This document shows, one piece after another, positions 1-64,000 of a stretch of 64,000 nucleotides of DNA. Both the position numbers and the translations under genes were made by a program. Position 1 is the first letter of the stretch. Each line of letters opens with the position of its first letter. Under the pieces are notes generated by a model. The model worked only from the letters and a program-made list of their open reading frames with translations, was not told the origin of the DNA and did not search any database. Origin of the DNA: Pseudomicrostroma phylloplanum. Its lineage: Eukaryota > Basidiomycota > Exobasidiomycetes > Microstromatales. The stretch is from the NCBI GenBank assembly GCA_039545275.1, contig BCHS01000012.1, forward strand, positions 62,001 through 126,000, given 5' to 3'.

Positions 1-1
1 A

Positions 2-829
2 CCTAACCGCTTCGTCGCCTACGACCTCCCGCTCACGACAAAGTCTCAGCCAGCTTGGTCTATCAGGCTAGATCGAGTGCAGGATCGGCTCAAGAAGAAG
101 CTCGGAGGGAAGAACAGGCCCTTTGGACCCGTAGACTCTGTGCAGGATAGCGAAGGCAACTCCTACGTCGTCTTCGCCCTCGGCGCACCAGCTATTGCCA
201 AGATCTCCCCGAGCGGAGAGGCAGTACAGGCCTGGGCTTGGGAGACGCCAAAGAGCTCTCGAGCGCCGCGAGTGGGGTACACTGGCATTGCCTACGATGC
301 TGACTCGAACCGACTCATTGCGTACGGTGGGCCGCGCGTGCTTACCATGTTTGACCTGTCGTCTGACACACCGAGCAAGCCGATCGCAGTCAAGATCGAA
401 GGAGATCTGTCCGTGACCGATCTCACGTCTGCCGAGAAGATCAACTTGATTCCTTGTGAGTCAGCCTCTACAGATACACTTGACGCGGATGTGTACTAAG
501 ATCTCTCCCCTGCCTCCCCGCTCTCCCTCTTTTCTTCAGCAACGGACGACTCCGGACCTCGTCTCCTAGCAACCAACGCCCCCTACGTCTACTCCTTCCG
601 CTCCACCTCCACCAGCAGCCCCTGGTCCACCGTCTCCTTCAAGTCCTACAGCCGCAACAAGTTCAACAGCAATGGTCTGACGACCGTCTGTGAGGCCAAC
701 TTTCGCGGTGCAGATGGAGCGAGGGAGAGACAGATTTATGGACAGGGGGCGTACTTTGGGGAGGGGGCGTACACTACGAGGACGGAGTGGCCTATGTACG
801 AGTTGCCTGCGAGGCTTTTGACCGCTTGA
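2..829 (+). CDS. 3' part of an unrecognised protein gene, possibly beta-propeller-like
   Basis: The gene enters from the left edge already in frame (first readable residues PNRFVAYDLP), so its start and any signal peptide lie outside the window. Two exons are visible: 2-455 and 540-829, joined by an 84-nt intron with a GTGAGT donor and TTCAG acceptor; the phases agree. The 247 or so visible residues contain repeated short beta-strand-like stretches (GNSYVVFALG, IAYDADSNRLIAYGG, GARERQIYGQGAY), suggesting a propeller of the SMP-30/NHL or Tri14-like kind, but I do not recognise the family with certainty and see no catalytic motif. The last exon ends with a plain TGA after ARLLTA. Function unknown. 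Confidence 0.6.
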
Positions 830-1988
830 GCTAGCGTACGGAGCTGGCTGTTGGCTGCTTGGCAATGAGGCTGTAGTAGCGCTGGTGACTCGGCCTTGCT
901 TCGTCACTGCATCTTTGTTTCTTCTCGCTTTCGATCTGTATACCCTCCGACGTCCAATGGACATTTTCATATATCACCTCCGTTGCAACGCTGCTTTGGT
1001 CAGATGAGTCCCCCTGCCTGTCTCGCGGACGCTGAGACGAGTGAAGGCAAGTAAACTCCTGCACAGCGTCCCTCTTCCGATCGCCGTGAGGCTGTATCGC
1101 TGGCTGCCTGGAGTACGTGATATGGAATTTGGAAGAGGGAATTCCATCTCTGAATTCGCACATCTACTTCATGCAGTCTCATTCTGGAGTGACCGCCCAA
1201 CAACGAGCCCCATGTGAACGTCCAGCTGACATCGGGCATCGCTTGAGAAATAGGCGAGGGCTTGTTCGCTTGTGCCCTGGGAGAAATCGCGGAGGCTAGG
1301 CCGAGATCCTCCTGAGTGCGGTCGAACAGCGCCGCTGCTTCTGCAGGTGTCTCGAAAGACTCAACCAGGATTGGGTGCAGATACGCTCGAGCTCGAAGAC
1401 TCGGCCAACCTTGGAGATTTTCTTGCTGCCTGCAGTGCTGTCGGGCGAATTTTGCCATCCGGGGATACCAGCCTCGGAGAAGGAATCGGGCGTGGCTGCG
1501 CTGCGTGCCTGCCAGAGAATTACGATTCGAGGTCCGACGTGACATTCCAGGCGCCAGCCCACATCTCTCCCTCCGCCCCGCCGGACCCTTCACTACGCAT
1601 TGGGGTCGTAGAGGTAGGCATACCTGGAAGAGCAAGCCACCTGACGGACAAACCTAGTGCACCAAATTCGTGCGCCTCGGAGTCCGCTCACCTCGCTCTG
1701 TACGATGGAGAAGATCGAGATTAAGCTTGAGGCCGGGTAAGGTCCGCGTCAAGCAGACTCACAAGGTTCAGCCGCGTCTGGAAGCACTCCAGCTATGTGA
1801 TTCACTTCGAGACCCAGAGTGTCAGATCCTGCGGGTCTGCTGGTCACGATGTTGATGTCGCCGATAGCGGGCGAGCGCTTGGCGAGGCGGCCCTTATGAG
1901 TGCAAGGGTGCAAGAGGATCTGCGAACCCTCGTCCCCGACCCTCCTCATCCCCTTCCTCCTGCTGAGCACCAGCCTTTCCTTCACAAC
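830..1988. other. intergenic, no supported gene
   Basis: About 1.16 kb between the left-edge gene and the Ser/Thr-rich secreted protein gene. Several overlapping open frames exist on both strands (the longest about 210 codons on the minus strand, 1000-1635), but none starts convincingly, shows a domain, or has composition like the neighbours. It presumably holds the 3' UTR of the left gene and the promoter of the next. Confidence 0.5.
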
Positions 1989-4034
1989 ATGAGATCCCGT
2001 AGTCTGCTGCAGAGTATTGCTCTGGTCTTTGCTCTGGCTCTACTACTTGCCACTGTGGTCCAAGCAGACCTCATCGAGGCTAGAAGCACCAAGAAGGCCC
2101 TTTCCACCAAAAAGCACTCCTCGCAAAAGTCAAAGACCACCGCGACTTCTTCCTCCAAGTCAGCCCACAAGAGCAAGACGACGGAGAGCAAGAAGAGCTC
2201 GAAGAAGACAAAGAAGACTTCCACCAAAGCCACTTCGACTCACAAGACCACTTCCACTCGCAAGTCCACTTCGACTCACAAGGTCACCTCGGCTCACAAG
2301 ACTACTTCGGCTCACAAAACCACTTCGACTCGCAAGGCCACCTCGACTGAGGATTCCACGCCCCCGCTCCTCGAAAGCGACTCGTCTTCACCTGCCAAAG
2401 CTGCGAAGGACGAGTCTGCAAGCTCCGTCTTCTGCAAGGCATTCGTCAAGCAATGCTTTATCGAAGCACTCAAAGGTCAGACTGGCAACGTCGCAATCGC
2501 GCATTCGTGCCAGCATAATGGAGGAAAAGACTCTACTTCCTATACGTACAGCTGCAAGCGTGGTAAGACCAATCTGGTCAGCAAGGTTCTGAATGCCCTC
2601 GGCAATCAGTACACCGTCGTCACTACAGTGGGCAAGACGACCGTCGTCACGGGCACTACGACTGCTGTGCAGACGGCCTATGCAGTTGAGAGCGTCACTA
2701 TTCTCACAGAGATCAGCAGGACCACCGTATCCAAGACTCAGACTGATATCAGCCTCGTACCGACCGCAACAACCGTCTTGACGACCGAGATTCCATACAC
2801 TGCTACTGGAACTACCACCACGATGGCCACGGAGACAAGTACCTCGACCCAATACGTTGTTGGAGGCACCACTACCTCGACTGCCGTCTTCCTGGGAAGC
2901 GATGGAGTTCCGGTTGAAAATGTCCAGGTCTGCGACAACCTGGGCCAGAGGAGGCGTGATCTCAACGACTTCTGCTCTGCATTCTCCAGTGCCTGCGGAA
3001 GGCAGTGCACAGGGGACTCGTCCAAGGCAAAGACCACCGTATGCAAAGCCAAGGAAAGCCAGAAGTACACATTGGCCTGCGTGTGCAAGAATGGTGATGT
3101 CCTTACGCAACATGCCCTCGCCGCTGTGGTCGAAGAACAGTACATCTCCAGTATTGCGACTCTTCAGAAATCGACGGCATGGCTCACTACCACTAGAACT
3201 ACAACAATCTCGGGTGCTACTTCCAGCACACGTTTCGTGACCTTGACTACGACGGTGCCAAGCACAACGACCTTCACGAAGCTTGCGACGTCGACTATCG
3301 CTAGTACAGTCACGAAGTACTCTGGAAAGAGCGCGGCCGTGGAAACTTCAGACGTCACCGTGTCAACCACAACCACGGTAACGACTCCGTCGGTCACATC
3401 CATTAAAGCTACGGTGACCACGCAGATCGTCTTGGCATCTATTGGATACGCTCAAGCTACGGCAATCGCGGACGGTAGCGACATGGGCTTCATCGCCAAC
3501 TTAAATGGTGTGGCGGTGCTGAGCGGTGAGACTACGAACGTCGAGGGTAATGCGCTGATGGCTATCCGAGACGCAGCTACAGGACTGTATCAGCTCGCGA
3601 TGTTTGGAGACCCAAACGTGGTACTCCTCAGTGAATCACTCACCACCTCTTTTGCCAATGCAGATTCCTGGGGATCCCTGGCCTTTGCTGAAAGGTCGAC
3701 ATGTGGCACGGCTGGATCGGCAGCTGGACCCGGCGATGGAGCAGGAGCTTACGGCACGCCATGTGAGACCTTCTTGTTCACCCCGATTGCGGACGATGAC
3801 GCCCCTGAGAGCGAGTCTGCGCTCCTTCAAGGCGTCTGGATCAATCCCGACTCCGGGATACAAAAGACAGAGTGGACTTTTGTTGATAGCGATGACCCGC
3901 TCTACCAGGTCACAGACACAGCGACTTTCCAGACACAGCTAGGAGTCACAATCACGCCCTTTGGCCTAAGGTTCCCCATCGTCGACGGACCCAGCTGCAA
4001 ACGTCAAGTTGGCGGTCTCGAGCGCAGGTGCTAA
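1989..4034 (+). CDS. large secreted Ser/Thr-rich protein with two cysteine modules
   Basis: Single-exon gene of 681 aa. I start at the ATG at 1989, because it places a classical signal peptide (MRSRSLLQSIALVFALALLL, cleavage near VVQA-D) at the N-terminus; the frame is open further upstream but without ATG. Order: signal peptide; Lys/Ser/Thr-rich linker with an imperfect repeat THKTTS/TRKATS (about residues 80-120); a first cysteine module beginning FCKAFVKQC near residue 148; a Thr-rich stalk; a second module beginning FCSAFSSAC near 328; another Thr-rich stalk; and a Cys-poor globular C-terminal domain of about 190 residues. A basic site (RRRDL) just before the second module may be cut by a Kex2-type protease. 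The stalks would be heavily O-mannosylated, so a cell-wall or extracellular location is likely. No enzymatic motif was seen. Proteins of this style occur in smuts, but I cannot name a family. Confidence 0.8.
   Translation: MRSRSLLQSIALVFALALLLATVVQADLIEARSTKKALSTKKHSSQKSKTTATSSSKSAHKSKTTESKKSSKKTKKTSTKATSTHKTTSTRKSTSTHKVTSAHKTTSAHKTTSTRKATSTEDSTPPLLESDSSSPAKAAKDESASSVFCKAFVKQCFIEALKGQTGNVAIAHSCQHNGGKDSTSYTYSCKRGKTNLVSKVLNALGNQYTVVTTVGKTTVVTGTTTAVQTAYAVESVTILTEISRTTVSKTQTDISLVPTATTVLTTEIPYTATGTTTTMATETSTSTQYVVGGTTTSTAVFLGSDGVPVENVQVCDNLGQRRRDLNDFCSAFSSACGRQCTGDSSKAKTTVCKAKESQKYTLACVCKNGDVLTQHALAAVVEEQYISSIATLQKSTAWLTTTRTTTISGATSSTRFVTLTTTVPSTTTFTKLATSTIASTVTKYSGKSAAVETSDVTVSTTTTVTTPSVTSIKATVTTQIVLASIGYAQATAIADGSDMGFIANLNGVAVLSGETTNVEGNALMAIRDAATGLYQLAMFGDPNVVLLSESLTTSFANADSWGSLAFAERSTCGTAGSAAGPGDGAGAYGTPCETFLFTPIADDDAPESESALLQGVWINPDSGIQKTEWTFVDSDDPLYQVTDTATFQTQLGVTITPFGLRFPIVDGPSCKRQVGGLERRC
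2233..2346 (+). repeat. imperfect coding repeat (THKTTS-type)
   Basis: Tandem imperfect units of about 18-24 nt built from ACTCACAAGACCACTTCG-like sequence. They encode alternating (T/A)(H/R)K(T/V/S/A)(T/S)S hexapeptides in the linker of the secreted Ser/Thr-rich protein. Such repeats are prone to length variation between strains. Confidence 0.75.
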
Positions 4035-4758
4035 CGAGAAGCTCGGAGAAAGTGCTGTCTGCAGGGATTGGCTAGCTGGTTGCTTCGCTTCGTGAGGCGT
4101 CCTGGGCAGAGTCGGTACGGCAATTGGTTGTCGTGCATTGCACGCACTGAGACAGGTGTTTTTCTGCTTTTTCTACCAGTGGCATTCTTGTGATCATCGC
4201 ATTCTCCACTTCGTCTCTTGGTATACCCATTCTTGCGCAACGAGTCTTCCTTGTCTGCAACTGATGACTGGAACACGACGTCGGCAGGTCTTGTGGAAGC
4301 CTCTGCTGTCCTTCCGGAGCTGCCTATCCGCGCGCGTCCCCCTGACGCGCGGTCAGCGTCCGAGCAAAGGAGGCAGCATATTGACAAGGACAGGCACGGA
4401 CCCTTTGCTCCTTCGACCCGTGGGTAGGCGCGCCGATATGAGTTAGTGATGGGGCCCAGTGCCGTCGGACATGGTCGGCATCGAGCCCCTGTGCGTCCAT
4501 GTCCGCGAATGCTTGTCCCTGTTTGCCCACGCAAAGTTATATATGTGATATCATGCGAGACACAAGGGGGACGACGCCTTTTGCCTCCCAACCCATTCCC
4601 AGGCGCCACTCGTTTCTATCTTCCCCACACTTCTCTACACCCACTGTCTTTTTGTGAGTTGTAACGTCTTCAATCCCCCACTACGTAGATACCCACAGAC
4701 AGAGCTGTAAAGACTGATCATTGCGGTTCGTTCTCACTCGCTCAACAGTCTTGCAAAC
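4035..4758. other. intergenic with TATA-like element
   Basis: 724 bp without a supported gene. A TATATAT run lies at 4538-4544, about 215 bp upstream of the next ATG. A pyrimidine-rich stretch follows, as expected in a fungal promoter and 5' leader. Short open frames here lack any recognisable feature. Confidence 0.4.
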
Positions 4759-5214
4759 ATGGTCCGAATCGCCTTCACAGCCCTCGCTCTTGCTTTCCTC
4801 GGGCTCGTCAAGGCCGGCGCGTCCTCAAGCAGCGACCCATTGGAGACTTTCCCTGTTGCTGTCACTGGAGCCACGCTGTACAACTGTGGTCTCTGCCAAG
4901 TCACCGCCTCCTCCAAGACCAAGATCACCCTGACCGAGGCTACCCAGTGCTTCAAGAACGTCAGCGCTGCCGTCGTCACACAGTATGCCGGCAACTCCAA
5001 GACTGCTTACAAGCTCTCTACCACCAAGGCTCGACGATTGCAAGCTCAGGACGGCAGTTCGTACTTCGTGAAGAGTGCGGGCTTCACCCGCCTCAGTATC
5101 ATCCCTGATGAGCAGGACCGAGGCTTCAGCAAGCAGGGCTTTGCCTGCTCGGATGCTACCACTGGTGGCGTCCAATGCTTTGACTGCACAAAGGTCAAGA
5201 GCGCATCCGCCTAG
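4759..5214 (+). CDS. small secreted cysteine-patterned protein, family A member 1
   Basis: Single exon, 151 aa, starting at the ATG at 4759 with a signal peptide (MVRIAFTALALAFLGLVKA, cleavage before GASS). The mature protein has six cysteines. It is the first of three tandem paralogues (next at 5807 and 6938) sharing C-x2-C-x17-C-F near the N-terminus and C-x9-C-x2-C at the C-terminus with identical spacing. This copy lacks the middle C-x3-C pair of the other two, so one expected disulfide is missing. No enzyme motif was seen. A small secreted protein of this kind could be an effector or a surface protein, which is inference from size, signal peptide and tandem arrangement only. Confidence 0.8.
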   Translation: MVRIAFTALALAFLGLVKAGASSSSDPLETFPVAVTGATLYNCGLCQVTASSKTKITLTEATQCFKNVSAAVVTQYAGNSKTAYKLSTTKARRLQAQDGSSYFVKSAGFTRLSIIPDEQDRGFSKQGFACSDATTGGVQCFDCTKVKSASA

Positions 5215-5806
5215 TCGCTAGGTCATTAGAGGGACAGCAGAAGGGGCCCTGCGACGTGAGTCCTACATCTACCCTCACACACCCACGTCCTATGGTCCCT
5301 CCGCCCCTATGTACCATCTCCCTCGAATCCTCGCAGTCCCTATGTGAGAGATTGCTCTCTGTCAATATGTCCCTCTATAGTCTCACAGCCGGCAGAGCCT
5401 TCGTGTGTGAATCATGCTATTGAAATCAATCGTTTCGTGACATACCGTACCCGTCTTGACTAGGGAGGTCTATCCGGCTTTACTCGAAGCAAAGTCGGGT
5501 GCCGGCAGTCCTGGGTACCCCCAGGGCACTCCGGTACCTTGCATTGTCCATCGCCTCGGTCAGGAAACTGGGCTCATGCTCAAAAGCCCTCGGGCTGGGG
5601 CACCGCTCTTTCCCTCCCCGCACGCCCCTCGCCACCCACGCCCCACCCTCGTCTGTGACCGTACGGCCTTTTGGATCAACAACTGCATTGTTAAAGCAAA
5701 GCTGGAACAACGTGAGGACCGGTCGACCAAGTACCGTACGATGCCCTTACCCACCGACTGACCTAAGTCCCCTACTGCTTTGTCTCTTGATACTGTAGTG
5801 TCCACC
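5215..5806. other. intergenic, nothing recognised
   Basis: 592 bp between family A members 1 and 2. Open frames on both strands are short and overlapping. No TATA box or repeat stands out. Confidence 0.4.
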
Positions 5807-6265
5807 ATGCTCAGACGACTGCTACTCCTAGGCCTCCTTGCTGCCCTCGCGCTGGCAACCTCAGTCGCTGCCATGGCGGTTCCCGAAGAGCTTCAGCTGA
5901 AGCGACAAACCCAACCTACCCTGTACACCTGTCGAGACTGCCTCGTCACCGCTACTGCCACGCACGACTTTTCCGTCAGGGACGCCCGAGAATGCTTCAA
6001 CACGATTGGTGCTGGTATCGTCAAACAGTCTCAGAACAAATGCAAGGGTCGCTGCTTTGGCGCACGCCAGCCCAAATACACCCTCCTTGATGATCTCCCA
6101 TCCAAGCGAATGCAGCTCGGAGCAGGCAAGTACGGCTGGCAGAAACTCGTTGACTTTACCAATTTGGACATTGGCATCGAGCCCGGTGCCCAATTCGAGC
6201 GAAAGAATTGGCCTTGCGCTAATGGCCGCCAGGCGAGTGTGACCTGCCCCGCCTGTAGACATTGA
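5807..6265 (+). CDS. small secreted cysteine-patterned protein, family A member 2
   Basis: Single exon, 152 aa. I use the ATG at 5807, in context CCACCATG; the open frame extends to a TTG at 5780, but the ATG begins a clean signal peptide (MLRRLLLLGLLAALALATSV, cleavage near AMA). Eight cysteines: C-x2-C-x17-C-F, then C-x3-C (KCKGRC), then C-x9-C-x2-C at the very C-terminus. A KR dipeptide shortly after the signal peptide (LQLKRQ) may be a processing site. It is a paralogue of the genes at 4759 and 6938. Function unknown. Confidence 0.82.
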   Translation: MLRRLLLLGLLAALALATSVAAMAVPEELQLKRQTQPTLYTCRDCLVTATATHDFSVRDARECFNTIGAGIVKQSQNKCKGRCFGARQPKYTLLDDLPSKRMQLGAGKYGWQKLVDFTNLDIGIEPGAQFERKNWPCANGRQASVTCPACRH

Positions 6266-6937
6266 TCAGGTTGCGGAATTCCTGGGAGCGGACTCGGAAG
6301 AGAAGGCGGGCAAGCTGTTCAGCATCAGATCGGTATGACCGCGCCTCGAATGGGATGCTAGGTGTATATCGAGTGTAGGGCCTACCATGTGATGACCTCC
6401 CAGCTTTTCAATATCACAGTCGGCTCAGTACACAGCTGTGTGAGCCTCCTTTTAAGACCGTGCTGCGCGCTGCTGCCTTTCCATCCGAGCGCCATCGAGA
6501 GCATATATACAGGCACCGCCAGTGCTTCGGAGAACTCACTGGGACCCCTCCTATTCGTCTGCAATAGAGCAGAGAGGTCTTCTGAAGCCGCCCCATATGC
6601 GGTCACCTCGCTTGTTCCTACTTACCATTAGCTCGGTTCCAAGCGCGATCAGGGCGGCCTGTTTGTCCCTGCCGCCGCACTGTTCCTACATGGGAATGTA
6701 GTACCGATCTTTGAAGTAGGGCTTCTCCGAAGATCCGGGTGGGCTTCTAAAAGGTGATGCATTGCAAGGTATAAAGGAAGGGGGCGAAGGAGAGCCAGAT
6801 GCTTTCCATAACTCCCTTGAATATCCCACTCCTTCTTGAAATCTGGAAACTCTCGCTTCACGGTCAACTTCGTACATGTGAGTTGGTACTGGCCCTACCA
6901 CTACGAAACAGCTTCTGACTTATTCGACTCCCTCATC
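6266..6937. other. intergenic, promoter of family A member 3
   Basis: 672 bp with no supported gene. The right part carries a TATA box (6770-6775) for the downstream gene. A GTGAGT at 6879 could be the donor of a 5' UTR intron, but I could not confirm an acceptor. Confidence 0.4.
6770..6776 (+). promoter_or_regulatory. TATA box upstream of family A member 3
   Basis: TATAAAG lies 168 bp upstream of the ATG at 6938 and about 195 bp upstream of the alternative ATGs at 6965/6968. It is a good match to the TATA consensus in otherwise GC-rich sequence. Confidence 0.5.
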
Positions 6938-7417
6938 ATGGGCTCGGCCTTCGTCAGAATCATCATGATGAAGACTGTCCTCACCGCCCTCGTTCTCGCC
7001 TCAATGGCACTGATGCAGACAGGCTCAGCCCTCTCGATCAAGTCAACGACCGAGCTCCAAGAGCGTGCCTTCAACGGGCTGTCCAGCTGCAGCGCCTGCT
7101 ACTACACCTCTGTCACCGACAAGGCCTTCACTCACGCAGAAGCGGGCACCTGCTTCAAGGAGTTCGCCGACCACATTCTGGTCGAGTACTCCAAGAAGTG
7201 CATGCCAAAGTGCTCGGTCCCGGGAACCCATACCCTCGCGCCAGACTCGATCAAGATGGTCAGCCTTCCCAACGGCAAGTACGCCTATGCCGAGTCGGGC
7301 AGCTTCTCCAACCTGCCATTGAACGCTGATCAGCAGCACAACGGCTTTTCCGAAAAGTGGGGATGCAGCAATGGCATGCTGGGTGAAGTTTCATGTGCTG
7401 GCTGCATGCTCAACTAG
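6938..7417 (+). CDS. small secreted cysteine-patterned protein, family A member 3
   Basis: Single exon. The ATG at 6938 gives 159 aa; in-frame ATGs at 6965 and 6968 would give the more compact signal peptide MMKTVLTALVLASMALMQTG, so the start is uncertain by 9-10 codons. The mature protein has eight cysteines in the family pattern C-x2-C-x17-C-F, C-x3-C (KCMPKC), C-x9-C-x2-C, ending CAGCMLN. It is clearly paralogous to the genes at 4759 and 5807 although the sequence between cysteines is strongly diverged. Secreted, function unknown. Confidence 0.8.
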   Translation: MGSAFVRIIMMKTVLTALVLASMALMQTGSALSIKSTTELQERAFNGLSSCSACYYTSVTDKAFTHAEAGTCFKEFADHILVEYSKKCMPKCSVPGTHTLAPDSIKMVSLPNGKYAYAESGSFSNLPLNADQQHNGFSEKWGCSNGMLGEVSCAGCMLN

Positions 7418-7763
7418 TAGCTTGGCGGAGAGGCATAGTGTCCTCGTCGTGCAAGATGCCTCTCCTATGTTTATTCGAAGATGTATTACTGCAAAGTCAG
7501 TAAAGAGTGGCCATCGCGCTGTGCGCCTCGCCTCTGTCAACCAGTCTCTGTCATCCCAATTATCTCCTTCCCTCAAATCGCCCGAGCTGTGAGCCCTTTG
7601 TGAACGTGACCCATGACGGCCTGGATCTAATGTGTCCCGAATACAACTGGTCAGGCAGGTGTGAGAAGGAGACGGTAATGTATTCACATCGGATCGTACA
7701 GAGAAGGACAGCAAGGTCACTGTTGGTTTTGACAGCGAAAAAGTATGCCGAGAAGCTCCGGAT
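7418..7763. other. intergenic between convergent genes
   Basis: 346 bp between the 3' ends of family A member 3 and the next minus-strand gene. Nothing beyond presumed 3' UTRs was seen. Confidence 0.4.
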
Positions 7764-8335
7764 CTACTTGGCATGAGCAAAGAGGTGGGTAGTCTGGTTG
7801 AGCTGCGTAACGACGGGGTTCATCCTTCCACCAGTGGTACCGTAGAGGGCCATGCTCAACACAACGTCTCCCTTGAGGTAGCCGCTCAGGCTGTCCTCTT
7901 CCACGGTAGGCAAGGTGAGCTTGAGAGAGAAACTGCCGTCTTTGAAGCGCTTGGTCAGAGACTTGCCCGTGTCGGCGGCACCGTTGCCCTTGACAAAGGC
8001 GGGGAGTCCCAGAGAGGGGTACACCGCCTTGTGGGCCAACTCGAGGCCGTACTGGGCGTATACTGGCCGAGGAAGATGCGGAGACAGACGAGTGCAGCTG
8101 TCAGTGACGCTGACTCTCGTTTTGTAATTCATCACCGGCATCAAAGCTCACCATAGGTAGCTCCCTTGGCAGCGCTGTCAGCCTGGAAGGTGACTTCGAA
8201 GGGCACACCTCGGGTGATTTTGGCGGGAAGAGTGAGTCCGAACTCGCCTTCACCAACCGGGTGGGCGAGTGTTGAGATCGAAGTGCCAACAAGGGCACCG
8301 ATGAGAGAGAGGAGTACGGAGCTGGTGAAGTGCAT
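7764..8335 (-). CDS. small secreted protein, RGVPFEV family member 1
   Basis: Two exons on the minus strand: 8335-8152 and 8062-7764, with an intron at 8063-8151 (89 nt, GTGAGC donor, CCAG acceptor) whose phases fit. The 160-aa product starts with a signal peptide (MHFTSSVLLSLIGALVGTSI, cleavage near TLA-HP). The mature part contains EGEFGLTLPAKITRGVPFEV, then YAQYGLE, YPSLGLPAF and SGYLKGDVVLSMALYG. The same elements recur in order in the adjacent gene at 8860-9483, and the second exon is exactly 299 nt in both, so the two arose by tandem duplication. One NQT sequon lies near the C-terminus. Few cysteines and no known domain; it may be a beta-sandwich. Function unknown. Confidence 0.78.
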
Positions 8336-8859
8336 GTTGGCGATAGGTAAGGTAGGGGAGCTGGGTGTAGTGGGTGGTATGTAAAGAGTGTCGGTTCAAG
8401 TGAATGTAGCTGATGGATGTGCGGGAGGTATGGAAGAGATTTAGAAGCGTGGGGTTTTGAACACTTTCGTGATGTGGAAGAGAGCCCTCGATGCCTCCTG
8501 AGGGATCACGCGAGGTAGCTCGGCATCACGGGATGGCCCCTCGACCCCTGAGTCGCATGCATGCCGCGTGCCGGCGTCAGGTACAGTACCTATACTACGT
8601 TTGAGGAGGCGAGTGCCACTAGCTTCCCGTACGAGGGACTGGAGTGCTATACTGCGTCTGGACAGACTTGACAAGGGGCTGTGAATGTGCTGGAGAGATG
8701 ATGTCTGCATTGGTCTACTGTGATACAGTGGATAGAGGTTCTGGTGCCTGTTTCTACAAACCTCACCGCCCCGCCCTTGGTGATCTTGCAAGGAGACAGA
8801 CCCCTCTCAGACGGTCCATTATCGTTCTCCCGGGTAGAGAATCCAACACCATGATTCGC
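8336..8859. other. intergenic, nothing recognised
   Basis: 524 bp forming the promoter of RGVPFEV member 1 and the 3' flank of member 2. Open frames on both strands are short and without features. Confidence 0.4.
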
Positions 8860-9483
8860 CTAGGAGACGAAGGTAGTAGCATTTGCATGCGCAATCACGG
8901 GAAGCATCCTGCTGCCCCTGACTCCATAGAAAGCCACAACGAGTATAGCCTCTCCATCGAGGTAGTTTCCGAGACCGTCCGTATCGGTCTTGGGAAGGAG
9001 GAGTGTCCAGGTGTATTCTTGTACGGTCTGATCGTCCGGGTCAAGCAGAGGCAAAGAGACGCCTTGGTCGGGAGAGCCGTCCGAGTTGATGAACGCGGGG
9101 AATCCGAGGGCCGGGTAGCGGGCGGAGTGATCCTTGTCGATGCCGTACATTGCATAGACTAGGTGAGGAGGGACGAAAGAGTCAAGATCAGGGATGAGTC
9201 CTGGCGAGGTTGCACATCGCAGATATCAGGTTCGCTGATTGCGCTCCTCTTGTCGATCTCACTCACGGTAGGCTCGCGCCTTCTGATCAGGCATGTACTG
9301 GTAGGTGACCTCGAAAGGAACACCGCGCGTGATATTGACCGGAACCGTGAGCTTGTACCCTTCAGGACCCAGTCGCCCTACGTTAGAAGACCCAGAAATT
9401 ATGTAGACGAGGGCTGCGACGAGCAAGACTAGCAGTGCAGCTCGTGAGTAAGTCGGGCGAGAAAGGAGCAGAGGTGGGAGCAT
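8860..9483 (-). CDS. membrane-anchored small protein, RGVPFEV family member 2
   Basis: Two minus-strand exons, 9483-9267 and 9158-8860, flank a 108-nt intron (CGTGAGT donor, CCTAG acceptor). The product is 171 aa. The ATG at 9483 is chosen as the first ATG giving a hydrophobic segment (AALLVLLVAALVYIISG, about residues 14-30). Unlike the secreted paralogue at 7764 this segment sits after a basic stretch and lacks an obvious cleavage site, so it looks like a type II signal anchor. The rest aligns with the neighbour: LTVPVNITRGVPFEV, YAMYGID, YPALGFPAF and GNYLDGEAILVVAFYG. Function unknown. Confidence 0.75.
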
Positions 9484-9968
9484 GGTTTGGGGGCGGGGGA
9501 GGGTGGAAGTAGCTCGATGAGGCAGTCGTGGCGGCGGATGTGTTTGTGAGTCCGATACTGCTTCTTTTTCTAGTATCACCTCGCCGCCTCATCTGTTCCT
9601 CAGATCCTCCGTTACTCCCACGCCGGGAGATCAGTTCACCCCTTTCCGTACGCGTCGGGAGAATCCCAGTCCCCTCCCAGTACGCCCTCATCGACTTGTC
9701 ATTGGCACAGCTGCCTCCCTTCAGACTGTCAGAGCACCGACGAGGGTCTCATTTGACTGTCTGTTGCTTCCTGACAAACACGTTGGAAAAGGAGAAAGAA
9801 TGAGAATTATGCTAGATCGGTCAAGGTAGGCGAGCTGCAACCGAGCAAGACCCAGGTTTCGAGCCCCGCAATCGGACTGTGGAGTAGTCTAGCCGAGAAA
9901 GTCGTCCAGACCTCGTTGCTCTGTACCACTGCCTTTCCCCCTTCTCTACCTTTCAGCTACGGACTCAG
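9484..9968. other. divergent promoter region
   Basis: 485 bp between the RGVPFEV member 2 gene (minus) and the peptidyl-tRNA hydrolase gene (plus). A tRNA-like GGTTTCGAGCC at about 9858 was examined and rejected. Confidence 0.4.
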
Positions 9969-10523
9969 ATGCTGCGTCCCTCCCCCCGCCTGCTCAAAGC
10001 AGCAGCAGCAGCAGCAGGATCAGCAGGAGCAGCACCGGCGCTCCCACGAGGAGTCGTGACCGCGCCAGCATCAGCTGCATCCAGCGCGCACCGGATCGTC
10101 CTCCTGGTGCGAGACGACCTGAAGATGGACCGCGGAAAGGTCGCCGTGCAATGCTCCCACGCCGCTCTCCTCCTCTACACACTCCCCGCGTCTTCTTCTC
10201 CTACGCCTCTGTCCCGCGATGTGGCTCGCTGGCGCTCCGCCTGGCAGGCCGATGGGCACCCCACTCTCCCACTGCGCGTCCCCGATCTGGAGAGGATGCA
10301 TGCGCTTGCACACGAGGCGCAGCAGAGGGGCTTGCCGACGGCGATTGTGAGGGATGCGGGGAGGACGCAGGTTCGGTCGGGGAGCGAGACTGTGCTTGGT
10401 ATTGGCCCGGCGGAGGGAAGGGTGATGGATGAGATTTGTGGTGAGTGGAAGGGAGAGCATGGCCGGGACTGACCGGGACTGATATCTCTGCTCCCTCTCG
10501 CAGGTCATTTGGAACCGCTCTGA
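9969..10523 (+). CDS. PTH2: peptidyl-tRNA hydrolase 2, probably mitochondrial
   Basis: Two exons, 9969-10440 and 10504-10523, with a 63-nt intron (GTGAGT...CGCAG); the final exon encodes only the C-terminal HLEPL. The product is 163 aa. After a basic, Ala-rich N-terminus (CAG-repeat encoded alanines, likely mitochondrial targeting) comes the PTH2 domain: IVLLVRDDLKMDRGKVAVQCSHAA, then LPTAIVRDAGRTQV, VLGIGPAEGRVMDEICGHLEPL. These match the family's K-x-GK-A-x-Q-x-x-H-A core, the RDAG-T block and the terminal GHL motif. The enzyme frees tRNA from prematurely released peptidyl-tRNA. The mitochondrial location is inferred from the N-terminus; some family members sit on the outer membrane. Confidence 0.92.
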
Positions 10524-10656
10524 TGGATGGTCTGGCGACAGTCTCACAGTTCGCAAGATCGAATGAGACATGTTCATGAAAGCATAGTATACAGCATATG
10601 GTACAGGATCTTGGGCAGTTTTGCCTCTACAAGTCAGCAGGAGCGGCTGTTCAGAT

Positions 10657-13067
10657 CTAAATGACGCCCGACTGGACTACCTCAAACCAGACGATCCTCG
10701 GCCCATCTGAGCTATTCTCTAGCAGCATCAATGATGGTAGCAGACCTTTGCTCTCCACTCGAGGCAGCCCATCTGCGCGATTGACCTCTCTTGAGACCTC
10801 CCACTGCGCATCGCGGGTAGCGACCCAGTTCGGGTAGCCCCAATGCAGCTTCACGCTCTGCCTCGTGATCAGATCTCTCAGAGGAATCTCCTGCGCCCTC
10901 TTGCAGTCCGGATGGGCGAAGTCGAGGTAGAAAAGATTGTCATAGGCCTCGAAGCGCTCCTGGTCGGACACGTCTGCTGCCGAATGCCCTGGCCTGGATT
11001 CAGCTCGCAATCTTGCAGCGCGCGAACTTTGACCCTGTGGAGGTTGGAGAGGAGCATGTTGACCACCGCGATGTTCGTGGAGTGGACTGTTCAGGGGAAG
11101 AGAGTGGTCCAAATGCCACACACGGATGAGTCCGTCCTATGTGCCGGCATGGGCGAGGCAAAGAAGCGAGGCAAAGAAGCAAATTGGTATAAGTCAGCTA
11201 TCGTCTGGCCGCTGTCAAGACTCTGTACCCCTCATTCTATCTTCTCCGCAATACTCACACTGCCTCTGACTGCCAACAACCGACTGTCTGTGTCGACGCA
11301 GGCTGGCACGTTCATGTCGCCGAATTCGTTGACGTGACCGACAAAGGTACGAACGATGTGAGTGCCCTCATATGGTTCTGCTCGGAGAAGTACAATCTGA
11401 CCAAATCAAGATTTGTGTTTCAGCGACAATAGCCAGCTTGCCTCCTTGCAAAACTTTCAGTACTCACCACTCCACTGGAAAAGCAAGCCACAACCTCGTC
11501 TCTTCCAACTGGCAGCAGATTCGTGACCGCTTCAGTCTTGATTTCATTCAAGATGATGCGCTTAAACGAGCCCGATTGTTGTTTCTGTACGACTTGCTGA
11601 TAGCAAAACTCCATGCTATCCAGGAGGTAGATGGAACCGTCGCGCTGACCAGCCCAGCATGAACCTCTGTCGGCATTAATAGCCATGACATGAAACTTGA
11701 AATCAATGCCAGGTCTCTTGATCTTCTTGAAGCAAGGAATGCTCGGCGGGCTAAGCGCCGAATACGTCCTACTGGAAGAAAAGAGTTGCACAGCGATGAG
11801 TTTCGGAGTGTCCTCTCCGTCTAGAGGACGATGGTCTATTGCGCACGAAGAGAGTCAGGGCGGACCTGTGCAGTCAGTATGAGGCCCGCGTGCTAATCGT
11901 AAAGTGACGTGCGGATCGATGATCGAGAGACGAGTTCCGTACTTACAAACGAAGGAGAGAAGCGCATCCGTGTCATCAGGGAAGATCTCTCTGAGTCGCG
12001 GATGTAGCGTCACGACAGCAGATTGCCAGTTGACAAGTCTGTGTTGCGCAGGCGTGTTGTCAACCACGCTTTCAAGCCCGCAACGTTCGTGACGGTAGAT
12101 AGTGAGACCTCTGGGATACAGGGATTGCTTGTGAAATCCAGTACTGACAGCCGCGCGCAGTCTGATGATACGGGTACCACCACCCTGTGTCCGGACGAGT
12201 TCTTCACCTTCGAGCTTGCAGTACCCAGTAAAGTGCTTGCTTGAGACCGGGCGTTGAGTACGTCGCCTTGGCGCGAGGCTGTAATCCCTATCTTTATCGG
12301 CGACAATACAGAAGTAGTCATTCGTTGGAAGCGCTGAGTCGACGAGCCACCTTTCGACCCCTTTGCTGCGAGTGCCTTGCTCTAAGCAGCTGAGACATCC
12401 AAAAGGCCGTGTCGATGCTCATTATTGTCAGCCATGTGGATTCTCAGTATATATCTTGCGCCTCTCGGCAGACATACAGTGTTTGGCAGTGGCTTATTTG
12501 TGCTCCAGTCCTTCCCACCCTTTCCTCTACAAATGGTACCATCAGAAGTGAGCCTGTACGATCGAAAGACTAAAGAAAGGCACTAGCCCGGTCAAAATGG
12601 CTGTCTTTCGAAACGCTGGGCAGCGAACAAGGCTAGCTCACCGAGACGCTCAGCGCGCTGCGAGGACCGGCGAAGTAATCATCCCCGTCGCGGCTCATCC
12701 TGGAGATGTTGTCTCGCGAGTAGCAGCGAAGGGATCGGCTATGCCTCTGCACCTGCGCGTCTCGCCATCGTCTCGACGCAGCATAGGAAGCAGGGCGATC
12801 TCTAGGCGTCAGGAAGGGCGAGCTGGCCGCTTTGAATGCCCCTGGTGGTTGGGCTGGCGTAAAGTAGTAAGACGATGGTGGGACGTCTGGCTGCGAGAGA
12901 GACGCGGAAGCATGAGATGAGGATGAGGAGGCTTCTGGGGGTTCGCGACTATCCACTTTGGCCAGCTTTGCGTCCAGGCGGTAGAAGCGTCGCCGCTCTA
13001 CATCCCAGGCATACCCCTTAGGGCAGGGGAATGGAGGTTCGCTGGACGAAGACGAAGCAGCGGGCAT
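10657..13067 (-). CDS. WD-repeat protein resembling DDB1-CUL4 associated factor 4 (DCAF4/WDR21)
   Basis: Multi-exon minus-strand gene. Supported exons: 13067-12642 (start ATG; contains PKGYAWDVERRRFYRLDAK, like the YYDPEKNRYF motif of DCAF4), an exon reaching from about 12390 to 11947 (VERWLVDSALPTNDYFCIVA ... LREIFPDDTDALLSFV), 11835-11468 (GQRDGSIYLLD), 11396-11259 (VGHVNEFGDMNVP...LLAVRGS) and 11136-10657 (DGLIRVWHLDHSLPLNS to the stop). Phases agree for the last four exons; the junction between the first exon and the second could involve a small extra exon near 12450-12560 that I could not settle. GHVNE followed by DGxxRVW is the diagnostic C-terminal WD pair of DCAF4. The human protein is a substrate receptor for the CUL4-DDB1 ubiquitin ligase; that role here is inference. 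Confidence 0.72.
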
Positions 13068-13416
13068 CGTTGCAGATGAGGACGGACCGGCCTGACATTG
13101 TATGGTGGGTAAGAAGGGAGAGCAGCACTTATCCTTCCGACCTGCAACGGAAAGAGACGCGTGCATGGCGCCGCTCCACCTTGGACCAAAAGCATCCGAG
13201 CGGTCGGAACGGAAGCTCGTCTACACGCTCGACCGCGCACTGCGGTTTTTTGGCGCTTCCCTGCCTGTGGCTTCCGCCGTGCGCCTGCGCCTGCGCCTGC
13301 CCGCCCGCGAACGACAAGCGCTTGAGTGTCAGTCCGAAACTTCCTTTTGATCCTCACGAATACCATCAATTACATCCTCGTCCCCCCATCACCCCTCTTC
13401 ATCACATATCCTCAAG
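13068..13416. other. divergent promoter of DCAF4-like and uL23 genes
   Basis: 349 bp separate the start of the minus-strand WD-protein gene from the start of the ribosomal protein gene. The right half is C-rich (CCCCCATCACCCC), typical of a ribosomal protein leader. No coding potential was seen. Confidence 0.4.
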
Positions 13417-14366
13417 ATGTCCGCCAACAAGGGAGCTACTCACGGCACTGGTGATTATCACAGACTGGATTGAGTGGACGGCGTGGGAGGGAGCAGCAGA
13501 GGATGGACGATGGAAGGATGGACAGAAAGAAGTCGCAGCTTGCCTGATGAAAGCAGCTAGGGATGCCTACCAGGCAGCTCCTCGCCTCAGCGTAGCAGCA
13601 TCTGTTCGGCTGCTTGAGCTTGCGGAGCCGCTTCAATGAGCCGAAGAGCTCAGCTACCAGCTGCTGCGATGGCGGGCGCTGCACCTTAGCAGGCGAAAGC
13701 GACAAGTCATCATTGATGCTCGTACCGACGACCTGCTGAGGAGTAGCTGTCAGGGCCAGTCAATAGCGAGCGGTGGACAAAACAGGGCTGACAATGGGAG
13801 ATGCAGGGAGTAGTGGGAGATGGCGCTCATCGGGGGCACACGGAAATTTGTGAAAGCGCCAATGGCACCGATGAACTTCAATTCTGACATCTCCCGATTC
13901 CCTTTACTCCCTCCCAGCCCTCGGCAAGGCTAAGGCCCGCCCAGAGGCCATCAAGGCCGCTGCTGCCAAGAAGGCTGCCCTCAAAGGTACCTCCGGCCAG
14001 AAGATCCGCAAGGTGCGAACCTCGGTCAGCTTCCACCGCCCCAACACCCTCAAGCTGGCCCGCCAGCCCAAGTACCCACGCAAGTCGATCCCCCATGCCC
14101 CTCGCATGGATGCCCACAAGACCATCCTCTTCCCGCTCAACACCGAGTCTGCCATGAAGAAGATCGAGGAGATCAACACCCTCGTCTTCATCGTTGCCCG
14201 TACCGCCAACAAGAGGCAGATCAAGGCCGCCCTGAAGAAGCTCTACGACGTTGAGGCTGCCCACATCAACACCCTCATCCGCCCCGATGGAAAGAAGAAG
14301 GCATTCGTCCGACTGGCCGCTGACCAGGACGCCCTGGACATTGCCAACAAGGTCGGTGTCCTCTAA
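13417..14366 (+). CDS. RPL25: 60S ribosomal protein uL23 (L23a/L25)
   Basis: Two exons: 13417-13450 ([11 protein letters not shown]) and 13918-14366, separated by an unusually long intron of 467 nt with donor GTGATT and acceptor CTCCCAG; together 160 aa. The basic N-terminal extension ([20 protein letters not shown]) is followed by the uL23 domain: KIRTS-type [72 protein letters not shown] and the C-terminal [12 protein letters not shown]. uL23 binds 25S rRNA near the polypeptide exit tunnel and is the docking point for signal recognition particle. A short first exon followed by a long intron is common for ribosomal protein genes of basidiomycetes. Confidence 0.96.
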
Positions 14367-15195
14367 TCGGATCGGATCGTACCCGCCTCGGCTTTTCCTT
14401 CCGCGACGACTCGGCATTACCTCTTCTGGGCTGGTTGGTTGCTCGCCGGTCAACCACCATTGTTTTACTAGCATCTCATCTTCACAGAGGTGGAGCAGGG
14501 CCAGCGCTCTAGCTCTTCACCTCTCCCCTCATCCGCATTGGAAGAGTACGAGTCCATCCCGTATCTCTCTCCACCCATCTACTGGCATGTACTTGGAGCA
14601 AGACGTGGGCAGCAAGCCCATCTGTCTCTCCACATTCCCCCACCCTGTTTCATTCTTTTTTCTTTGTCATGCCGGTCAATCAACCCTTGCCACAGAGCTG
14701 TTTAAAGCCTCGACTAGGCGGGTTGCCAAAAGACACAAGCGGCCTCTGTCATCCTCCTCGCTCTCCGCTGTCCTCTGCGCGCCGTATCCCCCTCTCTTCA
14801 TTCAATACTGGAGGAGAGGTGGGATTGGCATTGCGAGTGCAGAGTGAGATACCGAGGAGCTTGATACACAGAGGTCCAGATGTCTGTGTGATTTGCGTGA
14901 TGTCTCGCCTGCTTCCGCCAGTATTCATACTGACCGTATCCGGGGCGTCATGACCTCTGCTCTTCATAGCTTAGGGGAGACGCTCCCTTGTGACCTCTTG
15001 CCCTACCCTTGGCCAATAGTTCTCATATTTACTTCAATGAAAATGCTTCCCTCCTCTGCTCATTCACCGTGACTTGCAAATAGTCTGTATTGAACTTCTG
15101 CGTACAATCTTCGTCTATTGATTCTTCGTTACACGCTCGCCAGCTCTACCGCTGCTCTCAGCACGACCACTATTGTCCGTGCTCCCCAGCTCACC
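14367..15195. other. intergenic between convergent genes
   Basis: 829 bp between the 3' ends of the uL23 gene and the Avt2-like transporter gene. Pyrimidine-rich with scattered short open frames on both strands. No gene, repeat or RNA is supported. Confidence 0.45.
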
Positions 15196-17817
15196 TTAGC
15201 ACGTCCCACCGGCCCCATCTCCCCTCCCCTCGCCAGTGAAAAGCTTCCAAAGCGCCTGCACTACACTAATCGCCAACACCAGCGTTCCGAAAGCCGCACA
15301 GAGTACCGCGAGGGGCTTGGTGGAGGTCCACCAGCAGTAGCACCCGTACCAGTAGTCGCCGTCGGTCCAGGCCGCCGCGTCTAGCAGGGAGGAGCGCGAT
15401 TGGAAGGGCCCGCCGCCGCTGTTGCTGCCGAAGAGGCGGGCAGGGGAGGAAGAGGAGGGACCGAGACCGTTGTGTGCGGCTTCCCCGCTGCCGGTGGAGA
15501 GGGATGCGCTGCGTGTGCGAATGGGCGCGCCAGGCCGGAGGGGCAGCTCCAGGTCGGCAATGGGGATGGACTCCTCCCCCTCGTACTCGTCGTCGCCTTG
15601 GCCGTCGGGGTAGTCTCCTTCCAGGGACATGTTGCTCCCCGAGCGAGCGTGGCCTTGGCCATGGGCGTGCCGCCGTGGGCCCTCGGCATCCTCTAGGTCG
15701 GCGAGCGTGTCCCGCTCCCCCTCAGCTCCGTCAGCGCTTGTAAAGAGAGGCTGATACCGTCCCGTCCGTGCTGCTCCGTTCGCTCCCCTTGCACCACCGC
15801 CTCTCCTCCTCCCCACCCCAAGCTTCAACGCTTTCCCCTCTCCCTCCTTTGCCAGCTTCAAGAAGCAGACGGCGGGGAAGATGAAGGCGAGCGCAGTGGC
15901 CGATAGACCGCCGGTGAGCTCGAGGACGATGCCTAGGTCGCATGTTAGAAGGGAGACGATCAGTGAGGAGAAGACGAGGGAGGTGGTGAGGATGATGTGC
16001 AGCCGGGGGGTGTATTGAGAGGCGAAGAAGTACTGCGAGCGGCGGGAGGCAGGAAGAGAGGCATTGTCATGTGAGCATACGAAGCCAGGCACCAGAGGTC
16101 TGTGAGCTCTCCCGCTTTCTACTCACCGTCTCTAACACCTCCCTACACACGAATGCCTCCAGCGGGAACGTCGTGAACATATTAATCCCAAAGGCCAACC
16201 GCGCAATATTGACCATCGTATCATTCTCCGGAAAATTATTGAGAATATTGCCCAGTGTCTTCTCCTCGAAAGTCCAATACCCCGCGACGCTCATGGCAGT
16301 GAGGGCTGCACAGGCGATTGCGGTAGAGCAGTGTGTGACTTTGGAGAACTTGTCCATGGAGGGCTCTTTGAGAGAGGCGTAGATTAGGAGGGAGTTGTGG
16401 TGGCAGACAAAGGCAAAGGAGATGACTGAGATGGAGGAGACTAGGTTCGAGGGGTTCACAAAGGTGAGCTGAAATGTGGAGAAGCAGAGTGTCAGCAAGC
16501 CAGTAGACATGCTCACAGTCTCTGTACGTGACGCCTCACTCACCCTCAGGCTCGGGTCGCCCTTGAGCTCAGCAGGCATAGCCGGTCCTCTCAGCATCAC
16601 CGTCCCCACGATGAGGACCATACTGACCAACGCCACAGCACTGGCCTTTGACAGGTTCTCAATATCCCTATACAGCGAGAGAGGGTAGCTGATCAGGATC
16701 GTGCAGGCGCTGATCACAAAGGTTCTTGACGCCAGAAATGAGAAGGCTGATGCTCCTGGTGCTAAGGAGGGGAAGACGGATGAGAGGACGTGCGGGATGG
16801 TGTCCCCTATCACCACCTACAAAGGAGCAGAGAGGTCGTCATCTCGGTCAGTAACATACACCCCTTCGTCCTCCCTCTTGTCCGGTCCAGGCTACTCACG
16901 CAAAAGGCGCACATTCCACCATAGGCAAACGCCAGCTGAAACAAGCTCACCGCCGCCTTTCCCGGTTTCCCAAAGCAGTGTTCCATAATCTCAATGTACG
17001 TCTGCCTTCCACTGAGCTTACTGTTGAGGATGATCAACCGAATCGTCCAATCGGTCAACATTGCGATGCCCACCAAGAGGACCACTCCTGCTACGAAGCC
17101 ACTCTGCTTCATCGAGTAAGGCAGACCCACTATCCCTGCGCCCAGAATGGAGTTGGCCATATTGGTAGTAGCGTCGAATACGCCTGCGCCTCGCTTGAGC
17201 CAGTCGGGGAGCTCGCCATTCTCTGTAGTGAGGGAGAGACCAGTAGCGTTGCCCACGCCCTCGAGGCCTTCGAGGACATTGCGTCGCAGCTCAGACATGT
17301 TCCCACCAAAGTGATCCACCGACTGGCGGATCCCGGATGGTAGTGGTAAGGGACCCAGTCCTCTCCGACTACCTGGACTGAGCAGACCACGCTCTCCTGC
17401 CTCTAGACCCTCGCCGTGCGGGTCGCGACCATCGTCGGAATAGGTGTCCGAGGCAGCGTCGTACTCTGCCTCTCTGCTGCCTAGCGTGCTCTTCAGACCG
17501 TACGCCTGCCGCGCACTAGGGCCGCCAATATCCCCCGGGATGGCCTCCGAGGCAAAAGGAGCGCCGTACAGTGCTGCGTCATCCTCGTCATCGCCATCGC
17601 CGTTAAGAGAGAAGAGGGTGGAAGAGGGGGACTTGTCAAGCCCGATGGTAGAGGAGGAGGCAGAGGCTGAGGAGCTGCCGGGTACTTCGGGTGCGAAGCG
17701 GACTGACTTGGATGGCTTGACTGCTTGCGGTAGTGGTGCAGAAGAGGAGGCAGAGGCAGAATTGCTCATTGGTATCGAGAAGGAGTCGTGCCGAGTGGGC
17801 GAGGGGGAGCGAGCCAT
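15196..17817 (-). CDS. Avt2/SLC38-type vacuolar amino acid transporter
   Basis: Four minus-strand exons: 17817-16900, 16816-16544, 16468-16127 and 16032-15196, with introns of 83, 75 and 94 nt whose phases agree; 789 aa. Residues 1 to about 215 are a hydrophilic Ser/Asp/Glu-rich cytosolic tail. The transporter core begins with ATTNMANSILGAGIVGLPYS, the amino acid/auxin permease signature, followed by LTDWTIRLIILNSKLSGRQT, FAYGGMCAFCVVIGDTIP and ISFAFVCHHNSLLIYASL. About ten to eleven membrane segments are visible. Between the late segments lies a long hydrophilic loop (about 165 residues, Gly/Asp/Arg-rich) before a final segment (KPLAVLCAAFGTLVLAISVV). The fungal Avt family moves neutral amino acids across the vacuolar membrane; substrate and direction cannot be read from sequence. 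The start at 17817 is the first ATG in frame. Confidence 0.88.
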
Positions 17818-18334
17818 GGCTGGGCCAATGACAGCTGGAGGTTTGGTGTCAGGCCCACAAGGAGGCAGCACAGCTTATGTCGTCTACGAGTTTTTGCTGA
17901 CGATCGTTCTGGCTATCATGAGGCAGTGTGAGGTGGAGAGAAGGAGCAGTAAAGGTGACTCGAGGGTAGATGGGGAGCAAAGAGGCAGCAACGACTACGA
18001 CGAGGTGATGAATGGCCAGCGACAAGTACAATACTCGCCGACCCGACATCGCAACGGAAGCACGGACTGGAGCCAACTCCACACGCCCGCGGGGGGCAGA
18101 AGAGGCGTGCGTGTGAGCCACTGCTCCTCACGACACGCATTGGCAGCAACACCATGGAGGACGAGTGAAAGAGGTGAAATCTAGATTGGCAATAGCGATA
18201 CGCAGACAAAAGACAAGTACATACAGATCTACAGCGACCGCAGGCGGGCAACTCGTGCTCAAGTGCTCAAAGTCGGCAACCTGCTGGCCTTTACGCCCAT
18301 CGCCTCGCCCATTTGCTGCTGCTGCTGACCCTCA
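17818..18334. other. intergenic, promoter of Avt2-like gene
   Basis: 517 bp between the start of the transporter gene and the stop of the Msp1 gene, both on the minus strand. No additional gene seen. Confidence 0.4.
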
Positions 18335-19785
18335 TCAATCAAGCGGCTCCGTATCCCCCTGCACCTTCTTCGCCTGCGAATTGTATGACCCCATGGGAAT
18401 GTGCACCTCGGCATCGGTGCGGAAGAAGTCGTCTGTCCGCAATGGCCTGGTCATCAGCGACTTGCGTCCACTCAGCACAGCACTCGCACTCGGAGTTGCA
18501 GCGCCGCCCTCTTCTCCTGCCTCTTTGCCAGGCGTCGCCCCGCCAGAGAGGTTCTGTGATCTTGCCTGCTTGAGACTCTCGATTCCTTCCTTGCTCCTCA
18601 GGTACTCCCTCACGGGGATCATGGCCGCATTCCTGCACAGCTCCTTCAGATCACTTCCGCTCAGCCCGTTGGAGCGCTTGACGATATCCGCCAGCTTGAA
18701 CTTCTTGGGGTCCAGCTGCGAGTCTTTGAGCATGATCTTCAGGATCTTCTCGCGCTGAGCTGCGTCAGGGAGGTGCACGGCGTACCGCTTGGGCATACGG
18801 CGGAGGATGGCGGCGTCGATGTCGTTCGGACGGTTCGTGGCCCCGAGGACCATGATTCGATCTGTCGAGGAAGTCAGACCATCCCACAGGCTACGTAGAG
18901 GGAGGGAAGTAAGCGGTCAGCAAAGGAAACGAGCAACAGTGCTGCATGGCCGAGCTGCGACTCACGTCATGAATTCTGCCTTCATCATCCCCGTAACTTC
19001 ATGATCTCCTCCACTTCTCTCCCTCATAAAGCTATCAATCTCATCAATGAAAACAATGGCCGGCTGCAATTTCCTCGCCAGACTGAACAGAGCTGCAACG
19101 AGCTTATTGCTCTCTCCGAACCACTTGTTCGTCATTGTAGAAACGTGCATGTTGATAAAGGTAGCACCGGACTCCTTGGCCAGAGCCTTGGCCAGCATCG
19201 TCTTCCCTGTGCCTGGTGGACCGTAGAGCAAGACTCCCTTGGGAGCGCCGAGCAGACCGTTGCCCCCGCCATTGAAAAGCTCAGGGTAGCAAAGCGGGGC
19301 AATAACGCTCTCTTGAAGCGAGGAGATGATGGGTTCCAGACCGCCAATAGAGTCAAAGTCCACCTCTATTTGCGAAGGCAGGATGAGCTCCGTAGCGATT
19401 TGCTCTGATCAAGCGAAAGAGTGAGAGTAGGACTCAGCACGGGCAGTCCTCACCACCTTGACTCTATGCACGCTGACTCACCCTCGTACTCGTTCATGCC
19501 CTCTGTGATGCTCCTCTTGCCCAGCTTGCTCAATTTCTCGTCACTCGTCTTCTTTGCGTCTAGACGCTTCTGCCGATTTGGATCCATCGAAGCCAGGACG
19601 TACTACAAGCGCCCCCAACAGGTGATCAGTCAGCTGTCCCTTGCTCTCTATACCCGCGGATAGGCATCTTTACATTCCATGTAGAGGGGGTTGAGACTCA
19701 CTTTGAAGGCATAGTAGCAGGCAATCTGCCCGGCGATCATCGCCGCCACGTCCGTGACCATCTTTCGTGTGATCATCTCCCTCAT
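18335..19785 (-). CDS. MSP1: Msp1/ATAD1 AAA ATPase of the mitochondrial outer membrane
   Basis: Four minus-strand exons: 19785-19702, 19602-19482, 19404-18966 and 18890-18335; phases 0, 1 and 2 agree; 399 aa. The N-terminal segment ([19 protein letters not shown]) is the single membrane anchor. The AAA domain follows: [12 protein letters not shown], Walker A GPPGTGKT (about residue 130), pore-loop region [10 protein letters not shown], Walker B IVFIDEID, and the second region of homology [20 protein letters not shown]. The WFGES and RRMPKR motifs and the anchor distinguish Msp1/ATAD1 from other AAA proteins. Msp1 extracts mislocalised tail-anchored proteins and stuck precursors from the outer membrane. 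The C-terminal 90 residues include a Gly/Ala/Ser-rich stretch longer than in yeast. Confidence 0.93.
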
Positions 19786-20290
19786 CGTGGCCCCTGAGTG
19801 GTACTCTCTAGAGTACGCTACAAGTACACCGCTTTGGTCAGAGATTCAGACAAAAAGACCGCCTCGCGCTTGTGCGAATTGGGGATTGAGGTGGGACGAG
19901 CGACTGAGGACGTAGAGCGGGCAGTAGGATGCGATACTGATGGCTTGAAGAGTGCTTCGTGGAGGGAGTAGGATGTGGTGCCATTCTCAACTTGGGCGGG
20001 TCATCAAAGGGGCTGATCCACGCTTCCGTTCGCAGTCGGAACGGAAGGAGGGGGATGTGGCTGAAAAAGCGTACGGCCGGGGCCCGAAGCAGAGAAGCGG
20101 CCGTGCGAATGATGGTGATATCTGTTTTTTTGAAGGAAGGCGGCAGTGTGAGGCAAACAAATACAATTGGAGAAGTGAGACAACGTAGCAAACAGATGGA
20201 AAGGGGTACAGGAACGTGGTAGCGATGCTTGTGGTGGGATGCTCCCGGAGCCGCAACATTCCATCTTCCCGCTCCAGACTTTTGATTCGC
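19786..20290. other. intergenic, nothing recognised
   Basis: 505 bp between the Msp1 start and the DRG1 stop, both on the minus strand. It presumably holds the Msp1 promoter. Small open frames on both strands are without features. Confidence 0.4.
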
Positions 20291-21743
20291 TCATCGCTTG
20301 AAGAGCCTACAGATGTCCTCGTCCATCAGCCCATGGCTCTCTCCCACCTTTTGTCCCTTGGAGTGTCTAGCCGACCTTCCATACACCACGGCGTACTTGA
20401 GATTGTTCTTGATCTCCTTGTGAATAGCGTCACAGAAGTCGCCCACTGTACACCTTCCCTCCCTGAGCACAACCGGGGCGCTGTAGTCGGGTGGTGCCTT
20501 GCCAGGCTTGGTGTACACCCTGACGAGCTTCAGACGGTCCCACATGGTCTCTACCAGCTCGTCGATGTTGAGCCACATCCTGGAGGAGATGGGTACCGAG
20601 TTTGGAATCTTGTACAGCAGGTCCAGCTCCTGGATCGAGATTTGATCGATCTTGTTCAGAACGTAGATGGCTGGGATGTAGATTCGGTTGCCTTCGAGGA
20701 CATCGACGAGGTCGTCTGCTGATGCGTCGCTACGGAAGGCAATCGAAGCATTGCTGATCCTGTATTCGGAGCAGATGGCTCGGATCTCATCGTGGTCGAT
20801 CTTGGTCAGGGGGACCGTATTTGTGACGGCAATTCCTCCCTTGTCCTTCCGTTGAATGTAGATATTGGGGCGGGATTTGTTGAGCCGGATACCCACTCCT
20901 TCTAATTCGTGCTCCAGGAGCGCCTTGTCTCGCAGAGGTTTGCAGACGTCCAAAACGATGAAGATGAGCTGACAGGTACGGGCTACGGCAATGACCTGAC
21001 GACCTCGACCCTTGCCGTCCTTGGCTCCCTCGATAATACCGGGCAAATCGAGAATCTGGATCGATGCGCCGCTGTCAAGGACAACAGGAGAGGTGAAGGT
21101 TGAAAATCAGCCAATTAACCTCATGCGGATATCGAGCACGGTGACCCTTCCACTCACTGTACGTTCATAGTACCCGGAACAGTCGTCACTGAAATAGAGA
21201 AGAGAGTTAACAGTTCAGTCATCTAGCACAAAGGCAAGCGTGAGCTCTGCTCGTCGCACCTCTCTCCACTCACAGGTTGTGAATTCGTATGCAGCGGCGA
21301 GCGAGTCCTGACCGGTCAGTCCAGACATTCTGTAATGGAGGTGCAAGGATGCGTGGTTGGTCAGCTCCCACCCTACCTCTCGCCACTTTGCCAGTCCCTG
21401 TCTCTACTTACAGTGTACTTTTCCCCACCGACGGGAAGCCGACGAATCCCACAGTGGCCATTCCGGTTCTAGCCACATCGAAACCCACACCCGGTCCGCC
21501 TCCACTGCTAGCGGGAGCGATTAGCTCACGCTTCAGCTTGGCCAGCTTGGCTCTCAATTGACCCAAGTGGTAGGATGTGGCCTAGTGGATACCAGGGGAG
21601 TGAGGGGGGAAGAGGGGTCAGGTTTGTGACCTCACCTTCATCTGGTGGTGCTCCTCCTCGTCTCCGGCTCCACTCACCTTGTTCTTCTGCGTCTTGGACA
21701 TCTCATCCTCGATCTCCTTGATCTTGGACGCCGTGGTAGCCAT
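20291..21743 (-). CDS. RBG1: developmentally regulated GTP-binding protein 1 (DRG1/Rbg1)
   Basis: Five minus-strand exons: 21743-21678, 21581-21412, 21329-21274, 21188-21158 and 21071-20291; all phases close, giving 367 aa, the usual length of DRG1. Motifs in order: N-terminal helix [21 protein letters not shown]1 [19 protein letters not shown] (G2), [20 protein letters not shown] (G3 and the DRG signature), NKID (G4), and a C-terminal TGS domain ([20 protein letters not shown] ... HSKGQKVG). Rbg1/DRG1 binds translating ribosomes with its partner Tma46/DFRP1 and relieves stalling. The third and fourth exons are only 56 and 31 nt. Confidence 0.96.
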
Positions 21744-22074
21744 GATGGGCGAGTAGTAGGGGGTGGTGCAAGTGTGTGACTGAGTCTGCGAGGGTGTGCG
21801 GTAGCCTGTCCTGGGCTGGTTGGTAGTCTAGACTCGATGTAGAGGAAGGTGGTGGTGCGATCGAGGTGTGGTGCGGCCTTGGACTGGCTGTGGCTCAAAA
21901 ATTCTCGCGTGGTGGTGCCTGGAGGTCGCAGTGCTGCACTCGACTCCACTCGCGGCGCAGATTTTGGCTCGAGTGGTTCCTTTGCTCCTTCCGAAGAAGC
22001 GCTGCTCACCATACCACTCGGGGCATCGCTACTTCACCGACAGTCAGGTCATCCTTTGTAGTTACGGAGACAAG
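21744..22074. other. divergent promoter of DRG1 and Rrp42-like genes
   Basis: 331 bp between the two start codons. The plus-strand frame of the exosome gene stays open back to about 21868, but those residues are not exosome-like and the ATG at 22075 fits the family start. Confidence 0.4.
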
Positions 22075-23500
22075 ATGGCGTCTCCACTCTCCCTGTCGCA
22101 GTCTTCTTTCCTCCTCTCCTCTCTGATCTCCACACCGCCGCATCGTCTCGACGCACGCCCCCTACTTTCCTACCGCCCCCTCGTCCTCGCCCCCCCAGTC
22201 GAGGCAGGCTCGGCGACCCTCTCCCTTGGCTCCACCTCCATTACCTCCAAGGTCTCTACACAAGTCATCAAAGCCTCCTCGACCGACGAGTCCCAGCTAC
22301 AGCAGCAAGAAGAGGAGGGCGAGAATGAAGAAGACGACTCGGCGGGAGTGTGGAGTGTGAGCATCGGGACCAGCCCCAGCTGTCAGCCACCAGTGCTCAA
22401 TGGAGGCAAGAGCAGCAAGACGGGGTGCTTAGAGCTGGACGCGGCTTTGTTGCAGCTGGAGAGGATGCTGAAGAGGCACCTCAATCAAGCCATACCCATC
22501 GAGCAATTCATCATCCTTGCAGCACCTCACAACGCCTCAGCAGCCGCCTCCTCCTCCTCCTCCTCCTCATCCTCTTCTTCGTCTTCCTCCTCGAACAGGG
22601 AAAAGCTAAGAGGAGCAACATACTGGTCTCTCGCTCTCGATATCACCGTTGAGTCCCTCGCAGGAGGCAACCTCTTCGACGCCGCCTGGGCAGCGGCCTT
22701 CGCAGCTGTGTACCGGACCCGGATACCCCGGACGCGCGAGGTAGCTTACATCCCCCCCGAGTCGTCGAGGGATCAGGCTACAGAAGGGTCGGCAGATATG
22801 GAGAAGATGGGCATCAAGAGCTTGAAGGGAGAGAAGAAGAGCAGAAAAGGTGGACAGGGAAGAGCGTTTGATTTCGAGCTGGTGGATGTTTGGGATGAGG
22901 GAAGGCCGCTGAGTGGGTTGGAGACGATGGGCGTGGGCCTCACAGTGGGATTAGTGAGTCGATGACGAGGACCTCGGGTAGAAGCGTCAGGCTGAGTCGG
23001 ATGGTATCTGATTTCTCTTTACTCCTTCTGGCCTGCTGCAGCTACCGAACGGCACACACCTGCTCGACCTCTCCCTGGACGAAGAGCTCTCCCTCCCCAC
23101 GTCCCGGCGCGTCTTCCTAGTCGTATCGGGCTCCCCGTCCACACAAGTGCATTCCATCCACCTCCTCCCCTCACTGCTCAACCTAACAGCAGGCGAGTCC
23201 GACACTCTATCAGAGGAAGACGCTCTGCGCTTCCCTCTTCCACCAAAGTCGCACGCGCAGCAAACCGAGATCTTGCCAGGGGTAGAGGTGAATGGGAAAG
23301 CAGCAAGCGGGCAAGGCCAAGGGCAAGGCCTGTGGGAAGAGCAAGGCTGGGGTCTTCCTACTTTCCAGCGGATCAGGGCGGGTGTGCAAGTAGGGAGTCA
23401 GTACGCCGTGGAGCTGGGAAAGGTGTTACGCGGGACGTTGCTTGCGGAGGAGGGAGCGGCAGTTGAGGAGCGGGGAGGAGAGGAGATGGACGTTTCCTGA
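22075..23500 (+). CDS. RNase PH-fold exosome core subunit, probably Rrp42/EXOSC7
   Basis: Two exons, 22075-22953 and 23042-23500 (88-nt intron, GTGAGT...TGCAG), giving 445 aa. The N-terminus SSLISTPPHRLDARPLLSYR matches the R-x-DGR-x-x-x-x-R opening of exosome RNase PH proteins, followed by SATLSLGSTSITSKVSTQVI and GGNLFDAAWAAAFAAVYRTR, the helix typical of Rrp42/EXOSC7. No catalytic phosphorolytic residues are expected in the eukaryotic core. The protein is about 150 residues longer than human EXOSC7 because of low-complexity inserts: an acidic Gln/Glu stretch, a polyserine run and a Gly/Gln-rich segment near the end. Which ring subunit it is (Rrp42 rather than Rrp43, Rrp45 or Mtr3) is my best judgement and not certain. 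Confidence 0.72.
22545..22595 (+). repeat. polyserine-coding TCC microsatellite
   Basis: A run of TCC/TCA/TCT/TCG codons encodes about 15 consecutive serines inside the exosome subunit. It is likely an unstructured surface loop. Confidence 0.8.
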
Positions 23501-24203
23501 GTCATACGGTCCTCTTCGCCATGCTTGTAGAAGTGGGAGCTTTGCCACGAGAGGCACGAGGCTGGCGGACAGGTTCTTCGGTAACCTGTTCGAACATCGA
23601 CACGACGACGGAACCTGTCGTCCGCAATCCAATCCAATTCATCACAATCACTCCCATAGAGGGAGCAGCGCAAAGATCAATCCTTGGCAGTGAGACAATA
23701 AGCGGCCTTGATCTTCCTTGTGGCCGGATCGTTCTACTCCGGACGCCCTCCAGCGGATGTATACCGTGTGCTCGCTGCGCTGCCGTCCTTCTCGTCGGCT
23801 ATCCGCGGCAATCAGGGGCGGAAGACGCGGAGCGGTGCCTGACACGCACTTCACAGCACTTTTGAACCGCTGTGCTGAGCCGGAGGAGACGGGTAAAGGA
23901 GAGCGAAGGCGAGGATCACCTTGATTGGTGGACCTTGAGAGCCCGACTGGCCGATCGACTTTGAGTGGACCGGATGAGAAGGTCCGTCGGATGTCCTGCT
24001 CCTTGTTGCTTGCTCGGACCTGACGGGAGGGTGCACCGCTTCCGCATCATGTTCGTCCTCACAGTACAAGAGGGTGCGAGGCAATGGGACAGCCGGCTGC
24101 TTTCCTTCACTCTCGACGGCCCTCAGTCTTCTTCCATAACGTCCGCTCAGGCCTTCCGGTCTTGAGGTAGTCATAGCCTCTCTGAACGTCCACAGCAGCC
24201 AAG
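23501..24203. other. intergenic, nothing recognised
   Basis: 703 bp between the exosome gene and the sugar porter gene, both on the plus strand. Open frames on both strands are short and conflicting. No repeat or RNA gene was found. Confidence 0.45.
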
Positions 24204-26204
24204 ATGCTCTACCAACGTTTGCCACCCGCGCTGTACTCACTATTGGTCGCCTACACGGTCGCGTGAGTATCATGACCTGTAGTCTCAGCCAGAACTTCAG
24301 CTGACGCCATTTTCCTGCTCCCTCTTGGCGAGCATAGCATTAGCGGAATGTGCATAGCGTGAGTAGGTCAAGCGGACATGAAAGGCATATCGACACCTCG
24401 TGTCCCATCGCGCTAACAACCCTGTGCGTCACTTGACGACATGCCGTCTCTCCCGCTGCTACGCCTCCACAGGTACGACGTAGAAGTAATGAATGCCGTC
24501 CTCCTCATGCCCGACTTCCTCGATATGGCCAACACCACCAAGCAAGAGACGCTCGCCTTTCTCTCCACTATCCTCCTCATCGCCGCTGCCATCGGCACCC
24601 TCCCCTCTGCGTGGCTAGCAGACAAGATCGGCCGTCGTGCACCCATCTCGCTCGGTGCACTACTCTACATTGTAGGCACGGGTGTGCAGCTAGGAGCGAA
24701 TAAGAGGGCGGTCACGCTCGCCGGACGGGCTATCAGCGGGTTCGGCGTGGGGTTCATGGCCCTCTGCTGCTCTCTGTACACGGCAGAGATGGCCACCTCT
24801 TCCAACCGCGGCATGCTCACTTCACTGCAGCAATTCTTCCAAGTCAAGGGCGTACTCATTGCCGCTTTTGTCGTCTATACGGCTACGAAGGATGATTTCG
24901 GAGAGGAGAAGCAGTGGAAGATGCCATTGGGCGTGTCAATGGGTCCTGGGGCCATCTTGATGGTGCTGGTTTGGCTGATGCCCGAGTCGCCAAGATGGCT
25001 GATGATGCAGGGGAGGGAGGCAGAGGCAATTCATGCCCTTGCTGTGAGTGGACGAGACTCACGGCCTCAGACTCACTTACTCAGCTGCTCACACTGCCTT
25101 CTGCACCCTCCCCACCTGGTCCGCAGAAATTCCACTCCCGAGGCGACGTCAAAGATCCGTACGTCTGTGCGCAAGCAGCAGACATAAAGGCCGCCTGCAT
25201 CTCAGCACGAGCGCAAGGGGGCGCCCTACGGTCCATCTTCCGGACCAAAGCCGGCAGGAAGCGCTTCGCCATCGGCTCTCTCATTGCCGCCTCGGCTCAA
25301 GTCACGGGCCAAAGCCTCGTGCAGTACTACCAACCGGCAATCTACCGAGCGCTGAACTTCTCTCTTAAGCGGACATTGCTCTTCCAGTGTGCACATGCGG
25401 GGGTGGGACTTGTGGGCACGCTTTTTGCTATTGCTCTTATGGATCGACTGGGGAGGAGGTTCCTCGCCGTCAGCTCCATGGCCGTGTGCGCGATCGGACT
25501 GGCAGGTGCAATGATCACTATCGAACGATGGCCAGTCGACAGCACGAAGGACGATAGGGACACGGGTCACTATGCTCATCTGGGTTTTACTTGTGAGTGG
25601 AAGGAAGGCAAGGGCCCGAGCCCGGGCGCTGTCGATAGTCGGTCCTTTGACACCCTGCCTACCTGTCCTTGTTGACTGACAGGGCTCTTCTACTTTGCCT
25701 TCAATGCCGGCATCGGGCCCGTCACCTACACCTACGCCACCGAGAGTGAGTACCGCCGCAACGTCGTCAAACCACCCTCTCCCTATACTCACCCCTCTCC
25801 CCGCACACTCACCCTCCGCCACACAAGTCTTCAACACCCCCACCCGCTCCCTCGGCAGCGGGTTCATCCTCCTAACCAGCTTCTTCGCAAACTTTATGAT
25901 CACTCAAGGCGCCTCCAAAGGGTTCGAAAAGCTCTCCTGGAAGTACTTTCTCATCTTCCTCATCCTTGCCTCTCTCAACGGGATTTTCCTCCTACTGGGT
26001 ATGCCGGAGACAAAGGGGAGGACGTTGGAGGAGATGGATGCGTATTGGAGTGAGGAGGGTGGGGGGAGGATGATCGTCCTTTGTGGGAGAGGGGGTGGGA
26101 AGGTTGGGAGGAGGGAGAGGGAGATGGAGTTGAGGAGTGGGTTGGTAAGACGGTTGCAGGTGGAGAGTCTGGGGTTGGAGCTCAAGGGGAGCTCCCGAGC
26201 GTAG
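24204..26204 (+). CDS. MFS sugar porter (hexose transporter family)
   Basis: Six exons: 24204-24262, 24338-24358, 24473-25043, 25127-25592, 25683-25745 and 25828-26204; all phases agree, giving 518 aa. The second exon is only 21 nt. Sugar-porter motifs: membrane segment 1 ending ISGMCIAYDVEVM (in place of the usual GYD), LADKIGRR (loop 2-3), PESPRWL at the end of the N-half, QSLVQYYQP in segment 7 (family QQxxGxxxxxYY region), LMDRLGRR in loop 8-9, and PETKGRTLEEMD at the C-terminal end. The family co-transports or facilitates sugars across the plasma membrane; the substrate cannot be inferred. The GYD glycine is replaced by Ala and the QQ of segment 7 is altered, so it is a diverged member (quinate or lactose-type relatives are also possible). 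Confidence 0.88.
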
Positions 26205-26528
26205 AGAGGGGGAGTGAGATGCAGAGGAGGAAGGCCAACCGATGCTGTTGTCGACATCTGCCGCTTTCCTCTCCGTTCTTGCTCTCTCTTCACCTCGTCT
26301 CCCTTTCTTCTTTCTCCCTTCCTCCCCCTCTCTCTACCTTTGCACGTTGACGAACCCCCCGAGCATAATACGCTTGGTACGACGATGTAGATTCCTTGCC
26401 CAGCGCTCAAGGCGGGCAGCAGCACGACACCATCTTCTTAGACTTCTAAGATGTAATGAACTTCATGATTAACCCAATGTCTTCTCGTTTCCTCTTTGCC
26501 CGCACCCCACTGTTTCACCTTGCAGGGC
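26205..26528. other. intergenic between convergent genes
   Basis: 324 bp between the 3' ends of the sugar porter and EMC3 genes. It contains only pyrimidine-rich presumed 3' UTR sequence. Confidence 0.45.
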
Positions 26529-27622
26529 TCAGGCAAAGACGACCTTCCCATACTTCTGCAGCACCCTCTCCTCAACACCATCCCCCACCCACCTCTTTCC
26601 CCCCTTTTCCCCCTTCTTCCCACCAAATCCAGTGAGCGTCTTCCCCTCTAGCGAGCTCTGCTTCATAGGTGGTGGAGCCTCTAGGAGTTGTTTGCCCGTC
26701 TCGTAGAGGGTTTCACGCTCTGTTGCGTGGAGCTTGGAGAAGTCGGCTTTGGCCATTGGATTTGGGGGCTGCTGACCGGGTTGCGAGCCGCCCATTCCGC
26801 CGAGGGGACCCATCATGTCTCGTGTCGAGTCGGCCGCTAGGAGGGGGAAGAGGGAGAGGGTATCAACTACGGAGAAATGTCCCAATCTCATGCGTGTGTT
26901 TCCACTCACCATTGTCATCTCCCAGCAAGACCCTATACACTGCATTTAGCCCAAAGAAGGCCACGAGAAAGTACCAGCTCAAGCTGCTGACCCAAACCAT
27001 CTGAATCCCCTCGCTTGCCAATCCCCTCTGCAACCACCCCTTGAAGTAATCCAATGGAAAGGGCAGTGGGCTGAGTGGGATCTTTGCGACTACAAAGCCG
27101 GAGAAGAAGAAGGAGATCCAGCCCATGATGAGCTGTTGGGGGATCATCATCACCATGCTCTTCTTCATTGGCTCCATCATCCCCTCCATTGCATTCGGGT
27201 CGTTCATCGGATTAGGAGGCATAGCTGGCTCCTCCTTCTCAGCAGCAGGTTTGGGTGGTTCGGCGAGGAAGCGACCACTGCCGAGATCCTCCATGAGCTT
27301 CTCCCTCTTGGCCACAAAGGACGAGGGGGGGATCATGGCGTGATTTGTGCGAAGGGCACCCGAGCGAGCCATTAGACGCTGCTGGCGCAATTCGAGGGCG
27401 GTGGGACGCTTGGGAGGAGAGGTGATGAGCATGACGATGTTGTGCCGGAGGAGGCCGACGAGGAGGATGACGAGGGTGATGGGGAGGAGGACCCAGTCCC
27501 GGATCGCAGAGTCCAGTAGCAACGTTTGTCTGGTGGGGGAAGTGAATAGAGGAGCATCGGGTGTGAGCAGGGGGACAGCTTGGACACTGCGGTATTGACG
27601 ATGCTACTCACTCTACGGCCAT
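26529..27622 (-). CDS. EMC3: ER membrane protein complex subunit 3 (EMC3)
   Basis: Three minus-strand exons: 27622-27612 (only 11 nt: Met-Ala-Val and part of Glu), 27529-26910 and 26836-26529; phases agree; 312 aa. The sequence reads QTLLLDSAIRDWVLLPITLV, LRHNIVMLITSPPK, LRTNHAMIPPSSF, then a Met/Pro-rich loop (PNAMEGMMEPMKKSM), QQLIMGWISFFFSGFVVAKIPLSPL, GLASEGIQMVWVSSLSWYFL and FFGLNAVYRVLLGDDN. These are hallmark EMC3 stretches. EMC3 belongs to the Oxa1 insertase superfamily and, with EMC6, forms the membrane groove that inserts tail-anchored and multipass proteins into the ER. The C-terminal tail is hydrophilic and Gly/Pro/Lys-rich. Confidence 0.95.
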
Positions 27623-27999
27623 CTTGGGCGACTAATGATCGGGATGTATGCTGCGAGATACCAGTCGAGGGATGGCCATCGGAAGAAGCGCTTCCCCCTT
27701 GATGGCCCCCCCCNCCCCCCCCCCCCCCCCGCTCGATGTCCCGTTCCGTGTGTTGCGCCGCGTGGCATCGGCGTGGCGTTGGAGCTGCTGTCAGTGAAGT
27801 GAAGTCAAGTGAACGAGGGAGCGGGTGTGCCGTGATGGAAAATGGCTTGTGCTCAACTCGACGACGACGACGCCTCACTCGCAATCGCCAGCATCGACTC
27901 ACCTTCACCACCGCCATCACCTCGCCCGTGTGGTGTGACAGGCTGACAGAGTAAGAGTAGACGACTGCGGACGCAAGTCGACGGCTCATCCTCGCCGTC
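27623..27999. other. divergent promoter of EMC3 and Gyp1-like genes
   Basis: 377 bp between the two start codons. It contains the poly-C run with an ambiguous base described separately. Confidence 0.5.
27706..27730 (+). repeat. poly-C run with one undetermined base
   Basis: A homopolymer of about 25 C, with N at 27714. The length of such runs is usually unreliable in an assembly; the N marks it directly. It lies about 85 bp upstream of the EMC3 start and 270 bp upstream of the Gyp1-like start. Confidence 0.95.
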
Positions 28000-30624
28000 A
28001 TGGCTGCATCCTCCTCGTCGTCGGTGAAGCGGTCCGCCTCCTCTTCCACATCGAGCGTGCCTACACTTTCGCGGCTGAACATCGTCGCCGACGCCTTTGG
28101 ACAGGACGACGAAGACGCCTGGGCACTCGACTCGGACGATGAAGACTTTGCAAAGCAGAGGTCACAACAGCAACATCAGCAGCAGCAGCAGCATTCACAG
28201 CAGACGCGCAGCGCTAGCGGATCGACGAGCTCCTTGCGCTCACCTTCCTTGGCCTACCCGAGAGGACCGACAGTAGAGAGGAGCTTCAGCTCCGGAAGCA
28301 TCGCGTCCAATAGCAGTAGCGGCAGCACATCCGGCGCTAGGAAACATGCGCCTCCAGCAAGACCTCATCCCTTTCCACTGCCATCAGCATCCTCTTCCTC
28401 TTCTTCTTCTGCGTCTAAGACGACGCCATACAGAGCTTCGTCTCTCTCCCAGTCTCAGATCCCTTCTACCGACAGAGGCAGAGAGGACTTGAGAGGAGAT
28501 CAATCCAATGGCCGCTCCTCCAGCAGCTGGACAATGGTCAGCGAAATGGGAACAGCAGCGACCACGGCAAACCAGCTTTATGATCCTAGTCCTTCAGCCA
28601 CGCCTCGCAATCGCAGTCGCTCTCCGACAATACCAAGCGCAGCCTCGCGAGTAGCGGCTACGCAAGCGGCAGCGAGTGGTACAGCCTCCTTGGCTGGCTC
28701 ACCGCCCGCAGAACTGGGGTCGACCGCTGCTGAAGCCGTACTGCAAGCTTGCCTGCGCGATCAAGGGGGGCCAGCACGAGGCAAAGGGACACTCTCCCCG
28801 CCCTTGGCATCACCCAGCTACGAATCGACTTCACCCACCGACATGGCCCGCTCGTCTTCCATCGTCTCCATCGGCCTAGACAAGAAGCGGGACAGGGAGG
28901 CTTCCAACTTCAGCTCCTCCATCCGAGCCGAGGTGATGGACATTGTCAGGGATCCTTTCGTTGCCCTCGAATGCTTGACAAGAGCAGCTGCTACCTCGAG
29001 CTCCGATAGCGCTTTCACTGCCAGCCCTACGCCCACGACTGCGATCCAGCGTCAACAAGAGCATACACGCAACCTGGGGATGAACAGGGGATTCAACGAT
29101 CTTGGTGGGCCAGGTACACCCGGCAGCGCCTCTGCTTCTTCCTCTCCACAGCAGGTACCCCGCTCCGCATCTGCTTCGTCTACGAATTGGAAGGCCGGCA
29201 GTCGTGGTAGAGGATTCGCCCCCTGGAGTGCAAAGAGGCAAGACAGCTTCGACCCTCTGGCCATTGCCGGTGAAGGCGTGACTATGAGCGGGCGATGGGG
29301 TAGGAACAGCAGTACGACCAGTCTCGACAAGACCAAAGGAGCTACTTCTGCTGGTGAAGCAGGCGACAAGGCCTCGGCTGCCGACGGAGACGGCGAGACT
29401 ACACCGGGTGGGGCCCAGTACCTGCCTCTTCCCTCGGATGCAGAAGGTGGTGGCCATAGCCTGCGCAGGGAGAAGTCCGTGAGGACCAAGCGGCGGTGGA
29501 GGGAGTTCTTCCGCTGTCTCGAGGGAGGGTCATCGACGACAGGGGCCAGCGGCGCCTCAACGGTCGATCTCACCAAGTTGAGGGAGCTGAGCTGGAACGG
29601 CATCCCATCTGCTCTGCGGCCCATCGTATGGCCTCTGCTGCTCGGCTATCTGCCTCCCAACTCATCGATGCGGACGGCGACATTGGCTCGCAAAAGGAAC
29701 GACTACCGAAAAGCAGCCGAACTGGCCTTTGGCTCAGACTGCTTCGCCGAAGAGGGGAGCAGAAGCGGTAGCATCACCACCAAGTCTGGCCCCTCGATTC
29801 CACTCGCAGCGCATCGCAAGAATACCGAAGAAGAGAAGATCTGGCATCAAATCTCCATCGACGTCCCGCGTACCAACCCTTCCCTGCCACTCTGGCAGCG
29901 CGCCTCAACCCAAAGGTCCCTCGAGCGTCTCCTCTACGTCTGGGCCATCCGCCACCACGCAACCGGGTACGTGCAAGGGATGTCCGACCTAGCCACTCCC
30001 TTTTTCCAAGTCTTCCTAAGCATCTACCTCCAAGTCTCACCCGACGACGAAGAAGAAGCGAGCGCCATCGAGGGCGAGGCCCGTCGCATCGAAGACGTCG
30101 TAGAGGAGTACGACCCTGCGTGTCTCCCCCACGAGGTGCGCGTAGCAATCGAGGCGGACACGTACTGGTGTCTAGGCAAACTACTCGAGGGCATTCAAGA
30201 AAACTACATTTTCGCGCAGCCTGGAATCGTCCGGCAGGTGCGTCGCATGGAGGAGCTAGTAGGAAGGATCGACGCTCCTCTCCACGCCCACTTAAAAGCG
30301 CAACAAGTAGAGTACATGCAATTCGCCTTTCGATGGATGAACTGTCTCCTCATGCGCGAAGTGAGCGTGCAAAACGTAACCCGTCTATGGGACACCTACC
30401 TCTCCGAAGGTCCCGACGCCTTCTCCGACTTTCACCTGTACGTCTGTTCGGTCTTTCTATGCAAGTGGAGCGCGGAACTCCAGGGGATGGATTTTGCGGG
30501 ATGTATCATGTTTTTGCAGGCACTGCCTACGAGGGGGTGGGGGGATAAGGATGCGGAACTGCTGTTGAGTGAGGCGTTTGTTTTTAAGAATCTTTTTGGA
30601 CAGACGAGACATTTGGGAGATTGA
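28000..30624 (+). CDS. GYP1: TBC-domain Rab GTPase-activating protein, Gyp1/TBC1D22-like
   Basis: Single exon of 874 codons, ATG at 28000. The first about 500 residues are low-complexity (Ser-rich, a Gln-rich stretch at 28165-28205, acidic segments). The TBC domain starts near residue 530: WNGIPSALRPIVWPLLLGYL, then the arginine-finger block IDVPRTNP (about 619-626), LERLLYVWAIRHHATG and the glutamine-finger block YVQGMSD (about 656), followed by LLEGIQENYIFAQPG, HLKAQQVEYMQFAFRWMNCL, REVSVQNVTRLWDTYLSE and the end FKNLFGQTRHLGD. LLLGYLP and RHxATGYVQGMSDL are characteristic of Gyp1/TBC1D22. Gyp1 turns off Ypt1/Rab1 at the Golgi. Both catalytic fingers are intact. The long N-terminus may be regulatory. 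Confidence 0.93.
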   Translation: MAASSSSSVKRSASSSTSSVPTLSRLNIVADAFGQDDEDAWALDSDDEDFAKQRSQQQHQQQQQHSQQTRSASGSTSSLRSPSLAYPRGPTVERSFSSGSIASNSSSGSTSGARKHAPPARPHPFPLPSASSSSSSSASKTTPYRASSLSQSQIPSTDRGREDLRGDQSNGRSSSSWTMVSEMGTAATTANQLYDPSPSATPRNRSRSPTIPSAASRVAATQAAASGTASLAGSPPAELGSTAAEAVLQACLRDQGGPARGKGTLSPPLASPSYESTSPTDMARSSSIVSIGLDKKRDREASNFSSSIRAEVMDIVRDPFVALECLTRAAATSSSDSAFTASPTPTTAIQRQQEHTRNLGMNRGFNDLGGPGTPGSASASSSPQQVPRSASASSTNWKAGSRGRGFAPWSAKRQDSFDPLAIAGEGVTMSGRWGRNSSTTSLDKTKGATSAGEAGDKASAADGDGETTPGGAQYLPLPSDAEGGGHSLRREKSVRTKRRWREFFRCLEGGSSTTGASGASTVDLTKLRELSWNGIPSALRPIVWPLLLGYLPPNSSMRTATLARKRNDYRKAAELAFGSDCFAEEGSRSGSITTKSGPSIPLAAHRKNTEEEKIWHQISIDVPRTNPSLPLWQRASTQRSLERLLYVWAIRHHATGYVQGMSDLATPFFQVFLSIYLQVSPDDEEEASAIEGEARRIEDVVEEYDPACLPHEVRVAIEADTYWCLGKLLEGIQENYIFAQPGIVRQVRRMEELVGRIDAPLHAHLKAQQVEYMQFAFRWMNCLLMREVSVQNVTRLWDTYLSEGPDAFSDFHLYVCSVFLCKWSAELQGMDFAGCIMFLQALPTRGWGDKDAELLLSEAFVFKNLFGQTRHLGD

Positions 30625-31832
30625 TGGTAGGGGTGAGGGAGGGAGGGAGATGGGGGAGGAGAGGAAGAGTAGAGAACGAGGGAGAGAGTGGGATACGGAT
30701 TCATCCACCTGCATCTAGCCAGCGAAAGCAATAGCATACACTTCCCTTTGCTAGCGCAACGAGGTCCACTCGCCACTCGCCACCCTCCCGTGCGCTGAGA
30801 CTGAAGTGGAGCCGAGCTCGACATTGGAATACTGGGACTGGGGGCGAGCAGAGCAGAGCAGACGGGCCAGACAGTCCACACAGCGTAGCGTCGCAGCAGG
30901 AGCAGGAGGAGCAATAACATGGCACTGACATGACATAAGCAAGGGAAAGAAGAAGTGAGGCGAGGCATGACAAGTAGGAGAGAGGTAAGGAGGGAGGTAG
31001 GGAGGGAGGGTTGAGGAGGAGCATACAAGTGAAGAGAGGAAAGGCGAGGGGAGGGGAGAGGTGAGGGGTGAAAGAGTAGATGAGTGGAGAATAGGAGAGA
31101 AGAGAGGTGTAGGAGGAGGAGTTGAAGAAAGAGTCGATTTGAGGTGACGCATATAAAAGTTGGAAGTATGGTTGAGGGCGGGAGGGTCGGCTCGAGACGA
31201 CGACGACGACTGCAGACGACGACGAAGACGAAGGCTTGAAGGGGTGCGGAGAGCCTGCCAACGGCTTCTTTTTGCTCGCTTTCGCTATCGATGCCGCCTC
31301 CGCTCTGCCTTGCCTTGCCATGCCCTCCGATGAGAAAGGAGGAGAGGGAGGCTAGCGTGGAAAGAAAGGTAAGAACAGTATCCAGCATAGGTCGACCTGC
31401 TCGTCTTCGCCTGGTCGTCTTGCTTTCTTTGTTTCCACCCATCCATCCATCCATCCATCCATCCATCCAACCATCCATCATAAAGAAGTCCCGATTCGTG
31501 TGTGCGCGTGTGTATATACCCAGTCCGGTCCTGTCCGGTCCAATCCGATCCGAAATCGACTAGAGCTGCTCTACTAGGGTGTGTAAGTCCGTACCGCTAC
31601 CGCTACCGCTGCGCTTGCGACCTTGAGCCCCGGTGCCGCTACTGCCGCCCTTGCATCTGCAATATTCTCTGCGCTTGTCCTTTCGTCGTGAAGTGTTCCT
31701 TGGCTGGCCCGCCGCCTGATCCGAGAAGTACCTATCCGATCTACGAGTACATCTGCTCGACCACCTCTTGAGCCGCTGCTCTGCACAACGCGTCCGCTCT
31801 ACGCGCTCGCTGGCAAGACTATCCTTTGCGGA
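30625..31832. other. intergenic between convergent genes, purine-rich
   Basis: 1.2 kb between the 3' ends of the Gyp1-like and G-alpha genes. The left part is strongly purine-rich on the plus strand (GGGAGG/GAGGAG) and produces long spurious minus-strand frames rich in Ser/Pro/Leu. It also contains the ATCC microsatellite. No gene is supported. Confidence 0.5.
31441..31479 (+). repeat. (ATCC)n microsatellite
   Basis: Seven perfect ATCC units (31441-31468) followed by an interrupted AACC and two more partial units. It lies between two convergent genes. Confidence 0.9.
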
Positions 31833-33097
31833 TCATAGGATCCCACTATCCCTAAGTGCATTCTGCAGGATCGTCTCCTTGACCGCCGCAAACACCAGCC
31901 GGATATTGCTCGTATCCGTCGCCTGTGTCAGATGCGGGAAGATGCTCAGACGTGCGCGATTGGTCTGGGTGAAGCGCCAGAGAATGTACTTTGCCGCCTT
32001 GTTGACGTCTGCTCCTCCCGAGTATTCGGGGAAGAAGTTGCTGAGTGGGACGCGAGGGATCTTTTGCTTGAAGACGTCGATCTTGTTTAGGAAGAGGACG
32101 ATGGAGGTGCGTAAGAACCATCCTTTGGGAAGCGAGGCAGGCGCGGTGAGATCAGGCGTGTCAGCTTCGCCGGCCGTGTATCTGCGCACTCCTTCAGCGG
32201 ATACTCACTGCTGTTCACCACGCTCTCAAATAGCACCAAGCTCTCTGCCATCCTGTTCTGTCCGCTCTCCTCCAATAGGACTTGGTCGTACTCGCTCAGG
32301 GCGACACAGAAGATGATGCTCGTCACCGCCTCGAAGCAGTGAATCCACTTCTTCCTCTCGCTTCTTTGTCCACCCACATCAAAGAGGTGGATGGACAATT
32401 GACCCATGGAGAAGCGCGTCTCTGCGATTCCAGTCGTCTTGGTACGCGCCCGTAGAACGTCGTCTTGTGTCGGCACGTAGCCAGCTGCTGAGATTCTGCT
32501 GATGTTTGCGAAGAAGTAGGGCGCCGAGTCCATCAGGTAGAACTCTGATGACCTCTCGGTGATCGACTGTGTGACTGGGTCCTCCCAGAGCGATGCCACG
32601 GCAGCAGCAATGCTAGGGTCCAGTGTGAGGTCTGGGTCAGCGTCGACCCTGTATTGCAAGATCTTGTCGCAATTCTCGCGGTTCTCGATGTTCTGGGGCT
32701 CTAGTCGGAATTTCCTCATTGCCAAGACAATTGCCTGAGCCGAGTCGATCAGGTTCTTGACCACTGTCAAGCGGTATTGCAGCAGCTCCTCTGTTGTGTA
32801 GCCATCCTGGTGAATAATCTTCATTTGCTTCACCACAGTAGACTTGCCAGACTCGCCGGATCCTATACGATGTAGAGATCACATGGGAGGGGGAGATGCA
32901 ATTTCGTCAGCTCTCTGCTCATACGGGGTGCAGCATACGAGCCCTGCCATTGCTGATCATTGGTCTGACTCACCCAATAGCAAAATCTTGCACTCCTTCC
33001 TGACTTTGCGACTGTCATCTTCTATTTGCTTGTCAATGGCAACACTCTTTTCCTTTGCCTCGTACTTCTCACCGCCCGATGACATACAAGCACCCAT
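31833..33097 (-). CDS. GPA3: heterotrimeric G protein alpha subunit, fungal group III
   Basis: Three minus-strand exons: 33097-32974, 32862-32209 and 32122-31833, phases agreeing, giving 355 aa. N-terminus [13 protein letters not shown] carries a myristoylation Gly2 and palmitoylation Cys4. Nucleotide-binding motifs: GSGESGKST (from residue 42), RTKTTGI (switch I, catalytic Arg), [12 protein letters not shown] (switch II from residue 203, catalytic Gln present) and NKID (272-275). The MGACMSS start and [10 protein letters not shown] end place it with fungal group III alphas (Neurospora GNA-3, Ustilago Gpa3, Cryptococcus Gpa1), which signal to adenylate cyclase in nutrient sensing and mating. 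The residue four from the C-terminus is Ser, not Cys, so there is no pertussis-toxin site. The gene symbol is assigned by this resemblance. It shares a 2.3-kb upstream region with SMC3. Confidence 0.93.
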
Positions 33098-34020
33098 TCT
33101 AGCCGATTATGGGGGGTGCGGGCAAATGTGGGGAAAGAGACGGAGCGTTTGGTGGAAAGCAGCGGTAGTCTGGCCGTCTATGCGACCTGGCGTAGTAGCT
33201 CCTTGGAAGAGATGAGAAGACTCGCCCAGCTGCGAAGCGGTCAAGATGTTTGTCGCCTGTACAGGTCGACTGGCGCGATGGGGTCCTGTTGCAATGCCGT
33301 CTGGAAAGGTTGCTCCTAGTAGTGATCTACACTGCTAGATATCAAGGAGGAGTCGCTGGCGGCAATTTTTGATGGCGGAGCTGATACAGTATATCGAGTC
33401 CGGGTACAGTGGCGAGGTTGGGTAGAGATGGAGCAAGTAGGCGGCCGTAAGGGAAATGGCCTGGCCTAGGGGTGGTTTGCCTCGACTCGTAGAGTCAAGT
33501 CAAAGGTTTGCGGCGTGGGGAGCTCCGTGCCCTGAAGGGAGAGGGAGTGTGGTAGCAATGCTCAAGTCCCCAGACTGTAGCAAATGGGGACAGTGTTGGT
33601 TGCTCCTTGGTGGCAGGGGGAGTGGGGAGCCGTTGAGAGTTATTTAGATCAACAAAGAGCCGGGCGTCGTCTCCCGTTTCCCCGTTTCCGCTAAGTTTGG
33701 CTCCTTCCTTGCGTGCAGAGAACACCTAGAGGCAGTTTCTCACGCTTGCGAGCGGTGATGGAGCAAAGGGAGAGCGCGGCTCAATCGTGAAGGGATAGAG
33801 GCGAGGGAGCGTGATGTGCTCGCAAAGAAGATGCCAAGAGACGGTAGATGCTAGCTGCGCCGAGCGTTGTGCTATGGAAAAGACGAAGCAATGGTCCGTA
33901 TGTAACAAAGACGGGGAAAGGGTCGAGGTGCTGGTGCGACGGTGCTGCAGAGAGGCGTTCGTGCACTTAGAGTTTGGGCGGGACGAGATGAGGCGCTGAA
34001 GAGGGAGGCGGAAGGAGGAC

Positions 34021-34040
34021 GGAAGGAAGGAAGGAAGGAG
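34021..34040 (+). repeat. (GGAA)n tract
   Basis: About five GGAA units within purine-rich sequence in the G-alpha/SMC3 intergenic region. Confidence 0.8.
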
Positions 34041-34349
34041 AGATGGTAGAAGGGAAAGGAGGGGGATGGTAGGCTGCCTCCGATGTTGGTGTGTGAGGTT
34101 GCTAGGAGATGTAGGACTGTACGGTAAAGGGAGGAGGACTAGACGCAGGAGGCGGACGAAGAGGGGGCCAGGCGTAAGTCCGTGTGTGTGTGTGGGCTGT
34201 GGTGTGGTGGTGCCGTGGGTATCGGACGAATGTGGTTGTGCGGGTGAGTGGACCATGGCTCAGCTCATCCAAACTCCGCGGCGAGGCAGGCGGGGGAACA
34301 GCCGCCGTGTTGTTTGCCGTTGCGCCTGCGAGGGGCAGGCACGCCAGGC

Positions 34350-34392
34350 AGACGGACAGACAGACGGACAGGCAGACAGGCGCAGACAGGCA
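34350..34392 (+). repeat. GACA/GACGG-rich tract
   Basis: Imperfect alternation of GACAGACAGACGGACAGGCA-like units in the same intergenic region. Confidence 0.75.
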
Positions 34393-35415
34393 GCTGCCTC
34401 CCGCGTCGCCCCCTCTGCCGCGCTTATTCTCCTCACCCCTGATCCCGACTCCGCCCATCTCGTAGAGGACGGATGCAGCCATGAGGATGGACCATATCGC
34501 ACCCTCGGTCCCCCACTTGCTCTCGTCGGGGCCCAGAATTCTCCACCGACAGGGCATTGGGAGCACTGAGTTTTGCCTTGCACACCCAGCTGACCACCTG
34601 CCTGCGACTTCAGCCACGCATAGACGGACCCTGTACCAACTTGCCCGCCCGTCTGCCTGCCACCTCCCCCGCGATCGCTACCACTTCCATCGGGTAAGCT
34701 CAGCACCCTCTGTCGGCATTCGGAGCGGGTGGCAGGCCTCTCTGCAGAGCACGGTCTCTTCTGCCCCTTTACGGACCGCCCGCCGTGCTCCTCGGCGCTA
34801 CTGTCCATCAGGTTGTAGACGCGAGCCCAACAGACAGACGCACATGCGCACATGCCATCTGCCTTTCCCCGGAAGCAGCAGCAACAGCAACAACGACGAC
34901 GGCTTTTGCCTCAATGACTCAGCATACTGTTGCCTCTGCTCGCTCTACCTCGGTGTATGCCTCCCCCGGTCCCTTGAGAGTGAGATGGTAGGAACAGGCA
35001 TGCATGGCGCCTGCTCTACTCGCAGCATTCCACCGAAGCGGCTCATTTCGAACTCCCTGTCACCTCGGGAAGTCCATTAGGGTTTTGCCCGGGTCCAGTC
35101 GATAGTAATGCCAAGTCCGCCCGCTGGGCACGCGCGCCGCCGCTCGTCTCCCTCTTGGAACGTTCTCGTCTCGGCTCCGAGGTCAGTCCTCGTCGGACCG
35201 GGACCTATGTACGCGCTTTGAGGGGTCCAACGCGTCTCGCTTTCCGTTGAGCAGCGAGGACGTGTGAGCTCCGTCCTTACGTTTGCTAGCTCGCCATCCC
35301 CAGTGAGACACCACACCTCATCGCTCCTCAGCACACTCTACACGCATCATCACTTGAATTGCAGTCTTCGCCCCCATTTGAAGAAGGCTGTAGGCGCCTT
35401 CTCTGGCCGCCCACA

Positions 35416-38400
35416 ATGCACATCAAGGTCAGTCGCCCCTGTGCGGCCAGGTTTTGAGGCTGTCTGAGCTCACGCCCTTTCTCTGCCACCCTTTCGTAGA
35501 CTATCACCATTCAGGGCTTCAAGAGCTACCGAGACCAGGTTGCCGTTGATCCATTCAGCGCCGGAAACAATGTCATCGTTGGCCGCAATGGCTCCGGCAA
35601 GTCCAACTTCTTCTCTGCGATCCGCTTCGTTCTCTCCGATGCCTACGTGTCCATGTCTAGAGAGGAGCGCCAGGCCCTCCTCCACGATTCCTCCTCTTCC
35701 ACCTCGACCACTCTCTCTGCCTTTGTAGAGATCGTCTTTGACAATTCCGATGGACGCTTCCCTACCAATGGCGTTGAAGTGATCCTGAGGAGGACAATTG
35801 GTCTGAAGAAGGACGAGTACTCGATTGACAGGAGGAGCGCCTCCAAGGCCGATGTAGCCAATCTTCTAGAGGCGGCGGGCTTCTCGAGAAGCAACCCATA
35901 CTACATCGTGCCTCAGGGCAGGATTACACATCTGACAAACATCAAGGACTCTGAGCGTCTGAACCTCCTCAAAGAAGTTGCAGGAACAAGAGTCTACGAA
36001 CAGCGCCGTACTGAGTCCCTCAAGATCATGACAGACACGGACTCGAAGCGAGCAAAGATTGAGGATCTTCTGACCTACATCGAAGAGCGCCTCTCAGAGC
36101 TCGACGAAGAAAAGGAAGAGCTCAAGACGTACTACGAAAAGGACAAGGATCGCCGCTGTCTGGAGTATGCAATCTACCAGCGGGAGATGGCAGACGTCAC
36201 CGCTCTTCTGGACGAGCTTGAGGAGCACCGGACCAATGATGCTGGGACGTCGGCTGCTCGTCGAACCGAATTTCGAGATAGAGAGAAGGAGCTGGCCAAG
36301 CTCGAGGCAGACCTGTCAGAGACCAAGCAAGCGCAGACACAGCAGCAGCTCGCCAAGGATACCCTGGTCGAGGAGCGAAGGGAGCTGTCTCGGGCAGTGG
36401 CTCAATTGGATGCCCAGGTGCGGGACGACGAAGAGAGCGGCGAGAGGACACAAGAGAGGAGAGAGGAGCTGCAACAGAGGCTCGATGAGGTCGAGGCTGA
36501 GATTTCCGAGAAGGAGAGCGAGCTGATGAGCGTTGTGCCCGACTGGCAAGAGAGGAGTGAAAGCCTCGACGAGGCTCGAGAGCGGTGAGTGAAGCAAAGC
36601 AGGTGAAGGAGCAATAGTCGAGCAGGAAAGAGCTGAGACGTTTTCCCTCTCACCTTTTCCCGATAGACTCGAGACCGTCAAGTCACGCCTGGCCTTCATC
36701 ATTGCCAAAGGTGGGCGATCGGCTCAGTTCCGAAATCAGGCTGAGCGAGATGAGGCACTCTCGCAGCAAATCGAGGAGCTGCGATCTTTCGAGACTGCTC
36801 AGAACTCTCGCCTTACGGAAGTGACCTCTGCCCAAGAGCGAGCCGAGGCAAGAGTTCAAGAGATTGAAGAGACCGTCCAGGCCAAGGAGGCCGCCCTTGA
36901 GCAGAGAAAACGAACAAAGGACGACGGACTTGCGACTTGGACAAGCAAGAAGGCTCGGCGAGATGAGCTCAGCGAACAACGCAAAGAGCTATTCAAAGAG
37001 GAGACCAAGCTCATGTCTTCCACTGCCTATGCTGAAGAGCAGTTCAACCTCGCCAATCGTAAGTTGGCCGCGACGATGGACAAGACTACCTCCCAGGGTC
37101 TCAACTCGGTGATGCAAGTCGTCAAGGCACACGATGTCCAGGGCTACCATGGCCCGCTCTACAAACTCTTTACTGTGGATGATCGCTATCAAACGGCAGC
37201 AGAGGTTACTGCAAACACGAGTCTCTTTCACATTGTCGTGGACAACGATGAGATTGCCAGTAACATCCTTGCCCTCATGAAGGACGAGCAGCGCGGGGGC
37301 CGTGTGACCTTTATGCCTCTCAATCGTCTCAAGCCGAAGCAGCAGACGTTCCCGACTGCTACCGATGCAATTCCACTCATCAACAAGCTGCAGTACGACT
37401 CTCGCTTTGCTCCCGCCATGAAGCAAGTCTTTGGTTCGATGTTGGTCTGCTCTGAGCTTGACGTAGCCAGCGCCTATGTGCGCAGTCACGGAGTCAACAC
37501 CATCACCCTCGATGGTGACAAGGTCGAGAAGCGTGGTGCCCTCACTGGAGGTTATCACGACCCTCGACGATCTCGATTAGACTCCATTCGAGATGTGACC
37601 AAGTGGCAGGACTTGCTTGAAGCAGACGCTGAAAGGCTAAAGGAGGTCAGACAGACCACTCTGCAGCTCGAGCAGGAGATCACAACTCTCACAGGTGAGG
37701 TCCAGTCACTCGAAGCACGTATCTACCAGGCCGCCAACAGCAGAGCCCCTCTGCTCGAGGAGCTGCAATGGCTCAGGAGTGAGGAGCAGGACGCAAGGCG
37801 AGACCTGACCATTGTGCAACGGGAACAAATGACCTTGCAAAGGAACGTCAAGGCCGCCGTTGCTGAGAGGGAGGCTCTAGAGCAAGAGCTCGGTACGGAG
37901 ATGCGACAGGGTCTCACGCCCGCCGAGCAGGCCGAGCGCGATCAGCTCTATGCTCAGGAAGACGCTCTTGGCAAGGAAGTCGCCGATTTGTCTGCCAGGG
38001 TTGCTGAGCTTACCAAGACCAAGAACGACCTTGAGATCGACCTCGACGAGCAACTGAAGAGGGAGAGAGATATACTGCAATCTCAGCTTGAAGACATCGG
38101 CGAGGCTGTCAATGTTGGCGGTTCTGGTGCTGTGACTACCGGTGAAGCCAGCTCGACGGCTCGTAGGAGCGAGCTGAACAGACTCAAGAAGCAGCACGAT
38201 GAGCGCAAGACTGCTCTGTCAAAGCTCGAAGCAGAGCTTGAGAGCTTGGGCAAGCGGATCCAGGAGCTGCAAGAGTCGCACGACAAGGTCTATGCTGCGC
38301 AATTGGAGACGGCAAGGGCCATCGAGAAGCAGCAGAAGAACATCGATCGCTACATGTCAAAGCGTCAGCGATTCCTCGAGCAAAAGGACAAGTGCAACGC

Positions 38401-39403
38401 CCACATCCGAGACCTGGGTGTCTTGCCAGAAGAGGCCTTTGAGAAGTACCTCAGCACGAGTATGGACCGCCTGGTCAAGAAGCTGCACAAGGTCAATGAT
38501 GCCCTGAAGGACTATTCCCACGTCAACAAGAAGGCCGTGGAGCAGTACAATAACTTCACCAAGCAGCGCGACCAGCTCACACAGAGGCAGAGCGAGCTCG
38601 AGAAGTCTGCCGAGTCTATTCAGGAGCTGATCGAGGTGCTCGACCAGAGGAAGGACGAAGCCATTGAGAGGACCTTTAAGCAGGTGTCGAAGAACTTTGA
38701 GGAAGTCTTCGCTAGGCTCGTACCAGCTGGAAGGGGCAAACTGATCATGCAGAAGCGCATCGATGAGGAGGGTCCGGAAGAAGAGGAGGAGATGGACGTC
38801 GATAGCGAGGACGAGGAGGCACAGGAAGAAGAATCTGAGCTCTCCGACGAGGAGATGGAGGAAGAGACTACTACTCGAAGACGTGGAGGAGCTCGCAGTG
38901 GCAAAAAGGCCGCTGCTGCCGGCAAGAAGGGTGCCAAAGGCAAGAAGGCAGCGGCGGCGGCAGCAGCAGCCAGCAAGGCCAAGAGCAAGGCGGCCGCTGC
39001 CGCCTCGTCCGCCATCGACCACTACACGGGCATCTCCATCAAAGTCTCCTTCAACTCAAAGTCCGACGAAGGCCTGCGTATCCAGCAGCTCTCCGGCGGT
39101 CAGAAATCCCTCGTAGCTCTCGCTACCGTCTTTGCGATCCAGAAGTGCGATCCGGCTCCCTTCTACCTCTTCGACGAGATCGACGCCAACCTCGATGCGC
39201 AGTACCGTACCTCTGTGGCAGGAATGATCGAGGAACTGAGCGCGAATGCTCAATTTATTACGACGACTTTCAGACCTGAGATGGTGGCGGTGGCGGAGAA
39301 GTGCTATGGAGTGCTGTTCAATGCGCAGAAGATCTCGAGTGTAAGGAGCATCTCAAAGGACGAGGCGAACAGCTTCGTCGAGGCAGCCGCCGCCGCCGTC
39401 TAG
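35416..39403 (+). CDS. SMC3: cohesin subunit SMC3
   Basis: Three exons: 35416-35427 (MHIK only), 35500-36584 and 36667-39403; phases agree; 1,277 aa. N-terminal ATPase half: [13 protein letters not shown], Walker [10 protein letters not shown] (about residues 32-40), [15 protein letters not shown]. Two long coiled coils flank the hinge (about 515-680; [20 protein letters not shown]). The C-terminal half has signature [20 protein letters not shown] (about 1173) and Walker [18 protein letters not shown]. The YYIVPQG and [11 protein letters not shown] blocks mark SMC3 rather than SMC1, 2 or 4. With SMC1 and the kleisin Scc1/Rad21 it forms the cohesin ring holding sister chromatids. It is somewhat longer than usual (about 1,200) because of an acidic plus Lys/Ala-rich insert (nt 38763-39015) inside the C-terminal head. 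Confidence 0.97.
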
Positions 39404-39558
39404 GCCCGCGAAAGGAATCGAATCGATTGTTTGTTCCAGTACCTTTGTCACAGTCTTCGTCCCTTTCCTTCTGTGTATCAATACCAATATGCTTCGCACA
39501 AACCTCAAGCCCGAGCCGCCAAAGCCATACAGCTCATAGCGACGCCTATCCGTACCGG

Positions 39559-40239
39559 TCACGCCTTCTTAGCACAACCTCCGAAGCACCCAGCCATCTT
39601 CCTCCACAGTGCCCCTCGCGTCTTACCCACATTCTTGCCAACCGGTACTTCAGGCGAAGCCTCCCCCACGTCCGCCTCCAGCGGATAAGCCGGCACTCGT
39701 GTCTCCTTCTTTTTCTCTGGGATAGGCGGCGCTGGGTCCGGGCCCTCCAGCACTCCCTTCCCCTTCTTCCACGGCGCATTCGCCCGCGTCCTCCCCGGCC
39801 TCGGCCTCGGCCTCGGTCGCTGATGCTCCGGAAGTGCAGGCTGCGTGAGGAGGTGACGAAACTCGCTCAAGTCGATGTACTTGAATGGCCGGTCGCCCAT
39901 AGGCGGGGAGCCGTTCCCCGGCATGCGCGGCTTGTGGGGTCCATGTGAGCTTAGCTTGCCTCTGGGTGGTGATGAGCTGCCAGAGGAAGTGGAAGAGATA
40001 GAGGTCGAGGCGGCACGGGAGGAGCCCGAGGACGAGGAGTACAGGTAGGGCGCTTCAGGGCGGGATTTAGTGCCGGAGGTCGAGGCGTAGTGGTTTTGCT
40101 TTGGTAGAGATTTTGGGAAGGGATTGGGTATGGGAGTCAGTGTGGATGTGGGCGAGGCTCGTGATGGGGAGCAGAGGAAGAGAAGTGCAAATGCCATTAG
40201 AAGCGCTCTGGATGCGAGCGAGAGACAAGAGGGAAACAT
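39559..40239 (-). CDS. secreted Ser/Pro-rich protein, family C member 1
   Basis: Single minus-strand exon, 226 aa from the ATG at 40239. Signal peptide with a hydrophobic core ALLMAFALLFLCSPSRA. The mature protein is Ser/Pro/Lys-rich and likely disordered. Motifs shared in the same order with the adjacent gene (40450-41178): ASTSGTK, a short D/E-F-R-H/D-x-L-T block (LSEFRHLLTQ), GKGVLEGPDPAPP and a C-terminal WRKMAGCF. The few cysteines are at the extreme C-terminus (AGCFGGCAKKA). The two genes also share upstream sequence. It lies 155 bp from the 3' end of SMC3, convergent. Function unknown; candidate extracellular protein. Confidence 0.72.
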   Translation of the reverse strand: MFPSCLSLASRALLMAFALLFLCSPSRASPTSTLTPIPNPFPKSLPKQNHYASTSGTKSRPEAPYLYSSSSGSSRAASTSISSTSSGSSSPPRGKLSSHGPHKPRMPGNGSPPMGDRPFKYIDLSEFRHLLTQPALPEHQRPRPRPRPGRTRANAPWKKGKGVLEGPDPAPPIPEKKKETRVPAYPLEADVGEASPEVPVGKNVGKTRGALWRKMAGCFGGCAKKA

Positions 40240-40254
40240 CGAGTAGTATTCACG

Positions 40255-40277
40255 AGGAGCCAGTCCTCGGTATATAC
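40255..40277 (-). promoter_or_regulatory. shared upstream block with TATA, family C member 1
   Basis: Immediately upstream of the ATG at 40239 (reading leftward) is a TATATA (40271-40276) adjoining a 13-bp block (plus strand AGGAGCCAGTCCT) that recurs at the same distance upstream of the neighbouring paralogue. It is probably core promoter or 5' leader copied in the duplication. Confidence 0.5.
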
Positions 40278-40449
40278 AAGCTGGAGTGGAGTGGAAACGA
40301 AGGTGAGGGTCTAGAGGTGTTCGATGAAGATCGGAGAATAGACGGGTGGGCATTGATATCCATTTGCTGAGGCTGCCAGGAGAGCATAAGGGAGCGCATC
40401 GAAAGGCAAAGTTCTGCTTCGTTGCTGGCTGGCAAGCAAGAGACAGAAC

Positions 40450-41178
40450 TCAGGCTTGCCATTGCTGAGCAACAGCTTGATATCGACGACCAAACCTCCT
40501 CTTGCCACTGCCCTTGAAACACCCAGCAACCGCCCTCCATACAGTTCCGATTCCTTTGCCCACGCTCGACGCACACTCTGCAATGACCCTGTTGCGCGTA
40601 CCGCTTGCTGGACCTCGGGCGCCGCGCTGAGCCTTGAGTTGCTCCACTGACAGCACAGACGCACGAGCTGCTGCCGCGGACATCATCCTTTGCCTTTGCT
40701 TCCATGTCATAGGCGGCGAAGACGGCGGGGGTCCTTCGACGATCTCTTTGCCTTTCTTCGAAGTCGCTTTGGCTCTCATGGGTGTCCTGATGACTCCGTG
40801 GGTGAGCATGTCTCGGAACTCGGCAGAGTTAGTCCTAAACACGTTGTACGCAAGACTCGAGTCGCTGGTCCAGGCACCTGTGCCAGGAGGCATATTGTGG
40901 CCTCCGCCAGCCCCTCTACCAGAGGGTCTGCCGAGTCGGATTTGGTTCGGCCTCGTGGGCGAAGATGGGGGAGAGTTGGATGGTGAGGAGGAAGAGGACC
41001 ATGACAAGATTTCAGGCTTGGTGCCTGACGTTGATGCATGCTCTGTGAGGTCTGTCATCTTAGCTCGCGGGAGAACCTGTGCGCCATGTACGATGTCCAA
41101 GGTCACCAGTGAGATCAAGAGTAGGTAGGTCCACATGATTCGAGAGACACCCTTGGACATGGCACGATGGGCCTGCAT
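40450..41178 (-). CDS. secreted Ser/Pro-rich protein, family C member 2
   Basis: Single minus-strand exon, 242 aa. I use the ATG at 41178 rather than the in-frame ATG at 41160, because the upstream block shared with the paralogue then lies at nearly the same distance from both starts. The hydrophobic segment is IMWTYLLLISLVTLDIVHGA. The mature protein shares ASTSGTK, an E-F-R-D-M-L-T-H block, GKEIVEGPPPSSPP and WRAVAGCF with the gene at 39559, but is otherwise strongly diverged and carries a basic C-terminal extension (GKRRFGRRYQA). No known domain. Its start faces the start of the pepsin-like cluster across a 596-bp divergent region. Confidence 0.7.
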   Translation of the reverse strand: MQAHRAMSKGVSRIMWTYLLLISLVTLDIVHGAQVLPRAKMTDLTEHASTSGTKPEILSWSSSSSPSNSPPSSPTRPNQIRLGRPSGRGAGGGHNMPPGTGAWTSDSSLAYNVFRTNSAEFRDMLTHGVIRTPMRAKATSKKGKEIVEGPPPSSPPMTWKQRQRMMSAAAARASVLSVEQLKAQRGARGPASGTRNRVIAECASSVGKGIGTVWRAVAGCFKGSGKRRFGRRYQAVAQQWQA

Positions 41179-41774
41179 CGGGAGTGCGGGTGTCAAGGAG
41201 CCAGTCCTTGGGATGCAAATATGAGAGGAGTGAGAGCGAAACGGCGTAAGTGATTCAGTGCGGCGATTACCACCAAGTGATATCCCACAGCGCCCTCATA
41301 TAGTGTCGTCGTCACGTTATAGCAATCGTAGCAACGACCGGACTTAGGCGAAGGCAAGGGCGCTTGGGCCTCCGAGGTCATGCGGACAGATAGAGCAAAA
41401 GCGCAATGGCATCGTCGTCGATAGGCCGTCCCGTGCGGGAGTCCATTGCGGGCAGTCCCAAAGACGGTAGAGCAGGACAGGACGTGCTTGAGCAGGACGG
41501 CGTTGCTAGCAGCCCCCTTTAAAAATTCTCAATCCTCTTCGAACCCCCTAACCACCTTGGCTTCCGTTTCCGTCCCTGAATTGGCGTTCGTGAATATGAA
41601 GCCGCGTCAGGGGAGGAAGGCAATCATCTGCCGCACGCAGGATTATAGTGGCGTTTCTTGGCTCGGCACGGTCTAGTATAAGTTCGAGCCCAAGTGGTAT
41701 ATCCGCGCCTTCAGTCTTCCTTCCATCGCACCCTCCTTGTACCCCTACCTTTCCCCCTCTCCCCACCTGTCAAC
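41179..41774. other. divergent promoter between family C and pepsin-like cluster
   Basis: 596 bp with no gene. The right end has the TATAAG of the first pepsin-like gene; the left end has the AGGAGCCAGTCCT block (41196-41208) shared between the two family C genes. Confidence 0.5.
41677..41682 (+). promoter_or_regulatory. TATA box of pepsin-like gene 1
   Basis: TATAAG lies 98 bp upstream of the ATG at 41775. The next two paralogues have a comparable element at 104 and 100 bp. Confidence 0.55.
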
Positions 41775-43121
41775 ATGCCGTCTTTCTCAGGCCTCTTGCA
41801 TCTCGTCACGCTCGCTCTGACGCTCACCGTTGCCGCTGGAGATGCTCGAATGGACCTCGTGAGGCGAGGCTCAGGCTCTGACAGAGAAGTCTACGCTGCT
41901 GTCGCACGTGCCTTTGCTGAAGGTGATGTTCGGGAGCGCGGTGTTGAGCAAGACGGTGTCTACAGCATCCCTCTCATCAGGCGAACCGGTACGGCCTTCA
42001 CCAACAACACGCTCCTTCGAAGAGGCGCACAGTCAGTCGATATCGACATTGAGACGTTTGCCATTGAGCTTGGCATCAACGGCAAAAAATACCCTTACAA
42101 TGTCCTGACTCGTGAGTTGGCGTCGGATTCCTGGCGTGCATGGAGTGGCTTCTCAACTGACGTGCTCCTCTTTTCTCATGCCTGCAGACTCCGACCTCAT
42201 TATCGCCATGAATACCAAGGACGATGGCAGTGCTTGGAACCCCGCGGTCGACGTCAAGGCCAAGAAGGCGAAACCCAACGGACCCAAGGTCACTAGCACC
42301 GTTGGTGGGTCTGCGGCCCAGTACAAGGTCTCCAACGTGTCCATCGGCAACAGTACCCTTCACGGCATTGGACTTCTGTACGGAGATGCAGCTACTGCAA
42401 ACGACAAGGGCGATCCCGTCGGTGACCTAGGGCTCGGTCTTCCGGGCTCGACTGCTTTCCGCAACACGGCTGCCTCTAGTATCCTCAAGACGATGTACGA
42501 GGCGAAAACTCTGGCCAAGCCCATCTTTTCTCTGGCCCTGAATCGCCCTAATGACAAGCAGAGCGAGCTCGTTCTGGGCGCCGCGAGCGCGGGAGCTAAA
42601 GGTGCCAAGCTGTTCTGGCAGTCTAGTCAGAAGAACCGATGGGCTGTGAATGTTTCTTTCAACGGACACAAGGGCATCGCTGACCTTGGTGAGTAAAGAG
42701 ACTTGCGACGTCAAAGCACTGAACAGCCCTGGTTGACCGCACGTCTTCCTCACTGTCTCGTTCCACAGCTACGAACACGCACTTCATCATCGCTCCCCCT
42801 GACGTGGCCACCGAGCTTATCAAGAAGGTCGGTCTGACCCCTGAGAAGAACAAGAGTGGCGAGATCGTTGGCAAGTTGGACTGCGCCAAGCACATTGGAG
42901 ATACGAAGATCGACCTCGATGGTGGGTCCCTACTCTTCACCTCCGACTACGGTGCCGTCAAGGACGACCCAGAGGGCAACCAGTGCACCTACATCGTCAA
43001 GGGCGTTGAGCAGGGCGACTACCCCACTCCCTACACCTTCGGCATGGTCGTCTTCTACAACTACAATACGGCTTTCGACTTTTCCTCTGGCAAGCCCAGA
43101 GTCGGCTTTGTTCGCGCCTAG
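41775..43121 (+). CDS. secreted pepsin-like (A1-fold) protein lacking the first catalytic Asp, copy 1
   Basis: Three exons, 41775-42111, 42188-42688 and 42769-43121, phases agreeing; 396 aa. Signal peptide MPSFSGLLHLVTLALTLTVA, a propeptide-like stretch, and a dibasic LLRRG (residues 81-84) just before the fold starts at IDIETFAIELGINGKKY. The usual pepsin order is recognisable: flap region, VGDLGLGLPG, KPIFSLALNR, ELVLGAAS, WAVNVSFNGHKGIADL, PPDVATELIKK, and near the end GDYPTPYTFGMVVFYNYNTA, DFSSGKPRVGF. At the first active site D-T-G-S is replaced by L-T-H-S (residues 111-114). At the second, the Asp remains (D278) but the following T-G is Leu-Ala. An active protease is therefore unlikely. 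First of three tandem paralogues. Confidence 0.82.
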
Positions 43122-43620
43122 ATCAGTCGAATGGCATGATCAGCTCTCTCCAAACCGCTCCCTGTTATCTGTTCCTCTGCTGCTATGGCCCACTGTCCTT
43201 TCACCCTACGAACGCCAAGCCTTCTGTGCCCTGTCCAGAGAATGATCCGAGATTACGCCGAGCGCCCTGGGACCTGACTTCCTCGCGTCCCTGAGTGGAG
43301 ACATTGTTGCCAAGTCAGTAAGCTGACTATGGTTCCGAAAATACTTCGAGGGGCTTATGCCGCTTGTTGCGTGAGGAGGCGCCCTGACGAGGTACAAATT
43401 GTGATCGGAGCCATGTACCTGAAAGCGGCGCGGCCCGGGACAGCATGTCTTCCCGTTTCGGGTATACATTGGAGATCTGCTCAGAGGGGCACCCGTTCGA
43501 TCGCGCACGTTTCACGTATAAGCGACGGACCCTGCTCGCCCTTCGCCTTTGCCCCCTACCCCCCTCACGAACTATTTTCGAACACCCCTCCCGAAATCCT
43601 CCCACACTCATTTTACCACC
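43122..43620. other. intergenic within the pepsin-like cluster
   Basis: 499 bp holding the promoter of copy 2. Apart from the TATA element nothing was recognised. Confidence 0.4.
43517..43522 (+). promoter_or_regulatory. TATA box of pepsin-like gene 2
   Basis: TATAAG, 104 bp upstream of the ATG at 43621, followed by a C-rich leader like that of copy 1. Confidence 0.55.
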
Positions 43621-44787
43621 ATGCCTTCCTTTCGCCAACTTACAAGCCTCGTCGCTATCACACTGTCGCTAGCCGCTGCAACAAGCAATGCGCGCTTCGA
43701 AGTCGCCAGGGGTCCCCCCCAGCCTGTCATGGTCAGCCGCTCGCCCAACGCTGCTAGGAATCTCTTGACCGAACGAGAGCCCGAAGATGGCGTCATGCAC
43801 CTTCCCTTGGTCCGAATGTCCAGCCAGAGCAGTGACGCCAACCAGGTCCTGCAGCGAAGAGGCGGCAAGGCAGAGAACCTTCACATCGACTTTGACACCT
43901 TTGGTATCAAGGTGGAGATCAACGGCAAGCCCTACGTCTACGAATTTGTCAGTAACAGCGACACGGTATTGGGGTACAACGTCAAGGACGATGCCCATGC
44001 CTGGAACCCTACCAAGGACAAGGGAGCTCACAAGGCCGGCCCAGACGTGGTGAACATCTACAAGAAGTCGGCAGAGCAGTTCAAGGTTGACAGTCTCTCC
44101 ATTGGCAAGACGACCCTAAAGGACATGACTCTTCTGTACGAGGAGGCGATTGCCACATCTGCTGCTGGACGTCCCGTCGGGAACTTCGGCTTCGGACTTC
44201 CAAGCTCTTCTGCTTTCACTAGCTTCAAGGCTCCAGGATTTCTCGAGCGTGTTCGCAGGACCAAGGCCTGGCCCAGGAACGTCTACTCCGTGCAGCTGAA
44301 CCGCGGCAACGACGCAGACTCGGTTCTCGTGCTGGGCGACGCACCCAAGGACAGTTTCTGGTCTCCTAGCCAGAAGAACTCGTGGGCTCTGAACGTCGAG
44401 ATCGGCGGCCACAAGGGTATGGCTGACTTCACCACTAGCACCGACGGTATCGTTGTGCCCGTTGATGTCGCCGTCGATCTCATCAAGCAAGCTGGTCTGA
44501 AGCCTCACAAGGACAAGGATGGCAACATCTATGCTACCACCGACTGCAAGCAGAAGCTTCCCGATCTGTACATCAAGCTGCAAGGTGGACGCATGAAGTT
44601 TGTGTCCGAGTCACAAACCTACCCCAATGAGAACGGCCATGGATGCCTGTACATCATCAAGGGTATGGAGCAGGGCGACTACCCTACGCCTTACTCTCTA
44701 GGACTGCTCGTGTTCGCCAATTTCGACCTCTCGTTCGACTTCACCTCGAGCCGACCTATGATTGGAGTATACGGTCTGCCCCAGTAA
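43621..44787 (+). CDS. secreted pepsin-like (A1-fold) protein lacking the first catalytic Asp, copy 2
   Basis: Single exon, 388 aa, ATG at 43621; upstream the frame stays open without a better start. Signal peptide MPSFRQLTSLVAITLSLAAA, propeptide, dibasic QRRGG (residues 78-82) and then the fold at IDFDTFGIKVEINGKPYVYE. The first active site D-T-G-S reads V-S-N-S (110-113). The second keeps Asp (D269) followed by F-T-T. Other pepsin landmarks are intact: VGNFGFGLPS, DSVLVLGDAP, WALNVEIGGHKGMADFTTS, GLLVFANFDLSFDFTSSRPM, IGVYG. Unlike its neighbours it has no introns, which suggests intron loss (for example through a cDNA copy) or intron gain in the others. Confidence 0.82.
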   Translation: MPSFRQLTSLVAITLSLAAATSNARFEVARGPPQPVMVSRSPNAARNLLTEREPEDGVMHLPLVRMSSQSSDANQVLQRRGGKAENLHIDFDTFGIKVEINGKPYVYEFVSNSDTVLGYNVKDDAHAWNPTKDKGAHKAGPDVVNIYKKSAEQFKVDSLSIGKTTLKDMTLLYEEAIATSAAGRPVGNFGFGLPSSSAFTSFKAPGFLERVRRTKAWPRNVYSVQLNRGNDADSVLVLGDAPKDSFWSPSQKNSWALNVEIGGHKGMADFTTSTDGIVVPVDVAVDLIKQAGLKPHKDKDGNIYATTDCKQKLPDLYIKLQGGRMKFVSESQTYPNENGHGCLYIIKGMEQGDYPTPYSLGLLVFANFDLSFDFTSSRPMIGVYGLPQ

Positions 44788-45271
44788 AGGCAGTAACTAG
44801 TACGAGCAGCTCGCTTTTGCCGTAGAAAGGGCTCATACGCCTACTCTGCGTCAGATGGCTTTTGCCGTGCCGCGCGCCTCGGCAGTGACTCCTTCCGTTC
44901 CGCTTCGAGATTTTACTTGTCGACAGTGTCTATACTTGTTCCTTCCAAAATTGTCACCTTCCATTTGCCCTTTTCTCCACCATAATGACGAACATCACTT
45001 TCTTTCATTAGCATGGACTGAGTTTTCGGGAAGCCAGAGCTTGCCTTGTCTCGCGGCTGGCAAGCAAAATTGGCTTAGCAGGGCCAGCAGCGCCCTTGAC
45101 GACTGGATCAATCACTGCCTGAGGACGTAGTCAACAGACAGGTCCGACAGCAACGACGCTGCAAGAAGCTCTAGAAGATGGACACAGTTGCCCAGCAGCG
45201 TGCTCAGGCTTGGTAAGGCGACGTTGAATCCATCTTCGAAGCGCAATGAGAATCCAGGGAAGCGATGAAGC

Positions 45272-45535
45272 CCTGAACCAGATGAGCGGTACCTGATGGA
45301 GGCTCGTGGAGCCAGCATGGAACGCGTGGGGCTCTCAGGGTCGGGAGCAAGTCCTTGAACCAGAGAAGCGGTACCTGACGGAAATTGTTGGAGCCAGCAT
45401 GGAAGGCATGAGGCTGTCAGGGACGGGAGCAAGCGCCTCAACCAGATGGACGGTACCCGACGAAAATTCCCTGGAGCCAGCAGGCCCTGAATTAAATGAA
45501 AGGTACCTGATGGAAGTTCCCGGAGCTAATAGCAA
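45272..45535 (+). repeat. 82-bp tandem repeat, about 2.6 units plus a diverged fragment
   Basis: Units begin at about 45273, 45355 and 45437 (spacing exactly 82 and 82). Shared landmarks are AACCAGA, CGGTACCTGA, TGGAGCCAGCATGGAA and CAGGGTCGGGAGCAAG. The third unit is cut after GGAGCCAGCAGG, and a further diverged fragment (AAAGGTACCTGATGGAAGTT) follows 50 bp later. Because 82 is not a multiple of three, the units fall in different frames, so this is not a protein repeat. Confidence 0.8.
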
Positions 45536-45734
45536 AAGTTTCTCCGGGGGACCTGCAGATCTGCCCTGTTCCTGGAAGTTATGCTGTGTTCCCTGCAAGA
45601 AAGTTTCGTTCTTGTGCCGTCGCTGCGTCGTGCCTTGTACCTCGGTTAAATTAGGGTCCCTCTTGGACCAAGAGTAGGGTCCCTAGTACTAAGAGTAGGG
45701 TGCCTTGTAGCAACGGTGGATCCTCGGAAGAAGG

Positions 45735-45740
45735 TACAAA
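45735..45740 (+). promoter_or_regulatory. TATA-like element of pepsin-like gene 3
   Basis: TACAAA, 100 bp upstream of the ATG at 45835. It is a weak TATA match, but the position equals that of the TATAAG elements of the two paralogues. Confidence 0.4.
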
Positions 45741-45834
45741 TACCGGGCTGGATTTGGAGATTCCAGCCGAGAAACATCCACACCACTCCCTCTCCCTCTA
45801 ATACTACTTACGATCTCCACTTCACTCCACTGCC

Positions 45835-47239
45835 ATGTCTACCTTCTCCTACCTCTTCAGCCTAGTCGCTGTAGCCTTCCTTTTGACCGCTTCCTCATGC
45901 AACGGTCAGTTCACCCTCGCCAGGCGCGCCCATAGACCTGCTAAGCCAGTCCTTCTCGCTAGCCGAGATGGACCCATCGCACCTGTAGTGGAGGGCGAGG
46001 GAGTCTACACTCTTCCCTTGACTCTGACTGCCGGTGTTGAGACCAACTCAAGCTTGGTCCGCCGAGGAAGCACCGAGACTGTTCCCTTCGACTTCTCCAC
46101 CTTGTCGGTACAAGTCGCCATCAATGGCAAGCCCTACACCTACGCGCTCCAGACTGGTGAGTCCGAGGTCGAGCATCGCGATAGAGGAGGCTCGAAGGGT
46201 GGCACTGACTCTCTACCTCGTCTGCTGTATCAACCTCAGGTAGCGATATTACCACGGGGTACAATGTGCAAGCCGCTAAAGGAGCGTGGATTCCGGTAAG
46301 TCTTCCGAGGATGACAATATCAGGATTGTGCATGACTGAACTTTTGCCAACTCGTCTTGACCTGCAGAGCAAAGACCCACAGGCAAAGGTCAACGGCCCT
46401 CCCTCGGCCAACAACTACCATGGCCTCGCTCAAGAAGTCACCGTCAACAGCTTCTCCCTGGGCAAGACCACCGTGAAGAACTTCAACATGATCTACGAAG
46501 CCGAGCCAAACAAGGGCGGCAGGGGCCCCGTCGGCGACCTCGGCTTCGGTCTCAGGGGCCCTACCTTCGGTGGAAAGCCAGAGACCTCGACTAACTTCCT
46601 GGAGCAAGTAGCCAAGAACGGACTTTGGGCCAAGCCCGTCTTCTCGGTGGCCATGAGGCACAGCGGCGCCAGCCAGCTGGTCTTGGGCGCGGAGATCCCT
46701 AGCCCCAACCCGGCTATCCCGACTGCCTGGTCATCAAGTCAGAAGAACCAGTGGGCTCTCACAGCGACCATCGGTGGCCACACTGGACTAGCTGACTTCG
46801 TCACCACCAGTCCCTGGATCACCGTACCTCCGCAGGTGGCTGAGGACTTGATCAAGAAGGCGGGCTTGACGGCCGACAATGATGGCCGTGGTAACATCGT
46901 CGCCAAGTTCGACTGCGCCAGGAGGCCTCAGGCGGACTTGACCATCGACTTCGAAGGAGGTCGACTGCAGATCCCATCGCTCATGACCGCTATCCCCAAA
47001 GCCAACCCCAAGGAGTGCTTGTATGTTGTCAGGGGAACCGAGCAGGGATCTTACCCCACGCCTTTGTGAGTACAATACGCTTGGCAGATGTGTCCGGACC
47101 TTGATCCTTCACTAACATCTCTCGTCCTCGATGCTTTCGCAGCACTTTGGGTTTGCCAGTCTTCGCAAGTTACAACCTTATCTTTTCCTTTGCTTTGGGC
47201 AACCCAAAGATCGGCTTTGGCGTTCGCGACTGGGCTTAG
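45835..47239 (+). CDS. secreted pepsin-like (A1-fold) protein lacking the first catalytic Asp, copy 3
   Basis: Four exons: 45835-46156, 46240-46295, 46368-47065 and 47143-47239; phases agree, 390 aa. Signal peptide MSTFSYLFSLVAVAFLLTAS, propeptide, dibasic LVRRGS (residues 74-79), then FDFSTLSVQVAINGKPYTYA. The first active site reads Q-T-G-S (106-109), so only the catalytic Asp is replaced while the T-G-S loop is kept, the least degenerate of the three. The second keeps Asp (D269) followed by F-V-T. Landmarks: VGDLGFGLRG, KPVFSVAMRHSGASQLVLGA, WALTATIGGHTGLADFVTTS, TLGLPVFASYNLIFSF, PKIGFG. The intron after the Q-T-G codons is at the position of the first intron of copy 1, supporting common descent. 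Confidence 0.82.
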
Positions 47240-48440
47240 GCTAATCTGTTCGTATGACAGGTCCGTGTGGCAAAGTTGAAATTTGCTTAGGCCCGTGTCC
47301 TCTCTACTTTCCTGGGCCAAGTCCTCTTGGTTCTTTGTTTCCCCGTCCTGACCCTTCCCCCCGCTCTGATATCTCAGGGTTTACAAAATCCCTAGAAAGC
47401 CGGGTATGCCAGGCGCATTCCCGGTCGCATGCTACTTGCTCGACCTCATCTGATCCGAAATTGTCATGGTTTTTCCCTCCCTTTCTGCCGACAGCCTGAG
47501 CTGATAAGAGTGAGCAGTGAGCCACGTGAGGGCAAAAGAAGAGGGTGTTTTTCCGGAGCTGTCAGAGTGAACAGAGTGGAAGCCGGGGTGGGCTGCAGAG
47601 GTGAAGTGGTCTGCGAGGCACCGTGCCTCCCAGGAGGGCAGCAGAGGCGCACGTGGGTCCTTGACGGACCTCGTCAATCTTGTCCCTGCCGTCTCCGTAG
47701 TCCTCGTGCCTCTCGGCTAAGACGAGGAATAACCGGCATCTGTCCCTGAAGATGCTGCTGCGTACGCTGCGTGCGCTTTGAGGGCTGTGGGACTGTGGCA
47801 GCCTCCGTAAGTATCTGCCGCAAAGTCCCTGGCTGGGCGATCTTCTGGCAGTGCCTGTGCCTAGCGCCCAGCACCAGCTTCTAACTGTTCCCACGCCACC
47901 GCAGATAGCTCTCGCTAGGTCGATTGTTCCTGTCGGCAACGTTTGCAGAGTGTGCTGCAGCATGGTGCTCTACAGATTATCAAAGAGCTTCTTGCGCCGC
48001 TGCCTTTCTCAGGTTGGGCTTCCCGCACGCGCACGTCGGAGGAGCTCGGCGAATTGCCCGAAGGGGCAGGCGCGGGGTGCAGGCCAGCTCCGACTGCAAT
48101 CAAGCAGCGGAGAAGCGTCGGCGTCTTTTGTCCGCTTGACGCACTGCTTCCTAAATACCGAGGCACAGCACGTTCGCTACTTCGCTCCCTTCTGATGAAA
48201 CTCATGAATCCCGGCTAAAGAAGCGGCAAAGGCGCCGAAGCGGCCACAGAATCATTCGGAAGAGGTGCCGAGATAGGTTCACTAATCATCTGCGGCCCCT
48301 GAAAAGTTCGGCAGCAGTTTACTTCCGGCCTTCCTCCTATTACACGCTAAATACCTCCGCTTCCCTTCCCCGCACCTCGAAGGCCCTGCACCATCCTCTT
48401 CTTCCACCACCTCCTCCTCACCTCCTCATTCTCTACAGCC
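47240..48440. other. intergenic, nothing recognised
   Basis: 1.2 kb between pepsin-like copy 3 and the Git1-like transporter, both on the plus strand. Short frames on both strands conflict and have no features. It marks the right border of the second secretome island. Confidence 0.45.
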
Positions 48441-50279
48441 ATGTCCGACTCACCCAAAGACGACAAGGATCTCGGCGAGGTCCAGCCGCAGGAGCTCACG
48501 CGACAGCCTTCCGACGCTGCAGTCAAGGATGGCAATGTCCAGCTCACCAAGAAAGCTCGGTACAGCGACCTCTTTACCGTCTTCGCCTGTGGATGTGCTT
48601 TGATCTCTGTGAGTCCAAAGCGGCGGGCTCCCATTCTAGCACTCAGCGCTGACATTTGAGCCACCTCTCTCTCCTGACGCTCCCAGGATGGCTACCAGAA
48701 CAATGCGATGACTATGATCAACGTCCTCTTCCAGAAGAGGTACGGAACGAAGGTCTACAACTCAGAAGTGTCTACTCGGATCAGCAACGCATTGCTGGTG
48801 GGCGCAGTCCTCGGTCAAGTGGTAGTAGGAGTCATCTGTGATCGTATTGGCAGGAAGAGCGCCATCGGTGAGTACTCTTTGCGCGCAGCTCGAGAACAAA
48901 AGGCCCACACTCACAGCCCTACTACCTTTGCTTCACAGTCCTCTCCACCGTCATCCTCTGCACTGGAGCCATCTTTGCGACGGCAGCTTCGCCTGTTCAT
49001 CACAGCGTCTCGGCCCTCTTCTGGTGGCTGACCGTCGCAAGGGGAGCCACAGGTTTCGGAGTCGGAGCAGAGTACCCTGCCTCGTCCACCAGCTGCTCCG
49101 AGGCCGCCAACGAGCGCTACTCTCGCAACAAACGATCGACCATCTTCCTCCTCTGCACAAACGTGGTGTTATCTTTCGGTGGACCTCTCGCGGTATCTAT
49201 CTTCCTCATCGTCCTCTCGGCCTCGCAGTATGGAGGAACCACCAGCGCCGAAGACGCCAGGCGCCTGGACATTGTCTGGCGTATCGTCTTTGGTATTGGA
49301 GCTCTGCTGCCCCTCTCGGTCTTCTACTTCCGAATGAAAATGATGAACTCGAAGCTCTACAGGAAGGGTGCCATCAAGCACAACGTCCCCTACTGGCTCT
49401 TTGTCAAGCGATACTGGCCCAGGCTGATCGGTACATGTGGTGCTTGGTTGTGAGTGCGAATCAGGGAGGGATTTGACAGCATGACGATACTGACACACCG
49501 TATACCTCCCAGCCTGTACGACTTTGTGACCTTCCCGAACGGTGCCTTCAGTGGTACTGTGATCAGTACTGTACTGAAGCTGACCAGCCTCCGTGAGATT
49601 GCCGAGTACCAGCTTCTGCTGGGAACCATCTCTCTACCTGGGGCCATCATTGGAGCGTTCCTCGTCAAGAGGATCGGCACTCGGCTGCAACTGGTGCTCG
49701 GCTTTTCTGGCTACCTGATTCTTGGACTCATCATCGGTCTGGCCTGGACGCATATCATCAAGATCCCTGCGCTCTTCGTCGTCTTCTATGGACTCTTCAC
49801 CTCGAGTAAGTGCAGGTGGAACGGGGGCTGCGACGGTGCTGCGTGTACGCAATGAGCTGACCAATGTCTGAATCCTTTCTCTTGCAGTGGGCAACTTGGG
49901 ACCAGGCTCCATTGCCGGCTTGCAGGCTTCCGAATCGTACCCTTCAGCGCTCCGTGGAACCGCCTACGGCCTATCGGCAGCAATCGGAAAGGCAGGCGCT
50001 GCCATTGGCACGCAGGCCTTCACGCCCATTCAGAACGACCTTGGCAAGCAGTACACTTTCATCATTGCCGCTGGTATCGGAGTCGTCGGCATCCTTGTCT
50101 CTTGGTTCTTCTGCATCGACACGAGCAAGCTGGATCTGGAGGCTGAAGATCGCGAGTGGCTTGCCTACCTGCAGAGGAATGGCTGGCATGGCGAGGTTGG
50201 CGCTCCTGAGAAGCAGGAGCTCGACTCTGAAGACGCGGTGAAGAGCACCCAGAGTGTCGAAGATAGCCGCTCGGACTGA
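48441..50279 (+). CDS. MFS transporter of the Git1 (glycerophosphodiester/phosphate) type
   Basis: Five exons: 48441-48608, 48687-48867, 48939-49449, 49513-49805 and 49888-50279; phases agree; 514 aa. A hydrophilic N-terminus of about 40 residues precedes the membrane domain. Motifs: ALISDGYQNNAMTMINVLFQ, KRYGTKVYNSEVSTRISNAL, VGVICDRIGRKSA (MFS loop 2-3), RGATGFGVGAEYPASSTSCS, WFLYDFVTFPNGAFSGTVIS and MGNLGPGSIAGLQASESYPS. DGYQNN, GVGAEYPASS and YDFVTFPNG mark the phosphate:H+ symporter branch that includes Git1 glycerophosphoinositol/glycerophosphocholine permeases and Pho84. I favour Git1 because of the DGYxNN and STSxSEAANE blocks. The substrate is inferred from family only. Confidence 0.85.
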
Positions 50280-50688
50280 GGTAGCACACTTAGCGTGACT
50301 CGACACCGTCTTCACATGTATGAACAAAAGGGCGACATCGCCCCTGACGACCCCCTGTACCACATGATACGCCTCTGTATACGAAATTTCACCGACCTTT
50401 TTGATCTTCTGGCCTCACCCTCGCGAGAGGGCATGATCACACGTGTGTGCTCGGAGAACAACGGAGCCAGTTAGGCGCTTTGGCAGACCATCCTCTGTAT
50501 CCAGTCGATTGCCGCCACCCCAACCCCTCCCGGCCAGGAACGAGCGGCTCACCGGCCCGCACCACCGACCCGCGCCCATGGGGAGCCGGAGCCAGCGAGC
50601 TCGTCCCTGAGCATGTTAGCGTTTGCTTGCCTCCTCCGGAGTGTCCTCTCCGAGCTCACACCTTCACGTCTCATCTGTACCAAGCACC
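50280..50688. other. intergenic, nothing recognised
   Basis: 409 bp between the transporter and methyltransferase genes on the same strand. No TATA box or repeat was noticed. Confidence 0.4.
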
Positions 50689-51734
50689 ATGAGTTCACCT
50701 TCCGAAGCGAGGAAAGAATACCCCATCGTGAGTGGAGATCTTCGTTGCTATCGTCGTGCTTTCTCGCTGTTCGAAAGCTCACATCTCCCACCGCCTGCAT
50801 CCTGCCGTATGCTGCACAGGGCTACAGCGAACCGGAGAGTGCTCGCCTGGACCTGCAGCATCAAATCTTCATCCATGCCCTCGGTGGCGCCCTCTCTCCC
50901 AGAGCAAAGGAGGCCGTCAAAGCCGGCCGCGTCCAGACTGTCCTCGAGCTGGCCACCGGCACCGGTTCCTGGACCTCTTCCGCTCTGAATGAGATTCGAC
51001 ACCTCGCGCCTCCTGGCCAGCCGGTGTCTGTTGTAGCCACAGATGTGGCGAGGTACGAGACGTGGCCTGAAGCGGAACAGGCGGCGGGCGGAGCCATCAC
51101 GTTCGTAGCCGACGTAGACATCCTCGACAATACCGTGCTCGCCTCTCTCAAGAGGAACTACACCAACGACCGCGGCTTCGATCTCGTCCACTTCCGCCAC
51201 ATCGCCATTTTTGTCCCCGCAGAAAAGTGGGAAGGGCTAATGGACTCCGTCATCTCCCTCGTTGCTCCCGGTGGTCTCCTGCAGCACGAAGCCTTCGATA
51301 CGCACCATAACGAGCACACGGTTGCTCCCCCTCTCTCAACCTTTTTCATGGAATTCACGCTACCGATGCTGGCTCATATGGGGAAGATGCCAGAGTCGAG
51401 CTCGCTGTTTGCGGACTGGTGCGTGCAGCGCGGGATGGGCCCAGTCGATAGTTACACCGCGCCTGCCTACGGACGGCACTCTGGGCTCAAAGTCGGAGCA
51501 GACTTCGAGCAACACGAGCGCACTACCGCTCTGATCCGTCAGAATGTGCAAGTTATGACTTCCAATTGGATCTCTTTTGCGGTGGCCGAGCTCGGACTTG
51601 AGCGAGAAGAAGCGCAGAGGAGGGTTGATGAGCTGAGGGAGAGCCTTGATGCTGACATGCACGAGTTCGACGATCGAATCTTCACGAAGATGATCGTCGC
51701 GAAGAAGACGGCTTTGAGCAAAGATGTCTTCTGA
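50689..51734 (+). CDS. class I SAM-dependent methyltransferase
   Basis: Two exons, 50689-50727 (MSSPSEARKEYPI) and 50820-51734, with a 92-nt intron (GTGAGT...CACAG); 317 aa. SAM-binding motif I is VLELATGTGSWTSSAL (about residue 53), an acidic motif II VVATDVARYETWPEAE follows, then FDLVHFRHIAIFVPAEKW (motif IV region) and VAPGGLLQHEAFD (motif V/VI). The architecture (short N-terminal helix, Rossmann fold, helical C-terminus) resembles the LaeA/UbiE-like small-molecule methyltransferases of fungi. The substrate cannot be told. No biosynthetic cluster is visible around it. Confidence 0.82.
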
Positions 51735-52043
51735 GCCATGTGAGCTGCGTACTCGCTCATAGGGCCCGTTATAGAGAAGGAGAAGGAGAGATACATATTC
51801 TGCCGTCCGCCTCACAGGAGGACATGGAGCGAGCGGACTTGGGGGCGAGAAAAGCAGGAGAAAGGATGCGGGCCCGTGCGAGAGGAGCTCGCTTTTCCGG
51901 TGCAGCAAAAAGCTTGACTGCCTTTTCCGTGAAATAATTTCTGCCCATCCTCTTGTCCACGACTTCTTCTCGCCCAATACAATCTGATACAGAGACACAC
52001 AGACAATCTGATACAAGAACTCTGCTAGGCAATTCAATCCGCT
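51735..52043. other. intergenic, promoter of MSH5
   Basis: 309 bp between the methyltransferase stop and the presumed MSH5 start. Includes an imperfect direct repeat of ACAATCTGATACA (near 51978 and 52004). Confidence 0.4.
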
Positions 52044-55000
52044 ATGCCAGCGCAGCGTCGACGAGGGGCTCATACCCAAGGCTCTGCCCATGGCATAGCA
52101 GGCGCGAGCAGCAGCAGAGGCAGGGCTGTCCGTAGGCTTGAGAGGCAGAGCTGAGCTGCGTGTATGCTGCTGACCCTGCAAGCTTACCGGTATACACCCC
52201 TTTCGATATCTCCAGAGTGCCTCTCCCTCGCAATCACGCACAGATACAAGCTCAACGTTTAAGCTGCCTCTACGTAGCAAGGTTCCAGTCGCACCCTCCG
52301 CCTCGTCCTCTTCCTGGCGCGCTCCTGAGCACGAGATCTCCTCGGATTCGGAAGAGGAAGAGGATGAGAGCGCCGACTCCCAGCTACTTCCTCGCGAAAC
52401 CTGGCAAACCCCCCAGCAGCCAACAAGCGAGGAAGAAGACGAAGACAAGGTCATCCTCAGTCTGACTATGAGGGGCAAGAAGCTAGGCGCCGCTTCCTAC
52501 GATGCAGAATCGGGTAAAATGCTCTTGCTAGAAGACGCTCCCGCTGGCGGGCCCGGCCTGGGTCTCGAGCAAGAGTTCTTCGACGAGCAGATGAGAAGTA
52601 TCACTAGCAGACAGGGCACAAGCATCAGCGGCGCAGAGGAGTCCAAGGAGTCCAAGGAAGGAGATTTGATACAGCTGCGTGAGGGAGGTGACGGGCATGG
52701 GGGCATATATGCTGCTTGGCCCACTGACCACTGCGTCTACATGGCTACCAGTCCTCGAGCAGATCAAACCAGATACTGTCTTGGCAAGCTCTAGATGCTC
52801 GGAGGTCGTTCTCGAGTCTATCAAGCGGCACTGTAAGAGCTGAGGCGACACGGCAAGACATACTGTCCCGCGCCTTGCTTACCCCTCTTCTGACCCTCGC
52901 AGTGGCCGCTACAGGAGGCGTTACCTTCCAGATCAGACCTGCTCGGGAGTACAACTTCGAAGCCGGCAAAGCAAGACTCTCAGCTGTCGCAGGAGCGCAC
53001 CTCAAAGGCACCCCAGGAGAACAAATGGACAGAGACAGACTCTTGCATACGCTGAGTCTGGTAGACCTTGACCAGGCCCCGCTCTCAACGTCTTGCGCTG
53101 CTGCTTTACTGTACAACCTGTCCAGGATCACGTCCGTTGCCGAGCCCGAGACCGACGCCGGCGGGAGATTAGGCGAGCGAGGGCTACAGGGCATCAAGAT
53201 CACGTCCCTCGAGACGCTGCATCTGGACGAGTGTATGACTATGACTGCGGAGAGTCGGGAGGCATTGGCCATTATGACAGAGGGGGCGCAGAAGGGCTGG
53301 GGTCGAGCCAGGCAGGACTCAACGATGACGATCTATGCCATGCTGGATACCTTGAGGACCCCCAGTGAGTACGAGCTGCATGGCTGAGAGGCGTTACGCT
53401 GACTCTCACGGCTCTAACTTCAAATTGCTGTGTCAGTCTCTCATACCCTCTTGCAAAGGTGGTTCCTTTTCCCATCGATGAGCCTGCCCATCTTGTCGGC
53501 TCGCCACCAAGCTGTCGAATGCTTGGCCTCTTCAGCGAACAGTGCTGTCGCTGATGCTCTCATCTCTCATCTCAAGGGGATCAAGAATATTCCACGCTTG
53601 ATCAATGCTCTGCAGCGAGGCGGCACACAGCTGTCCATGTGGAAGGGCCTCTTCGCCTTTTGCGTCAAAACCTTGCACATCAGGGCCTGCATGGCCGAGC
53701 TGGAAGCGACGGAAGACGTACCCATCGTGAGGAAGATCCTCGCCGATTTTGATACCTCTCAATTGCAAAGCATCGCCGAGTCTCTCGATGCGACCATCGA
53801 CTGGGATCAAAGCGCAGCAGAGCGCCGCTTCATTGTCAAGGCCCAAATCGACCCCCAGCTCGACAAGTTGCGAGAGCTCTACGCTGGCCTGCCGAGCTTG
53901 TTGCTCAACATCGCCCAAAGTCTCAAAGCCAGTCTCGACTTTGAGCACTCTGGCCAAATGAATGTTGCGTACTTCCCTCAGCTGGGGTACCTGATTGCTC
54001 TGCCCTTCAACCAAGAGGTGACTACGCCAGAAGACATGAACGTCCCCTCCGATTGGACTTTCCATTTCGCATCTGAGATCAGCACATACTGGAAGAGCCC
54101 ACAGATGTACGACCTCGACGAGCACGTGGGGGACGTGCATTCCTTTATTGCCGATCGAGAAGTGGAGCTCATCCATGACCTGTCCGTCAGTATCGCAGAC
54201 CTGGGAGGAATGCTGATTCACGTTGCAGAAGTCTGTGCCGAGCTGGACGTCCTGCTGTCGTTCGCTCAGGCCGCCAATACCTACAGCTGGACCCGTCCTA
54301 CGATGACTGACTCGGGGGTGCTCGACATCAGAGGCGGCCGCCATCCACTGCAGGAGCTCAGCGTCGAGAACTTTCAGCCAAACGACACGCTTCTCTACAG
54401 TGGTTGCGGAGTCGGCACTGATGACGGCGACGACGGACGGGCACCTCGAAGGTCCATTGAGATTCTCACGGGCGCCAATGGCTGTGGCAAGTCAGTCTAC
54501 CTAAAGCAAGTAGCTCTCATCGTCTTCTTGGCGCAGATCGGCAGCTTCGTCCCAGCGCAATCAGCCACAATCGGCGTAGTGGACCAGATCCTCACTCGAG
54601 TGCAAACGCGCGACTCGGCCTCGAGGATGCAGAGCTCCTTCATGGCTGACCTCGGACAGGTATCGCACGCCCTGCGCAACTGCACTTCTCGTTCCTTGAT
54701 CCTGCTCGATGAGTTCGGGAAGGGAACACTCAGCAACGACGGAGCGGCCCTCTTTGCCGCCACTATACGCTACCTATTGAAGCAGGGAGCAGAATGCCCG
54801 CGTGTGCTGGCGACGACGCACTTCCACGATGTCTTCAAACGGGGATGTCTCCCGCCTGAGCTGCCCTACAAGGCCTCGCACATGCAAATCTTCCTCGACG
54901 ACTCGCACCTCGATGCTCGTCCAGGATCGTCCAGCAGTATCGCCACTACTTCAAATGTACGCTACGCCATGCCGACCAACGACATCAAGGACTCGATCAC

Positions 55001-55451
55001 CTTTCTGTACCGTGTCGCTCCCGGCCACGTTCAAGAGAGCCACGCAGCCTTTTGCGCTCGCGCGTGCGGGATCCCGAGAGATGTAGTGGAGAGAGCGCAG
55101 TACGTCACCCGCCTGGCAGAAGAGGGCGAGCTAGACACGCTGCACCTCGAAGCGCTCCTGCTCGACGATGACGATGACGACGGTGGCGGGAGCGGGGGCG
55201 AGGAGGGAGAAGACGTGGAAGGCGTCAAGCAGCAGCGCGAGGGGCCTGGCGCAGGGGGCAGCAAAGAGGTTCCCGAAGACGCGATGACTGTGCGCCGCGC
55301 TCGCGAGCTGCAGAGGAAGATGAGGCGCTTCATCGAGTGGGACATCGAAGAGGACATTCGACTCTGGGAGGAATGGGAAGAAGCAGGAGCGGAGGGCTCA
55401 CCTCCACTGGATGTCAGAGGCAAGTTGGAGCGCATCTTACAAGGGAATTAA
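52044..55451 (+). CDS. MSH5: meiotic MutS homologue MSH5
   Basis: Exons 52244-52678, 52752-52832, 52903-53364 and 53437-55451 are well supported by phase and homology-like motifs. The first exon 52044-52131 (ATG, splice to a CACAG acceptor at 52243) is the only phase-compatible start I found and is less certain; total 1,026 aa. After an acidic tail comes KVILSLTMRGKKLGAASYD (MutS connector start), VLEQIKPDTVLASS, the lever/clamp (LLQRWFLFP, VVDxx-type helices), and the ATPase: Walker A TGANGCGKSVYLKQVAL, GSFVPAQSATIG, MQSSFMADLGQV, Walker B LILLDEFGKGT and the ATTHFHDVF switch. DEFGKGT and SVYLKQ are hallmarks of MSH5. With MSH4 it stabilises Holliday junctions for crossovers and does no mismatch repair. 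The C-terminus has an acidic/Gly-rich insert (nt 55165-55270) before the last helices. Confidence 0.93.
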
Positions 55452-55778
55452 GCATGCAGGCAAGCCCACTGGGTGAAGGTAATCGACGCACTTGACTTGT
55501 ATTGCGAATTAGAGGAAAACCTGTTGCCAAGGCGCCATTCTACGGTACGATATTGGGGCTTTGAGAAATACAGTGACGGAACGCTCCAAAGATGTGGTGA
55601 CGAGACGAAATGGAGCCGGGACTGGTCTGCACTTTGCTACGCTCACCCTTCGAAGGCTTCGCTGCGCAGCTCCACTCCGAGCTCGTCTCTGTCGAAGGAG
55701 GGAATAGTCGAACAAGGAGCGAAGATGGTCAGCGGTTCTGCAGTGCACCATCCCTGTGCCCCCAGCACATTCAACAAC
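55452..55778. other. intergenic between convergent genes
   Basis: 327 bp between the 3' ends of MSH5 and the kinase-like gene. Nothing recognised. Confidence 0.4.
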
Positions 55779-58028
55779 TCACCTAGCCAACTGCTGCATT
55801 GACGCCTCCAAATCATCTTCAAATCCTTGTCCCCTCCCCTCCTTGTGCACCGCGGTAAGTCCCAGCGCATAGAATGGCTCCCTGAAGAATAGTCCCAGCC
55901 AGTGCGCGAGCCGACTAGTGTGGAAGGCCGTGTCCAGAAGGAAGAGCGTGGTGCGGAACTTGAGGAAGGCGAAGCGAGAGGAGAACCAGAGGTGGAAGCG
56001 CCTCCCAACTGTAGAACTGACGCTGTCCGATCCTCTGCCGTTGTTGTCGGGAGACTTTCGCATGTGGCGAGGGAAGAAGACGGCCAGGAGCGAGGGCGTG
56101 GACGTGGTGGTGATGAGGGCGTCTGCGGCGTGTCGCGCGAGGATGTTGATCCTGTTCGCGGGGGAGCCCAGCGTCTGATTGTTGGCCTGGACAATCCTCA
56201 TGGATCGTCCGACGAAGATGAGCTCCTTGGGCACCAGCTCCACCCTCGAGAGGAAATTCTGCAGGACCTCCTTTTGCTTTGTCATCCGCGCCTTGTGCCG
56301 CTCCTTTCGCGCCGCGGGGCTCTGGTCCTCCTCTTGGCCCTCGGCCTTCTTGTGCTTGCGCGAAGTCCACGGCTTCATCAGCGTTGCGCTGGCAAACATG
56401 TCCGACGAGCCCTCGCCCATGCCCCAGTCCTTTGTGATCTGCTCCAGTGTACCCGTGTCCACTTGGAAGATGGCGTTCCAGAGCTGGGCGTACTCCTTGC
56501 GGAACTTGTCCGACAGCTCCACGTACAGACCGTGGTCGATCAGGACCACCTGGGCTTTGCCCTTGGTCCCGTCTGGGTGCTTCCTGATGAGCACGTTGCC
56601 GGCATGACCGTCTGCCTGTACGAATCCGTACTGAAAGATCATAGCGGCAAAGGCATTGCAGACGTCCGTCGCGACCTTTTTGACCGAGAGACCCATGGCT
56701 TCGATCTTTGCCTTGTCGGTCATCTTGACTGCCCCCTCGATCCACTCCATCACGAGCAGTCGATCCGATGTGAATTCGGGGAGGTACTTCGGGACAGTCA
56801 CCGTCTGATTGATGGAAGAGTCCTCGCTGATGTGCTTCTGGATACGCTGGGCATTCTGCAGCTCAAGCTGGAAGTGCGTCTCTCGCTCGATCTGCGAGGA
56901 GATGTAGCCTCCAAAGTAGCTCAATGGTAGCTGGAAGATGCGCTCGTAGAACTTGAGCAAGATGCGGAAGGAGAGCAAGTCCCAGTACGTCTGCACACGG
57001 ATGGACGGTCTCTGCACCTTGACTGCAACCTCCTCTCCTGTAGACCTGAGCCGGGCCTTGTGAACCTGGGCTACCGAAGCGGCTGCGATGGGGACTTCAG
57101 AGAATTCAGAAAAGACTTCGTCGATTGTGGTGCCCTTTGTGGCGAGCTCGGCGTCGATGACCTTCTTTGCGACGCTCCAGGGGAGACGCTCTACGTCGTC
57201 AAAGAGCTTGGTGAATTGGGCGTACGCCGGTGGCAGAACGATGCTGTGCGTGAAAAGAAAGAAGGGAGGAGATCAGCTCCACTTGCTGTCTCTCCAAGCC
57301 CGTCTCCACTACTCGCACACTCACGAATTAGCAGCCACCGCCTGTCCCAACTTGATAAATAATCCCGCATTCACCTCGCACGTTTTGAAAAGTCGATCCG
57401 CACACCTCTGATGCAAACCCCCAACCGCGTCTGGGTCATCTGGATCAAAGTGCAACTTGTAGTCAATGGCAATGGCGAGACCAGTGTAGGCTGTACGGAG
57501 GTTGCGTTGCAGGACTTGGGCTTGGCCGTACTCGTCCCAGAGGTAGAGGGTGAGGGATCCGATTAGGAGGGAGGAGATGAGGACGGAGGGGCGGGGGCGC
57601 TTCTTTGATTTGCCTTGCGGGGGTGGTGGAGCTGGAGTTGAGGATGGAGAGGAGGAGGAGGGGGGGACGGTGGTGGTGGTATTGGCGCTTGTGGTGGGTG
57701 GGGTGCTGTAGCTTCTAATAGCTGCAGGGAAATTCTTGGTGTAAGTGCGTGGAGAAAAGCCTTGAGTGACATGAGGTGAAGATGAGAAGAGCCGTCTTGC
57801 TGCCCTGGTTGTATCCGAGGCGTGAGGGGCTTTACCAGGACCTCTCGTTGTTGGCAAGTGCCGTGTCCTTGTCCTTTGAGCGTACATCGAAGACGAAGAG
57901 GCAGCGCTAGCGGCTGAGGAAGAGAGAGAGGAAGCCCACACCCGAGCAGCGCATGACGGCGTACAGGAGCTCCTCCTCAGGCCTTGTCTGATGGCCATGC
58001 CTGTCTCGGCAGCACTAGTAGCCTGCAT
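55779..58028 (-). CDS. ABC1/UbiB kinase-like mitochondrial protein, Mcp2/ADCK1-like
   Basis: Two minus-strand exons, 58028-57325 and 57243-55779, intron 81 nt (GTGAGT...CGCACAG); 722 aa. An Arg/Ser/Ala-rich N-terminus of more than 100 residues looks like a mitochondrial presequence, followed by a hydrophobic segment (PSVLISSLLIGSLTLYLWDE). The UbiB domain contains the KxGQ motif (FIKLGQAVAAN), ASVAQVHKARL (A-rich loop), AVKVQRP, VMEWIEG, then QADGHAGNVLIRKHP (catalytic loop, family HxDPHPGN) and VLIDHGLYVEL (DHG metal site). KxGQ, the Ala-rich loop and DHG are normal for ADCK1/Mcp2-type members, whereas the catalytic-loop His-to-Gln change and Gly in place of Pro are diverged. Yeast relatives (Mcp2/Cqd2) affect mitochondrial coenzyme Q and lipid distribution. 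Exact orthology is inferred. Confidence 0.88.
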
Positions 58029-58594
58029 CGTGAGATGCTAGTGGGGTCAGCAGCACTTGCCTTCCGCTCCTAATCTAGAGAGTTCTAATTGCTTAGGTGT
58101 GCCTTGCGGACTCTACTCTGAGCGGCTCTACTCTGAGCGGCACTTCTCTGCTGAGGCTGGCACGTCTCGTTTGCGATGCAAGCAGCAGCAAAGTCTCTCT
58201 AGCGCAACCAAGCGCACGACTCGTGTCTACTAAAAGCCTAAGCGTGAAGAACGAAGTACGAAGCAAAAGATGGGGTAATGTATGTAATCCGAAGAAGTGG
58301 ATGCAGACCTCTTGTGCATGGGCGGTGGAGTAAGCCTGCTGCTCAACAGTCAAATCTCCGCCGCCTTTTCCGCCCAGAGTGGAGGAAGAGGCGCAGAACG
58401 AGATTCCTCGCCTCAGGCGGAATGAATCTCGATCGGACAAGAATCGAAATAGACTACGCAGAGAGTCATGCTTGCTTTCATGGTTACCATTGATATGCTT
58501 TGCAAGAGAAATCGTTCACAAGGAAGAAACCACAGCAACAAATTTCCATCACCACTGCTACTGGCCCCTTTTGGCTTTGTAAGCCTCCCCCCGC
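58029..58594. other. intergenic, promoter of the kinase-like gene
   Basis: 566 bp between two minus-strand genes. A short direct duplication (TCTACTCTGAGCGGC... at about 58110-58142) is visible; otherwise nothing. Confidence 0.4.
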
Positions 58595-60367
58595 TCAAGT
58601 GATGACAGTAGGCTTGTCCCGACCAGTGTATTTCTTCAACTGACTAATCTCCAATGCCTGGTCAATCAACGGCTTCAGTCCAACCTGAGCATCCGCATCA
58701 AACTCGCTCTTGTCATCCGAGTACTTTTCCACGTACAGTCGAATCGTAGCTCCCGCCGAGCCCGTTCCGCTCAAGCGGAAGATGATACGGGAGCCGTCCT
58801 TGAAGAGGATGTACAGACCCTGGTTCTTTGATACGGAGCCGTCGATGGGGTCGGTGTAGGAAAAGTCGTCTGCCTCTGCCACTTCGAATTGACCCAGCTT
58901 GGAGCCTACGAAGCCAGAAGAGGAAAACTTGGAGGCAAGGGCAGCCATGAGGTCATTGGCGCCCTTGGAGTCGACTTCTTCATAGTCGTAGCGAGAGAAG
59001 AAGTTGCGGCCGTAGGTGGCATAGTGCGCTTGCAGGACGTCGTTGACAGAGGTTCCGGGCTTTTCCTTGTTGGCAGCGGCCAGGATGGAGAGCCAAGCAA
59101 CGACGGCCCACAGACCGTCCTTTTCACGAATGTGGTCCGAGCCGGTTCCGAAAGACTCTTCACCACAGATGGACAGACGTCCAGCGTCCATGAGGTTGCC
59201 AAAGAACTTCCAGCCAGTAGGCACCTCGAAGCACTCGTACCCTTGCTTCTTGGCAACCCGGTCAATGGCTCCACTCGTGGGCATACTGCGAGCAACGCCC
59301 TTGACGCCGCCCTTGCTAAAGTACGGAATGGCTTTCTTGGCCCAGTCGGCAATGATGGCAACCGAGTCGGAAGGGTTGACAAAGGCTCCCTTTCCGATGA
59401 TCATGTTCCGGTCTCCATCACCATCGGAGGCGGCGCCAAAGTCGATGCCCTCCTTTTCTACTGCGTCCACCAGTGCCTTGGCGTAGGTCAAGTTGGGGTC
59501 GGGGTGACCGCCATTGAAGTCAGGCGAAGGCTCGCAGTTTTGAATCGCAGACTCCGACAGGCCAAACTCCTCGACGAACAATGCGCGACCATACGGACCA
59601 GTAACACCGCTCATGGCGTCGAATCGGACGGAGAACTTGCCGCTCGACAGGAAGGACTTGATGAGGGGGAAGTCGAAGATGGTCGAGAGGTAGGAGACGT
59701 AGTCCTTGACGGGGTCGATGACGGAGATTTGCAGCGGGCCAAAGGAGTAGTCACCGACCTTGGAGATGTCAATGTCGTCACCCTCGACGATGTAGTACTC
59801 GCTGATGGTCTTTGTGACGTCGAAGATCTTGTTCGTGACGCCCTCTGGTGCTGGGCCTCCATTTCCCATGTTGTACTTGATACCAAAGTCATTGTCGGGT
59901 CCACCTGGGTTGTGCGAGGCAGTGAGAAGGATACCTCCGGTGGCCTTGTACGATCGGATGACGTGTGAAGCTGCAGGGGTGGAGAGGATGCCGTTTTGAC
60001 CGATGATGAGCTTGCTCACGCCGTTGCCTGCACAGAGGCGGATGATGGACTGGATGGCGGGGACGGAGAAGTATCGACCATCACCTCCGACGACGAGGGT
60101 GGAGCCCTTGACGCCGGGAGAGGGGATAGAGGAGAGGATGGCCTGGACGAAGTTCTCAGTGTAGTGCTCCTGAGAGAAGACCTTGACACTGGGGGAGGGG
60201 TAGGGGGAGGGGGAGGGATAAGGAATTGTTGGGGTTAGTGAGCTCGCCAATTTCGCGCCGGTAGAACTGCCAGCTATGTGCGTCTGTCGTGCTCACCGCT
60301 TCCTGAGACCAGATGTTCCAGGCTTCTGGCCATCAAAGGGCTTGGTAGAGACGGTTTTCGCAGACAT
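58595..60367 (-). CDS. PGM2: phosphoglucomutase
   Basis: Two minus-strand exons, 60367-60297 ([20 protein letters not shown]) and 60188-58595, intron 108 nt (GTGAGC donor, CCCCCAG acceptor), 554 aa, typical of eukaryotic alpha-phosphoglucomutase. Motifs: PGTSGLRK (substrate loop), GGDGRYFS, catalytic phosphoserine in TASHNPGG (Ser115), metal loop [10 protein letters not shown], sugar loop [20 protein letters not shown], and the phosphate-binding [15 protein letters not shown] near the C-terminus. It interconverts glucose-1-phosphate and glucose-6-phosphate, linking glycolysis to UDP-glucose, cell-wall glucan, glycogen and trehalose synthesis. The gene symbol follows the yeast major isoform. 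Confidence 0.97.
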
Positions 60368-60657
60368 GGTCGCTCGATGTGATGTGTGTGACTGTGGGGA
60401 AGGGAAGTCGGGAAGGAAGGAGAGCGAGCGAGCGGGGTGTTGTGGGCGGGTGCGGGTGCGGGTGCGGAGCGACCTGGGTGTGGCCTAGAGAGAGTGGAGG
60501 CCCGTGTAGTCTATTTCTGCTGTGCGCGCGGCGGTGGGACGAACGCGGAACGGAAGAAGCAGGGCACACGGGCGCGTAACAAAGGCTACGCTCACAGAAC
60601 ACAGCACGAGGAGGTTATATTTCTGGCAGCGCGACAAGCATCTTGTTGAGACGAACA

Positions 60658-63600
60658 CTAAAAGGGCGCCCAGTCCTTTGGCGAGCCGATGATGCTCCAT
60701 CGGTCCTCGTAGGCAGTCCACACGTCCCAGCCCAACATGGCCAGCAGCTCCCTCTCCATCTCCTTCGCCTTGGCCAATTCGTCCCTGTTCGTCGAGTCAC
60801 CCACACCCATCTCCTTGATGAGCTTGCGCACGCTTTGAAGTGCCTGACCAGGGCGACCACCCTCACCCCCTTCGTCCCGCAGGTAGTTGGCAATCCTCAG
60901 GGTCGCCCATTCTCGGTTCTCCGTCGTCTCGCCGAGCAACTTGCGCGCCGACTCAAAGGTGGCCTTGAAGGCCGAGGCAGAAGCGGCGTCTTTGCCGTCC
61001 TTGTCCTTTGTGAGTAGAGCTTTGCCCTTCTTGACATAGGCGGTGACCAATGCCTTTTTCTTTTCCTCCATTCGCTTGTTCTCCTTTTTCTCGTCTTCGC
61101 TCTGCTCATTGGCAGGCAGGCGCTTCTCGCCGAGGTAAAGGAGGACGGACTGCACGTCGATTTCCTTGACGACCGCATCGGCAGCCTTGACGACGTCGTC
61201 GACTTCTTCCTTTTTGCCGGCGTCCAGCGACTCGAGCCGCGCCAGCAGCACAGGCAGAGAGGTAGGGTGTTCTTTGAGCAGGGTGTCGAGGAACTTCTTC
61301 TTCTGATCACCCTTGAGCTTCTTTGTCAGGGGCGCAAGCAGCTCCGGCAGCTGAGGCTCGTCCTCTTTACCTCCACCTTCGCCATTGTCCTCCTTCTTTG
61401 GCGCAGGAGCTACAATGTACTTGAGCGTGTACTTGCCGTCGGGGGCAAAGCCAAAGTCTCCAACGAGGATGTCGCCTGGTTGAGCCTCCTTGGGCAGCGC
61501 ATCGCCGTGGAGGTTGAGATCCAGGTTGAGCACTTTTCTCTCGCCAGGGAGGAGCTTGACCGCGCCGCCCTTGTACGAAGCTGGCTTGGCAGCGCCGAAG
61601 AGGTCGACGTGGTTGTCATAGGTGCTCAGGGTAATGTCCTTGCCCTTGGACAGGTTCTGCTCCACTGTCATAGTGGCCGTCCTCAACGCCTTGAGCACAG
61701 AGGGATTCTCGTTGAGCCACTGCACACGCACAGTGTACTCTCCCTTGGCGAGTTCCTTTGCCTTTGGGTAGACGTCGCCGAAGGCGACGAGCTTCTTTGT
61801 ATTGGTCTCAAAGATGGCAGTCAGCATCGGCACTGCCGAGTCGTAGAGGTTGGACAGAGGACTGGAGGTAGGCCACGACAGCTTGACAGGGCCTCCTTCG
61901 CCAATGGTCAGCTGGTAGGAATTGACGACCTCGCCCATCATCTTGCCGCTTGGGTGCAGATTGCGTGAGTCGACGAATGGCCGGATGACGGAGGTGGCAG
62001 GACGGACAAAGGTCCTGCGCTTGCTGAAAGAGATGGTGGGAGTAAAGGCCTCGAGACGAACATTGCTCATGCATTCAATCTTGACGGCTCCCTCGCCACC
62101 GATGAGAGTGAGCTCATCCCGACCGCTGACGGCGTGTCCGATGGTGATGCCGTGGAACTCTAGGTCGACGTCAATGTCGAACTTTTGTGCCGCGTTCCAC
62201 ATCTCCGCTAGGCACACTTCGAGCGTCTGCCCTCCTTTGACGGCAAACTTGCGAGTCATGGGCTCGCCTGACGTCAAGGCGAACACAAATGACTGCTCGA
62301 CGAAGCTCAAGCGACGCTGGGGTTCCACTGTGACCAGATGAGCCCAGAACTTGGCCGTCGTACCCTCTACGCCGTGGTTTAAGGAGCGGAATCGAGCCTC
62401 GCACCAAGTCGTGCCCTCGGGGACGTGGATGAAGTGGCGCTCCAACTTGCCGTCCCTGAGCGTCGTCGAGTAGCGGACGGTAGGCTCCGTCGAGACTTCT
62501 GGCTTCGTGACTGTGACGGGCACGTCGAATAGCTCGAGACCTGGGTTTGCAGAGTCGTAGCCCTTGACGGAGGCGACGTGAAGACCTGGCGGGAGGTGAG
62601 TGGGATCTACGCGAATCTCAAACGACCGACCATTGCTGCCGAGGAGGAGGAATTCTGGACTGGTCACCCACGACGCGTCACTCTTCAGGTTGCACTTGAG
62701 CTGGAGATGGTAGGCCTTTTCAGGCTCGGTGCCCTTGATCAGAGGCTTGACAGTAGCCATGAACTGATTCACCCTCGCAGTCTCGAGCTTCTCGCGGAGG
62801 TAAATGCCTCGCTTATCAGTCGAAGGCCTTGCCACGGGTTTCCCAGGTGGAGAGACGGCGACGGTGAACTCAAAGTCGGCGTCTTCTCGGGCTTGATTGG
62901 CGACGATGTACTCCCAAGCCTTGTCGGTCTGAATGAACCCGATGCCGAGCTCGTCATTGAAGTCCTTTGCAGTGGCGACGATGGCCTTGTGGACACGCGC
63001 AGAGGTGATTGGGATACCCTCCTGCTTCATGCCGGACAGCAGCAGAGCGATGGACCCGCACGCATTGGGCGAAGCCATTGACGTACCATTCATGAGCTGA
63101 GTCGCTTGGAGGCAGTACTTTGGAATGGCCGTGATGGCAGCTCCCGGGGCGTAGACCGTCGTACCTCTCGCTCCATCGGCAGCCGGACCACGAGACGACC
63201 AGGTAGTGGGCGAGTCCTTGACGCCTCGCTCTACCAGGGCGTACTCTGCATCTTGCATCGCCCCGCTATTGACGTATGCTCCGATTGTGAACACTCCGTC
63301 GGTGGTTCCCGCGGGCTGCCCTAGCGTAGTCATTGCAGGGGCAGAATTACCAGCAGACGAGACGAACAGGACGTCTTTTTGTCGAATGACGATGTCTCTG
63401 AGCGCCGAAGCAAAGGCACCAGCTCCCTCGACTTGCCAGGCGCCGTCTTCACCAAAGCTCATGTTGCAGCAGTCGGAATTGGTTGCGATGATCGCTTGCG
63501 CTGCGCGCATCAGGGCCTGACCGGTCTCCATGCCGTTCACGCGGCTGTCGCCGATACGAAGGGAGACAATTTCGATGCCAGGTGCGACGCCATTCTCTTC

Positions 63601-64000
63601 AGCGTCTTCGGGCAAGTGAGCGCCGGTGATGCCAGCAATGTGGGTGCCGTGAGAGCCAGAGAGGGTGACCAGCGAGATGCCCGAGGGCTGCTTTGCCTCA
63701 CTGCTGGTCTCAAAGACGTGGTTGACAGAGTAGGTGAGGAGGTCGGCAGGTCCGAAGACGTCGTGCTGCTGCTCGATGCGAAAGTCTGCCAGGCAGGGGG
63801 CCTTTCTCAAGTCCAGGGTCTGTCCAGCCAGAGCTCGCAGTGAGTCTTCCGGGAGGCCCTTTGTGGGTTCAATAATATCGCCCTCGGCACCGCCGACGAC
63901 GGTCCGCCAGTGCGAGCCGTCAAAGAAGGTGACCGTCTCAAGCAGAGGTCCAGGGTCTGAGTACGAGGAGTCGAGGTCACCCAGGACCGCCAGCCGAGCT
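60658..64000 (-). CDS. tripeptidyl-peptidase II, 5' end outside the window
   Basis: The minus-strand frame is open from the stop at 60658 to the window end (about 1,113 residues) with no intron seen, so the N-terminus including the catalytic Asp region lies beyond 64000. Visible subtilisin motifs: catalytic His in SGSHGTHIAGI, oxyanion Asn region VSSAGNSAPAMTT, and catalytic Ser in NGTSMASPNACG. A long region follows with TPP II landmarks (VAVSPPGKPVARPS-type, HFIHVPEGTTWCEARF, GVEGTTAKFW) and a Lys/Glu-rich helical C-terminus (ADAVVKEIDVQSVLLYLGEK). TPP II is a giant cytosolic exopeptidase that removes tripeptides from proteasome products. The length past the Ser and the SHGTHIAGI block separate it from secreted subtilases; no signal peptide can be judged. 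Confidence 0.93.
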   Translation of the reverse strand, partial: ARLAVLGDLDSSYSDPGPLLETVTFFDGSHWRTVVGGAEGDIIEPTKGLPEDSLRALAGQTLDLRKAPCLADFRIEQQHDVFGPADLLTYSVNHVFETSSEAKQPSGISLVTLSGSHGTHIAGITGAHLPEDAEENGVAPGIEIVSLRIGDSRVNGMETGQALMRAAQAIIATNSDCCNMSFGEDGAWQVEGAGAFASALRDIVIRQKDVLFVSSAGNSAPAMTTLGQPAGTTDGVFTIGAYVNSGAMQDAEYALVERGVKDSPTTWSSRGPAADGARGTTVYAPGAAITAIPKYCLQATQLMNGTSMASPNACGSIALLLSGMKQEGIPITSARVHKAIVATAKDFNDELGIGFIQTDKAWEYIVANQAREDADFEFTVAVSPPGKPVARPSTDKRGIYLREKLETARVNQFMATVKPLIKGTEPEKAYHLQLKCNLKSDASWVTSPEFLLLGSNGRSFEIRVDPTHLPPGLHVASVKGYDSANPGLELFDVPVTVTKPEVSTEPTVRYSTTLRDGKLERHFIHVPEGTTWCEARFRSLNHGVEGTTAKFWAHLVTVEPQRRLSFVEQSFVFALTSGEPMTRKFAVKGGQTLEVCLAEMWNAAQKFDIDVDLEFHGITIGHAVSGRDELTLIGGEGAVKIECMSNVRLEAFTPTISFSKRRTFVRPATSVIRPFVDSRNLHPSGKMMGEVVNSYQLTIGEGGPVKLSWPTSSPLSNLYDSAVPMLTAIFETNTKKLVAFGDVYPKAKELAKGEYTVRVQWLNENPSVLKALRTATMTVEQNLSKGKDITLSTYDNHVDLFGAAKPASYKGGAVKLLPGERKVLNLDLNLHGDALPKEAQPGDILVGDFGFAPDGKYTLKYIVAPAPKKEDNGEGGGKEDEPQLPELLAPLTKKLKGDQKKKFLDTLLKEHPTSLPVLLARLESLDAGKKEEVDDVVKAADAVVKEIDVQSVLLYLGEKRLPANEQSEDEKKENKRMEEKKKALVTAYVKKGKALLTKDKDGKDAASASAFKATFESARKLLGETTENREWATLRIANYLRDEGGEGGRPGQALQSVRKLIKEMGVGDSTNRDELAKAKEMERELLAMLGWDVWTAYEDRWSIIGSPKDWAPF

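Follow-up and report, generated by a model that had tools for sequence, protein, structure and literature searches.

Three tandem genes in the window (the whole 64,000-nucleotide stretch of DNA that was analysed, from the yeast-like fungus Pseudomicrostroma phylloplanum) probably belong to a family of secreted pepsin-fold proteins with a single origin; both catalytic Asp residues were most simply lost before four paralogues diverged, and the proteins were probably kept for a non-proteolytic binding role. The pseudoprotease reading proposed earlier is strengthened, since both catalytic Asp are gone and not the first alone. The data suggest that the pepsin fold now serves in binding or in the delivery of peptides, not in digestion.

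Tandem array and gene models

The three genes lie on the same strand, with starts at 41775, 43621 and 45835 as in the sequence-only reading; introns of the spliced models are of the GT-AG type. The genes and the intron-split motifs are as follows.

41775..43121, + strand: g1, secreted-looking pseudo-pepsin, 396 aa, two introns (exons 41775-42111, 42188-42688, 42769-43121), sites LTHS / ATNT; spliced gene model
42105..42192, + strand: LTHS of g1, His codon split by intron 1 (phase 1); sequence and gene model
43621..44787, + strand: g2, secreted-looking pseudo-pepsin, 388 aa, intronless, sites VSNS / TTST; gene model
45835..47239, + strand: g3, secreted-looking pseudo-pepsin, 390 aa, three introns (exons 45835-46156, 46240-46295, 46368-47065, 47143-47239), sites QTGS / VTTS; spliced gene model
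46150..46244, + strand: QTGS of g3, Gly codon split by intron 1 (phase 1), at the same position as in g1; sequence and gene model

Protein identity to g2 is 43% (g1) and 42% (g3). A hydrophobic N-terminus, judged by eye, was found in all three and matches the claimed signal peptide; the Arg-Arg-Gly site and the C-terminal block P[YF]..G[ML].VF were likewise present in each. Arg-Arg-Gly is invariant among the seven sequences of alignment A1; P0004 has Arg-Arg-Ala at this place. The proteins would be secreted by way of the signal peptide and cleaved at the propeptide site, both read from sequence.

43855..43860, + strand: Arg-Arg (79-80) before Gly81 of g2, putative propeptide cleavage site; invariant columns in A1 (n = 7)

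Profile search of the whole genome gave a single P_proprotein (Kex2-type) match. Two Cys are present in the C-lobe of all eight family sequences, and in the seven-sequence alignment they fall in corresponding columns. Pepsin has a C-lobe disulphide Cys pair, to which this pair is predicted to correspond, bond included; a bilobal pepsin fold with such a pair is what the predicted g2 structure and the two invariant Cys point to.

Fold and catalytic positions

Profile comparison (hhalign) of the family with seven active-looking A1 proteases: probability 97.8, E 4.9e-12, 314 columns; with local defaults, probability 95.9, E 6.2e-9. PF00026 (Pfam Asp; gathering cut-off 19.9 bits): g1, 41.7 bits, E 1.3e-10; g2, 21.2 bits; P0001-P0003, 21.4-21.9 bits; g3, 18.2 bits, below the cut-off; C15 paralogue, no match. 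The gathering score was therefore passed by five of the seven proteins scanned; P0004 carries a precomputed PF00026 label. PF13650 gave 21.6 bits on g3, below its cut-off of 24.3, and phmmer of g2 against PDB sequences gave no match at E 1.

The full-length model of g2 (pLDDT 47.4, pTM 0.42) was set aside and replaced by a model of the mature domain; in Foldseek the former had given aspartic proteases at ranks 1-38 among the best 50 and then unrelated chains, with low TM-scores. The mature-domain model, of moderate confidence and the usable model for one copy (g2), has the full bilobal pepsin fold, and the fold searches agree with the pepsin-family assignment; 4rld (Bla g 2 mutant) was matched at E 2.0e-13.

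First catalytic site: the motifs LTHS (g1), VSNS (g2) and QTGS (g3) were found as claimed. The first-lobe register differs between programs and none of them places Asp there; D[TS]G[ST] with the first catalytic Asp occurs in 0 of 8 family sequences, and the aligned residues at this position are L, V, Q, S or I.

43948..43950, + strand: codon of Val110 of g2, place of the first catalytic Asp; hhalign without realignment, and spacing; other alignments shift or gap, none puts Asp there

Second catalytic site: the claim that Asp is kept in the second lobe had to be revised. The invariant Asp (in A-D-[FL]) is at −2 and the catalytic position itself is non-Asp: Ala in g1 (ATNT), Thr in g2 (TTST), Val in g3 (VTTS), and A, T, V or S in the alignment of the family.

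44425..44433, + strand: Asp269 (−2, kept), Phe270 and Thr271 of g2, Thr271 at the place of the second catalytic Asp; MAFFT, HMMER, hhalign, spacing
46794..46802, + strand: Asp (−2), Phe and Val of g3, Val at the place of the second catalytic Asp; MAFFT, HMMER, spacing

Six MAFFT runs (three modes, then three on the C-lobe with short-hairpin enzymes added), together with spacing, gave D[TS]G[ST] with the second catalytic Asp in none of the eight sequences. In four of four hhalign settings Thr271 of g2 fell on the second catalytic column and Pro280 on Pro; HMMER against C6:598044 placed a non-Asp residue at the site, and four HMMER alignments to pepsins, among 12 matches, had slightly different registers and likewise no Asp. 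The hairpin from Trp to Asp is 24-61 in the seven full-length active-looking enzymes; because these hairpins are longer, the argument from spacing depends on two enzymes whose sequences were taken from exon pieces. Loss of the first Asp alone, with the second retained, would be favoured by the invariant Asp two residues ahead of the second site; it is nevertheless very improbable, since all of these alignments and the spacing put non-Asp at the site itself, and an Asp at −2 is nothing unusual among active-looking enzymes of the same genome, which carry it in VDFDTGS and IDFDTGS.

An intact D[TS]G elsewhere in the proteins was not found in g1, g2 or g3, and a sequence scan of P0001-P0004 gave no DTG or DSG; C15 has one DTG (residue 274, in ADTGDSPAY before the C-lobe Trp), which is at neither catalytic site.

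With L/V/Q/S/I and A/T/V/S aligned at the two catalytic positions, aspartic catalysis is not expected. Histo-aspartic protease (HAP) uses His for one Asp and retains the second, and a HAP-like hydrolase with a rebuilt, non-canonical site (via Asp114, Asp269 or His264, g2 numbering) may be considered: these three residues are invariant in A1 (n = 7), and HAP structures are among the close fold matches of the mature g2 model (Foldseek ranks 3, 19 and 33). We regard this as improbable, since the two Asp, counted from the catalytic residues they neighbour, lie at +4 and −2 and therefore, as far as sequence positions indicate, are not mates by lobe symmetry.

Relatives, conservation and the fused paralogue

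A fourth paralogue was found on C15, another contig, outside the window. Expansion in place therefore holds for the tandem array and not for this copy, which has a peptide-repeat tail. The eight family sequences collected all fall in one clade lacking both Asp, so that a single ancestral inactivation followed by drift is simpler than loss in three different ways; the proposed pseudoprotease family with its tandem array was borne out, and extends beyond the claim, whereas repeated independent loss of the first Asp was not.

Protein database searches: g2 query, three matches among 5,839 candidates; alignment A1 query, the same three (scoring confined to the 7,999 candidates with the most words in common); C15 domain query, one match (7,992 candidates scored). 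Only 5 five-residue words of g2 are common to g1 and 2 to g3; such a search may therefore miss g1 and g3 orthologues as well as family members beyond this order. The g2 orthologues P0001-P0003 are 78-85% identical to g2, and both of their catalytic positions lack Asp. In the stretch surrounding the dead second site each of the three matches g2 at 34 of 36 residues, which supports constraint. The two M. glucosiphilum orthologues are named 'Acid protease' and 'Peptidase A1 domain-co...' in UniRef, and hypothetical protein in NCBI; protease counts based on names such as 'Acid protease' would include proteins not expected to cut by the aspartic mechanism.

Functionless, decaying duplicates of acid proteases would fit the copy-to-copy variation of the catalytic-position residues. 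Open frames, clean splice sites, the invariant Cys pair and cleavage site, and the close orthologues that likewise lack both Asp make decay highly unlikely.

Under the favoured binding role, an extracellular partner (peptide, glycan or protein) would dock in the cleft and on its rim, a region that includes the family motif [EK]QGxYPTP[YF]. A special case is an inhibitor or decoy directed against plant or microbial enzymes or inhibitors, comparable to the pepsin-fold glycosidase inhibitors of plants or to a bodyguard decoy, which we hold to be possible and rather doubtful. The proteins are secreted-looking and dead, and Microstromatales is an order of plant-associated fungi. Decoy paralogues without known enzymatic activity exist (PMC5814044, consulted in part). 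A TAXi_C match on g2 also points this way, but is weak (17.1 bits, cut-off 23.9). A search of the genome for a close active paralogue to be shielded, or for an active parent, gave none, the best family-profile score at another locus being 18.2 bits.

C15 paralogue: dead pepsin domain at the N-terminus, fused to small, acidic, cysteine-rich peptide units with Lys-Arg between them; protein secreted-looking, with 10 KR and 19 C[DNE]P..C motifs (P0004: 13 and 27), units imperfect. The tail had no match beyond itself in its own genome. With a dikaritin-type RiPP precursor in mind, UstYa/DUF3328 (PF11807) was searched for and gave no genome match, but 14 of 14 controls were equally silent. In this precursor, headed by the same domain as the array proteins, the units between Lys-Arg sites are probably cut free by a protease of the Kex2 type. 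Tentatively, and with no great likelihood, the dead domain might be the carrier, chaperone or first binding partner of the released peptides, and the three free-standing copies might be extracellular binders of these peptides or of similar ones. If so, this would be a peptide-delivery system of Microstromatales built on a pseudoprotease; the fusion makes a connection between a pseudoprotease and secreted peptides open to testing.

Comparison with known systems

Literature searches covering titles and abstract openings gave no pepsin-fold pseudoprotease family in these fungi and none fused to Kex2 repeats. A structural study covering the P. glucosiphilum secretome exists (PMC9816061); its main text does not contain 'aspartic', 'aspartyl' or 'acid protease', and its tables may list these proteins.

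Fungal A1 proteases, secreted or vacuolar (candidapepsins, rhizopuspepsin, C. neoformans May1, proteinase A), share with the family the fold, propeptide and C-lobe Cys pair and, for g1 and g2, the PF00026 match; in the family both catalytic Asp are replaced, and the hhalign alignment shows changes in the flap and at the Trp of DTGSSxxW. The family is a fungal example of a pepsin fold retained after loss of both catalytic residues. In plant TAXI and GIP1-type glycosidase inhibitors the pepsin fold is also reused for binding; the present proteins are fungal, with TAXi_C below the cut-off on g2 and absent at E 0.1 from g1, g3, C15 and P0001-P0003. For proteins of the Bla g 2 type we know of no tandem fungal array or peptide-repeat fusion. 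The cockroach aspartic-protease homologues Bla g 2, Per a 2 and Lma-p54 are called inactive, and Bla g 2 and Per a 2 are described as having no known function (PMC9541408, consulted in part); they resemble the present family as inactive homologues, theirs being insect and these fungal. Ecm14, a conserved fungal M14 pseudopeptidase predicted to be inactive (PMC7706225, consulted in part), is likewise a presumably inactive fungal protease homologue, but of a metallocarboxypeptidase, another protease family. Kex2-processed repeat proteins (KEPs) of Ustilago maydis include Hum3, Rsp1 and Rep1, and Hum3 joins repeats to a hydrophobin domain (PMC4617103, consulted in part). C15 is similarly secreted-looking, with imperfect repeated units separated by Lys-Arg and processing predicted; its folded part is an N-terminal dead pepsin domain, and its units are acidic and Cys-rich.

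Gene models and setting

In our reading, the genes studied here encode pseudo-pepsins that look secreted, share a single origin and have lost both catalytic residues; three copies lie in tandem and one is fused to a Kex2-type Cys-rich array. The genome comprises 17.08 Mb in 20 contigs, the window being positions 62001–126000 of contig C12; the closest organism-named proteins came from Microstroma glucosiphilum (order Microstromatales, Ustilaginomycotina). The tandem genes g1–g3 were read from the DNA with GT–AG introns. The copies and their residues at the place of the second catalytic Asp (X) were as follows:

g1: window 41775–43121, plus strand; 396 aa, two introns; X = A (ATNT)
g2: window 43621–44787, plus strand; 388 aa, no intron; X = T (TTST)
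g3: window 45835–47239, plus strand; 390 aa, three introns; X = V (VTTS)
Fourth copy: C15:60968–64009 (locus L016, 2469–5510), minus strand; 1013 aa, one of them unassigned from one unread base; X = S (SLDS)

The frames of g2 and the C15 copy were open throughout; identity to g2: 43% (g1), 42% (g3), 32% (C15 domain). Intron 1 has a common position in g1 and g3, where it splits codon three of the inactive first-site motif in phase 1 (motif with intron: window 42105–42192 in g1, 46150–46244 in g3). Intron 2 of g1 interrupts the codon for X itself (split codon: window 42688–42770).

Most of ten long frames scanned on either side of g1–g3 were ordinary genes; domains: SMC, RabGAP, MutS, phosphoglucomutase, tripeptidyl peptidase II, amino-acid transporter and RNase PH. 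Beside the array, two adjoining open frames (window 39562–40239 and 40453–41160, both minus strand) carry hydrophobic stretches near the N-terminus. They share 30% identity across 122 aligned columns (E 2e-9, single comparison), their best other genome matches being at E 0.08 and 0.24, and may belong to a small cluster of secreted proteins.

Catalytic positions

The first-lobe motifs LTHS (g1), VSNS (g2) and QTGS (g3), reported without Asp by the sequence-only reading, were confirmed; outside the window SLTS (C15), IGNS, VGNS and VGNS (P0001–P0003, database orthologues of g2) and SVTS (P0004, orthologue of the C15 protein) were read. On the first catalytic Asp fell Val110 of g2 (hhalign without realignment), residue three of the motif (N, H, G or T; MAFFT), or a gap (hhalign with realignment); Asp was found in none of these registers.

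In the second lobe, all members follow W-A-[LV]-x5-G-H-[KT]-G-x-A-D-[FL]-X, X being S (SLDS) also in P0004 and T (TTTT) in P0001–P0003. This register was supported by MAFFT in three modes on whole proteins and in three on the C-lobe, the latter with two active-looking enzymes added, by hhalign (four settings), and by HMMER with the family profile against C6:598044, ungapped over the site. HMMER against pepsins (four alignments of 12 matches) gave registers 1–2 columns off, still with no Asp at the second site. Trp-to-X distance was 16 in 8/8 family sequences, as is Trp-to-Asp in the short-hairpin enzymes C6:598044 and C18:220119 (24–61 in seven others); X-to-Pro was 9 (7/8 by script; g3 by eye, the script having stopped at an earlier Pro), Asp-to-Pro being 9 in 4/7 active-looking enzymes, the others having 10 or 11. 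The second-lobe Asp that the sequence-only reading noted as kept lies at −2, where it has an ordinary explanation, since active-looking enzymes of this genome carry Asp there too (VDFDTGS, C6:598044; IDFDTGS, C3:6918). The second motif residues, which we take to be positions 33 and 216 in pepsin numbering (the 'fireman's grip'), are Thr or Ser in both lobes of g1–g3, Gly in the first lobe of P0001–P0003 and Leu in both lobes of C15.

Origin, conservation and census

In a tree of the eight family and seven active-looking sequences, the family lay on one side of a long branch (support 100/100; stem 2.63 changes per column), C15 pairing with P0004 and g2 grouping with P0001–P0003. Because both Asp are absent in 8/8 members, the simplest reading of the sequences is that both were lost before the paralogues split, the freed positions drifting later; this would replace the proposed loss in three different ways. 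No close active parent was found with the family profile among other loci of the genome, best scores being 18.2 (C3:6918), 15.2 (C6:598044) and 15.1 bits (C18).

The surroundings of the dead second site were identical at 34/36 positions between g2 and each of P0001, P0002 and P0003; identity to these, respectively: N-lobe 76, 85, 68%; C-lobe 87, 82, 83%. This conservation, measured as protein identity rather than by a selection test, speaks for a kept role.

For the census, 17 scan rows were grouped by us into 12 loci, g1 and 11 others, a lower bound (g2, g3 and C15 escaped the scan). The four pseudo-pepsins are unusual in their own genome, since 10/11 other loci show both Asp, three of the ten (C3:6918, C6:598044, C18:220119) being read piece by piece only. 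The exception, C14:181339 (locus L021, C14:179000–184000, minus strand), is an A1-like protein with ATGV as first motif and an intact DSGS as second, and so is a further case in which the catalytic pair is partly lost. The A1-like pieces at C18:220119 (locus L017, 2383–3952) have FDTAST (Gly to Ala) as first motif and LLDTGSS as second.

C15 fusion protein and known systems

A pseudoprotease family expanded in place had been proposed; a pseudoprotease family with a tandem array is supported, expansion in place being an incomplete description, since the fourth copy is on C15 and fused to a Cys-rich array. Residues 1–415 are the pseudo-pepsin. In the tail (598 residues) we counted 48 Cys, 10 Lys-Arg and 19 C[DNE]P..C motifs, the counts for P0004 being 66 Cys (in 769 residues), 13 Lys-Arg and 27 such motifs. 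Identity between the two: domain, 257/310 (residues 106–415); tail, 406/569 aligned residues with 229 columns gapped, so that the number of repeat units differs between the species. The genome gave one P_proprotein (Kex2-type) match. About 1.6 kb separate the fusion gene's end from a secreted-looking 216-aa frame (L016 227–877, minus strand).

Kex2-site repeat precursors are known in smuts, where Hum3, like the C15 protein, also bears a folded domain (PMC4617103). In the main texts of the KEP surveys PMC7329392 and PMC6339444 'aspart' occurs 0 times and once (an amino-acid name); in a third KEP paper (PMC9769878) 'aspartic' occurs once, for the amino acid only. The fungal family, the double Asp loss and the fusion are new relative to the literature searched, subscription papers and supplements lying outside it. 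The likely role of the family is binding. Dead pepsin folds with another use are known in plants. Insects have such proteins too (PMC9541408).
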